Assembly: GCA_964023275.1 (NCBI GenBank)
Contig: OZ029915.1
Coordinates: forward strand, 126,501-190,500
Reading direction: 5' to 3'
DNA length: 64,000 nucleotides
From: Norana najaformis
Taxonomy: Eukaryota; Annelida; Clitellata; Crassiclitellata; Hormogastridae
Made by a program: the position numbers and the translations under genes. This document shows positions 1-64,000 of the stretch, piece by piece. Positions within the stretch are counted from its first letter, which is position 1. Each line of letters begins with the position of its first letter. A model generated the notes under the pieces. That model saw only the letters and a list, made by a program, of their open reading frames with translations, had not been told where the DNA came from and made no database searches.

Positions 1-3000
1 TGCACAGACGCTGTGAAAGCCATGGTAAAATGCCTGAAACTGTCGGTAGATGGAGCCATTGAGAATAAAATCCACGTACAGTTGAACATACTCTAAAGAA
101 ACAAACATCAGTCAATGTTAACATCACCGTCACCATCATCACCCACAATCACCCCACCATCTTTACAAACCATTCATCCAAAGTCTTCATCTTCAACATC
201 CCCTTCCTAGTTCTTGCCCTTATTCGTGAGTGAACTATGTCCGAATGGAAAGGTTCCAGTTAAGCCCAGCGAATGAGTTCCACTGTTGGCCAGAAGCTCC
301 TTGTGAATAGCTTTATCAAGTCAGCTGACAACTCGTCAGATTTCATCTCAGAAACATCAGCGTAACCACGACTCTTACTTCTTCCCGACATTCTCTCTTC
401 TTCTTCACACCAGAAGATACAATGCAAGCCCAAAGTGAAAGATGTTCTTACCCACAAAAGCAACTTCTGGGTGATTTTGAGACTAACTCACTGTTATATT
501 ATAAGTTTTATGTACCCACGAGTTTGTCCGCTTTCTCTCATCCACATCAAGACCACATGTTCACCTATATGCAGCAACCTGTAACAACTCACCTTGGCAA
601 TTCTGATTGGTCACAGAAGTGTTCTCTCCACCTGGCTTCAGTGAATGAGTCACCACTGTTCCAAGTTCCATGAAAGTGATCTGCATCATCAGAAAACAAA
701 CATCATCATCATCGTCATCATCATCATCATCAAAAACAACAACACTGTTTATCCAACTACGTCTAATTCAGTAAAACTGCCCCAATGATGATGATGATGA
801 TGACAAACCTATTACAAACAATAATGATAACGATAATAATGATGATGACAAAAATAATAATATTATGTATTATGTGCCTGACTCCTGGATCTTGACCCTT
901 TTGCCTATCGATTTGTTTTGACTGAGCGCCTGTGAATAAGCTGGTTCCCGCGACTTAGCTTTCGTTGAGCGCTGTAGAAATCTCGAGATTACGATTACGA
1001 TTCATTCCGTCAGATGTGCATTTTTGTACATATGTACGCAATTAGTCCAACGGTGGCGCCGCCGTCTGGCGAATTGTATCATACTAATCTATAAAATAAT
1101 TTACTTAGACCAGGCGATATACAACGCCATCTCGTGAATGAGAACAACAAAGTAATTTCTTGGCACTTGGCCAGGCAGAGGAAGAAGAACACAGACAGGA
1201 ACAGAGAAAGGCACAGAGACAGGGACACAGGCGTTTAGCTAATAAAGGGGAGGGGAAGGAAATGGAAGGGTAAGAGGCGGGAGGGGAGAAGATCGTAGGA
1301 AGGAGTAATTGGAAGGGAAGAGGGAAGGGGCAGAGCTGAGGCAGGGAAGGGGAGAGGGAGAAACGGAAGTAACAGAGGATTTTTCCCGTAGGGACATTTT
1401 CCCAAACAAGCCTGCAGATGCTCCATGCAGGACAGGCTACTTAATATTAATATCACTTATATACAAGTCTGCCATACAATGCTTACACTTTGCCGTTCTG
1501 ACATAATCCTTTTCGGATAAAATAACAACAATAATAATAGAAACTGAGACAGAAGTTAGATTGCCAGTTAGAAGAAAGAGCAGCACGTGCAATTTAGTGC
1601 TTCAACTCCACTCTGCCAGAACCTGACAGATGTTTTCTTCGTTACTTTTCCCAGACAATTTTTAAACCCCAATGCGTTGTTTTTCTACCTTGGGTGAAAA
1701 ATAATAATAATCATCATTTTGCAGTTGTAGCAACTTGGTAACAGAAGATGGGAAATGTTGCAGCAAATTGGTACAAGAAGGTGGACTGAACCGATGAGAA
1801 GGAACGTTGCCTCAGTGTACCTGAAAAGTCAGTCCAAAATCTTCTTCGACATCTCCTTCATAGTCGAGGAGTTCTTGCAGACCATGCGCCAGGTCCTATA
1901 AAGCCAACAACTGAATCACAAGAACCTGATCTAGATTAAATCAGATTATAACCCGACTGACTGAAACAACAGCAATTAATTTTTTCTGTTAAATCACATA
2001 AGTTGATTTCATGGTTTTGAAAAAAAATTCACAGGGCTTTCCAGATCATCACAATTAAAATGCTTCAAATGACATCGACAAACAGTTGCTTCTCAGGCGA
2101 CAGACTAGGAAACAACTTAGTGAAATAACTTTGAATCAGTGATCAGTAATAACTATTATGATTATTATTATTATTATTATTTTACACATATTACGTGCGC
2201 AAGGTCCGTAAATCTGAATCTGAGGTGCAAAGCAGTTGTGAGTGAAGGACTTGCTCAAGGTCTCTACACACAGTGCTGTCAAAGGAGAGGAGGCTCAAAC
2301 CTGCATTCTCTGCGTTACAAGCCGAGCACTCCATCCAATGGACTACCATGACCGAGCAATCAGTGATCGGCAGAAACGATGATGAAATGATGGATCATTG
2401 AACAAAAAGAAAGATGCTGCTGGAGGAGAGCAGCTGATAATGAGGTCAAAAACATCGTCACCTGAAACTTGTTGAATTAAAGAAGAAAAGTGGAAAGATA
2501 GACTCACTGGGTTCGCCTGCTTAAGGTCTTGAAGCGTAACCTTGGCAACGCCAACGGTTGCCTGGGGGTCGTTGTACGGGACAACGGCCGGACTGAGCAG
2601 CTTCTTGTAACAGATCGGAGGAAAGTGGATGTCGAGAATGATGCTGTTGTAGACAGCCAGACCCATCAGCTGAGAAGCAGCATCTACGCTAAGGAACTTC
2701 ATATACAACTGCGACACCCAAAGGTTGCCCAAAACGCTGCTTCACCCCCAAATATCCAGATCGCTTTTGAGCCTCAATTCACATCACTTGTTAAATTACA
2801 ACATTCAGTGATACTCAGCCCAAATGCATAAACAGACTTATAACTTCCAGAGGCATCCGCACACAAAGTCTCTATAACTGTTCTTCATATCAGAAATGGA
2901 GCATTTGGCAGTTTAGCTGCATCACTGATACTTTTAATCTTTGTCATCATCAACAAAACCAACATCATCATCATCATCATCGTCGTCGTCGTCTCCGCCA

Positions 3001-6000
3001 AAAGTCAACTGAAATGCAGAACCAGTCAGAAGGATACGACTCCAACGAGATTGAACTCCTGGTAGTTTTCACATGGTGCACTACTGAACCAAAAGACCCG
3101 TGACTTCTTATCATAAGTGAACATTCCTGAAACAAAAATATGACAGAAAATTAACCACTAGAGATGTCGCCAGAAGAATCCAAGTCAAAAGATCTTAAGA
3201 GATTCTCTCAAGATTCACCGAATGCAGATTTATGGCTGACAGAAGAACGGAACATAACATAACATAACGTAACATAACTCAACATAACGTAACATAACGT
3301 AACATAACTGGGGTTTGATTGGTTCAGAAGACATGTAATCTGTCTTAGAACCATTGCACATTAATCAGGAATGCGTAACGGCCAATCCTTCCTATAGCTT
3401 CTTCTTAAAAGCTGTGATAGTCTCCACTGATACAATACCATCATCCAAACCATTCCACAAGTCCACAACTCTTGCACTGAAGAATTTCTGCACCAAATGT
3501 TCCTTTTGGTTAATTAAATAATTTATATCTGTCGCCTAGAGTTGCCTTGTTGCATACAGAATATGTCATAAGACTCGTCATCCAAGTAAGCAAGCAAGCA
3601 AGTAAGCAAGTAAGTTAGTAAGTAAGTAAGTAATGTAAGTAATGTAGGTAAGTAAGTAATTTGCTAACATGTCACAGCACATTATCAATGATTTTTCTGA
3701 GTAGCCATATTATACTCTGAGCACATTTCTTAACATTGCTCATTTCATATACAAAGCGATGTTTTAAAGATTTTAGAATCAGGGAGAGACCATATTCGGG
3801 CTGGAATATCTGTCGGATGAGCAGAAGGAACCATTCCTTCGTCAGGCCACCCATGTCCAGCCCAGGTTCTCCAGCGAACGTCACCTTCAGCTTCTTCTTC
3901 AACTCGAACTGCTTCCGAGCGATCTAACCAACCAACAACAAATAATGCACTTCTCAGCTAACCAACCATGCAGACTAACAGCCAATCAGTCAAAAGCCAA
4001 TTAAACAGACAGCCAATCAGTCAAAAGTCAATTAAACAGACAGCCAATCAGTCAAAAGCCAATTAAACAGACAGCCAATCAGTCAAAAGCCAATTAAACA
4101 GACAGCCAATCAGTCAAAAGCCAATTAAACAGACAGCCAATCAGTCAAAAGCCAATTAAACAGACAGCCAATCAGTCACAAGCCAATTAAACAGACAGCC
4201 AATCAGTCAAAAGTTAATTAATCAGACATTCAATCAGTCAAACAGCCAATCAAGCAAAAAGCCAGTTTGCGAGCCAGCCAGAAAAAACGGCATGAACAAG
4301 CGACTGAAAAAACACTTTGATGATGATGCATAAATCATGTATTTTGAATTGCACGCATTTATTAACGTATGTCTATCAGCCAAGCAAGGATTCATAGGTG
4401 AACAAAATTGTAAGGAAAAGAATGATAAGATACGCGCGAGTAGGCGTATATTTCGGCTGGGACAGGTGAACACTTACTTCTGAAGTGAAACAGTTCATCG
4501 AATAAAAAGAGGGAATGGGGTGGGGGTGGGTGGGTGGGTGGGTGAGTGGGTGGGTGGGTGAGTGAGTAAGACTGACCTCGTTGAGAGAATCCGAGACGAG
4601 ATGAGACCTCCGGACGGTGAGGTTGAGGAAGAGCATCCCGAGGTCCGGCATCTGACGCTGTTGCACTTTGGCGACGAGACTTCGCTGCAGTTTCAACACC
4701 AACAACAAAGACCCTGTTATGACTCTGCACAACAAACACAGGAGGGGGAGCTACTGGTCAAAAGAGTCGTCTAAATGAATGAGCCATCATGTTACTTTCC
4801 TTTAAGTCGATGGGAGGACACTGAAAGTGATGGCTGTAGATTCACCAGATATGAGCCATTCTACTCACAGTAAAACGGCTTCTATGTAACTGCCTGAGTC
4901 TGCCTGTGAACGGCTGTGTCTGCTTGAGTACGGCTGTGTCTGCTTGTGTACGACTGTGTCTGCTTGTGTATGGCTGTGTCTGCTTGTGTACGGCTGTCTG
5001 CTTACCCGGGCCATGAGTACCATTTGCTGTTCGGAGTCTCTCTGCAGGATCGTTCGTTTGGCCATTATGCTGAGAATGAACGGATACTGGCAGAAGCTGA
5101 ACCTAACATCATCAACAAAACATCATCATCAGTCATCATCATAGCCATCGTAACAGTCATCACCATCACAGTCATCATCATCATCATCATCATAATCATC
5201 ATCATCATCAATGCAATAGGGTTACCACGATCAACGTCTGGTAGAGAAAGACTGACCCGCCCGGAGTCTTTGGATCCTGCCAGGCATAGTATTCAGACAG
5301 AAGGTCCAGGAGATCAAGTGACGAGTTGTAGAATTCCAGGTAGGAGACGAGCGCTGGTTGGCTGAGATTACTTGAAGCGTCTGAAAACAGAGCACCAGAT
5401 CAATCAGATTCCATATCTGCAGGTGTTGGCCACCGATGAAGATGAATGACGCAGATTGATACAGTTAGTTTTACAGGATGAAGACATGAACAGTTAGTCC
5501 TCCAATATTTCTTCTTTCATCCTTTCCTTTCTGCATTTTGCATAAAAGCGGCGCATTGTCTAGAACTCGAGTTAAAGCGTTTCTAGTTCTTTGCATTGAA
5601 ACACACAAGGGTCGTGCAAATTTCTCAAAGAGATGGTGACCAAAATTTTCTTAGAATCAGAAATAAGTTCAGACTCCTATAAAAATCAAAGAGTGAGACC
5701 ATATTGCGTTAAAAAGAATTGAAGTTGCGACCATTGCTTTACGTAACTCTGTGGAACTCTGCTTAACCTTAGCACCGGTCAGATATCTTGACTGAGGTGC
5801 ATTTGACTTTACTAAATTCTTATCCATCTGAGATCCAAGCTTCCCCTCAACAGCCTTCAAAAACTGAACCAAACAGAACAGATCACAATCCACAAGAAGC
5901 CAATTCCCAACCTACTGCCAGCAAAGACAGTTCAAACTGATGGGTAAAGAACTTTTGAAAAGTATCCAAAATAGTATTTTAAAGGCTTTCAACGTATTTA

Positions 6001-9000
6001 TATTACTTTTCGCTTTTTTCTGAAGTATTTTAGCAATAACTGCAGATAAAACGCTGACACAGAGCAAGATCACAGATCAACTGATACCTATGGACAGTGA
6101 CCAACCCACAAGCCGACATAACACGATCAGTAAGGAAAAGCCAGTGGAAAGAAGCAGCGAGAGAGGAAAAGAGCAAAAAGAGCAAAACAAGGAGTTAAAC
6201 GACTGACTGAGAAGAGCAAGAACTTTAGTGGCGCTGGGAATCCACCAGGTGCATTTCTGGATCGGAGGCAGATCTTCTGGTTTTGGCGGGAAAAGCCGAC
6301 ATGAGATGAACCTCTGAAGCTTATGGATCACATCCAACAACTTAGACGAGTCAATTCTAAAGACATCAAAACACAAACACGTCAAAACAACACCAAGATG
6401 CGTTAATCACCAGGGAATGCAACCGACTTCACACACGACACCACTCGTCTCATCCTAAACTATTCTTTGTCTGTCTCAATTGCTTGGCTTAACCAGCATC
6501 TACCACTGACTCAAATTACGTTTCTTCCGATCCCAATCTCCCTCCAGAATTTCCAGTCTCTTCCTGCCTCCCTGTCTCCATCCATCCATCCATCCATCCA
6601 TCCAAACCCACCCACCCATCCATCCATCCATCCATCATCCATCCATCCATCATCAGTTAGCCTGCAGTATCATTCCATGTATCACTTGCCTACTTCTGTC
6701 TCTACCTGAATTACCGTCGTAACAAAAGCGTTCAAAATCTCAGTGGCTGACATGAGGGAGACAGACATACGGAGACGTAGACAGATGAAGACAGACAAGG
6801 AGACTCACTTTTTAAACCAGTGAACTAGGAAATGGTGGTTGTGGTCGGACAGCGACGCAATCTGACGCAACAGATGCGCAAAGACAACATACGTCGGAAT
6901 GCTACGGAACTGCGGATTCTTCAAACAAAACACGACATTGACAGAACCTAACAAGTGACAGACAGACAGATAGACAGACAGACAGACACAGACAGACAGA
7001 CATAATCTGTAAAACAAAAGGAGACATTTGGGATTATTTCAGGCAAAAGAAGTTTCTTACTTAAATTTGTCAACAGCTGATTAGATGAATATTACACTGG
7101 CCAACAGAAAAAATTTTTTTTCTTGTTGCCTTCGGTTTTAGACCTGTTCTTGGGGTAATTTTGGGCGCTGATTCAGAAAATGTCATTGGATCGAGTGCAT
7201 CAGGTCTAGTTTCTCAGATATCGTCGATTTTGTAAAGAAAACCCAGTCCACTCTTTAAACGATGTCTTTGACAAAACTAAAATGTCATAATAAGCTTTAT
7301 TTATGGCTAATTATATTTCTTGCTGAGTCATATAATGCCTACATCCTTATAATGTAAAATCAGCATATCTTGCCGCGTGCTGAGATATTGCTGATTCAAC
7401 GAAATAACTATTCCGTAGCCTACAGCTTACTCAGCACTAAATTCATGACCTCATTTAGAATTTATTTGTGCTTATACAGCGTTTCATGGTTTCGAACTAT
7501 GTAAATAGATTATGCTGAAGTCAGCATTTATAGCCTATATAAACCGCCTCCTGAAAGCTAGAGCAGCCGCAGTCGTCTTAGGGCATGTTAAGAGTTGGTC
7601 GCAAGAACAATCTGTGAATGTGAACATTAAATAACTACATGTTCTTACTATTTTTTAGGTTAGTCACTTAATTCCTCAGATGCGAACATCCTTAAGGTTA
7701 TGGCTACTTCCAGACGGAGCTGCATTAACCATCCAGACATATTCTGCTACATTTGTGGGGAATACACACTAAAAGCAAACAGGAAACCGATTTCTGAGTT
7801 TGTAAAAGGAGCATATGTAGGTTATTTTGGTGTCAAACTTGGAGATCAAGATGAGCAATGGGCTCCTCATACAGTATGCAAAACTTGTATTGAACAATTG
7901 CGCCACTGGACAACTGGAAAGAGAAGCTGCCTGAAATTTGGTGTACCGATGGTTTGGAGGGAACAGATAAACCACTTCGACGACTGTTACTTTTGTATGG
8001 TTAATATCATAGGCATCAATCGAAATAATCGTCACAAGTTGTCTTACCCTGATATACCTTCAGCCAGAAGACCTGTTCCGCATTCGGATATTGTACCAGT
8101 TCCACCTTTTCGCGAACTACCTCAGCTCTCAGACGATGACACTTGCATGTCCAATATCGGACAAGATGACGAAAGTGAAGAAAGTGGGGGCAGTGACAGT
8201 GATTTCCAATCAACTTCACACAGTGAACGTTTTGACCAAAAAGAGTTGAGTGATCTGATCAGGGACTTAAATCTTTCCAAAGAGTCCTCTGAATTGCTTA
8301 CGTCCAGACTAAAGGAAAAGAATGCACTTCAGCCTGGAACGAAAATTACAATTTATAGAAACAGAGAAAAGGATTTGCTGCCATTCTTTACCGAAGACAA
8401 CAACCTAGTATTCTGTAATGACATCAGCAACTTATTGAAGAAAATTGGTCTGTCGGATTACAGCCCAGATGAGTGGCGTCTTTTTATCGACAGATCAAAA
8501 CGTAGTCTGAAATGTGTGCTTTTAAATAACGGCAACAAATTTGGTTCTATTCCAATCGGTCACTCCACCAGGATGAAAGAAGAGTACAATGCCATCTCTT
8601 TAGTACTGGAAAAGATAAAATACAAAGAACATCAATGGGTAATTTGTGTAGACTTGAAGATGGTAAATTTCCTCCTTGGTCAACAAAGTGGCTACACAAA
8701 GTATCCCTGCTTTTTGTGTCTTTGGGACAGTAGAGCCAAGCATGAACATTGGACAAGAAAAGATTGGCCTTCGAGGAAAGACATGGTGGTTGGAGCTCAA
8801 AATGTAATCAAGGAATCTTTGGTGGCACGAGATAGGATCATACTGCCACCACTACATATAAAGCTAGGCCTGATGAAACAATTTGTCAGGGCTTTGAATA
8901 AAGAAGGTTCATGCTTCGAATACATAGTACACAAGTTACCAGGAATTACAATGGAAAAATTGAAGGCTGGAATCTTCGATGGTCCACAGATCAGGCAACT

Positions 9001-9878
9001 TACGAATGACCCACTTTTCATACCATCAATGAATGAAATCGAATCTTGTGCCTGGTCTTCCTTTGTTCTTGTAACTAAAAATTTTCTTGGCAACAAGAAG
9101 GCAGACAATTATGCACAACTAGTAGAGGATATGCTTCTTCATTTCAACAAGCTTGGCTGCAACATGAGCATTAAAGTCCATTATCTCCACAGTCACTTAG
9201 ATCGCTTTCCAGAGAATCTTGGTGACTTCAGCGAAGAGCAAGGTGAAAGATTTCACCAAGACATCAAAACAATGGAAATCGATATCAAGGAAGATGGGAT
9301 GCACACATGATGGCAGACTATTGCTGGAATATTATGCGCGATTGTTCCGGCAGATGCCACACTCGGAAATCGTACAAAAGGAGCTTCTTCGGTGTCGATT
9401 GACTTGAAATTTTTATAACAAATTTGTTCTGTTTGGTATCATATAAGTACAGTTTCAGGTACTACCATTTTCTTTTAAGTATTTGTATTATTATGTTTAT
9501 TTAGTGTATCACATAATAAATTGAGCACTACATAATTATACCTATAGCCTTATGTTTTATGGGCGAGCAGAGGCAAGGACTGGTATATGGCATAATGTTC
9601 TATATCTCGAAAACTAGACCTGCTGGGAGAAAACTGGTGCCTTTTCTGGAATCAGCAGGTCAAATATACCCAGAAACAGTTCTAACATTTGAGGCAACAA
9701 ATTATGTGTTGGCCATTATTACACGAGGTTTCTGAAGACAAAGGCGGTGCTTAAAGGAACAAGTTTTTTCACTGGAATTCAGAGAACTCAAAGAAGTCAA
9801 TGAAATATTTTACAACAGTTCAAGAAAATGATTTGTTTTAGTGGTTCATGTAAATACCTCTTGCGATGAAACTGCATG

Positions 9879-9941
<63 letters not shown>

Positions 9942-12900
9942 TACCAGCAGAAGAATCAAGTACGCTCTCAGGTCATCTTTAGTTGGAGGCCTAAAATGAA
10001 AATCATCAAGATCCATCTATTTATGAAGATCAGATGCTGAATCAGCATTTCTATCAATTTCCCCAAAGCAGTTGCGGGGAGGTACGAGGGGTACGTGGCA
10101 GACAGACTACCTGATGATAAGACCCATCACCAGACTTCTTCATCATTAATCTGCTGCTCAATTAAGCAGGACGACAGTCTGCATGCAACCTGTGCGTTTC
10201 CCTACTCTGTCTTTGACTGACAACAGGAACAACAGATTCCACCAGCAGACAACAGCAAACTAGACCGATGTCTTATTAATATCCGAGACACAATCGACAG
10301 TTTTTAAAGAACCAAAACTGTTTATCTGGATTGGTCAGTCAACAGAAAATCAGTAACACTGTCACAGCAAGAGAGAGAGAGACAGAGATAGAGAGAGACA
10401 GACAGACAGACAGAGAGACAGACATACAGTGAGACAGACAGAGAAAGACAGAGACAGACAGACAGAGACTGGTTTATTTAACAACTAAAGGTATTGCTGA
10501 AGGTTCAGTGAACTGCCCTGCAGTACAAACCGCTTGTCCTTGAGTAGACTGTTAATGATGGCCTTCAGAACGACTTTCTGAACCTCGCCCGGCTGAAAAG
10601 CAACACAGACGCAACGTCAACCAACGAGCAAAAGCAGGAGGAGGGGGAGGTGGAGGAGGAGGAGCAGAAGAAAGAGGAGGAAGAGGAGGAGGAGAAGCAG
10701 AAGGAAGAGGAGGAGGAGCAGAAGGAGCAGAAGGAAGAGGAGGAGGAAGTAAACAAAGAGATGGTAACCCTTATCTGAGTTCAGTCGACTTGGGTCTCAT
10801 CCTGTGTGGCAAACGAAGACGACATGGTACGTGGTCGACCGAGTGCCAGAGCCTGCACAGTTATCTTTAGTCACTGCACAATGGGGGAAATGGAGGCCCA
10901 TATGCAGCTAACAGGACACACAACGACGGACTAAGACAACCAGATCTCGACAGAGACACAGAAAAAGACTTTAGACGCAACCATAAAAAGCCTACTGAAA
11001 CCAACACCAATCGAAGTCAAAAGACCTCATTAGAACGATCTGAGGATCACGACAAGGACTCACGAGCATCACGAGCAGATCGTAGACGCCAAACACATGA
11101 TCCACGTTCAGCCCAGTTTCCTCGGTTGACATCTGATCGGATTTCAGGTCTCGCTGTCAACCAAATCAATTAGAATATATTTCTCATCTGCTTGAGTGTC
11201 TGGTTAAGCAGAACAGTTGCCATGATGATGACGATGACTATTATTATTTCTGCATTTATTTAGCACCACCAATTAATGCATTAATCAAAGGTGAGTGAAG
11301 GATTTACTCAAGGAGGTGTTTACACAGTAACCATCTCAAGAGAGGCTTGAAACCATCCTCTCCAGTTACAAGCCATGCACTCCTCCAACAGGCTATTGTA
11401 ATGATGATGATAATGATGACGACGACGACGACGATGATGATAATCATGATGATGATAAGGAGGCAATTTTGTCGGTTTCCAATATTTTGAATGAGTCAAA
11501 ATGACTAAAACTGCCTTCACACAAAAAAAATATAGGAAACTGACAGAAGTTCACAAAGGGACTAGAACAAACTGCCTCTCAAGTTCAGCTTCTAATCTGA
11601 TTGCTTCAGTTCATGTCACTCGATGCCCCTCTTCCTATCCTTCCATCAGTTTTAACTGTCTATCTGTCTGTCCGTCCATCTGTCTGTCTGCCTGTCTGTC
11701 CGTCCATCTGCCTGATTGTCTGTCTGTCCGTCCATCTGTCTGTCCATCCATCTGTCTGTCTGGTTGGCGGTGTCTGGACAATATATGGATTAGCTGCCAC
11801 TGACTGACTGACTGACTGACCAACCGAGTGGCTCCAATTGGTCGTAGAGGTCGGGGGGGAGTTAGAGAGAGGAGTCGTGCGCATGTGCGTGCGCGTGCGT
11901 ATAGCGTTGTGGTCCTAGCAGTGCAAATGTTCATTGATTGGAGGCAGCGCCGAAGTGCCTGTATTTTCGAGCACACAGTGCTATCGACCTGTTTGCATTA
12001 TCTGCTGTTACAAGCGCTAATCGCCGGTTGTCGATCTGAAAACGCAACTGTTACAACGGCACAACAGCCCTGACGAGGAGCAGAAGCAGTAAGACAACCA
12101 TGCAGATGGCAGTGGCCAAGCAGACAGAGGCAGCCAGTCAGCCAGGATGACAGACAAACAGACAAACAAGGTCTCTGTACAAATCCATTAGGGGGCTGTG
12201 CCTAAACTCTTAATCATAATCCCCGAGTTGGTGTTTTTGAATAAGCTGAAGACAATTTCTTTTGACCTTTGGCCTTAGCCGAAAATCAGTTGCTGCGGTG
12301 AATATATGGCCTCAGAACAAAGGCCATCCAACCAGAGATCAGACCTAACAACCAACGTATGCCACAAAACCCAGTTTAATTCAGCAACATGCAAAAACCA
12401 TTTCTTGCTTCAAGTAATCAAAAGGTGATGCAGGTCCACAGAGTGATGTGATTGAAGCTTGAAAACTGGAAATGCGCTGAAAAGGCTCACCTTAAAAACG
12501 GAATTCAGATGAGCAAACGAATCAAAGACAGCAGCAAAATATTCATCAAGTAAATGCCAATCCTGAGTCTCTTTGGCTTTCTCAACGTCTGACCTGAAAC
12601 ACAAAATCAAACAGATTTGACGATAAGGATGACAATCAAACTCAGATCAAATCCCAGCTAAAGCCACTCAACCAAAATCTCCAGATGACTTGGAAATTCT
12701 TCAAGATGATGATGATGACATCTGCCAAACAGATGAACTGCGCATAAATCATAATCATAATGAGAAGCCATTCCAAGACAAGGACAACAGGCTCAGCAAA
12801 CTACGTACAGAACAAGACAGAGCTCTGAGTTTCAGCAGAAGTCTACTACAAGAGAATTTAAACCAATTAAGATACACATAAACCTTAGCCTAACATAATG

Positions 12901-15309
12901 TGATGCAACGTGTTGTAAAGGTCATCTGGGGTCACCAAAACCACTGCAACGCCAAAGACTAAAACAGCATCATGCAATTCCTTGTCTTAGCTAAAACTCT
13001 TCAATCTTCCTGACCAGCACAAGAAAGCAAGTTGATTTGAAACCTGGCAAGAAACCATGACAGACATTGCCCGATTCCCACACGAGTAACGTCTGTCCTT
13101 TAAAGCCCAACAAATCATTAAGTAAAGCAGAATTTGAAATTATTATAAGAACAGCACAGACTCAGACAGCGACTAGGCAAACAACTCCAAGCAAGCCATG
13201 GGAGTGCTTCTAGTACAATAAATCTCTGAAAAGTTGCTTCAATGAGTGAATGAATGAATGAATGAGTGAATGAATATTAATTGCAAATGTGGCAGCCGAC
13301 GCAGTGCTTATGCTTTTACAGGAGCCTCTCAGTGCAGCAGCTCAAGCTTAATACAGAAAATTATGTACAACAATTTTCAAACCATAATGTAACATAAACC
13401 ATATACACTTGAAAAGGTGATGAAGAAGATGATGGTGATGACAACGACGACGACAATGATGATAACATTAAGTGGGGTCCACTAAGTGGTTATTTACTAG
13501 ATGCCTCTGTCAACAACTGTTGTGGTCAAGGGTGGAAAGGTTTTGTGTCTGTGAAGCACAGACACCATAACAGCAATTCACCTGCTGCAACTGAACCTTT
13601 TATCAAAGATCTTAAACAAAATTGTCACCCTCACTTTTAGACACACATCAATTTGAACCATGGACACTGAGGTCAAAGGTAAACACATTCCCCATCTTCC
13701 ACATAAGAAGATGTTAATGGATGAAAACAACGACAGACGATGCTTACGATTGGTCGAAGCCTTAACTATAATCCAAAGCGAATATCTGTTCAAAGTCTCT
13801 CAACCGAGATGACCAAGTGCACTTGGCCAATCATCAGTTGACAACTGGTCATAATTACTTGAGTTCTTCAACATCTTTTGACAGAAGCTGTTGAAGCGGT
13901 TCATCTTCAGTGGTTACGGCCGTCAGAGACGACGACAGATGGTCAGACGAAATGGACTCCAGAAGGCGAGGACTTCGCTGCTGCTGCAGGTGAGGACTTT
14001 TGTGTGAGACGTCGATCGGAGGCAGAAGCTGACAGGACCTCGTTGCATCGCTGTAGCTGCCATTGCGAGACCCGGTCATCTGGATGCGGCTGTGAAGAAC
14101 GACGGACCCTCGACTGGAGGCCTGGCCTCCATTCACTTCGGCGCCCCCTCGAGGCGACGACGACCGTGAGTTGTTTTTGGCACGACTGTTAGGGCCAAAG
14201 CTTTTGAAAAAGTTAGCAATTGACCGCAGAGTCCCTCCAGACTTCTCTCTCTCCTAAAAGAAGCAGAATTCACCTCAAATTTTAAAAGACTGGAAAACAG
14301 GTTCTGTTAACTTCAGAGTTAGAAATTTACTTAGCAGCAAAAGACAATTCGAAACTCAGCATCCAACTATTACATCAGAATATGAGCCGATATGAAGAAG
14401 GTTTTGTCATCAACCAATGCATTACTAGAAAGGTGTCTTAGAAGTTCTAAGATTAGCTACAAGGCAGACAAAACCAAACAGCAGAGGGCTTAAAACACAA
14501 AAGAAAGTTGACACCTCTAAGCAAACAGATTTCCTTAAAATTCTAAGCTAAGATTAATCTCTTTCAATGTGCTGCTCTATGCAGAGAACATAAAACAGGA
14601 AATAATAAGAGAATATTTTTGGTGGCAGTTGAGACCAGACCTCTGCATCTCAGCTGACGATGATGTAGGTAATTCACAGAAACGATGACAGTATCATCAC
14701 AAGCAATGCTGATTATTCATCTTGATGAATATAATGATTAGCAAACTGACAAGACGATGATGATATAGACAGTGATGCTGCTGCTGCTGCTGATGATGAT
14801 GATGACTATGACAACAGCAGTGACATTACGCTGATGATTGTTATAGTGAAAATGTGCTTGGAAATTTCTATTGCATCTTTTCAAATTCTACGAAGGGAAT
14901 GTGTAGGATTAAAGTTGTAAAACAGCTGAGACAGAATTAATATCCTCCTAATTGAATTTACATTTTTCTCGAGAGACGGAAGTCTCTCGGGCGTTGGCGA
15001 CGGTTGCCAGCGGCTGTTGGATCGGTTCCTGAGGCGGACCTGGCGATTGGCATCGATACCTGAAACAGACGCCCCTCCGCCGGCCCCTGAGATCGACGGC
15101 CCCGCTGCCACCGTGGGTCTTGAGTGCTCCGAATATCGGTCGTTGGCATAGAAGTTTCCGCATCGGGGGCAGATCGTTCTCGGTCTAGTCCCGGGGGCCT
15201 GCGTTGTGCTCAGGTCGCATATTCTGCAGGTAAGGGTAATGGACGTTGCCACCATCCCACTCGCACTATCCCTGCCGTTGCCTACTTGTGGAACGGCCAA
15301 CTTATCCAT
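1..15309 (-). CDS. HECTD2: HECTD2-like HECT-domain E3 ubiquitin ligase (3' end off window)
   Basis: Exons in transcript order: 15309-14962, 14253-13859, 12593-12491, 11153-11064, 10592-10531, 9990-9945, 6918-6809, 6356-6208, 5380-5257, 5102-5006, 4684-4577, 3923-3791, 3126-3038, 2669-2508, 1895-1821, 680-593, 92-1. All have AG/GT borders, and the phases close to exactly 757 codons. The protein matches human HECTD2 as I recall it: a helical middle region ([30 protein letters not shown]) and then a HECT domain from about residue 530 ([45 protein letters not shown]). The catalytic cysteine lies in exons beyond base 1. The start is the first ATG, directly after an in-frame TAG. An N-terminal CxxC pair (28/31 and 47/50) precedes a Ser/Arg-rich linker. 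HECT ligases accept ubiquitin on the C-lobe cysteine and pass it to substrate. Untranslated exons are not defined. Confidence 0.93.
700..860. repeat. CAT/GAT microsatellite cluster
   Basis: (CAT)n at 700-733 and GAT/AATA-rich tracts at 785-862. On the minus strand the CAT tract is a (GAT)n run just upstream of the acceptor of the exon starting at 680. Confidence 0.85.
876..1003 (+). mobile_element. CR1-like LINE 3' end, 5'-truncated
   Basis: This segment reads ...ttgaccctt...gattttgactgagcgcctgtgaataagctgg...gcgctgtagaaat and ends in a gattacgatt tail. The same 3' end follows the reverse-transcriptase remnant at 35800-36872 and recurs at 23640-23818, 58627-58785, 22970-23110 (minus) and 63290-63432 (minus). 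It is therefore the 3' terminus of that LINE family. It lies in a HECTD2 intron on the strand opposite the gene. Confidence 0.8.
2195..2360 (-). mobile_element. tRNA-derived SINE copy
   Basis: On the minus strand the copy reads tRNA-like head, cggcttgtaacgcagag, a B-box-like ggtttgagcc, then a body with accttgagcaagtccttcac. The same order of blocks occurs at 11240-11402, 28138-28322, 33672-33845 (plus) and 42085-42240. It lies in a HECTD2 intron, in sense orientation. Confidence 0.75.
3248..3310. repeat. CATAACGTAA-type short tandem repeat
   Basis: Imperfect units of aacataacgt repeat about six times in the HECTD2 intron 3127-3790. A separate GTAA/GCAA tract follows at 3583-3660 in the same intron. 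Confidence 0.8.
3979..4228. repeat. 31-bp minisatellite, about 8 copies, in a HECTD2 intron
   Basis: The unit gccaatcagtcaaaagccaa plus ttaaacagaca repeats with period 31 from about 3981. Copies differ at only one or two bases, and divergent half-units follow to about 4255. It lies in the intron between HECTD2 exons 4684-4577 and 3923-3791. There are no unique spacers, so this is not a CRISPR. Confidence 0.9.
4517..4567. repeat. GGGT-type microsatellite next to a HECTD2 donor
   Basis: A run of gggt/ggtgag units begins about 10 nt inside the intron that follows the exon ending at 4577. On the transcribed strand it reads as (CCCA)n after the donor gtcagtctta. Confidence 0.85.
4890..5005. repeat. 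20-bp tandem repeat abutting a HECTD2 splice donor
   Basis: About five copies of a 20-mer, cggctgtgtctgcttgtgta, run up to the splice donor of the exon ending at 5006. The donor sequence itself (gtaagcagacagccg on the minus strand) looks like the first, partial unit. The intron therefore appears to have grown by duplicating its own 5' edge. Confidence 0.85.
6577..6655. repeat. (CATC)n microsatellite
   Basis: CATC units, interrupted by a CCCA stretch, in the HECTD2 intron between 6356 and 6809. A separate (GACA)n tract lies at 6958-6992 in the next intron. Confidence 0.9.
7098..7222 (+). repeat. left terminal inverted repeat of the transposon
   Basis: Starts tggccaaca and continues through ttgttgcc, tagacctgttcttggggtaa, ctgattcagaaaatg and caggtctagtttctcagata. 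Each block has a diverged inverted partner in the same order at 9601-9715. Confidence 0.8.
7536..7543 (+). promoter_or_regulatory. TATA box of the transposon ORF
   Basis: tatataaa lies inside the element, 157 bp before the ORF start. A possible 5'UTR acceptor (ttttttag) lies near 7658. This implies the element carries its own promoter. Confidence 0.5.
7700..9310 (+). CDS. cysteine-rich transposon ORF, putative transposase, frameshifted near the C-terminus
   Basis: 536 codons without introns. Paired cysteines at residues 16/19, 60/63 and 96/99 form a likely N-terminal zinc-binding region. An acidic Ser-rich linker (about 143-175) follows. The C-terminal half holds FIDRSK (D264), [12 protein letters not shown] (D318), CFLC (337/340), LPPLHIKLG (H386), [13 protein letters not shown] and [11 protein letters not shown] (E512-E516). 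It resembles a large set of uncharacterised invertebrate proteins I recall, which end with a RYQGRW...MMADYCW motif. Here that motif is present but one frame away (about 9278-9340), ending at TGA 9402, so a 1-nt change near 9275 has broken the reading frame. The inverted repeats make a transposase the best guess. A D-D-E triad is inferred only. Confidence 0.75.
   Translation: MATSRRSCINHPDIFCYICGEYTLKANRKPISEFVKGAYVGYFGVKLGDQDEQWAPHTVCKTCIEQLRHWTTGKRSCLKFGVPMVWREQINHFDDCYFCMVNIIGINRNNRHKLSYPDIPSARRPVPHSDIVPVPPFRELPQLSDDDTCMSNIGQDDESEESGGSDSDFQSTSHSERFDQKELSDLIRDLNLSKESSELLTSRLKEKNALQPGTKITIYRNREKDLLPFFTEDNNLVFCNDISNLLKKIGLSDYSPDEWRLFIDRSKRSLKCVLLNNGNKFGSIPIGHSTRMKEEYNAISLVLEKIKYKEHQWVICVDLKMVNFLLGQQSGYTKYPCFLCLWDSRAKHEHWTRKDWPSRKDMVVGAQNVIKESLVARDRIILPPLHIKLGLMKQFVRALNKEGSCFEYIVHKLPGITMEKLKAGIFDGPQIRQLTNDPLFIPSMNEIESCAWSSFVLVTKNFLGNKKADNYAQLVEDMLLHFNKLGCNMSIKVHYLHSHLDRFPENLGDFSEEQGERFHQDIKTMEIDIKEDGMHT
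9515..9520 (+). terminator. poly(A) signal of the transposon ORF
   Basis: AATAAA about 115 bp after the shifted-frame stop and inside the right inverted repeat boundary, as expected for the element's own transcript. Confidence 0.6.
9600..9716 (-). repeat. right terminal inverted repeat of the transposon
   Basis: Read on the minus strand it gives atggccaaca, ttgttgcct, tagaactgtttctgggta, ctgattccagaaaagg and gcaggtctagttttcgagat. This matches the left end block by block with small gaps. Confidence 0.8.
9882..9940. repeat. (CTGT)n microsatellite beside a HECTD2 donor
   Basis: About 14 tetranucleotide units. On the transcribed strand the donor at 9944 reads gtaagag and passes directly into (ACAG)n. 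Confidence 0.95.
10370..10470. repeat. GA/GACA-rich microsatellite
   Basis: Mixed gaga and gaca units in the HECTD2 intron 9991-10530. An AGG/AGAAGG purine tract at 10636-10750 occupies the next intron and generates long but meaningless ORFs. Confidence 0.9.
11240..11402 (-). mobile_element. tRNA-derived SINE copy
   Basis: The minus strand gives cttgtaactggagagga, gtttcaagcc, cttgagtaaatccttcactc and a tail with aaataaatgcaga. This is the same architecture as the SINE at 28138-28322. It lies in a HECTD2 intron. Confidence 0.75.
11640..11770. repeat. CTGT/CCGTCCAT compound microsatellite
   Basis: Tetranucleotide units of ctgt, ccgt and ccat in the HECTD2 intron 11154-12490, with a short (GACT)n at 11801-11820. 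It gives long spurious ORFs on both strands. Confidence 0.9.
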
Positions 15310-16807
15310 CTAAGCGTTCATCTGTCTCCAGCAGAAGACTAATATAAGAGGAGAATTCCCGAAATAAGCCATCTCCGCTGGATATGTGCTCACATTAAAT
15401 TATTCGTAAATCGATAAATGAAAAATGTATCACCCTAATAATTAATCCTATCAACGACCAACTAAAGGGACGCCGTCGTTATGACGCTCCGAGCGATAGT
15501 CTGCTTACCAGCCGTACTCCGGCACACATTTTTCTAACGCCACAATATCTTGCCGAAATCATTAAGAAAGCAAAAACATTTCTGATGGTAATGTAAAACT
15601 ATGTGTCTTTTAAATTGTCTAATTGTTCTTTGCTTACAGATTTAAATGGAAGCTGGGTGAAATTTTTGTATCTTATTTTTCAATAATGCTGTCATCATTT
15701 TGTAATTGTAATCTTAATCACCATAATTGATTGAATCTTTCTGATGCTGTCAATTTGTAGGACAACATCACAGGCAGTTATGATGTTCTGATAAATATGC
15801 TGTTTTTCTAATTTCTTTTTTTGTGTTACAAAAGATTGATAAGAATAATTCGTCAAATTATAAGGCAATTAAGCAGTCTAATTACACCGTAGTGACATCT
15901 TGTCCATTGTTTACCATGCTGACAATCTTTGATCCTGACACGAGTTTCATTTCTTAGTTATTTTAAATCCAGAGTTTTAAATTATTGGGTTATCTGAGAA
16001 ATTTCATGCAGTTTTTAGTCCAGTTCTCTTCACTTATGTTTTTTTATTAGTAAATTACATGAAATATCTCAAATACTGGTAGCTTTGTCTTTACAAGGCG
16101 CGTGATAACAGACGGTATTCTATACTTTCATGCATTTTATATCGTTGCTGGAACTCGTTTTATTTAGACTAGTGAATTAGTGCTCGGTTTGTTCCCCTTG
16201 TGGAGTAAAGCACTTTACGCTGATGTCGCCGTACCAGGAATCGGAAACAGTTAGTCCGACCACTGGTTGGTGGTTTACGTTAGAGCCGGTTGTTTGCTTT
16301 TCTTTCAGGTTTGCAATCGACTGCCATACAGTTTAATTCTTTTAGAGAAGACTGGAAATCTCCATTCTCTCTCCCTGGTCTCTTGGCCGCCGGACTTGGT
16401 TCTTGGCATTGCATCACTGACTTGTTACGCAGCGCTCATGAATAAGCTGGTGCCCTTTTAAGTAGCGCTTTAGAAGTTTCGAGGTTATGCTTAAATCAAA
16501 ATTATCTGATTATCTGATTATTTAGCAGTTCCAGTCCAATCCAGTGCACTTTCTGGCCAGGTTTTGATATTTTCCAACTTTATGCTCAAGGGCTTTCTCA
16601 GGCATGGTCAACTATATGCAGAGAAGCATGTTCACTTTTGGATGCTTGTGACTTGGTTTAAATTTATCAACTAGAACTACTTTAGTGCTACGGAACTAGG
16701 CGTCAAGACGCACACATCCATTGCATATTTGGAAGTCATTGTAATATGGATGAATTTTAGATCTGTTTGTCTGTGTGATGTTCCTCTGACCTGACGAGGC
16801 TTTGAAA
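15310..16807. other. divergent intergenic interval between HECTD2 and CCDC18
   Basis: The two start codons face away from each other across 1.5 kb, so both promoters and any 5' untranslated exons must lie here or be spliced in. I see no ORF of merit. Around 16330-16490 there is a very decayed copy of the LINE 3' end (catgaataagctggtgccc, gtagcgctttagaag). Confidence 0.6.
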
Positions 16808-19800
16808 ATGAACGAGCAGCCATCATTGAGCAGCAGTCGTTCTAGCCATCTGGAGGGACAGCAGCCGCAGCAGAAGCCATGCACTGGAAGAACTACTGCG
16901 TCTGGGGGCCTCGAACGTGACAACTCGAACTTGCGTCAGAAACTGCATGAACTGCGTGAAGAAAAGTCACGCCTTATTTCAGAGAATCACAGCCTGGTGA
17001 GCGAAGTTGAAGAAGTGAGATTTGAACTTCACCGCACAGTTGGTCAGCTGAAGCTGATGCAAGAGGCAGCTGAAAAGTACAGGATCAGAGCAGAGGAGCT
17101 GAACAGAGCTCTTGTAGAAGCAAAGACTTCAGATGAACTGAGGGAGAGTGAAAGAAGAGATTGGGAGAACAGATACAAGAACTGCAGTCTCCAGCTGACA
17201 GAATCCAATTCTCTGATTCACCATCAGACGGAGACCCTGTTATCTCTAAAACAGGAACTCAGTGACTTATTGGATTCAAAGAAAGGTGCCGAAGGTTGGA
17301 CTCTTGTACAGTTGGAAGACTTGTTTTAGTTTATTAAAGCGTTTAATTAGCCATTAATTGTTTTATTTGTTTTCTTTTGTATTTCCTATTAATTTTCTAT
17401 TAATCAGACTGCTTGTGGTCTGATCCTGTTGTACCATTGCTGCACTCAAATGCATTCATGTTTTATTTGGAATATCATCCTTGGTCCCTGGAAATTGCTT
17501 TGAATGAATTCTGTGAACTTAATGCATTTTTGGCTTCCAATTCTGTCTGTCATTAGATTCAACTAAAATGGTTTCTCATCCAAAGGGCCATAAAGCGGTT
17601 GACTGACTAAAGTAGATATGCAAAACAGTATGCTGTTGTTTGCTGTTCATATAGCGTACAACATTTCAGTGTAGTGAACTGTTTTGAATTTCAGTCTAAT
17701 GTTGAATGATTATTTTTTATGTGCAGCCAACCGTGACACGGCTTTGGCTGCTGCGGAACAGATGCGCCAGTCATTCGTTGACTTCCAGAATCGACTTCAG
17801 TCGCGACTCAGTTCTACGGAGGATCAGCTGAGCAGTTCGTACGATGAACGAGAAAAACTGTTGGCCGATCTCGTGAAGCGATGTCTGGAGATTGAAAACC
17901 TACAGAAGCTTCAGGAGCAGCTGAGGACAGAGATCGCAACGGAGCGGAGTTTGCGTCAGTTGGCGGAGACACAGAACTCGGAGCTGCTCATTCAGCTCCG
18001 AGACTACACTCCACAGGTTGAGAAGATTGAGGCAGACATGAAATCCTATGAGCTGCTCAAGAACGAGAACCAAGACCTCAAAGTCGCTTTGGAAGAGAAA
18101 AGCCAGAAAATGAAATCATATGAAGCAGAGCTCAGAGAGAATCGGATGCAGTTGGCCGACTTGGAGTTGCTGGCGCAGAAGTTGCAGAGGAATATTCTTA
18201 CAAGTTTAAAGTCATCTGAGATAAGCGAAGCAGTCGGGGTGCAGTCCGTTGTTTTAGCTGAGGATGCAGAGGCTGATGGTAGGCAGCTGGAAAATGCAGC
18301 TGTCTTAGAAGAACTGAGGTCAAAGCTTGTTCTGGCTGAAAAGGAATTGCAAGAGCTGCGGCAGAAGAATGCAAGTGGTAATAACAACGGTGGCAGTCAG
18401 GCGTTAAATGGTGCATGCAGTGAAATGCAAGAGATGGGAGGAGTTTTCCAGTTAGAAAGTAGGATGAGCATAGATAATTGGGAAGCATCGGTGCAGAAGC
18501 TGGAAGAGGAACGACAGCAACAGGTGGCGCTGATTGCCTCCCTCGAAAGGAAGATTGCCGACCTGGAAGTGGTCAAGGTCTCGCTTGATGCGCAGTTGAC
18601 ACAGCGGAATTCTCAGATAGACGAGATTCAGCGGGAAATGCATGAGCAGTCCGTGAAGGCAACCATGACGGAAAGAGCCCTTCGCAGGACTACGCTGCAG
18701 ACTGCGGCTCTTGAAAGGCAGTTGGATGAGAAGTCGGCACAAGTGGCAACCCTTGTTTCCCAAGTAGATGACCTGGAAGAAAGCTTGAGAATGAAATCGG
18801 ATGAGCTGAAGAAACTGGAAAAACAGATGGAGCAGAGAGTTGAAGAAGATGTCAGAAACTGTGAAGTCACAAAGCAGATGAGTGAGAAACGATGCAGGGA
18901 GTTAAAGGGGCAGCTGGAGACAGCAGAGAGCAAGCACCGTGCAACAATGCACCAGCTGGATCAGGTGGAAAGGCGTTCCATGTCTCTTCAGCAGACATTG
19001 AATGAGATGAACATTGTCATGAATACCTTGAGGCAGGAAGTCCAGCAGTCGGCCAGGCTGCTTCATGAGCAGAAGGAACAGTCAGACAAAAAGATCCAGC
19101 ACCTGGATTCTGTTGTTCAACAGTCGAAGGAAGCGCTTAAGGCGGCCACAGCAAAACTGCAGAATGCCGAAGAACAACACGGCATCGAATTCAGTAACGT
19201 TGCAAAGCGAGTGTCACATTTGGAGGAGGAGATCCGGAAGATGACAGAGGCTGTGGAAGAGAAGAACGATTGTCTGGAAATGATGGAAAAGGAGCTGAAG
19301 GAGAAGCAGGCCATGCTTCTGGAAAGCTCTGCAAGAATTGAAGATCTTGAAGGTCTTCAGAATAGACTGAGGCGGGAGAAAGAGGAGAGAGAGCAAACTC
19401 TCTGTCAAGAAACATTGGGCCTGAAAGTGCTGTTGGAGAGTATGGAGAAGAAGCTGAACACGGCCACAATGGACATTGAACGCCGGGAACAGCAGGTCAA
19501 TGATCTGGCTAAGACGATTCGAGACCTGCAGCTGGAAAAGAAGAAGGTCATTGATGAGCTGGGCAACGAACTGAAAGATACTCTGAAGCAACTAAAACAC
19601 GAGAAGAGAGAAAACGAAAGACAGTCTGCAGAATTAGTTTCTCTTCAAAGGGAAGGTAAGCACCTGGCTGAGTTGCTGAAAGAAAAGGAGGAGTCGACAA
19701 AGGGCCTGCAGCTGCAGCTGAGTAACCGTGATGCTGAACTGCAGGAGAAATCACAGGCCATGAAGGACCTGTTTGCAGAACATGAGAAGCTGAAGCTGGA

Positions 19801-21850
19801 AGATGAGGCTAAGGATAGAAGACTGACCGAGATGGACAGCAGACTGAGAGGCAGGGAAGCAGAATTCGAGCAGTGCAGAGATCAGCTGGAGTCGCTTCGG
19901 CAGGAAATGCGAAGATGTCGGGACGAACTGTGCAGCCGGCAGAACGCGGTGGACGAACTGAACCAAGAGCTGGAACAGCGTCAGTGGGATCTTCAACAGA
20001 AGGCAGCACAGGTCACTCAGCTTGACATGGCCATGAAGGAGCACATGGCCGAGTCCGAGCAGCGTGTTGTGCGCCTGGAGGCTGCTCTGAAGAAGTCCCA
20101 ACTGGAGATGAATCAGCAGGGAAGACAGTCCAATGACCTGACTCAGCAGACGAAGACTCTGATGGCTGCACTGAGGCAGAAGTCACAGCTGGTCCATGAG
20201 TTGGAGCAGGTGATAAGGCAGCTGAAGGCAGAACTAGATGCAGAGAGGGATAGAGCTCATTCTCAGAGCACAGTGATCGAAGCCATGGGTCTCGAGAGAC
20301 AGGGACTAGAGCTGACCAATCGGAGATTGCAGGAAGAACTGACAAAGGCGTCGGATCAACTGCAGACTCTACAGGAGCGACTGGACAACAGCGAACAGAG
20401 GCTCGTTGCTACGGAAGCAGAATTTGACAGAACAACCAAAGCCTTAGCAGATGCCCGTAATTCCCTTCAGTCGCAGAAAATGGAAATGCAGAAACTGCTG
20501 GAGGCGTTGGCCAAGGCAGATGAAGATCAGACTGGACTCAGTGAGCATCTTAAGCGTTCTGAAAAAGAGTACCAACTGCTGAATGACCAGCTCACCAGTG
20601 AACTGGCTCAGTTAAGGAATACGCATGTGGCTGCACAGTCTGGTCTGGAGGAGGAGTTGGCCAGCCAGCAGCAGAAGCTGAAGGCTACTGAGGAACACCA
20701 ACAGCAGTTGATGCTGGAACTGAAAAGAACGAGTCAGCAAGTGAGCAGCCTTCAGATGGAGCTGGATGCAACGCGAATGATCGCGAGTGCCACCAAAGAG
20801 ACGTCGCTGATCAAGGACGCTGAGATCGCTCGACTGAAAGCAAGAATCAGCAGCATGAGCCGGAGTCAGCTGACTGCTGCCAGGGAAACGGGAAGCGTCA
20901 CTGAACCTAGTAATGTGACAAATGGAAGTTTAGGTCAGGAGCAGATGGAGATGGGCAGTTTGGATTTTCTCTTGTCCAGTGAAAGAGTTCAAGGGCAGTG
21001 TCCACTGGATGGGCTTGGAAATCAGTTGGACACTCTACTTAAGAATGACCTTGCAATGGCTGCTAAAGATTTGTCATTCAGCAGCGCTGCTGCAACTGGG
21101 AACAGCACGCAAGTCGGAACTGGAAAATTTTCAGCTGCATCTTCGAGTAAACCAGTGCATTCTTCCACCTGGGAAAACAGTGTAATATCTTCCGCTGAAC
21201 ATGAACTGTTCAAGGTAAGAAGTATGTCGGAAGATGTGGCTCCTCGCTCCAGTGCAATGCCTTGCCTGGAGTCATACTTTGCCATCGATGATGACAACCC
21301 TGACTCCTTGCAAGCAATGTGGAACGAACTTCAAATAGGACAGGTGAATGCGCCACTTGTGGGCCTACCTCACTCCTGCACTGACTCCAACAGAAGGCAT
21401 CTTCAAGACAGAAGCTGTTCAAACACATCAAATGGCGGCGCCACTACGTCGACTGGCACCTGTGACCCCAGACGAAGTGGCACGGCAGCAGCAGCAGCAA
21501 CAACTCAGCGAAGTGATCCACTTCGGTTGGGAGGCATCGTCGAAGAAAAACTTCGCATTCAGAATCGCATCAAGGCCTTGATTGGATATAAGGAACCAGC
21601 GAGAAAAACGAGCTCCAAGTCTTCTGTGAGTTCAGACTCTACTGTAAAGTCTTCGATCAGTAGTAGTAGTACGTGTAGAGTCAGTTGTCGACAACCGAAG
21701 TTGCGTCGCGCGGGTGCCAACTCGCGTGGAGACCGTGTGGAGACAGCAGTTTCCCATTTTGGCAAATCTCTTAATTCTGTGGAATGTAGAATCCAAAACG
21801 AAAGGCAGATGGAAATGTCAGAAGATACAGACTGCTCTCTGTCAACGTAG
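16808..21850 (+). CDS. CCDC18: CCDC18-like long coiled-coil protein
   Basis: Two coding exons, 16808-17285 and 17727-21850, joined in phase (AAAG|gtgcc ... gtgcag|CCAAC), give 1533 residues. Human CCDC18 is about 1450. Residues about 41-75 (LRQKLHELREEKSRLISENH, then a FELHRTVGQLK-type run) align with the human CCDC18 segment holding NHSL and FEL, as I recall it. The next block, RDTALAAAEQMRQSF, also fits. From about 40 to 1080 it is almost continuous heptad-rich coiled coil. The last 400 residues are Ser/Thr-rich, with EEKLRIQNRIKALIGYKEP near 1435-1455. The first ATG follows an in-frame TGA at about 16785. Vertebrate CCDC18 is reported at centrosomes/centriolar satellites; this role is inferred here. 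It could be another long coiled-coil protein, but the N-terminal match favours CCDC18. Confidence 0.85.
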
Positions 21851-22379
21851 CATAGGGCGTCTAGTGCAACCACGCAGTGAAACCATCGTTGTCTTGTTAA
21901 TAATATTTTAAAATGTAGTTTCTGCCCTTCTACCTCGTTAATGCTGTGACTTTGCTTTGGTTGTTCTTTACATTTTACATCTTGTGTCCACCTCTTTCGG
22001 CAAAAGATTTTAATAATGCATGGCGCATTATACGTGTACCTGGACTTCTTTGAAGCTCGGAGTTGTTTGCCCGGCCTTGTGTTTAATGCCCATCAGTGCT
22101 TTCCCAAACCGGTTCACGTTGGGCCGATCATTGTAAATGCAGGCATGAATGGTTGAGCTGTCAAAAACTCCTCAGAAGGCGGCTCCCCCACGCACTCAAA
22201 CAGACCCGCCGGTTCATGAGGACCTGAGAACTGATCGACTGATCTGTATAAGACCTGGGTAGTGGAGCAGCAATACATCCTTTCCAAGCTGCTTTAATTA
22301 CTGACCGAGACAATTTCTCGTTCGGAGAACAGCGTCGTCGAGTGCTGTAGAATGCTACTCTGATACTCGCTTTCACCAC

Positions 22380-22393
22380 GTTGCCATAGCAAC
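22380..22393. promoter_or_regulatory. RFX-type X-box
   Basis: gttgccatagcaac is an exact fit to the published X-box consensus GTNRCC-N(0-3)-RGYAAC with a 2-nt spacer, and is a near-perfect inverted repeat. It lies 530 bp after the CCDC18 stop and 2.4 kb before the WDR17 ATG, in CpG-containing sequence. Function is inferred. Confidence 0.55.
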
Positions 22394-22619
22394 TGCACGA
22401 CGCACATATGTTGATAACTAACAAAACACCTGCGCACAATAAAGTTGGGTGATGGGGCCAAAAAACCGCAACGCGCCTTGGAGAACAGATGAATTATATC
22501 GATCAAGAATGTTAACAACTCGCGCTCTGATATTATAAGTCTAAAGACGTAGGCCTATTATAAAAGCTTGGTAGGCGCTAAGAAAAACTATAGCCAAGCT
22601 TCATTCAGCTGAAGAACCC

Positions 22620-22965
22620 GTTTGGGCCTTCCGCTGTCTATGCTATAGCATACGGATAGAGTACAAAATGCTATCGCTTACCTACAAAGCACTTCAAACC
22701 TCCCAAACCTCCTTTCTAATCCAACCACTCCGTTCAACCAGCTCCTCTTCTGCCCTAAGACTTCTGCGCCCCTTGGTCACCTCGTCCTCAATTTGGAAAT
22801 TGCTCCATTGACATAACTGCCTGTCTAATCTGAATACGAACTCACCGAGGCTTCGCCCCTTGCAATTTCGGCGCATATCTTTACTAAACTTGATAGCACT
22901 TCCACAAATCCTACCCTATTCTTTTTCTTCCCTTTATCTCTCTCTCTCTCTCCATTTCTAAACAC
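22620..22965 (+). mobile_element. CR1-like LINE fragment, C-terminal ORF2 (left part of an interrupted copy)
   Basis: In frame it reads as the family's C-terminal block: a MLSLTYKALQ motif, then LIQPLRSTSSSSALRLLRP, then IWKLLH, broken by stops. It stops abruptly at about 22965 where a minus-strand copy begins, and its 3' end appears to resume at about 23640. Confidence 0.7.
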
Positions 22966-22969
22966 CGTC

Positions 22970-23638
22970 TGCCGTAATCGTAATCTTGAGATTTATACAT
23001 CGCCCAACAAAAGCCAAGTCGCGGGAACCAGCTTATTCGCAGGCGCTTAGACAAAATAAAATCGATAGACATAAGGGTTCGGTTCCAGGTCAAAATCCGA
23101 GAGTCCGACAGTAGGACGGCTACGGTGGATGGTGTTTGAAATTGAAGCAAGAAGAAAGATAAAGGGAAGAGGAAGACCCAGGATAAGAATTTTGGAAAAG
23201 AAATGATTCCAGTTTTGTGTGAAAGACTTGCGCAGAAACTGAGAGAGGTGAAGTGTTGGTGAGTTCGTATGATGGATCAGATAATTATAATTCTGGCGGG
23301 AGTTTATTCCAGAGTGGTGGGGCAGCTATGGCTTTGAAGCGATTTCCAAATTTTAAGGATGAGGTGACGGGAGGGCGGAGAAGTTTTAGGACAGACGAGG
23401 AGCGGGTTGAACGGAGTGGTTGGATTGTAAATAATTGACGAAGATAGGAGTGTTGAGAGGATATGTGTTGTAGGTAAGGGATAAGACTTTGTACTATATT
23501 CGTTCTGGCATTTTAAAAGCCAGTGAAGTGATTTGAGAACAGGGGTGATGTGATAGTATTTGTGAGTTTTGGTGACATCACCAGCGAGAGCATTCTGAAT
23601 TGAAGAGGGTTTATCTCGGTTGTGTCTATATTGAGGAA
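22970..23638 (-). mobile_element. CR1-like LINE fragment inserted into another copy
   Basis: On the minus strand it runs from KSLHWLLKCQNEY (about 23520), through IYNPTTPFNPLLVCPKTSPP and TLE (about 23304), to the 3' end with cgcctgcgaataagctgg. It closes in a tail of cgattac at 22968. The order matches the copy at 58386-58785. Confidence 0.75.
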
Positions 23639-23639
23639 A

Positions 23640-23818
23640 GTACCGTAGCCGTCTGACTCTCTGCCTGTCTGACATTTGGATCTTGACCTAGAACCGAACC
23701 TAACCCTTCTGCTCATCGATTTTGTTTGGCTGAGCGCCTGTGTATAAGCTGATTCCCGCGACTTAGCTTTGGTGGGGCGCTGTAGAAATCTCGAGTATTC
23801 GATACGATTACGAACACT
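23640..23818 (+). mobile_element. CR1-like LINE 3' end (right part of the interrupted copy)
   Basis: Starts accgtagccgtctg, the same junction seen at 58627 just after the ORF end in the other copy. It continues to gagcgcctgtgtataagctg, gcgctgtagaaat and a cgattacga tail. Confidence 0.75.
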
Positions 23819-24811
23819 GAAGCCGCGAAGATAATACGTCACATCTTAAGCGTAGCATCCATAGTAGTTATATACACTCTGTGCTCGCTACCTGGCAATG
23901 GTTGGTCATGTGACTACGCAGGGATGGCGTCTGATGCGAAGACTGGTTTCAGTAGTTTCATTTGAATATGTCTCTGATTCGTTACCAGACCACTGAGAGG
24001 TAAAAGTCGTAATAAGATAACAGCAGCGTAAGTTTCAGGTAAACCGTCGTAACCACAGACTGAGTATTAGGTGGTCTTGTCTTAGTTGTGATTGGTATGT
24101 ATGGCATGTCGCATTTGACTGGGTCCTTCGACGCCGCTTGGTGTGCCTGTTATGTCTGAAACAACCCACACCTTATCAGCCGACTTTCATCATCATATTT
24201 GCATTTATTTTCAGCTTTAATTCAAGCCGTTTGCTGTTGAAATAGACGTGGATGCTAACCCAGTTGTCAGTGGCTCTTTCTAAAGGGTCTTCTCTGTCCT
24301 AATAATTTTTCTTATGGACAATCGTTGTTTAATCTGCATAAAGCATTGATCTGGTGTCGTTTGCACACAATTGTCCTGTAAGTTAATCTTCTGAGATCAT
24401 GTTATCATCTTTGCGGTGATTTCAATTTGATCTCTGCCGATTGTTTTAATCACAATCAGGGAATTCTAGCTTTACTTGATATTGAACAGAGATGACAGCG
24501 ATCGCTGGTCTGTCATTTCTTGTGTCAGTCATCTCTTATCCTGACAGACATAGGCTGAGTTTAATTAGTTTTAGATTTATTAGTTCTGGTTCTTTGAAAG
24601 TCAATGAGTGCATTTCTGTTCTGTAGATTTAACGATCGGCTGGCATGAATCTTGTGGATTCCGATTTGGATTCGGCTTAACACCTGGTCTTCCGCTTCTT
24701 TGCTGCGTCATCGGCATCTCGTCTTCCGCTGTTCCATCTCTTCACCGGCATCAGCAGCAGGAGCACTTCTTGGTTTGGCTAGCATCTTTGTCTTGTTTGG
24801 GAGACGTGACA

Positions 24812-27800
24812 ATGTCTTCAGTAAGACAGATCGGGCTGATCGCTGCAGGCAGCCAGCCGTGGAACCCAGACATCTGTGCAGCCAATGGAGACCGTTTTGC
24901 CTACTGTGCCACGCTGGCCATCTATATTTACCAGGTGAGCACTAAATATATCTCAGGTGATTGACAAGGATTTTTCTGTCCAGGTAACAGGCGAGTGTTG
25001 ACTGTGGTTGGCCGTGCCAGTGTCTTGGATGCCTTGTTTGCCGATAGAAGAGAAGAGAACTGCTATTGATTTCATCCGCATACAATTCAGGTGCTCTCAT
25101 CGCTTTCTCTGCTTCTGTCTCCGACATCTGAACTTTACAGCATGAACAATGACATGTTGTTAAAAACTTATTGGTCATAATTAATGCATAATCTTTGTTT
25201 TTTTTGTCCAGCTGTGTAATTGGTGAAGCAAAATCTGGCTGCCACAAATGCATACCTCTTCTCTGAAGGAAAATTCCTTCCATTCTTTTGCCTCATTTAC
25301 ACATCAAAACTTCTAGTGCCACATGAGAAACTGACCTTCGTGTGTCATTAGCAAGAGCTGAATTTGCTTCTGTAGAGCTCCACTGTCTTAAGTCTGGCAA
25401 AGTTCTCTCGGTGATCTGTTTGATTTCCTTAGCAAAGATATTCAACAGATGAAATGAAGTCAGTTGTGACAGATGATGCTTTTGTCTGATCCCCAAACGA
25501 AGAACTCGGCAGTTACTCTTATTGTTAAACCCTTTGGGGATTTTGACGTTTGCTTTTACTGAATAACCCTTTGGGGTTGCTGTTGACCAGACCAGTTGCA
25601 GACAAATGGATAAAGCAACTGCTGCATCTTTCTGCCGATGCTTTAAGCCTAAGCTTTTGGCTGTTCTGTTGCAGATGGATCCCAAGCTGAACGACTTTAA
25701 GCTGCATTCGATTATGGCTGAGCACAAGAAGACCATTTCGACGATATCGTGGAGTCCTTACGACAAGGACCTGATTGCCACATCGAGCGTCACGAATCGC
25801 ATCATCATCTGGAATGTGGCAGAGCAGAAGACTGTGGCTCGGCTGGATGTAGCCATAGGAACACCGAGGTCACTCGACTGGGGTCTCCCGGACAAGAACA
25901 GTGTCGTCTTCATGACCAATCGTGGTCCAATGCAGATGTGGAACTTCACGGCTGGCCAGACAGTTGTCAGTCATAAAGACGTGCAGAACTTTGCTTCTGA
26001 TGTCTGTCAGTTTCGCTGCCATCCGCGGAATCCAGAGAAGATAGCAATAGGACACAGGGATGGAAGCATTTCATTCCTCTGTCCAGGTAACTCTTCCTCC
26101 ACAAAGTCCAGGGATCTACTCCTCCATTGGCCCTCCTCCCTCTGCTTTTTGATATAACGATTTCTAATGTACTCTGTACGGATGGACTGCTCCTTCTGCT
26201 GATACTGCCGCTGACGTTGACGATTTGAAGTCCTAATACTAGAAACAATACTGAACCTTCTGGGGCTGTATCTATTATTACTACTATTATTGTTATTACT
26301 ATTGCTATAATTATGATTTTTAGAAGGAAATTTGGAAAGCGCAAGTAAAGTCATTCTTTTCTGATATTCTATGTGAGGAGAGAAGCAGAAGGGAAATTTA
26401 GACAGTTGCCTTGGCCAGTAGTTGGCTGTAAGAGATTGAAACTTTCTGCAGAGAGATGAGGAACTGTTGAGCTGCTGCTGTTACCTCTCCTAGAGGCTGT
26501 TAACTTGTTTAGTTCTTTTTCACGATGTAGCTTCCTAAGCTAAACGTCTGTCTAACTGAGCAGCAGCAGAACTTTCTTTGGCTGATCTACCATAATCTCC
26601 GTCGTTCTTCATCTGATGCACTGAAATGAATTTCACTATTATAATGCAGCTGCTGCTCGTCCTTTCAGGTCAGCGAATTGCAAAGCACGTCGTGAGGGTT
26701 TCTGGCGGAGACGAGGAAACGAGCGACGAGAGCCGCGTCATCTGTCTCGAGTGGGATCCACTCGGTTTAGATTACATCATCTGCATCACGGCTTCCGAGG
26801 GAATCGCCCTCGTCGACTCGGCATCTGCTCGCGTCGTGATGCGGTTCCAGCTGCCAAGCGCAGCAACATCCGTTCGCTGCATGTCTTGGATTCATTCTGC
26901 ACCTGGGATGTTTGTCACAGGAGGTGCTTCTGTTCCTTCTGCTCAGTCGCTTCTGTCATTTCCTTCTCAACTTAAGCCTTACCTTTTCAAATGTAGCATC
27001 TTTGTGAGTTTCTTCAAATGCGCTGTACAAATGCTTTTATACATACATACATATATGCTTATCCACCACAGGCTGCCTCTGTCTTAGTGGACTGACCGCC
27101 TGGATGTTGACCTGATTGCGGCTTGGCTTTGGTACACCATCAGTTGATGCCTTGTGCAGTATACACCGGCACAACAGAAGTTACTAATTACAATTAGAAT
27201 ACTCCTTACAGACTCTCAGATCATGACTTAACCCTTTGGCTGCCATTTCAAGAACCATTTAATTGGGAAGTTGCATTTTAATGAGTTTACATTCTAAATC
27301 GTAGTTCATTTTACATCTGAACACGTGTTATGGTGACGTGCATTTGATGGAGGATCTTGTGTTTCTGAACATGGTCATAGTGCCTGCTGTTTACGATGCT
27401 GCCATAGATTATTTTTTGTATTGTATATAATTTAATTTATTTTATTTTATTTTTGTTCACTTGTATGAATCCCTTAAACGGCACTATATAAAAGTCCATA
27501 TAAAAGCCATTAGATGATTTCATACATGTGTATGAACGTGCGTGAGTTGTCTTTCATTGGTATTGGTTGATGAAGGACGCATTTCAGTTGGCTTCAACCG
27601 ACTGCTAAGGGATATCTTCCTCTTACAAAGTGCCTCTGTCTGTTTAGATGTAAATTCTGGAGTTCTGAGGTTGTGGAACGTTTCCAAAGCGACTCCCATC
27701 GAAAGCATTCGCATCAACAAAACAGGATTCCACACTACATACGTCGTCTGCCCAACAACAGTAGTAACATCAGATGATGAAATATCGACCAATGGAAGTG

Positions 27801-30800
27801 ATTTTCCAGCGGAAAGGCACCAAGTAGCGTCCAAAAGTCAGTCGACTTTAGTCTCCGGTTCTTCCCACTTTGCAATACCATCGGCGAGAATTCTCAGCCT
27901 CTTTACGGATGGTGGCGTTGGATTGTATGACCTCGGGCGCAGAAGGTGGAACTTCCTTCGTGAGAAAGTAGGAAATGGTTTCGGCTTTTGAAGTATGTCA
28001 GTGACGTTTATTTATGAAAGACTTGGTGGGTTTGATTCTGTGGTCGACTTCAGCTGCTTTTGTGCTGCTCTAAACCATCTGAGTTCTTTGCCTTAAATAC
28101 TCTTCACACTGATATTGTTCATCTGTCTTGTTGTCTTATCTGCATTTATTGAGCACTGATACCTAATGATTAAGCATCAGTCGATGGTGCTGAGCAACTG
28201 CAACTGAAGGATTTGCTCAACGTCCTTACACTGTAATCGTATATTGGGGAGGAGACTCGAACCCATAATCTTTGCGTTACAAGCCGAATTGTCTATCCAA
28301 TCAGCTACTGTGCCCGCTGTATCTGTTGGTGCCTCATGTCTGCCTACCTGCCTGCATGTCTGTCTGCTGTGTCTTTCTGTCTGTGTCTGTCTGTCTGTGT
28401 ATCTGTCCATCTGTGTTGATTGTTGCTTGTGTTTCAAGGGCCATATTGAGACGATCTTTGACTGTAAGTTCAGTCCAGATGATCCGGATCTCTTGGCGAC
28501 TGCCAGCTTCGATGGAACAATCAAAGTCTGGGATGTACGAACACTGAGAGCAGTGAGTCACTCTCCTTCTCCACTTTACATTTACATTTACGTGCACTTC
28601 TGTTTCATTTGACCTTTAGTGACCAACAGTGTGGTGGATCTGGGGTGGAGTAATCTGGCTATGCCGCCATCTGAGTGGGAGTGGGGGCCAACCCACTCAG
28701 TTGCTTCCCAAATAGGTTAGGGTGAGGTGGGTTGCCTACTAAATTTGCACAGTGAAAAATGTTCATCAGAAACCTCATCAAGAAGTGTGGCTTTGTGTGT
28801 ATGTGTGTGTGTGTCTGTGTGTGGAATGTGCACAGGTGTTGATCAAGTGACGGATTTAGCAGAGTGTTTGTGTTTAGGTGACTACATCTGCTGGTAATGA
28901 GGGCATCATCTATTCGTTGTCATGGGGTCCGTCAGAGACGCACTGCATCGCGGCATCTACGTCTCGCAGTGGAGCCTTCATCTGGGATGTACACAAGGCA
29001 AAGGTCGTCAACCGGTTCTCCGAGGTAGCAGCCCAATGACCTACAATGTGCTGTCTCATCAGCTTCTTCCTGCTGCTTCTCTTTTCTCCTAGCTGCCTAT
29101 CGCTTCCTGGCTTTTGCAGTCTAATATTCTGTGAGGCTGACTCTGATGATGGCTGTAGCTAGCAAGAAGTTCTTCTGCCTGACCTCGTCCAGTCTTCTGG
29201 AAATCTTCCGTTGTTTGCTGTTGGTCTTTTTAAGGTTTTTCAACGGTTCAGGCCACGGCCATTAATTGAATGAAGCTACTTAGTAACTGCTTAGGACTGT
29301 TGGCATCAGAGGCTGATTTATTCAGACTCGTCTAAGTCCTGTGTAATTGTCCTTGGTCCCCTTCATCCTATGTGACCCAGTCTGGAGAAGAGATGGTTAC
29401 TGACTAATAATAGGTGGAGCTCTGTCCTGCTTTGTAGCATAAGCCAGGAGCAAACATCTACACAATCGCCTGGAACCAGAAGGACGTCCGTCGCATTGCA
29501 ACTGCTGGCAGCGACTGCCTCTGGTAACTTCATTCAGTCATTTAATTGATCTGTTTACGAAACTTAGCTATAAGTTTACCTAACTTGTAGCTTTTTCTGT
29601 TTGGTTTTCTGTCTAAAGCAGTCCATGAATGAGCTGGTTCTTTGCCAAGTCTGTATGCTGAAGTAATTGTGAGGCATTTATGATTATCATTGTGAAAATT
29701 CATTGTTCTTCTGAATGTCTGTTGCATTTGACCTACAGAAGTTCTTTCCGTCTGTTGCTTTGAAACGCATTTTCCTCTTATTTCTTCTCTGCTTAAGTTG
29801 TACAAGCTCCAACTGCTAATGTGCTTTTGTTATTGTTGTTGCTGCTGCTGTTGTACAGTGTTGTGTGCCAGATGGATGGGAAGCCGATCATTAAGTACAG
29901 TCATCCAATGGCTGTCTTTGGCTGCGACTGGAGTCCACACAGCGCGTGCGTCGCTCTTTGATTCTTTCAGTCTGTTGATTGATTTAGCCAAACGATCGAA
30001 TTGCGATCAGTTCAGTGATCAGAACTTTATTGAAAGAATCGACAGATCAGATCTTAAGTGCCATGATCTTCGGATTGATTTATACTGATAAGATTTTACA
30101 ATTTCATGACCTTCAAATACTTAAGAGAACTTGAAGTATTGAGCTATGATTTATGACATTTGCTGATGCTCTGAGATAAAATCCATGAATCAGTCAGAAA
30201 AAACACTGCATCTGATCCGAATCTAAGACAGAAATGAATGATCTACAATAAAGCCGTTCATTTCTAACTCTTTCCAGTAGAACCTGTTAAAAGTATTTTT
30301 TAGATATTTGTATCGACCTGATTTCTAAGGAAGGTAGAGCTGAGGACAGTTCTGCATCATGGCTCAGTCAAAAGACTCATACTCTGTGAGTTTCCTCTGA
30401 GGCACTGCATAAGTGTTACGACCTTTGCATAGATAAAAGCATTTGGATTCTGTGGCTGTGCAGAGATATCATTGCGACCGGATGCGAAGACAAGAATGTT
30501 CGCGTCTTCTACTTGGCAACAAATTCCGAAAATCCTGTCAAAATCTATTCAGGTTCAGTTCACTTGTCTTTTGTGTAAAAAGGGTGATGAAGATGACGAC
30601 TAGGAGCAGGTAGAGGAGGAGGCAGATGATGATGATGATGGTGATCATGATCATCATGATCATGATGGCAGTGTCTGCCTGTATTTCCAAATGCTTCAAG
30701 TGAGAGAGAAGATCTTGTGGGATGTTTTTGGTAGTTGGTTGGTTGACGTGAAGCATTTGTCTTTATTCTCATCTTATGTGATGTTTCTTTAGAGTCTTGA

Positions 30801-33800
30801 GGAGGGGATCTGGTTGTTGTTGATGTCTTTGATTTGACTCTTTGAATCCGCCTTTGCTGCCTGGGTGAACTGTACATTTGCTTTGCTGGATGATTCAACT
30901 GTATATCTGTTATGTGTAGTTTTCTTTTTTATTTCTGCTTTTAGGTCATACTTCCAAAGTGTTTCACGTGCGTTGGTCTCCACTTCGTGAGGGAATTCTA
31001 GTCAGTGGCTCAGACGATGGGTGAGTGTTATGGGGGGCCCTGCTGCCCCTTTAGCTGATGAGAATTAAGAACACTGTCTGTTCACGTGATGGGTGAGTTA
31101 GCGGCTGATAAGAACACTGTCTGTTCGCCTTTCTTCTTGCTGGTGCTAAGTGCTGCAGGTGTATTTGACATTGAAATTTAGTAACTTATGTGTAGTGAAG
31201 CCAAATGTTAATGTGGAGCCTCTTTTGAGCCATAGCCCTAAGGTTGCGGGATGGGGCTGATTCCCTTCTTTTGATGAGCCAGAATTGCAGGTGCCATTTG
31301 TATTGAACTAAGGCCCTGTGAATTGAAATCAAGTGTAAGCCAAGCTCTCTACCTTGTTATCTATTGATTGAAACAGAAATTAGGTTTAAGAGAAAAAGTT
31401 CAGCTGTTGCATGCACTGAACCATATCGGAACTGAACTGGAAATACGTGAACAATTCTGATTTGCCCCGGAAGGAATGAAAATTGAAATTGTACTCGAGG
31501 GTTAAAGTGCATCTGAGTCAAACTGAATCCAAAAGGTATGGTATGGTAATCGTTTGTTAGCTGTGTTAGTCATCAGAAGAAGCATCTGTTGGATGAAACT
31601 GAACATCTGGTTCTTTGCATCTCTTGATGACTTGAGGCCGTATTAACAGAAGTTGTTGTTGATAGTACGATTCGGATGTGGGACTACACGCAGGACTCGT
31701 GCATTCGGCTCTTCCAGGGACACACTGCTCCCATCCGAGGTCTCATCTGGAACCCCGAGATTCCGTACCTTCTGATATCCGGCAGCTGGGACTGCACCAT
31801 CCGTATCTGGGACACGAGGGACGGAGCCTGCCTAGACCGAGTCCTTGACCACGGAGCCGATGTCTACGGTCAGTTCTCCATCTCCACCTCCTCCTCCAAC
31901 TACTCTTCCTGTCTTCTATCCTCTATTCATCCTTCTGCTTCTCTTATCTGTCATCCTCTTCCTCCTACTTCTTCTGTTCTCTTTTCTATCCTCCTGCTCC
32001 TTTCTGTCTTCCTTTGACTCTTCTAAGCTTCATCGCTCTTTCTCCATGCCCTCTTCCTAGTCGCTCTGGTAGCTGTTCAGGTTTAGCATCATCATCGTCA
32101 ACATCATCAAGAACAGCAGCAATGTAGTCATCATCGATCTGAAGGGACGCTCCAATTTTATGCTGAAATGCCATTCTCTGTTGGATTTTGTTAATGGCTG
32201 ATGCTATGCAGACAGATGCAAATGATGATCGTTGTTGTGATTGTCTCTGCTTCAAGAGTCAGATGATGACGATGAGACCATACTCGCTTTTGAGAGCTTT
32301 GCTCAAGATGCTGCATAATTGTTTAGCTACATATACATTCTTATGAGCGCTGGTGGGTGGTTTCTCTGACTGATGATCCAACGGCTAAAGCTAGACAACT
32401 TCTGCTGGTGAATAAGAACCGAGCATTGTGTGTCTGATTCTATAGGTCTGTCATGTCATCCGAAGCGTCCGTTTGTACTGGCATCCTGTTCCCGAGATTC
32501 AACCGTTCGTCTCTGGTCTCTTGCGTCGCTCGTTCAGCCGCTCGAGATCAACGTCCTGGCTGGTCGACCGTGGCATGAGATACTCGTTTCTCCAGGTGAG
32601 CGATAGAGAGAGAGTGAGAGAGAGAAAGAAAGAGAGACAGAGAGAGAGGGAGAGGGAGAGAATTGCAAACTGTTTTGCTGTTAGTGCTGATGATCAGAAT
32701 ATTGTCGGCTTTCTATAATTTATTTCCACTCATGGTTACTTTCTTACCTGAGTCAAATTCTCGTCTGATCACATCATTAAATGTAGTATTTAATTAACAA
32801 ATTTCAGGAAGGTTACTGAATAAATCTTCTACCATTTGTTAGCTGGTCATGTTTCGTAACTGTTGTCTAGAGCTGGCGTTGGTTGTTGGTTGAAGAACTA
32901 GGAGAGCAGTGGCTGTCCAATATGCAGGTGAATTTCTGCTCCATCTGAGCAGCAGCAGTTTAGCCTCATGGTGTTTGATCAGTTGGAAAATGAGGGTCTC
33001 ATGTAATGTAACTGTAGTGTAAAGTGCCAAAATTTCTCAGAGATACAAAAGCTATTGAAATGTTTTTGTTGCTAAGTAATGCATTCAGCAAAAGAATAGA
33101 CTGGATGATGGAGTTATTTGATGAAGCAGTTAAGGATAGATGGCTTTGCGTGATGTACTTATATGTTAGTTACTGAGAAGCACTTTCTTCTATTTTCCAC
33201 ACTTAATTCTGAGCATTTATTGAGGTTTTGCCCGCAGAATGAATGAGTTGGACTGAGTTTCGTGTGGCATTAGCCGTCCACAAGAAGGCAGCCTTGTAGA
33301 TTGTGTAGTGCTGGTCGAATGGGTTGGAGGGAGGATGGGACTGTTTATGCGGGGCGGAGGAGGAGGAGGAGGAGGAGGAGGATAGCCCTTTGCAAATTGT
33401 GATGACCAATGAATGGCTTTTACAAAGTCGAATAACATATTAATGGTATGTTGACTTTGTTTCTGTTGTCATGAAATGATTCTCCAGTGACTGGCAAAGG
33501 TAGGTTCATTGTCTATGTGTGTTTGTGTCTGTGTCTGCCTGTCTGTCTGTCTCTTTCTCGCGATTTTTCTCATTCTGTGGCCCTCTCACTTGGCCGGATC
33601 AACAACTTGGGTCTGGGGGTCATCAACTACCTGGAAGTCAGCTGGGATACGGTGTCTGCTGATTCAGATGGAGGACACGGTTGCCACTTAGTTGGAGCGC
33701 TTGGCTCGTAATGCCGAGATTATGGGATCAAGCCTCCCCAGAGCCTGCTGTGTAGGGACGTTGAGCAAAGTCCTTCACTCACAGTTGCTCAACACCATCA

Positions 33801-34365
33801 GTTGATGGTTAGTCATTAGACAGTAGCGCTCAGTAAATGCAGAAATACTTGAGCTACATGTTTTTCTAGAGCTATGGGATTTGTCTTTATAGACTGATCT
33901 GATTGCTTTTGCATCTGATAGACATCACTTGGCTCAGCAGAAATGCTTGGCTGCCCTTTCAGTTGCTAACTGTCAAAACGCAACAAGACGTATGAGTAAT
34001 GTAACTGGACTGAGCGGATTTCTTAGAAATGTGAATGGCTGCAATGATCAGCAACGTCCAGTGAGTGACTGACCGGATGCAGAAGTGACCTAACTGGTGT
34101 TTTAATTAGGTCAGGTCAGTCTTTCGTTTTGCACAGCTGCAGACAACAAGCGTCTTGTTGAGGCAGCATTCGCTCTTCGCTGTTGAAGGCCGCATAATGA
34201 GAAGATGATGTCGACATAAAGACGATGTTTATTTATTGCAATCCTTAAGTAAAACCTGTGAACAGAAATTGACTGCTAGAGGTACAATCACCAGAAGATA
34301 TTAGAATAATAATTAGGTCTTTCAAAGGAATGTTCTAGTCTCTGTCTCTTTGCTTTCTTCTGTTT

Positions 34366-34457
<92 letters not shown>

Positions 34458-34458
34458 C

Positions 34459-34502
<44 letters not shown>

Positions 34503-35216
34503 TCTGTATCTGCTTTCTTTTCTGCCAGCTTCCAAATAACACATGTCTTCTCCAGCTTTTGCCGTTTAGATGGAACCATTCACAGTTTCTCAGTATCTTT
34601 CAGTATCTTAAAAACAGTTCACGTTTTGATGGCTTTTGTGTGATCAGCGCTGGCTTCTATGTTAGAATAACACCTTGTTATTTCTTCTGCCCATAGAGAG
34701 CATATCTGTCGAAGGATTTGTTGCTTTCATATGTCGCGTTTTAGAATCTGATGTTAAGACTAACATGTAGTTGTGATGCATGCAGTACTTTCAGTCACTG
34801 TTTTGAGTAGCGCTTTTAAACTGATCAAATGTGTCTTAAATGAAATTTCCAATTTAGGATTGGTAAATGTCAAACGGAGGCTTTGAGGCTGTGGCCTGTG
34901 CGGTGGCATCTCTTAGATCAGGTGGCTGGCTTTTAGGCTTTTGTAGTTTTTTATCGTGTTCAGTCATGCATGACTTCTTTTACTAACATTCCAGTTCTTC
35001 TGCAGCTAGAAGATATTCGTTTCTTTTAGTAGTTGTGAATAATTCATGGTCAGTTATTCTTTGTTTATTTTAAAGAAAATTTGAATAGAAATTGTTTTCT
35101 ATAAGTTGGCTGAATTTGTACTAATTAATTCAGTTAGCTAAGCATCTGGCTGCACAAGGAAACACAGAGAGAGGTCAGTGAACTAAATACAGACTGGGAT
35201 AACGATCTTTGGTAAC

Positions 35217-35249
<33 letters not shown>

Positions 35250-38200
35250 GACAATGGTAATTTTCCTCTCTGTCCCACTTTCTTTTCTGTTCATATGTTT
35301 TTGTTTGTGTGTGAAGAGCATGCCATGTCGCTGGGAACTCCTCCGCTGCTCACTGGCAAATGCTCACGAGACATTAAGCTCGAACTGGAAAGGTGTTCAG
35401 GCGACACCTTCAAGAAATCCATTGCTCTTTTCTCCGAGTTGTTTGGCGTAAGCATTCAGATTGCCTGTGAGATGTTAAAGTGATTTGGAGATGTCTAACA
35501 GTATAGAGTATCTGTTTAAATACGAATCGTAGGCTTAGAATTCTGAAGTCCCTTTGGAAATGCATTACATCACTGAGTGACAAAATTTGGTTTGAATTAC
35601 ACAACGATGGTCAGGTGATCAATTCACCTTCTTTGACAAAGCCTTTCTCCATCCAATCTGTATCTGAAGAAATCTTGTTGACTTCAAATTCCTGGATTGT
35701 TTGGCTAAATACACAAAGACGATGACAGGCAAAGAAGAGGACTTGCTTACGCTTCCTTACATGTTTTCCTTGACAGTGTATTGTGAGGTGCATGAGGAGA
35801 GAAACCCAGTGAAACGTGTGTCATCGGAATATTCATTCCTTAACTTATGGCAGTCTGGTTTTACTAAACGCCATTCAACTGAAACCGTTCTACATCTCTC
35901 TACAACAAACTTGTTTCTGCCGTCTCTCACCAACAAGTCTCTTGCCTCTGCCTCTTTGATATTTCAGCAGCCTTTGACACCGTCGAACCACGACATCTTG
36001 CTCTCAAGACTTTCAGCCTGGTTCGATTTTACTGATACTGCTCTACTCTGGATACAATCCAATCTCTCCTCTTACTCTTTCTCTGTTAAAACATTGGAAG
36101 CCTCGTCCCAATCATGCCCTCTCACTTGTGGAGTTCCACAGGGCTCTGTTCTAGGACCTCATCTGTTTATCCTCTACACTACCCAACTCAGTTCACTCGT
36201 AAAAACAACCAATGTCGATCATCACCTCTGTGCTGATGACGCTCAGCTGTTCATCTCTTTCTCTCCAAACTGTTTCAAAGACTCCATAGATCATCTTCTT
36301 CGTAGGGTTAAACAGATCTCCTCCTGGATAACTTCTAATCTCCTGTGCTTGAACTCATCCAAAACCGAATTCATACTTATAGGCTTACACGACCAGCTGA
36401 AGAAAATTTCAGATCCATCTGTCTCTCTCAGCCTGGACTCTGCTTCCACACACACCTTTAACACTAACTCTTCAGTCCGCAACTTATATGTGATTAACGT
36501 CAGTTTCTCTGATCACATTTCCTATGTCTCCCACTCTTGCTTCGTGCATATCCATGACCTTTGCAGAGTCCGCCCTATGCTTGACTTTAAAATTGCATCA
36601 ACCATCGCCACATCCATAATCCATGCTTAATTAGATCACAGATCCTATCCTGACTTCAATTCTTCATCTTATCTCTCTTTCCGCTTCGGTCCCAAACATC
36701 ACCCACCATAACTGCCATGCTGTCTCTCTGCCTGAGGATGGATATTGACCTGGAACCGAACACTTTTGCATACCAATTTTGTTTTGACTGAGTGCCTGTG
36801 AATAAGCTGGCCCCTGTGACTTGGCTTTCGTTGGGTGCTGTAGAAATGTCAGGATTATGATTATGATTACTTGCTGCATAGGAAATTCCTCTAGACCGAT
36901 TACTGCTGCTGATGATGACGACGATGTCGACAATGATGATTTTGGTGATGACACCGATGATGACGACGACGACGATGAAGATGCTCTGACGAATATCATC
37001 ATCTCTCATTGCTATATAGCCAAAACTAACTTCTTGCAGACATTTATATAGCGCCTTTTCTTCTGAAGCTGATGGTGGATGACTGTTTCTTTCAGAAGCC
37101 GGAAGGTTGTGCCAACCTGTGGCAGTTGGTCAGTGTTAGCCTTGGACAGGACATGGACGTCCTTTCGTCTGCATCCTATCGCAGGGCAATCGTCCACTCG
37201 AGACACATCGTCACCTTCAGAACGGTCAGCAAAATAAATCTCTGTATTGTCAAATCTCCTGCTCTACTGATTGCTTGCAGTGAACTAGAAGTCCTGGGAG
37301 GGGGGTCATGATATGCAGAGGTATTAGTGGTGGTAGAAGGGCTGCCTCTCTGTCTCTGTGGACTGGCCTTCTGGTAATTGACCTGACTGTGGCTTCTTTT
37401 CGGTGTGCCGTTGGTTGATTCCTTCTGCATTAGACACCGGCTTTATAGAAGTTACTAATTAATAATACTAACAATTTGTTTTTAAGACAGTAGTCACAGC
37501 ACTTGTTGTTTGAATGAAATATCATCTGTGTCTTGCTGAGTGTCTCAGAGCTCTCTGTCTAGCTTTGTACAGTTGACCTTCTTTTGAAATATCTCTGTAG
37601 ATTGTGTGTGGATCTGTTGTGATGTCTGGTTTTCTGTATGTGGATCAGGCTGAGGCACAGGAGCTGGAGATGGTTCGGGTGTCAAAGTTTGGTGCTGGTC
37701 TTGGGGCTCCGAGCCGAGAGGATCGACTGAGAGAGGCGGCAGAGCTCAACCTGAAGCTTGGAAACACTCAGAGATACTGCCAACTGCTCGTCGAACTCGG
37801 AGAGGTCGGTCTCTCTCTGTTAATGTACTTTATGAACTGTTCGTCTTGGTTTCGTCTGACTGCAGCAAGGGTGTGTCTTCCGACAGCAATCTCTTGTTCC
37901 ATATCTGTATCTACATAGCTATTTATACAGCACCTGTTAAGAGCCTGTGACTGTGAAATGAATGTTGTTGCACTGTGGCTAAGTGTTGTCTTTTTATCTG
38001 TTGCATTTCAGTGGGACAAAGCTCTGGCAGTTGCTCCATCGGTATCGCTCAGCTACTGGAAGAATCTCGTGCTTAGGTGAGCTGCTTCTCATCGAACCGG
38101 ATGACTTTCCTCTGACTCTACAGCAGCACAACAGACACAGAAGACAACGGTTCCCATTAAGAAATGCATGACAGAGTGATTTTCTCTCGTCTGACTTCCA

Positions 38201-41200
38201 ATTTAACATCCTCTTTTGGGGACTCTATTCTCTGCTAATTATCCGATCGACTGGTTGATTAGATAACTGTCTGGTTGATTAGATAATTTACTGGTTGATT
38301 GACTGGTTGATCAGATAATTGACTGGTTGGTTAGATAATTGACTGGCTGGTTGACTGGTTGGTTAGATAATTGGTTGATTGAATGGTGGGTTGTTTGTTG
38401 TGGCTGTGTCCCCTGCAGGAGAGCCAAGTGCCTGATGAGTGAGGATTCGGGTGATGCTGTGCCATACGCTGTGGCTTCTGGTCAGATGGGTCTCCTTGTT
38501 GACTTCCTGACTACAAGAGGTCAGCATCAGGATGCTCATCTCGTGGCAGCTGCTGCTGCAGCTGAAGACGATGACGACGATGAAGACGCTGATGACACGT
38601 GGGCCGACGCAACCAGGTCCAGTAGAGCTTGGAAGATGAGAGCACCAGAATCAGATGACAAGTCAACTGAAAACTCCGAGACTACGAAGGCCGTGAGGAG
38701 GAGGAGGAAGAGGTGAAAACGACGAATACGATGACAATGATGATGATGATAATGAATGCAATGGGGGCAACTGTTGATGACAACTTGGCATTACAATTTG
38801 CACCTCTTTAGATCGTTTAGATATGTCAGCCATGTTGCAGAGGTTCCTGAAAGGCGCTAAGGGGAATGTGCAAATGTGATGTAAATGCTTATAATCTGCC
38901 TATTTGACCCTTGGTTTGAACTTGGTTGATTTAGTTAGAACTCTTCCTTATATTTGTGAATTTAAAAGAGGGAGGGGGTTTGTTTCAGATCATATCAGAT
39001 AGTTTAGATCAGAGCAGATTAGATTAGATTAGATTGGACTGCATTGGGTCAGATCAAAGTAGGATCGTGACAGATCTGTCCTTGAGTCATGTGACTCACT
39101 GAGTTGGTCTCTCTGATAAACTTCTGTCAAGTACAACTCCTATTAATAAAGTCCCGTTGCTAATTATGTCTTGATTGCAAGTGATTTGTCGATGGAGATG
39201 AAGAGGATGGCGTTAAATGGAGGGAGAGCCAGCCTCGTTATGATGTTTGTGTCTCTGTTCTTGCAGTGAAGGAGGACTTTTAGAGCAGACGACCTGTCTT
39301 CTGGCCGACTGGTATTTCCACAACGGTTCACCAATCCTGGCTGCCTGCTGCCATCTGTCGGTCGATGATCATCAGGTAATGAATGTTTGACAGAACCTTA
39401 TATCGAATTTGACCTTTATATAGTAACACTTTGAGGAAACTCAGCCAGTGCTGCTGAGCTGAAATTGCTAAATGACTGACGATTTTTCAGCTGTTGATAG
39501 AACACAGTTTGACCTTCTTGTCCAAACCCCAAATAAAACTGCCGTCTTGCAGTTGCTCAAAAAATTGCTAACGGCTGCTTTCTTTGTTGTTATGTTGTTG
39601 CCAGAGGGCAATGTCGAAGCTGATTCGTGGATTGGAGTTGGAGTTGGCGGCCGCAGTCGGCCAAGTCCTTGGCACAACAGAAACATCGCTTCGGCTGGCG
39701 GTTGAACTCTTGGCACGCAGATGCGAACGCATTGGGTGCTGGTCAGTGGCTCATTCAGTCACTCGGTCGCTCAACGACTTCATTGTCTGTGCTCATCAGT
39801 TTCTTTTCAATTAAACCAGAGTTAGCCGCCACTTACGACTTGTGGAGCATCAGATTCCGATGAACTGACTTTGGAGATGTATTAAGTGACTTATGTAGAC
39901 AAATGAAGGTGAATACATCAAACAGATCTGCCTTTTAGATGAAGCTGTTGTTTTTCATGAACTCCAACAGTCTTGAAGGGAATCTGCAGACTGCACTGAG
40001 CTGATTGGTGAAGTCGTTGTTTAGTTGTTCTTGTGGCCAAGAGATGTCGCTGCTCGTCTTGGGTGACGAGTGGTTGTTGTGTTTTTTGAAGGGAACTCGG
40101 GGTTCGTCTTCTGCGGAGGTTTCCAGGGACCGAGCTGGCTCTGGCCAAGCTCTGTGCCCGCTGTGCCGCTCCTATGACCGACATCAACGACCTCCATAGA
40201 CTGGTAGGCAGATCTAACAGATTTCACGTGTGAGTTGTTATGATGGCAACTGATTTGCATGGTTGGCAAACTATGGACTTCCCTGGGGGAATAGTCTTTG
40301 GAAAATGGAAGCACTTCGGGGACAACTTTGCGGAATATATTGGATAGTGCCGAGTCAGCATTGGCAGCAGTTGTATATCTATGTTGATGCGTGTGTCTCG
40401 ATGTTTAGGCTGGACTGCCGACGATGGAAGAGTGCACTGCGAAAGCGGAGGAGCTGCGATCGAGAGAGGAGTCATCCAGTCCACTCGACTGCGTCATGTA
40501 CTACATGCTGTCAACAACTCCCGAGACAGGACTTGAGCTCGGAATCAACCGAGTCAAAGGTACCTGCAGGGGAGGGAGGTTTAGAGGAGACAGCGCTTTC
40601 GAAGTAGGACGGGTCATCTTCCGTTGCCTGACCACTCTGGCCAGTTTGTTCATGTCAACGTTGACGTCCAGTCTGTTCAAGGTTCTGAATGTTTTCTGGT
40701 GTCCGGCTTCAGTGTGAGCTTCAGAACTTTATAGGGGGAGCATCATCAAATGTCTGTCGTATTGTAATGTATTGTGTATAATGCTTTCTATAAAACTTCT
40801 GCTGAGCATTACTTGCTTATTCTGATTGTGATTCTAGTGATGTTAAGATTGTGTTTAGAACAAACCTTGTGAGTCACGAGATTTCACAAACTATTTGAAG
40901 TCTGTACTCACTAGAGTAAGCAACTGGAAAATTATACAGGTCAGTTTCATAACTGGTGTTGAAGGCAACTGATGACGTGGAGCCTGAGAAACACTGGCAA
41001 CCAGTCTCTCTTATTATAGCAGTTCTGTTAAAAACATTTGCATCATAGGGTAATTTATGAACCGAATTCTTAATGACTGGTCAGAGCTAATTGATTGTGT
41101 GACAGTTGATCCACCGGTTTCTCTCTTCAGTGCTTTTCTTTGACAAAGATGCTCCCGAGAACCCTGGGCCGTTCTGTCGACTGACTGTAGAGCTGTTTGC

Positions 41201-44200
41201 TGTGATTGGAGAGAATCGAATCCTTAATTTGATTGCATTTGTAGATCGGATGTCGAGGTCCGGATGGCAGGTTGACGACGTCTTTGAGACGCTGCAGATG
41301 GTGGCTGCTATGCACACGGAACGATTGCAGAAGCAGACGACGTCAGTGACCCTCCTCATTCTCAGCGCCATCATTGTCATCATCTTCATTATCATCTTCA
41401 ACATTATCATCATCTGAAATCACAGTTTCATCTTGTATTGGACGCTGGCAAAAGAGATGGCTGCATGGTCGGATTCGAATAACTGGCATTGATTGACAGA
41501 TTCAGATTTACTGACGTTGTGCACGTTTTAAGTGCATCTAATAAATAACTAAATAAATAAATAAAATAAGAGGATGACATCATCGACGTTCTGCGTCTCA
41601 TTTACGGATTCTGTTGCTCTGTGTCCTTCCTTTCCCCACTCTGGGTCGCTTACGCTTTGCTACTTTAAGTTATTTGTCGATTACATTACGACCGAGCGGT
41701 TTGTGTCTCGGTACGGATGACATACTAACGGCAGAGGCTGTTGTTTGACGTGGTTGCCGTGGCTGTTGTAGGAAGATGTTGGAGTTGCTTGTGCTGTGTG
41801 CGTATGCTGGTGTACTCGTAGCCATACAACGGCGCTATGACTCCATCATTCTTCCTCTCTTCAGACACGTCGTGTAAGTCAGTTCTTATTCCCTCTGGTC
41901 TCTGTTCGCCTGCATCCGATAGACACATAAATACACGCATACACAAGTATATACGCACATATATATATATACGTGATCCGGTGTTGGCCGTCATTGAAAC
42001 ATTGGCTACTTTGATTTTTCCTTGATGGCAACTCGTCCGATCAAAGCTCCTCCGCTTTTGCAGTGCACTCCTCCATCGCTGTTGCAGCTGCAACTAAGCA
42101 TCAGTCGATGGTGCTGAGGTACTGAGAGCGAAGGACTTGCTCAAGGTCCCTACACAGTAACCGTCTAAGGGAGGTTCAAAGTCGTTCTCTCCTCGTTACC
42201 AGCCAGGGCTCCGACCACTCGGGTACGGTGCCTCGTATGTGTTTCTTGCATTACTTCAACCTGTTAACAGGTGCTGCAGTTGGGCTAACTCAGTCTTTCG
42301 TTCGTTCTCTTTCAGTGGAGTGAGTAGAGGGGGAGTTCTTGCCTTTCCATGTAAGTATGTGATTTTGTTTCTTCTGCACTTAGTGAACTGATTGGAAGAG
42401 GATTTGTTGAGAAAAGGTAATTGGTTTCTTTCATATGGAAAGGTTTCTCCTGAAGCGAGGTAATCTGGATGGAGTCCCTCTGAGTCAGTCGATGATGTCC
42501 AGGGAGATGACCGTCTGGGAAGCAACTCAGTGAGTCACACCGTTTGTTTACTATGGCGTTCCTCCTCCTGCTCTTCAGTTCATCAACTCCATGCATCAGA
42601 ACATTTGTGGCATAAGGTTTATGGAGAAATTCATATTTTGCAAATGTTGTCATCATCATCATCAGCAGCAGCAGCAGCAGCAGTGTACTCCTCATCATCG
42701 TTTTCAATTATCATTATCATTCTCGTCAGCTTCGTCATCATCATTGTTGTTGTCATCCTCCAGTTGTTGAGTCATTTGCCATAAGCACTTGAAGAATAGA
42801 TTATGATTATGATGTTTTATGTCCACTTGCTTTGGTGCTGGTTTTCTTACGAGCCAGACTGAGACACACACACCCACATGTCGTTTCATCCGTCCGTGTG
42901 TCTGTCTGTCGGTCTTTTTGGTGTGTCAGTCTGTCTGTGTGTCTGTCTGTCTGTTTGACTGTCTGTGTGTGTGTTAGGCTGTGTGAAAAGAAGCGGTCGT
43001 CGTTGACCGCTGAGCAGCAGAGCAGTTACGATGAACTGCTACAGAAAGTGGGACAACGGACGGCGACCGATGATTGGCCGATCGAATTAGGACCTGACGT
43101 CGTCACTGGATCAAATCTTCCCAATCATTCGGACGTCAACGTCTCCTGCCTCAGCAACCAAAGGATACAAGTATCATTACATCATGATCAGCATCACTCT
43201 GTCTCTCTCTCACACACTGTCTCTCGGCCTCTGTCTGTCTGTCTGTCTCCCTCTCTGTCTTACACACCTACACACACACACACACACACATTGTTCTGTT
43301 TCCTTCCTTAAAGCAGGCTTAAGTTGATCCAGACTTAGACAGTTGTGTTGACGGCGCTTTTCCGGGGTCCATTAAAGGCGCTGTATAAATTATGCAGATC
43401 CTTACCTGCATACACGCACACATACGTATATAAGTACTTGTACAGAGAGACTGAATGACTGACTGACTCACTCACTCACTGACTGAGAGCCGTAGCTGGT
43501 GACTGGTGCGGAAGGGTCGAGTCGAGATTGCCATGGTGACATCGTGTGATATAAGATGCTGAGAAGGAGGAGAAGGAAGGTTGGAGGAGGAGGAGGAAGG
43601 TTGTTGGAGGAGGAGGAGGGTTGGAGGAGGAGGAGGAGGAGACGTGCTGCCTCAAGGCCGTCGTTGCAGATATCAGGTGCAGTGGTTCTTCTCTAAGACG
43701 GCCTCTCCTCTGCCCCCACCCCTCGTCCACTTAAGAAGCAGAGTCCGACTGACGTCTTTTGGCTCTAATTTATGCCTTCTCATGCAGACTGACGGACGGA
43801 CGGACGGACGGTGTGCGAGCTAGTGGAATACAATGGGTTTCTTGAAGATAATTCTTGGTGGTTGAGGTTAAAGACAGTCTTTCGACCCGAGTGTTAAATG
43901 TATTATGGGTCGTGCCATACTGAGCCCAGCTGTCTTCCGTTGGTTGCCTCTTCGATCCGTCCGTACGACGATGGTCTTCTCAAGGTGGCAGTTTTGCTGC
44001 TTTGTTTTAACGGCGCTATATAAATTTTCACATTAGATTAGGATGGGGTGTAGTTGATGTGATGTTGATGTTATCTGTAGGGTCCAGTGTTCTTTCTGGA
44101 GGATGGTTTCTCTGCTATGTCGCTCAGCGATGCCTTCATGTGGGCCAAGGTTGATCCCTTCTCACCCCTCGGCTCCGGAATGAGAATCAACCCGTTTTAA
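24812..44200 (+). CDS. WDR17: WD repeat-containing protein 17
   Basis: 26 exons: 24812-24934, 25675-26086, 26669-26923, 27648-27967, 28439-28552, 28878-29024, 29438-29523, 29859-29945, 30464-30552, 30945-31020, 31666-31868, 32446-32595, 35317-35447, 37096-37224, 37649-37804, 38012-38076, 38419-38712, 39267-39375, 39605-39741, 40092-40203, 40409-40559, 41245-41341, 41772-41873, 42443-42529, 42978-43170, 44081-44200. All have GT/AG borders, and the phases close to 1314 residues (human about 1320). Human landmarks appear in order: GDRFAYCATLAIYIYQ, EHKKTI, LEWDPL, DGGVGLYD, NLLATASFDGTIKVWD-like, SGSDDG, PEIPYLLISGSWD-like, CSRDSTVRLWSL, FGAGLG, RYCQLLVELGEWDKAL, DWYFHNG, VVTGSNLP, and the end FSPLGSGMRINPF. 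The N-terminal half forms WD40 propellers and the C-terminal half is helical TPR-like. Molecular function is poorly known. The gene is convergent with the sulfatase downstream. Confidence 0.95.
27060..27192 (+). repeat. interspersed repeat with gttactaatta 3' end
   Basis: Shares ggctgcctctgtct, tggactg, gttgacctgatt, ggcttggctttggt, gttgatgccttgtgc, acaccggc and agaagttactaatta, in order, with 37340-37462. A weaker tail match lies at 60283-60335. It lies in a WDR17 intron and is probably a LINE 3' end related to the CR1-like family. Confidence 0.65.
28138..28322 (-). mobile_element. tRNA-derived SINE copy (best preserved)
   Basis: On the minus strand: an A-box-like tagctgattggatag, then cttgtaacgcaaagatt, a B box atgggttcgagtctcc, body gacgttgagcaaatccttca, gctcagcaccatcgactgat and tail tgctcaataaatgcag. 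It lies in WDR17 intron 4, opposite the gene. The internal promoter boxes mark it as Pol III-derived. Confidence 0.85.
32604..32661. repeat. (GA)n microsatellite beside the WDR17 exon 12 donor
   Basis: The donor gtgagcgat at 32596 passes within 8 nt into ga/gaga units. Confidence 0.9.
33672..33845 (+). mobile_element. tRNA-derived SINE copy, full head to tail
   Basis: The head gacacggttgccacttagtt, ggagcgcttggctcgtaatg, ccgagattatgggatcaagcc (degenerate B box), body gacgttgagcaaagtccttc and tail gctcagtaaatgcagaaat. It lies in WDR17 intron 12, in sense orientation. Confidence 0.85.
34370..34506. repeat. (TC)n microsatellite, about 135 bp
   Basis: A nearly uninterrupted TC run in WDR17 intron 12. 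It produces spurious Leu/Ser and Arg/Glu ORFs on the two strands. Confidence 0.98.
35216..35249. repeat. (TA)n microsatellite
   Basis: A TA/CA run 67 bp before the WDR17 exon 13 acceptor. Confidence 0.9.
35800..36872 (+). pseudogene. CR1-like LINE reverse-transcriptase remnant with 3' end
   Basis: Reverse-transcriptase blocks occur in order: SGFTKRHSTETVL (about 35850), then in another frame DISAAFDTV (about 35960) with the first catalytic aspartate. Then come CGVPQGSVLGPHLF (about 36125) and CADDAQLF (about 36230), the equivalent of the F/YADD box, then ITSNLLCLNSSKTEFILI. Frameshifts near 35940-36000 and a loss of the C-terminal ORF show that the copy is dead. The 3' end (cctgtgaataagctggcccc, gggtgctgtagaaat, gattatgatta tail) ties it to the truncated copies elsewhere in the window. 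It sits in WDR17 intron 13, in sense orientation. Clade CR1/jockey-like is by motif only. Confidence 0.85.
37320..37465 (+). repeat. second copy of the gttactaatta repeat
   Basis: The same block order as 27060-27192, ending tagaagttactaattaataa. It lies in WDR17 intron 14. Confidence 0.65.
38245..38395. repeat. ctggttgattagataattga tandem repeat
   Basis: About seven imperfect units of roughly 20 bp fill the last part of WDR17 intron 16 and end just before the exon 17 acceptor at 38419. Confidence 0.85.
42085..42240 (-). mobile_element. tRNA-derived SINE copy
   Basis: The minus strand reads aggcaccgtacccgag, ctggtaacgaggagaga, a degraded B box, ggaccttgagcaagtccttc and gcaccatcgactgatgctta. 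It lies in WDR17 intron 23. Confidence 0.75.
42893..42976. repeat. TCTG/TG microsatellite forming a splice acceptor tract
   Basis: tctg and tg units run straight into the gtgttag acceptor of WDR17 exon 25. Confidence 0.9.
43190..43290. repeat. TCTG, TC and CA microsatellites
   Basis: Mixed tracts at the start of WDR17 intron 25, ending with (CA)n at 43270-43290. GGA-rich tracts follow at 43563-43640. Confidence 0.85.
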
Positions 44201-45140
44201 CAGACGCCCATACCCCCAGATCCCAGGTCCGCTCAATGCATCAACAGACAGCAATAGACATTCGAAAGCAATAGGCAGGCAAATATACTCACTAACTTTC
44301 GTTGCTTTGTAAACCTGTGCGCATGCGCGCTTGCATAAGCCTACGTTGTATACGCGAATGTACACTGACAATTGTTAGTACACATTCAGTCATCTATGCA
44401 GCCATGGATTGTGAATAGGCATTGGTGTTATTGAATAATTAATATGCCTTAGCAGCGGAATTGTGTGGTCTAGTGCTTACGACAGTAGACTGTCATTTAG
44501 TAGGAGTGGATTGGTTGGTGATCTTGTGCAGGTCTAGGGATCATCCAAGCGCAGACAAAGAGCAGGGGTTATGCCCCGTGTGGACGTCTGCACGTAAATT
44601 TGGTACGTTTATTTTGGTACAGCCTTTGCCTGAAACGCCAACTTCAGTCAAACAGCAGACAGTCTATGCTGCATTGACCTCTAATTTATGTCCCTTTGCT
44701 GGACGTGGTAGTGTCAAAGTACCCCACACTGCAGCACAGTTCGCCCTGTATGATCACCAGGGTTGCTTAATCCATTAGCACTCCATTTGAGAGCGGACGT
44801 CGGCAGAGGGGACAGGGAGGGTAATCCAAATGCCGACAAGGGAAGGGAGGGTAATCCAAATGCCGACAAGGGAAGGGAGGGTAATCCAAATGCCGACAAG
44901 GGAAGGGAGGGTAATCCAAATGCCGACAAGGGAAGGGAGGCTAATCCAAATGCCGACAAAGGGGAGGGAGGCGTCCAAAGTAGGTCAGTTTTGACGACAT
45001 CCTTTATGGACGGCCCCTTGACAATTGATAGCAGGTAAAACTTGTTCGAATAGAATATCGATCTATCGAATTGTGTCACGTGTCTGCTATCGACCTGTGG
45101 CGGATCACGAGGCGTCTGACTGGAGGAGTCGTGATCGTTG
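44201..45140. other. convergent intergenic interval between WDR17 and the sulfatase
   Basis: Both genes end here. Apart from the 30-bp minisatellite at 44815-44972 and its flanking repeat, I see no feature. No canonical AATAAA is obvious for either gene close to the stops. Confidence 0.6.
44815..44972. repeat. 30-bp minisatellite, five copies (four identical)
   Basis: The unit gtaatccaaatgccgacaag plus ggaagggagg runs in exact 30-bp register at 44821, 44851, 44881, 44911 and 44941. The first four are identical and the fifth diverges. The flanking sequence (gtccaaagtaggtcagtttt ... tggacggcccctt) is shared in part with 50290-50400 on the minus strand, so the array sits inside an interspersed repeat. 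Confidence 0.95.
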
Positions 45141-47647
45141 TTAGCTGTCAAAGCAAGACAGGAATTTGAAAAGCGTTGGTAGACTGTTGGGTGAGTCGAG
45201 ATGAATGTCACCGGATTCTATAGATTTCTTTAACGACTGCTGCTTAGCCATGATCTTCCGCCAGACTCCAGTCGTCGTAACGATCCTCACATCGAAGACA
45301 CCATCCTGCTCTTCATTCTCCTTCTGCCTGTCTTCCTCCGCTATCCCTTCGTCTGCTGATGCTGCTGCTGATGCAGGAACCATCTCGACGTCGAGAACGG
45401 AATAAAAGATGCGCAGACGATATCGCTCCCTGGTGTCCGTGAAGTGAACGACGGTCGTCAGATTGACGTCGTCGACGTCCTCGGCCTTGACCCTGTACTT
45501 CATGAGGTCGAAGAGGTCAGTCATTGGAAGCCTTTCGATCAGTTGAGTATGATCGACGGTCCAGTCGATGAGTCCATGGTCGTTTAGAATGGTGGTCATG
45601 TAGAAGTTCCTTGCGATGGGATTCGTCTGCTGGGCGGCTAATCTCCTCAGGACTTTCAGCCTCATTTCCTCAGCGGCCTTGTTCTCTGGATGAGTCCGAA
45701 AGAAGTGGGAGACGAGCTCGAGCGACCACTGCAGCTGTCCTTCCTCCAGAGCCGCCTCAGCCTCTGCTAGAAGGCGTTCGGCGCCGATCATCTTCACCAT
45801 CCGTTGAGACCGTTCACTTGGACTGAGCGGCAGAAGGTCCACAGGGTCCCCGCTGAACCAGCCGACGTAGTTCTCGTAGATGCCCTTCGACGACCAGACG
45901 GTTGTTCCGTAGAACTGCTGGAGGTAGCGTTGCGATGCCAGAGACCCAGGCAGTTGCTTCACCCGGGAGGCCACTTCGTCCGGATGAAGTCCGCGGTTCA
46001 TGTGCCTGACTGTCTGGTCGTGGACGTACTGGACGGCGGCCATGTAGGTCGTCAGAATGTCGTAGATGCGTTGACGCCCGGACACAGGCTGCGTGTGGCT
46101 CGGAACAAGATACTCGGCGCCCAGGTCGCGCATTCGCCTGAGCGATTCGTGCCAGGTCATGGAGTTACGCGGTGGAGTACCGCGAATGGCGTACAGATTG
46201 GGAAAGGTCTTGTATATGTCGTCTGCCGGCAGAAGGACTCGTTTCTCGGGCAGCCAGACGCCCATCTGGTCCTCGGTCTCGCCTGGAATATGGATGAACG
46301 TGAGGTTAAGACCCGCAGCCTGCAGCGACACCTGCTGCTCCTCGCCGTAGACGAGTCGGTTCGGTTGCAATGAGACGATCGACTTGGACCCATCTATGTC
46401 GAGCCTTGGACCGAGGCCGCTGTTTGCGATGTGCTTCGGGCCCAGTCGAACACCCATCTGATGTATGACTCCACGAAACAGCTTCGGTCCAGCGACGTGA
46501 GTCTGTCGGACGAGATCTGAGAAACTGTGGTAGGCCCAGATGTCTGGTGGATTGGCAGCGTCTTCTATGAATCCCTGCCAAGACAGTTACACGGTTTATG
46601 GCCATCCGTAACAGCATCCGTAACATTCTATGCACGAAGTCACATGCTGTATGACGAAAACACACTGCTTCCCTTTCTCTTTCTTCTCTTCTTCCTCCCC
46701 TCTCTAGCTCCACCTAGCTCTCCGTCTTTCCACCTTTCCCCGTCGATCATTTACCTACCCTGATGCCGAGTAGGCCAGGTTCGTGAACTGCATGACTTGT
46801 GGTATCAGAGTTGATCATGATATCATAGATCGTATACCTCGGCTCCGAATACGTGGTCGCCGTGGTTGTGAGTGAAGACGATGTCGGTGATTCGCTTCGT
46901 CGACTGTTTGCGAAATTCGGTGAGGATCCTTCGAGCGGCTTCGACGCTTTCTGTCACGTCAACGACTACTGCTCCCGCCACTCCCTCCAACAACATCGAA
47001 TTACCCAAGGCAAATCCCACGGCCACGAACACCCCATCCGTCACCTGTCAATCCCTCAATGACAAAATCAACCAATCAGTCAGTCAATCAGTCAGTCTGC
47101 CTGTCTGTTGGGCCTTCGAACGAACGAACAAATACCAATAATAACAGCAACAACAATAACAACAAACAACAACTCGAACAAGACTTCTTGGGAAAAGGTC
47201 TGATATCAGCGATCAATCATTTTTTTAGTCATAACTGAGGGATCGCCTAAAAGAGAATAACGATATTGATATTACTAATGATAATATAGGCCTCCAGGTC
47301 CCCGATCTTCCAAGCAGACAAGTAGACATGTCCCTGCAGCGTTACCTTGGTAATATCAGCATCCCTACAGCGTTACCTTGCTGACATCAGCATCTCAGTA
47401 GCGTTACCTTGGTGACGGTCGGCGTGTCGAACTCCTTGCTGTGGTCAGCGAGCGACGGCTGAACCTCGATGCCGGACAGAAGGTCGTCTGGCGAACAAGC
47501 AGAGAAGGCATCCTTCAGCAGCAGAGCCCCTGAGGACGACTGCGGCAGGTGAGACACGAGAACCGATCCCAACAGAACGGAAACTACGACGAGTCTCTGA
47601 AGACCCAACGATCGTCTCCACGGGTCGCTCTGTCGTAGTCGCGACAT
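45141..47647 (-). CDS. alkyl-sulfatase-like metallo-beta-lactamase, membrane-anchored or secreted
   Basis: Exons 47647-47408, 47044-46838 and 46574-45141, all phase 0, give 626 residues. The N-terminus has a basic segment and then a hydrophobic stretch (RLVVVSVLLGSVLVSHL, about 21-37), a signal or signal-anchor. Exon 2 carries the metal motif HNHGDH (139-144). Exon 3 has IPGETEDQ (about 246), FPNLYAIRGTPPRNSMTWHE (about 273) and LVPSHTQPV with H309, all hallmarks of the SdsA1/BDS1 alkyl-sulfatase family. A helical dimerisation part and a C-terminal SCP2-like domain follow. The family hydrolyses alkyl sulfate esters using two zinc ions; substrate here is unknown. Length fits the family (about 620-660). 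The ATG at 47647 was chosen as the first in frame with the hydrophobic segment. Confidence 0.9.
47341..47408 (-). repeat. 31-bp tandem triplication of a splice donor
   Basis: The exon 1 donor context caag|gtaacgct recurs at 31-bp spacing. gtaac begins at 47407, 47376 and 47345 (minus strand), each preceded by aag and followed by a similar agatgctgat-type sequence. Confidence 0.85.
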
Positions 47648-48471
47648 GGCCTTCAACCGACAACTGACGCTCGCGCACTGGCCCCTCCAATGTCAAAGAC
47701 TACGTCGTCGTCGGCTAACAGATCTAACTGTCGCCTGAAAAGTTAACACACACACACACTCTCTCTCTCCCTGTCTCTACCGATCGACCAGCTGTTTACA
47801 AATGAATGCCGTGGCTTCAGCCAACGACTAGGCCTACGCCTATAAATTGACTACAAAACGCCCGCTCACCGCCGTGACCTAAAACAGCATCCCCCTTCTC
47901 TCTCTCTCTCATCCATACATACTTCACTGAATACATAAAACATATGGCTGGTTTGGGCGAATATTGATGCATGTAATGCATGGTAATCATGACAATGTTT
48001 ACATCATCGTAAGAGGCAAGCTACTCCCTGGGTGGTTTACGATGTCTATTGTAAGCACAAGTACGAGTAAATGTAGGCTTAAGTGGGGATACGTTTTTCT
48101 ATAGCGACCGTATGACCTTGACCCTGTTCATTTTTTAATGAAAGGATCGGGCGAGATCCTTCATCTCAGGATTGCGAAGCTGATATTCACAAGCGCTGTA
48201 ATAGGGGTGACGTTATTGAAAGATCTGTCAAAGAAAAGACCGAGTTCACGAACCTCGTTCTGTGGCTCAACGCCACCATCTGCGCCAATGACGAAAGACT
48301 GCGATCTAATTTGTCCACACTAAGTGAGTACGAGCTTCAGGGAAATTTTGACTTGGAGGAATTGAGCTGAAGTTGATTGAAATTCATTCAGTCAGCGACG
48401 TCACTGCTGCAGCTCGTTGAGACGGTCCACGGATGTTGGGTGTCGGTGACGTAAGGACGACAGATGCCATA

Positions 48472-48487
48472 GGGGGGGGGGGGGGGA
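48472..48487. repeat. poly(G) run
   Basis: An uninterrupted run of about 16-17 G. A similar poly(C) tract is at 61351-61363. Confidence 0.9.
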
Positions 48488-48754
48488 TCTGTGAGTCATC
48501 TACATAAAGATGACCATCCAGCAGACCGTGCGTGGATATTATGGCCGAGATGTCGGCTGTACAAAGGAGGAAGAGTGAGTGCCAGGACCGAGGTCACTTG
48601 AGGAACGTCACATGTAACGATGGTAGTTGTAGAAGAGGATCCGAGCATGGTGGACGCTTTGCCGTCTGCCAGTCAGGTAGGACGCCATCCACTCTAGTGC
48701 GGTGGGTGACATGCCAGCAGACAAATGTAGTCTCCGGAGAAGAATGCTAATCTC

Positions 48755-48840
48755 GTCTAATCTAATGACTTCTATAGCGCCGTTATCATAATGCCCAAGG
48801 CATCGATCGATGGTCGTCGCTTCAAGTGAAATCCTGTGAT
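48755..48840 (-). repeat. interspersed repeat (ttatcataatgcccaaggca family)
   Basis: Shares tgact...atagcg, ttatcataatgcccaaggca, tggtcg and ttcaagtgaaatc with 61655-61725. On the minus strand it ends ggcgctatagaagtca, like a LINE 3' end. Confidence 0.65.
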
Positions 48841-49789
48841 CGACTCTGTCGAATGCAAATCTAAGGGATCCAGAAGAGAAAGAAGTTTCCAGTCTTTGGC
48901 CCGGAGTAGGCCTATGTCTGGCAGAACAGCTGCACGGACCGTCTCAGCAGACTGGCTTAAGCAAGATAGGCTGACTGACTTTCTGTCAGAGAACAACTTC
49001 ATGTTGAGGTGATTGACAAGTTGCGGACTTCTACCATTTCCCGCATCTTAGACAGAAAGGACAGGTTCGATATTGGATGATGGTTTTTACATCCACCCCC
49101 AGGTCAGGTTTCTTTAATGGTTGCAAGTTCGAAGGTCGTTAGAACTCTGCCTGTTGCGTTGGAACGGTTGGCTGGGGTGGCGGTTCGGCCGTTGCCTGCT
49201 TCTTTGGAGTGCTCTGGATGAGCAGTTCCAGAATGCCACTAATGGAAACAGGCGAGAACTGGCAGGCGGTGATGCGTGGTCTAAGTAGGTCGGATCCACA
49301 GCATCGGCGGTGGACTTTCTTACACCAAACACCCTACTGTGGCTTTATATAGGGCCAACGTGTAGAATTGCATACTGATATCAGTGTTGCGACCCAGTGA
49401 TCTGTATGTATATCCATGGTAGTTTGGTCTTACTAAAACTATGCCATAATAATATACAGATTTCCTCTGGGCCAATGTCACCGCAAAATCAGTCTAGTTT
49501 AAGGATAAAATCTTCTTAGCACCATCGCAATATGGTAACGTAAGCTATACGGCTAGGTCACAATACCCTATACCACTAATAATGCCACACCATACCATAC
49601 CCCTACTACTACTGCAGCTGTTAATAAACGCAATATTAGCAGCTGTTACCGAATGCAAAATTTAATGGGTTAATTTATGTATAAATCGGAAGCCTGCGTC
49701 TACGTCGTCTTCATCATTGGCGATCAGTGGCTTCGTTTAAGTCAAACGCATGACACCGCAGCAGATGGCGAGTTCTATTCCGTCCGTCC

Positions 49790-49822
<33 letters not shown>
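49790..49822. repeat. (TC)n microsatellite
   Basis: A TC run after tccgtccg units. It inflates a meaningless ORF around it. Confidence 0.9.
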
Positions 49823-49823
<1 letters not shown>

Positions 49824-50289
49824 CTCTCTCCAGCGAATGCCCTGGTTCCAGATGCAGCGTTTTCCGACAACCAAAGCATCGTTCATGTAACGTACTGTGA
49901 AGACGACCATTTCTGCTGCATCGTCAGTAGCGAGCTACTTCCAGAGTGCTTCACAATGTCAACCGTCGTCAGCGCAAATACATACATGTACACTGCAGAC
50001 CCAGCTATTAGAGAGTCAGAAGTTACTAAGAGTGCAGTTGGCTACTTTCGACGATCAAATTACTACAGATCGAGGTATCGGATTTTTTACAACAGATCAA
50101 AACAACAACGGTTTAATAAAAACATGAAACAGGAAAATAAGTAAACGTTTCCTTCCTATGTAGAGACTAAATGAGGCGAAACGGCACACAACTCGAAGAA
50201 ATGGAAGGAAAGAGAAACCGAACTAGAGCAGAGATTGATATAATTAATACAACTCAAAATGCAATTCGTAGCTTGACCTAGAGTCGTGA

Positions 50290-50400
50290 GAAACAGATAA
50301 AGAACGTCCGTAAAAATGACCAACTTCGGACCCCTCCCGCCCGCCCGCCCGCCCCTAGGCAGACGCCCAACATGGACGGCCCCTCGTAACACTACCCTCC
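50290..50400 (-). repeat. interspersed repeat shared with the 44815-45015 region
   Basis: On the minus strand ggggtccgaagttggtcatt, tttacggac and ctttat match the plus-strand sequence at 44970-45007, and ggggccgtcca occurs in both. A (GGGC)n stretch at 50337-50356 sits where the other copy has its minisatellite. Confidence 0.5.
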
Positions 50401-51082
50401 AATTCAAAGACCGTCTTTAAGTATTACTGCAGCAGAAGAAATGACGGTCCATCATTATTAAGCCAATCAAATCACTCCAACTTTTCAAAATGTCTCTGCA
50501 TCCCAATGTTTATAAAGCGCCTTTACACCGAAATCTCCAGGTTTAATAATACGTGTACTGAAGAGGTTATGACTATTTGGAATCTCAACACATTGCTCAT
50601 GTAGGTCAGTAGCAGTTAAACTCACTGCATTTCCATCCTCTTCGGCAACAACATCCAATCATAGCATTTTTACTATTGGCTGCTCCCTGCTTTCAATTCA
50701 AACAGGAGCAACGGATGGTCGTCTATGATACCCAAATGGAAAACAGCACAATTTCTGATCCAATTCGGAGAAGACTTCTAAAACCACACTGGAGACGACG
50801 GGTTAAGATTTGAAGATCAAAGAAAAACGATTCCAAGTGTTAAATAAACGGATTTCATAAGCAAATCGTGCACAAAAGTTTCGTTTCAGATGGAAGGAAA
50901 TTCAGTCCAATTCGAAAGGCGGCCTAAACAAACACCAACCGCCCAAAGTAGAACCCAGAGAACGATTAAGCGCCAACACGAGACACCCTCTCTCCTTCCT
51001 TCCCTCCCGTCCAAAGTCAGAGTGGCCATCAGCATCCCATGGTGCCAAGAGCACCAGTAGCAGCAGCCGAGGTTGGATCTCA

Positions 51083-54000
51083 TCACATAGGAAGGTCGAA
51101 GTCATCCCCAGGTGGAGAGGCACTGCTTGCAGACCCCCCTTCATAGGACGACGACGACGACGACGAGGAGGTGCTCGTTGCGTCGGGCAAGGCCGCCGAA
51201 GAGGCCGCACTCGTCTCCGCATGACCGTCGTCTTCTTCGGCCGTGCTGTAGTGGGGGCTGTTGCCACTGGCGTTCGTCCCTCTGGCGTCGGCGGCGGAAG
51301 AACTACTGGCAGCCGCCGCCGCGGCCGACGGCGATGACTGGTCGTCTTCGTGGGGGTCTGTATGATGTGACGAAGACTCGCGACACGTGTTATAGGAGCC
51401 ACACTTGTGACACTTGAGACCGATGACGTGAAAGGCCGTCGAAGAAATCTACAAGACGGGCAAAGACATGGTTTAAGACGGAGCCAACTGATCACCAACT
51501 AAACAACCGGTTGAGAAGCAACCGGCTGGGGCCGGCCTGTCTCAGCCAGTCACAAGCAACTGTCATTAACATTAACACGTTAATGAATTAACACACTATT
51601 AATATAAACTGACATTAACACAAAGTTGATATGTTTTACATTACTGTAAACATGACTTTAGACAAATCTTCAAGAGCAACAGACTGACCCCAAACAGGTC
51701 AACGTAACTGGTTTGACCAGTTTTCCCAATATTTTCATTTTAACTGGGATCTGCCTGCCTCGGCATCTCATCTAGCGACAGAAGTCTGTTCAGGGAGGGA
51801 CCTAAAGACCTTGCAACAACAGGTGGGTGCAGGTGATCGTATGACGTGGTGTGTACCTTGTGACAGTCTCTGCAGAGAATGGTGACTCGTATGTCTCTGT
51901 ATTCATCCGGCATTGGAGTATTTGCTATCTCAAGGTCAAGCGAACGCCATGTTGCCTGCATGTCAACCATCGTATGACAACATAACGGACACGCATAGAT
52001 CCTAAACAACAATCAATTCATCCACCGATCAATAATCTACAATCAACACCAACCAACCGCACTGAATGTGATGACTGGCCAAGTACTAACAACTTAAATC
52101 CAGAAGACCATTCAACTGGAATCTTTGAGTCACAGAACATATTAATGCCATCTTACCATCACTTAACCACCCTAAACAATCAGCAAATTTACACCAGGGC
52201 AAAGCTCAAGTCCAGTCATTAAGGCACATGTCCCCTACACAAAACCACAAACCACCATGCACAGGCCATCAATCACTCCACTGACTGATTGACTGACTGA
52301 CTGATTACTTGACTGAGTAAGTGACTGATCTGTTTTCTTGCTGATGCCTAGAAAACATATCAATCAATCAATATGAAAAAAGTGTAACATCCACATTCAA
52401 AATTCTGAAGTCATGAAGAAAAAGTAGACAATGTTTTCCCCTAAGAAACTGAAAGTGATTTGTAATTCAACGCATAAGTTAACCAGAACCTATCAGACTT
52501 TATCCACTCTGCCAGTTGTGATTCATGCACGGACTCAAAACTCCCTCTGTTCCTCTTGGCTCTAGTTTCTCATATTCCTCATCTCTTGAATCTGGAGCTA
52601 AACGGTCCAGTCAGTTATAGACACACAACACACTGCACTTTCACTTCAAAATGACCTTCGACTGATGCCAATGTGTTTCCTTAACAGCACAACAGAGGCC
52701 AAAAGACTACATAATCTTCAGGACCTTCACTTGCACACCACAACGGCCAAGCTGGAAAGTCTACAGGAACCCTCAACATATTCTGTTTATCAGCGAAAAT
52801 AAGATTACTCACCCAGAACGCAGCAGACCTCGAAAACATTTGCTAAAAATATAATCCAAATAAATTCAAATTAGATGTTAAACGGCTTCAGAACTCATTA
52901 AAGTGATGATGGCTACAAATGAAACCTGTGAATTCAAGCTATGACAGACAGACAGGCAGACACACAGAGACAGGCAGACACACAGAGGCAGGCAGACACA
53001 CAGAGACAGGCAGACACACAGAGACAGCCAGACAGATGAAGTGTGCATGGACTACCTTAAGCAACAAACTGGGCTCAGTTGACATCCCCCTCTGTTCTGC
53101 CTGATCTCTGTAAATGGTCGGTCGTCTGATGCTAACCATGCACACAGAAGGCATATTCAGTTAAGCAAGCAGGCAAAAGCAGATTCTTCGGTTGCTCATT
53201 TAGAGCAATCCACAGCCGATTCCCTCCACAAACGCCCATGGCCCAGTCGGATTGTATCCCAGTGAAATGCAGAAGTCCAGATGAGCTATCGTGTTAGAGC
53301 CAACTTCCGAATCAATTCCAACAGCAACTTTTGTCAGTTCCTTAGAGAAGGAGCTCCTCCCTGGCAGATGGATCTTCTGCACAGTTTATGCACAACCATC
53401 CCAATCGAACAACAGTAGGACAATGAATGGTCCCTCATCTGCATCGATTCACAACATTACTCATCTGCCAGAAAGCCCAACTGACTCATTTGGTCATCAA
53501 ATGCACACAGAGCCGGAGACAAGAAGTACAACAAGATGCAGAGTCACATCAACCCAAAGGACAGACTTTTAAACCTGATTGCCCTGAACTTGGCTCTGAC
53601 ATTCAGAAATGCAGCTTCAGTCAAAGGTCTCGATTCCATTCAACTGGATGTATGGGCATCAAACGCTTCACATATCATATCATCAGAAGTCAGTAATGTG
53701 CAGAGTAACACCAACTGCGCATGGCTGTAAGAGCAATTGTAACTGACCTGTGCGTAATGTGACCACAGTTGAGGACGCTGAGGTTTTCTCTAGACGTGTG
53801 TAGGTCTTCCAGACAAACTGGGCAGTTGGCATGAGTCACTTTCTCTACACACTACAACCCACCAACCAACCAGACATCAACAACAACGGTTTCAGCTACA
53901 AATCAAAGGAAGAGTTGACAGCAAGTTTCAGTCACCTATTTCATCCTGTAAAACATCCCGTCATTACTTACTTACTTATCTGGCCACCCTACTGAGGCAG

Positions 54001-56849
54001 ATCCTACAGAAGTAGATCCTACATGGGTGGATTCTACAGAGGTAGATCATACAGGGGTGGATCCTACAGAGGTAGATCCTACAGGGGTGGATTCTACAGA
54101 GGTTGATACCCAGCGGCTTAGTCAAAAATGGTTATCATTTATTGATTATTGAATAATAAACTTGTAAAATAAAACAGACCTTCAAAAACCAGGGAACTAA
54201 AAAACCTCAAAACAACTTGAAGGGTAATCAGTAAACCTGGGGAACTATAGAAGGGTCAGTCGCCCTGCACCACTTGTCTCCCCCTCCCTCCAAGTAAACT
54301 TCTGAATCCCTTGGTACCCGCCTGAGATCATTCTGGCAAAGTGGTAGTTTGTTGCATGGTACACTGGGTCTGTCATCCAATGACACGGGTTCAAACCTGC
54401 TGAGTGCAATCACCAAGCAAAAGAATTTTGTGTCATCTGGGAGGTAAACTTCAACACACTGCCCCGGTGCCCAGGGATTCATCCATTGTCAGGTCAAAGG
54501 CCAAGAAAAGGAGATCAGCGCCTCCCCTGCTGGGGGGATACAGAGGACTTCAATTGGCACATTGAAGCGTCAGTGACAGACGATGACCAGAGGGACAGAT
54601 CTACGTCTTACTTTGTGTGAATCTTTTAGTTTGATGCAGAGACAAATGTCACATTTGGGACAATGAAAGAAATTCTCACGACCATCCACTCTACAGAAAA
54701 CAAACAGAAAACAAAGACAATCATCGTCAGAAAACTAACTGACCACATCAAAACTCTAACTGACCACAACAAAACTCATAAGCCAAGACAAGAAGACAAT
54801 TAACAATCAAAACAATTTATCCAATCATCTATTCAGTCTAAAGAAGCAATCCCATCAGGACTGACTGATGGTCATCATATGTAATCTAATGTCAACCAAA
54901 TCATGTTCAAAACTTTGGTTCATACGCTTGCAAAAGTTAAGCAAGAGTAAGCCTGGTTAGTAATGCATGCTTGACCATTGGAGAATGTGGGATGTTGTGG
55001 GCTGGTGGAGCAGCTACCACGCAATACACAGTGTGAGGGTTGGAGCCTTCACTGACCGATAGACTGACTGACCCAGACAATGCACTAGTGACATCAAGCT
55101 ACAGGAATTAATTGCAAACATCAGTGAAACCATAATATGAACATCATCTCAAAGCAATCGATCCATCAGCATAAGACAATCAACTGGACCTGTAAATCTG
55201 TTAACTTAACAACGATCAACTAAATCTGCCAAATGTACAACTTACCCAATCAAAGACCCAAAACAAAGAAACTGAGTAGTATTATTTCAGCATTTATTAA
55301 GTGCCACTATCTACTCATGACTAGGCATCAACCGATGGCTCTGAGCAGTTAACAACTGATTGCCACTTGCCTGCAGATGCCACACTGGTCACAGTGGAAC
55401 TGCTTCTTATCCTTGTCATCAAAAAGACGACAAATGGGACAGAAGTATCGGCCAAATTCCACACCACACGATAAGCAACTGCGACTCACCTGAAACAGAC
55501 CAAAACACGAGACAAGTAAAATCCAATTCAAGACATACATCAACAATATCTTCCAGCCAATGTCTTTACGCTGTTTGGTATTTTGCTCACTGCGTGCCTC
55601 AGCACTGGCGTTCAAAGAAAATACCACTGGCACTGCCAATCTAGAAACACTGGAATATAACTAAGAATGCAAGTCAGGTGATGAAGCTGTTTAAATCTCA
55701 AAAGAGCATCCTGCCATGCAGCTGATGATTTCCTTAAGAAAGCAACTATCAATCTTTCTTCACATCTGGCTAACGAACACCTCATTCCAATTTCCCAGGA
55801 TCATTCAAAACAAAGCACTGACGAGACCTTCAAACCGACTGCCCTCAGTCAAAGCCTCATTCACCTAATCACCAAATGCCATTTCAACTACTTATTAATA
55901 ATAAAATTAAGTGCAGCTAGGCTTCTACTGTAAGCTCTGCAAAGCATGATATTGTCACGAGATGAGACAAACCGGCTGTCGCGTGTCGCACACGAGACAA
56001 ACGATCTCCGTGACGGAGTGACGGTCGATCTTGTGATTTTCCTTATCGTCATGACAGATCCGACATGGATAGATTTTCTTGCAACAGGGAGACTGAAATC
56101 AACCAACAACATCCCTTCAATTCTCCTCACACTTGTAGCAAAACGAATTAGCTGTCCAGACATCTTAATGAGCTTCAGATAATCGTAATTTAGTAGCTGT
56201 TTTAAGGCCGCCAGTTAAACAATACAGAAAGAATGCAATGGACTGATGCTTATGTCCATTTCTCAACTGGTCTTACCAGAACACACCTTCAGAAGGAAAG
56301 TTATCATACAGAAGACAGGAAGTGCCACTTAAGTGAAAAACCAAGTCGTCAGGCTTTAATAAAAGCTCGGAACAACTACACCAGTAAGACATAAAGTCTC
56401 AGAACAAGACCAGAAATAGATAATTTTACTTCAACATGCGAAAACGTTGAAGACTGAAATGGACTAAACCTCAGACATCCTGAGAATGCAAATTAAAAAC
56501 AGAGTCAGCAAGAAAGAAGAACTTCTCTTTGTCAAAAGAAAGAACATCTCTTTCTTGCAACTTCTTCTGTTGGTTAGAAGTCTTAGAAATTCTGAAAGAG
56601 AAGAAAAAATCGTTATGCACTGCTTACAACATAAACGCATCGACGCACGTAATGGCTGCACCCGTATTTCTTGGCAACAATCTGGCCATCAGATTTATTC
56701 GATGCTAAGACGATATCCGGCATATTGGCCACATTTGGCTGCTGCCCTCCGGCCAAATCCGGCACGTTAGCACCTTCGTTAGGTTGATGAATCGCCGGTG
56801 AATCCAGATGTGCAAAATTCTGTGCTGAATCATCATCGGATGCTGCCAT
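51083..56849 (-). CDS. RCHY1: RCHY1/PIRH2-like CHY- and RING-finger E3 ubiquitin ligase
   Basis: Exons 56849-56628, 56092-55973, 55489-55371, 54690-54612, 53851-53748, 52842-52813, 52001-51857 and 51448-51083 give 394 residues (human 261). The core follows human RCHY1: CHY finger from about 63 (GCSHY, then PCCKKIYPCRICHDD), CTCHY finger (FGRYFCPICRLFDDKDKKQF, CGIC, FFHCPKCDICL) and RING with C190, C193, C209, H211, H214, C217, C229, C232 (NCPVCLEDLHTSR, NCGH, CPLC). A C-terminal zinc ribbon follows (ILCRDC, LKCHKCGSYNT, about 266-294). The family ubiquitinates p53 and other proteins in vertebrates. Residues 1-60 and a Ser/Ala/Asp tail after 294 are extra relative to human. The intron after exon 3 has a GC donor and exon 6 is 30 nt. 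Confidence 0.95.
52944..53035. repeat. 18-bp cagacacacagagacagg tandem repeat
   Basis: About five imperfect units in the RCHY1 intron between 52842 and 53748. Confidence 0.9.
53999..54105. repeat. 30-bp (2 x 15) minisatellite
   Basis: Alternating gtagatcctacaggg and gtggattctacagag half-units, about 3.5 copies of 30 bp, in the RCHY1 intron 53852-54611. Confidence 0.9.
55272..55352 (-). mobile_element. SINE 3' fragment next to the RCHY1 exon 3 donor
   Basis: The minus strand reads gctcagagccatcggttgat, gcctagtcatgag and cttaataaatgctgaaat, the tail half of the window's SINE family. It begins about 20 nt inside the intron that has a GC donor. Confidence 0.7.
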
Positions 56850-58199
56850 ATTTGAGTCTCTTCTTTCGCAGCAGCTAAACTGTAAACAACAGCAAACTCT
56901 GTAATAACACATTTCCTGCAAAAAACAGCAGAAAGACAAATGCAGCAAAATCAGCCTTCATCTTTAGCCATTATTTTATGGACTGACAAAAGACTTTCAT
57001 GACAATATAAGAAATTCTTTACCAACTCCTTACTTTCTGCTGTTCAGTATTTTCAAAACCTCTACCAAGAGACAGAAATTTCATAATAAGAACTGCGAAT
57101 CACAAGATCACAGCTGCACGTTTACTTCAACTGCAGTTTAACTGATTAACCTACAATCCACAGCAGAACGACAAACTGTGAAATTTAAATGGCGTTTTAA
57201 ATTACCGACAAGCCTGCCTCTTTGGCTTTCCAGCTGAACCAGTAACTGTATTCAGAAGCCTAGAATATCCCCGAGTTGCAGATTTTTTTCCTGCTCAGCG
57301 ATTGATCAGAGCCAAAAGAGTCGATATCGTCACTGGGCATCGCTCAGTCAACTATCACGCTGCTTAATACAGCCATTAATGTAAATATGCAAAGCCGCCG
57401 GCGCATACTGTTCCGTATACTAGACCTGTATGCACTGCAACGGCTGCTTTCTTGTATGGTAATAGACGCCAATGAATTCTCAGGTCTAATGTCACCGGAA
57501 AATATGAAGTCTAAATGAAAACCGTAATCACGTCGTTGCCCCTTCCTCCCCTCCATCCCTCCCTCCCCATCCCTCCCTCCCCACGTCCCCCACCTCTCTC
57601 TCTCTCTCTCACACACACACACCCACACACACACAGCCTCCAGCCCAACCTAGGCGAGAGAGCAAAAATAGACACGCGTCCTACAATGGCAGTCCTTTCT
57701 CTCCTCCCCCGTTGTCCGCCGTATTTTTCCACTGACAGTCGTCTAGGCCTTCCCGGCCCCTACACCACCATCGACCGCCAAAAAACATCACGGACTTATA
57801 AAAGCCGATCAAAGGACTGCCGGCCACTGAAATTGCCGCCCTACCGCCGTCTTCGCAGAAAGGGCCAATGCACCGACTGAACGAGACCTGTAAACGTCCG
57901 TAGAAGCGGAGGTAAGAAAAGAACCATTAGACGGAGATAAAACGATCCATATGCAAATAAACGGACAACTGCGAAGTCAGCTCTGGTCCGAGCTCAAAGA
58001 CAAGTTCATCCCCACAAAAGGAATTCGCAGGAAATGAAACAGTAATCTGAAATGTACCGAGACCCACACCAGCCGGAGAACTTCACGTTCCTTCAAGAAA
58101 ATCGGTCTTAGAGGTTTTCTGCCAATCGACCGTCTGATAAAATTACTTTCGGCAGCCGAAAACATCGCTGGAATTCTGCTCAATTTTAGAAAACGCGAG

Positions 58200-58785
58200 C
58201 ATCAGACGCCGCTGTTTATTTCTTTTTCTCGTCATACTTTCTCCAACACACTAAATCATCTTCGTAATGCTACTGTCAAAATTTCAGGTTGGACGATTGC
58301 CAACTTTCTATGCTTCAACCTCCTGACCTTCTGAAGACATCAGCTTCTTAGACTTTGACTACTTAGCCTTCCTGTAACCTAACCTTTTTGCAGTTCGGTA
58401 ATCACCCTCTTGCTGTTGCTGCTCCACCCCTTTGGAATAATCTCCTGCCAGAACTGCGCAACCATCTGGCCCATGTTACCAGCTCACCGACTATACAGTA
58501 TGCTCCCCTTGCAATTTCTGCACAGGCCTTTCAGTCAAGAGAGAACACCTACTTTCCAAATATCCTATCCCGACTCCTTTTCTTCTCATTTGCTTTCTCG
58601 CCGCCCAATTCCAACGAACAACCACCGTAGCCGTCCGTCTGTCTAATTGCCGGACCTCTGGATCTGGACTTGGAACCCAACCTGATCATCCCTGCTTCAA
58701 CGATTGTTTTTGACTGAGCGCTTGTTAATAAGTTGGTGTCCACGCCTTGGTCTTAGGGCATTGAAGAAATTCAGCGATTACGCTG
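58200..58785 (+). mobile_element. CR1-like LINE fragment, ORF end and 3' end
   Basis: The frame from 58386 reads HPLAVAAPPLWNNLLPELRN and ends QAFQSRENTYFP, the conserved C-terminus of CR1-type ORF2. Then come ccgtagccgtccgtctg at 58627, tgactgagcgcttgttaata and a gcgattacg tail. Internal stops upstream (58200-58380) show decay. Confidence 0.8.
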
Positions 58786-60347
58786 ATATGGCTGCACTCA
58801 GCGTGACCATCTTCCGTCACTTGAACTGGTGCTGTCGTCATCGCACTGTGAGAAATGTCGCCTTCTCAACTCACCGGAACCCACGGAGACTCCAGAAACA
58901 CCTCCAGCAGTAACCCTAACCCTTCAATTCGTATCCGAACGCCGCAGTGGCTGACTGGTCAAGAGTCCGCAGTTATGCAAATCTGCTTTTCCCACGCCAT
59001 GACTCATCGACAGATTCCTTGTCCACCAATCGGACCATCGCTTTCCCACGCTCCTCAGCGTCAGCTTTCGCCACTCAACTTCGCCACTCAGTGGACGAAC
59101 TCTAAACGGCGGGCGATCATCTCATGCACCGGCAATCCGCCGAATACGCTCAACATTCTTAACGCAACAAAATTAGGCAAACGCGGCACCCTGGCCAGGA
59201 GGTGACCAGCAAAGCATGAAGCGCCTAATTAGAAGAAAAAAACATCATACAACATTTGAGAGACGAAGAAAACCAGGTCACCCGTTTGAGAGCTTTTTAA
59301 AGCTTTTTTAACACAACAAAAGGTTCTTGCATTGCTTTTGAGATGTTCTTGTGTGATTCTTATTACATCAAGAGCTTCTAGCACAGCTTCTGAGAGGTTC
59401 ATGGCAGGTGATGTGAATCTGGGTTTCACTTCCAAACACACCCTGTACATCGTACTGTCCATCAAAACTTTGTCAGCCACCATCTTAGATATGAATGCCT
59501 CCGGGAAAATCCCAAGACACAGAGAATGCTACACAGTTTAGCCTGAGGAAATGCCTTTGCATTCAAACCGTTTAATACATTGCACGAAATATGGTCTGTT
59601 GTCAGATAAATTATGCTTCCTCTGCGTTTACAGGTAATGTAAACCAATGCATTACCACCATGGACAGTCTTGTTTACGGTCTACAAGTGTGGCCCTCTCT
59701 GGGCGTATTGGTAGCTTTGTGAGACATCTTTGATGTTTTCTTCATTTGCTTTGTTACTACTTATGATACTTTCAAGAAATTAACTATCACCGGCTTTGAC
59801 GGACCGTTCTGTTTCTCTTATTTCATTTCAGAACCAACTGAAGACAAATTGTTTCCAGCTAGCATCGCTCTTGAGATGCCCCATCAAAAATTGGCACAAT
59901 ATAAGTATCTGAATAATAATAAAACTACTACTAATCTTAACTACCACTTTGTCTCCATGGTCAGATGAAAAGCCAAGACGTGAAAGCATTCCTTTCCAAA
60001 ATTCCAACAAAATGCAGTCTATATGCAAATGCTATATCCTTTTGTACACTATATGCAACCAAAGACAACGTGTCCACTTCATACGACTTCGTGACAACTG
60101 GATTTGGTGCTTGACACACAGAATGAAACTGATGCTGGATGAAGTAGCTCCTTCCATTCAGTTCTCCGTTGGACGGGTGACTACATTTTGACTGACGTTG
60201 GTCTCAGCACTGTAGAAATCAACTGCAATTCTCTGATCATCATGCATATGTCTTTACAACGTGCAGCTGCCTTAGTCTTTGCACTTCGGCACTTATGCAC
60301 GGCGCGATATTAGTTACGAATTAATTAGTAATTAATAATTGTACAAG

Positions 60348-60420
60348 GTGGCACGGTGGCCAATCGGCTAACACGTCCGCCTTTCACCTTTGTGATCCGG
60401 TTTCAAATGCCAGGCCTGTG
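60348..60420 (+). mobile_element. tRNA-like SINE head fragment
   Basis: ggtggcacggtggccaatcg (A-box-like), ctaacacgtccgcctttcac and a B-box-like ccggtttcaaatgcc. No body of the main SINE family follows, so this is a fragment or another subfamily. Confidence 0.5.
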
Positions 60421-60721
60421 ATTGGAAATCGACAAAGACATCATCACTCTGTCGAAATGTGCGAAACGTCAGAGGCCATCGCCATTGATATCATCCATTG
60501 GTATGAATAAATCCAACAGACACGCCAGGCACAGAGCATACTTGCCTTCAGATACGCTAGCAGCCAAGACTTTAAACGTCGCCACAACATGGTGTCTCCA
60601 ACTTAATACTCTTACAAACCAACTGCAAAGCCATCCAACACATTCTGTAGTCAATCGCTGGGCCTCGGCTATGCTACTATTGTAACTCTCAACTAACATC
60701 AGTACAACCCGTCCTCAAATC

Positions 60722-60723
60722 CT

Positions 60724-60756
<33 letters not shown>

Positions 60757-60820
60757 ATAATATATATACATTATATACATAATGTATATACTACGTATGT
60801 ATATATATGTATATATAGGC
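60722..60820. repeat. (TA)n/(TG)n microsatellite with palindromic AT-rich flank
   Basis: TA units, then TG units, then an imperfect inverted repeat around tacattatatacataatgta (about 60766-60788). Confidence 0.9.
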
Positions 60821-61654
60821 CTTTCTTAAGGGAATTGCCACCACAGTAAACCTATTCTGTGCCTTAATCTATTTTAAAACCGCCCTAAACCAGTCAGCTT
60901 TGTGCAGACAAAACCCCAAAATAGACTGATGTTAGCCTACCTAGTTTCAGTGAAAGGTCCTTGACAGGCGTAGGCTTGATGTATGGAGGAATGTCTGATG
61001 TACAGAAAGACCTATGAGCCAATAAATCAAGACACTTCAACATCTAAGGCACTCCACGCTGAAGCAAGAATCCTCACCTCCTCACCAACTCAAATAAGCC
61101 ACCCATGCATACAAGTGTGAACGCACTCATGCGTGACGCTATTCATATCCCTTCCACTGACACGAGATACATGTCTTGAACGATCACCTACAGGTGTTCC
61201 ATCTATTACCTTTTTCTACTTAACAGACCATTTTCCACATGAATTATGGTATCGGAAAACTACTGATCCAGGCCTTGACAACCAGCCAGGCATCACTTCT
61301 GGGGCTCTTGTTCACAACTTGTCATTGTCTGCATTTCCGCATTCAGCATTCCCCCCCCCCCTCCAACGGAGCACTAAGGCCTATGGATTAGGCTTTCCTC
61401 TTGATCTTGCAGGGCTAAAGCCGTGCTATGTATGGACTGGGGTACTCTGATACTGCCGCGTCCAGCAGTGGGGACTGGAACAATTCCGATGCCGTCCGAC
61501 TGCACTTTCAAGGTGCTGGACTATAGTATGTACCATAGTTAGATGCGGAGATCTGTATTGGGCATACCCCCCCTTCTCCACATTTCAGGGAACCCTTCTT
61601 CCGCCCTGTTCAGACGTCCTAGACCTAGAGCATCTTGAAAATTTAATGAAAACT

Positions 61655-61725
61655 ACTCTGACTTGAATAGCGAGTTATCATAATGCCCAAGGCATCAGTC
61701 AGTGGTCGATTCAAGTGAAATCGTA
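61655..61725 (-). repeat. second copy of the ttatcataatgcccaaggca repeat
   Basis: Matches 48755-48840 through ttatcataatgcccaaggca, gtggtcg and ttcaagtgaaatc. Confidence 0.65.
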
Positions 61726-63289
61726 ATTGTAATCCACTGGAGAATCCGGGTCGAATTCCGACAGGTCAGAGAAACCAAAGCTACGGTGGGTAAACAAGTT
61801 GAAAGAGACGAGTCTTAAGTTTAGACCTGAATGCCATCGAAGAACTGACAGAATGAATGCCACGCCTGAACGAATGCAGAAAGTGCCTCTTTTATTTCTA
61901 TTCCTATGTTCTGTAATGGAATCGACATGAATTTTTGCGTCAGATACCATTTTAAATAATCCAACTTCTGAACGTCCCATCGTTACTATGGTTGCAGTGG
62001 TAAAATCCCAATGAGCGTCGGCTTACACTGCGCATACATGTGATCGTGCATGAGAAACCCTCGAAGTTGGCAAAACTGCGGTTGATACAGCACTGGTCTG
62101 GAATTGCTGAATAATAATTACATGAAAACCTCATGTTTCTATCCCAAATAGTTAAAGTTTAATATACCCATAACTAGACCTAAGTCACTGTGCCTAGGGG
62201 ACGTGAATGTTTGAGAATAGTAAATAGGAGTGTATTCATGTCCTTCTGGGCTGTTAAATCTCCATATAAACTGGTTAAGACAAATATTTACATGACTTGT
62301 TCACTTGCATAATTATCGATGTAGACCACTTCAACCATGGGGCTCCATGGGACATGTTACATTAAGTGTTACTGCAGGGCATCATAATAAAATTAAAAAC
62401 TAAAATACTTAGACAATGAAACTGTGCATAAGTATTTACATTTTGATAGCTAACTCAACAAGGAATATAAATATGCAAAGAACTCATGTTGACCAATTTT
62501 ATGCCTACTTGGCTTCTGAATGCGTTTCTCGCAAATTAACTTTTACAACTTTGTGACGGTTCTCCCGCGTACAAGTTGCATATCGCAAACAACGTCGTCG
62601 GGGTTGTCACGATATGTAAAGGTTCCTTTAACATAAAGTTTTGCGTTCTGTACCCAATGCCGGCAGTTCAGTTCATTATTATCTGCTTAGCCACTCTGTC
62701 TTAAAATGCTCACAAAGTTGTTTTTCTAGCAAAAAAGCCGCTATCGGATAATTTTCGTATTTTGATATTTTATTCACTCGCAAATGGTCGAATATGAATA
62801 GCTATTCAGCCAAGTACTCTAGTCTACAGGAATAAAATCGGTCTATTGACCAGGAGTGACTGTACTATGAAAACACAAGGCTACTTACATTGCAGACGGA
62901 GCCACACGATATTCCCGCGATCGGTTGGCGGGGGTGTCAGTCATGATTCGACTCCTTGATAAGAGTATCCATCATATTTAGGTTAGAGTTCAGAGTAAGG
63001 ACAGCGCGCACCCTGCGACCGGCGACAACAGGTAAACATCTATCTGGCCAAAAGTATTATGTGGACCATTCGGAAAGACTCTTCACAACCTAGGCCTTCC
63101 AAGCATAGTAGGCTAATATTCTAGAAGCTGTAACAATGAGCCTAATTTAACTGTTAAGTAACCTGAGCGCTCACAAAAGGTGTGCGCTGGCTGAAAATTG
63201 TTGTGCGCGCTATCTTCAAAAGTTATGTGCACGCGCATAGTTCAGAGGGAACATTGGTGGATGGTGGCTTACGATGACAGGATCATTAA

Positions 63290-63432
63290 GGATCATAATC
63301 GTAACCTCAAAATTTCTACTGCACCCAAAGAAAGCTAAGTTGTGGGAACCAGCTTATTCACAGGCGCTCAGTCAAAACAAAAAACGACTGGCAGGTAAGG
63401 TCAGATTCGGTTCCAGGTCAAGATCCAAGTGT
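63290..63432 (-). mobile_element. CR1-like LINE 3' end, 5'-truncated
   Basis: The minus strand reads cttggatcttgacctggaac, gactgagcgcctgtgaataa, gctggttcccacaacttagc, agtagaaatt and a cgattatgat tail, as at 876-1003. Confidence 0.8.
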
Positions 63433-64000
63433 GATGCAAGTAAGGGCAACATGACCTGATAGCTGATTCAAAACGAGCAAAAGTCCCTAAAATGGAAGAA
63501 CAGGGCCTAGTTTATTAAGAGGTTTGTTGTGTGGGCATGTTATGATAATTCAGGCAAGGAACAGGTTGCTCGAGGTAAAAGGCCGAGAGGAAGTCTTGAA
63601 TTTTACTGAGTCACTATGCAAAGTATCCGTATATGTACATTGAAATTTACATATGAATACTTTCACAAAAGGCTTATTTACAATGCAATGACGTGCTACT
63701 TGTGAGAATTGTTGCTAAACAGCACAGTGGATTGGATGCTAATCAGATGTTCTCAGAATTGAATATTCTAAAAATAGATTCTGTAACTAGCTGAGCTTAA
63801 GTAATGTTGTTTTGATCAAAGACTGTTACCTCGAGTTTTTGATGGCTGCTTCTGATAATTCTCTCAACTTCACACCTATTCTACTAGATTGCAGGGTAAC
63901 ATCTGTTGTACATTTGCATGAACAAATACCAAGTATTATAAAACATTAAATGCATTGGACCAGCGGCAAGTGGAATACATTAGCTCTGCTCATTTGAAAT

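Follow-up and report, generated by a model that had tools for sequence, protein, structure and literature searches.

Positions 7095–9715 (plus strand) of the window, by which we mean the whole stretch of 64,000 nucleotides analysed here from the annelid Norana najaformis, very probably hold a now-damaged copy of a Chapaev3-group DNA transposon, a young cut-and-paste element that is autonomous and CMC/Transib/RAG1-related. The family to which this copy belongs expanded very recently, in a burst made up mainly of full-length elements, more than 1,000 of them nearly identical. An inverted-repeat transposon with its own protein had been predicted at this locus from the sequence of the window, and the approximately 1,500 copies, their 3-bp target-site duplications and the empty sites described below bear this out. 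The filing under Chapaev3 rests on the published description of that group, namely its ends, target signature and motifs, and the kind is already known. Copies of this sort might explain widespread 'uncharacterised' proteins as transposon-encoded, as the prediction also proposed, and transposases of this description have been published as Chapaev3 (PMC4079192). The type itself is ordinary, and it is the burst that stands above the ordinary in its size, its youth and its full-length character.

Ends, target sites and empty sites

The family was defined from 69 aligned loci, of which 30 were ranked by score and 39 were sampled independently of score. The sample consists of the first 40 stretches with exact left ends on contig C1 (L031–L070), chosen against ranking bias, and the tandem locus L043 is excluded from its counts. 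Both ends were reached in 58 of the 69 loci; copies open with CAC and close with GTG, and in the 30 top-ranked loci the unit measures 2,625 bp, from CACTGGCCAACA to TGTTGGCCAGTG, which replaces the 2,619 bp first proposed.

An exact 3-bp target-site duplication flanks 48 of the 58 two-ended copies (20 of 28 ranked, 28 of 30 sampled), set against a mismatched-pair control that already matches at 3 bp in 25% of cases because the targets resemble one another. Among the same 58 copies a match at 5 bp occurs once, and matches at 4, 6 and 7 bp do not occur. The duplicated letters are TAA in 19 and TTA in 16 of the 48 (35 of 48 for either), preceded by A in 43 and followed by T in 45. The 10 of 58 copies lacking an exact 3-bp duplication could be explained by mutation or by exchange between copies.

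Sites carrying a single target, a search for which was proposed with the original prediction, were found. The L039 insertion sits inside a dispersed repeat, and next to L015 another copy of this repeat lacks the insertion and continues across the site with a single TTA. The flanks of L039 were joined with one TTA into a query of 157 bases with the junction at base 132. Of 386 candidates 40 places were scored, and every one of them is uninterrupted DNA that matches the query at 95–97% identity from base 1 to base 152 or beyond. The joined query favours unoccupied places, and therefore this result shows the form of the empty site and not the proportion of sites occupied.

The transposase

The protein encoded by intact copies is 567 aa long. 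Residue numbers and window coordinates (all plus strand) are given together here. The N-terminal region (7745–7996) is rich in cysteine and a candidate for zinc binding; its three CxxC pairs (at residues 16, 60 and 96) recall the Chapa zinc domain reported in Chapaev3 (PMC4411706). The region is followed, in order, by D264 (LFID, 8489–8491), D318 (CVDLK, 8651–8653), the C(2)C motif CFLC (residues 337–340, 8708–8719), the LH motif (residues 385–386, 8852–8857), the H(4)H motif HYLHSH (residues 494–499, 9179–9196) and E516 (GER, 9245–9247), the three motifs being named as defined for Chapaev3 (PMC4079192). D264 and D318 are the putative first and second catalytic aspartates and E516 the putative catalytic glutamate of a DDE triad. 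The same order of motifs also occurs in 22 of 10,000 shuffles, a figure that applies to a pattern drawn up after the protein had been inspected. Two single-sequence structure models, with mean pLDDT of 34.2 and 39.3 too poor for a fold search, both place their strands and helix as beta-beta-beta-alpha-beta, as in RNase-H order, and faintly hint at an RNase-H-like fold.

At E values up to 1, Pfam offered only zf-AD (17.4 of 28 bits) and DZR_2, both below their cut-offs, and no transposase family; a PDB sequence search of the ORF had no match at E ≤ 1, NCBIfam gave a single chance match (E 0.095) and no family, and neither PHROGs nor the phage search matched. Peptide patterns detected no relatives in viral contigs and four matches in prokaryote contigs, none of them upheld by tblastn. 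The degenerate pattern GERFHQDI occurred in three viral contigs without significant tblastn similarity to the ORF (best E 0.22), and a second degenerate peptide pattern occurred in no viral and no prokaryote contig. A pattern for divergent kin, using the other Phe codon, located six places, at three of which the surrounding codons are those of the family itself. The remaining three use alternative codons for PCFLCLWD (G000:C4:16112064, C3:7545643 and C16:3393807) and are likely older relatives; the one of these three that was read, L074 at the C4 place, has decayed, with 51% identity across 120 aa, and retains both aspartates and CFLC.

Classification

In the defining source, Chapaev elements have 5'-CAC/GTG-3' termini and 3–4-bp duplications, and Chapaev3 is distinguished by a TWA duplication between A and T, by C(2)C, LH and H(4)H motifs, and by a transposase that is mostly encoded in a single exon (PMC4079192). 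The family presents CAC/GTG termini, TWA duplications in their A/T context, the ordered motifs and a single coding exon. It resembles the Chapaev3 elements Merrow, Garfield and Conan in termini, target and all three motifs, and differs from them in detail: Merrow is 2,451–2,455 bp long in two lampreys compared with 2,625 bp here, Merrow and Garfield have two exons as opposed to one exon of 567 aa, and Merrow copies are listed as >254 and >249 in the two lampreys compared with about 1,500 near-identical copies in the present genome (PMC4079192).

On a wider scale, Chapaev has been grouped with EnSpm, Mirage and Transib/RAG1, and C(2)C and H(3–4)H motifs between the second D and the E are described for EnSpm, Mirage, Chapaev, Transib and RAG1 (PMC12730594). 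The family is thus like EnSpm/CACTA and Transib/RAG1 in its CA..TG ends and in the position of both motifs (PMC12730594). Mouse RAG1, for which D708, C727/C730, H937/H942 and E962 are reported, has the same spacing of 19 from the aspartate to the first cysteine (D708–C727, here D318–C337) and a spacing of 20 from histidine to glutamate (H942–E962) compared with 17 here (H499–E516; PMC4914335). The DNA binding, catalysis and chemistry of the transposase are inferred: the 567-aa cysteine-rich protein would bind the inverted ends of about 150 bp, and fill-in would yield the 3-bp duplication. Transib duplications are 5 bp long, unlike the 3 bp found here.

The family might instead belong elsewhere among the CMC/CMCT branches, close to EnSpm/CACTA or in a sister branch without a name, and have 3-bp duplications and CAC/GTG termini in common with Chapaev3 by chance, a reading that we regard as improbable. 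Its appeal lies in the left end, since CACTG is EnSpm-like, and in the nature of the Chapaev3 filing, which was made by description and not by alignment of transposase sequences. The CMCT lineages moreover share C(2)C and H(3–4)H and have mostly 5'-CA..TG-3' ends with duplications of 2–5 bp (PMC12730594). What tips the balance towards Chapaev3 is the A-TWA-T signature (A before in 43/48, T after in 45/48), together with the LH motif and the single exon, all of which are published Chapaev3 features (PMC4079192).

The original prediction drew, among other features, on an exact 8-bp direct repeat, and the letters tattacac are indeed present on both sides of the window copy (7090–7097 and 9717–9724), as they might be around a hAT, P or Zisupton-like element, whose target duplications are 8 bp long. 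The repeat is not the target duplication, however, because the last three letters of its left copy, CAC, already belong to the element (two flanking bases and TTA precede them), and the duplication in other copies is 3 bp; the right copy begins one base after the start of TTA. No 8-bp match was found at any of the 30 ranked loci, a number that includes L014, whose ends were not parsed, compared with 48 of 58 copies at 3 bp. This leaves an 8-bp element with a negligible probability at the window, and for the family the 3-bp duplications of the copies rule out the hAT, P and Zisupton superfamilies. A PIF/Harbinger-type element is hardly credible either: a 3-bp TWA target is what such elements have in common with the family, but their ends and transposase motifs differ from the CAC/GTG termini, C(2)C and H(4)H seen here, and the Pfam search (E up to 1) gave no transposase family and no match to a Harbinger-type HMM.

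Copy number, age and condition of the copies

The window's own genome (608,420,607 bases in 17 contigs) was searched with 7098–9712 as the query. Of 1,199 first-look candidates 40 were scored, among them the window copy itself; each of the 40 shows 99–100% identity, and 38 of the other 39 scored copies cover query positions 1–2614 or 1–2615. The exact 15-base left end occurs 1,348 times genome-wide and its reversed control not once, so that the copies with shared ends looked for in the original prediction are there in abundance. A 29-base core of the ORF, allowing at most two mismatches, occurs 1,546 times (control 0), and a right-end pattern of 11 bases and a spacer occurs 1,419 times (control 113). 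By these pattern counts the family numbers near 1,500 copies. That the locus is a host gene or a domesticated transposase, for which the open 536-aa frame in one piece might be taken to speak, has next to no probability, given that about 1,500 copies lie dispersed, with their ends, duplications and empty sites, and that the ORF variants look neutral (see below); for the family as a whole the dispersed copies rule it out.

Mean pairwise identity is 99.15% (range 98.67–100) among 28 sampled full-length copies and stays the same when the duplicate L050 is dropped. L050 (C1:7808404–7811404) and L049 (C1:7783617–7786617) are 3,001-bp stretches that are 99.7% identical with both flanks included and lie 24.8 kb apart; they are one segmental duplication and not two insertions. 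In 27 copies 203 of the 239 variant sites are singletons. For each of the 15 pairs that the six common variant sites form, all four combinations of alleles are present, a pattern suggestive of exchange among copies or of recurrent change. Coding singletons comprise 86 N, 39 S and 8 stop changes and coding shared variants 21 N, 4 S and 1 stop, for expected fractions of 0.708, 0.253 and 0.039, respectively; the ORF variants look neutral.

Of the 39 sampled copies, 30 have an intact right end. An ORF of at least 560 aa is retained in 16 of the 39 sampled copies and in 27 of the 30 ranked ones, and is combined with an intact right end in 12 of the 39 (12 of the 30 with that end). Uninterrupted 567-aa ORFs were counted in the 19 plus-strand rows of the 30 ranked copies, leaving out the 11 minus-strand rows, and 17 of the 19 have one. 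L041 and L062 have internal deletions, L040 is rearranged, the sampled left end of L045 stops at 80 bp, several sampled copies have no right-end sequence, and the remaining ones are full length. The sample demands an exact left end, and therefore miniature forms with changed ends may escape it; genome-wide, ORF cores exceed exact left ends (1,546 vs 1,348). At the excluded locus L043 (G000:C1:4020008–4030000) four left ends are spaced 2.3–2.4 kb apart, the 5' part of the element and its flank being tandemly repeated in units of 2,305 and 2,378 bp (99.4–99.7%), followed by one nearly whole copy.

Two copies, L065 and L066 (C1:13879461 and C1:13896410), are identical across all aligned letters, lie about 17 kb apart in opposite orientation, and differ in their flanks, each with its own TAA duplication. 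They are probably the product of a very recent local jump, and as a sign of recent movement the pair is as good as one assembly allows.

The window copy

The window copy begins with CACTGG at 7095, preceded by A and the left copy of the target duplication, TTA, at 7092–7094, and ends with GGCCA at 9715, followed by the right TTA at 9716–9718 and a T; the letters are read from the sequence, and the length and A-TWA-T context of the duplication are taken from the family. Its inverted repeats are imperfect and occupy 7095–7250 (plus strand) and 9565–9715 (minus strand, identified from the local alignment and the copies, and lacking the final GTG). Aligned locally, 7090–7289 and the reverse complement of 9525–9724 score 86, compared with maxima of 63 in 1,000 random window pairs and 50 in 1,000 shuffles, and the inverted ends predicted earlier are consequently real, with their length revised from about 120 to about 150 bp. 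The predicted single intronless ORF stands as well (7700–9310, plus strand, one frame, 536 aa), as do the internal TATA box and the AATAAA, both by reading: TATATAAA at 7536–7543 is the probable core promoter of the transposase gene and AATAAA at 9515–9520 a probable polyadenylation signal (both plus strand).

The element had been called complete-looking, and in this respect the prediction does not hold, for the window copy is damaged: its final GTG is gone and its transposase is shortened. The ORF measures 536 rather than 567 aa because a 1-bp deletion shifts the frame near 9279 (approximate place 9270–9282, plus strand, from frame comparison with the copies), and the last part of the transposase is missing. 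Given the lost GTG, the copy is probably immobile. It differs from the majority of the 28 sampled full-length copies by 21 substitutions and those copies by 4 to 18, a comparison that favours the latter since the same 28 copies set the majority.

A single assembly fits either deletion or overwriting of the GTG. Among the approximately 100 listed right ends (all on C1) of the 1,419, no other GTG-less end followed by TWAT was found by eye, and therefore the state of the window copy is not common. L033 and L052 have their right ends cut short with TAA and then T at, or at most one base from, the break; L027, L045, L051, L054 and L069 have no duplication at the break, and L038 and L053 carry small changes close to a right end that is otherwise there. 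L051, truncated at element position 2273, is bounded by a direct repeat (75 columns, 89%) that abuts the element on the left and lies 6 bp away on the right. In the window copy, L033 and L052, three cases and too few for proof, the breaks may have been left by one-sided cleavage and repair, because they fall exactly between element and duplication. A bolder and less likely reading is of a Chapaev3 family that is moving now or was until very recently, by way of hundreds of coding-competent copies and not miniatures, exchanging segments between them, with some right ends trimmed flush to an intact duplication as scars of one-sided cleavage and repair.

As to the surroundings, the minus strand carries a HECT-domain exon at 2343–2741 (Pfam HECT, E 6.3e-07), and a position of the element within an intron of this HECT gene, which may be HECTD2 as originally proposed, is consistent with this exon on one side of it. 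Elsewhere in the window, a 320-aa open stretch at 35668–36630 (plus strand) matches the reverse transcriptase family RVT_1 (E 3.7e-11) and is a probable retrotransposon remnant, and a 481-aa frame at 45141–46586 (minus strand) matches alkyl sulfatase dimerisation and C-terminal domains and metallo-beta-lactamase and is probably a host gene. A 1,390-aa open frame at 17678–21850 (plus strand) appears coiled-coil-like by eye and matches no Pfam family at E ≤ 0.001.

Significance

Chapaev3 falls in the lineage that also contains Transib and RAG1, and we know of no Chapaev3 transposase that has been purified or tested in cells. The family, some 1,500 copies strong at close to 99% identity and with the ORF kept in 16 of 39 sampled, offers natural material for studying how this branch cuts DNA, and its exact definition guards against mistaking its ORFs for host genes in annotation.
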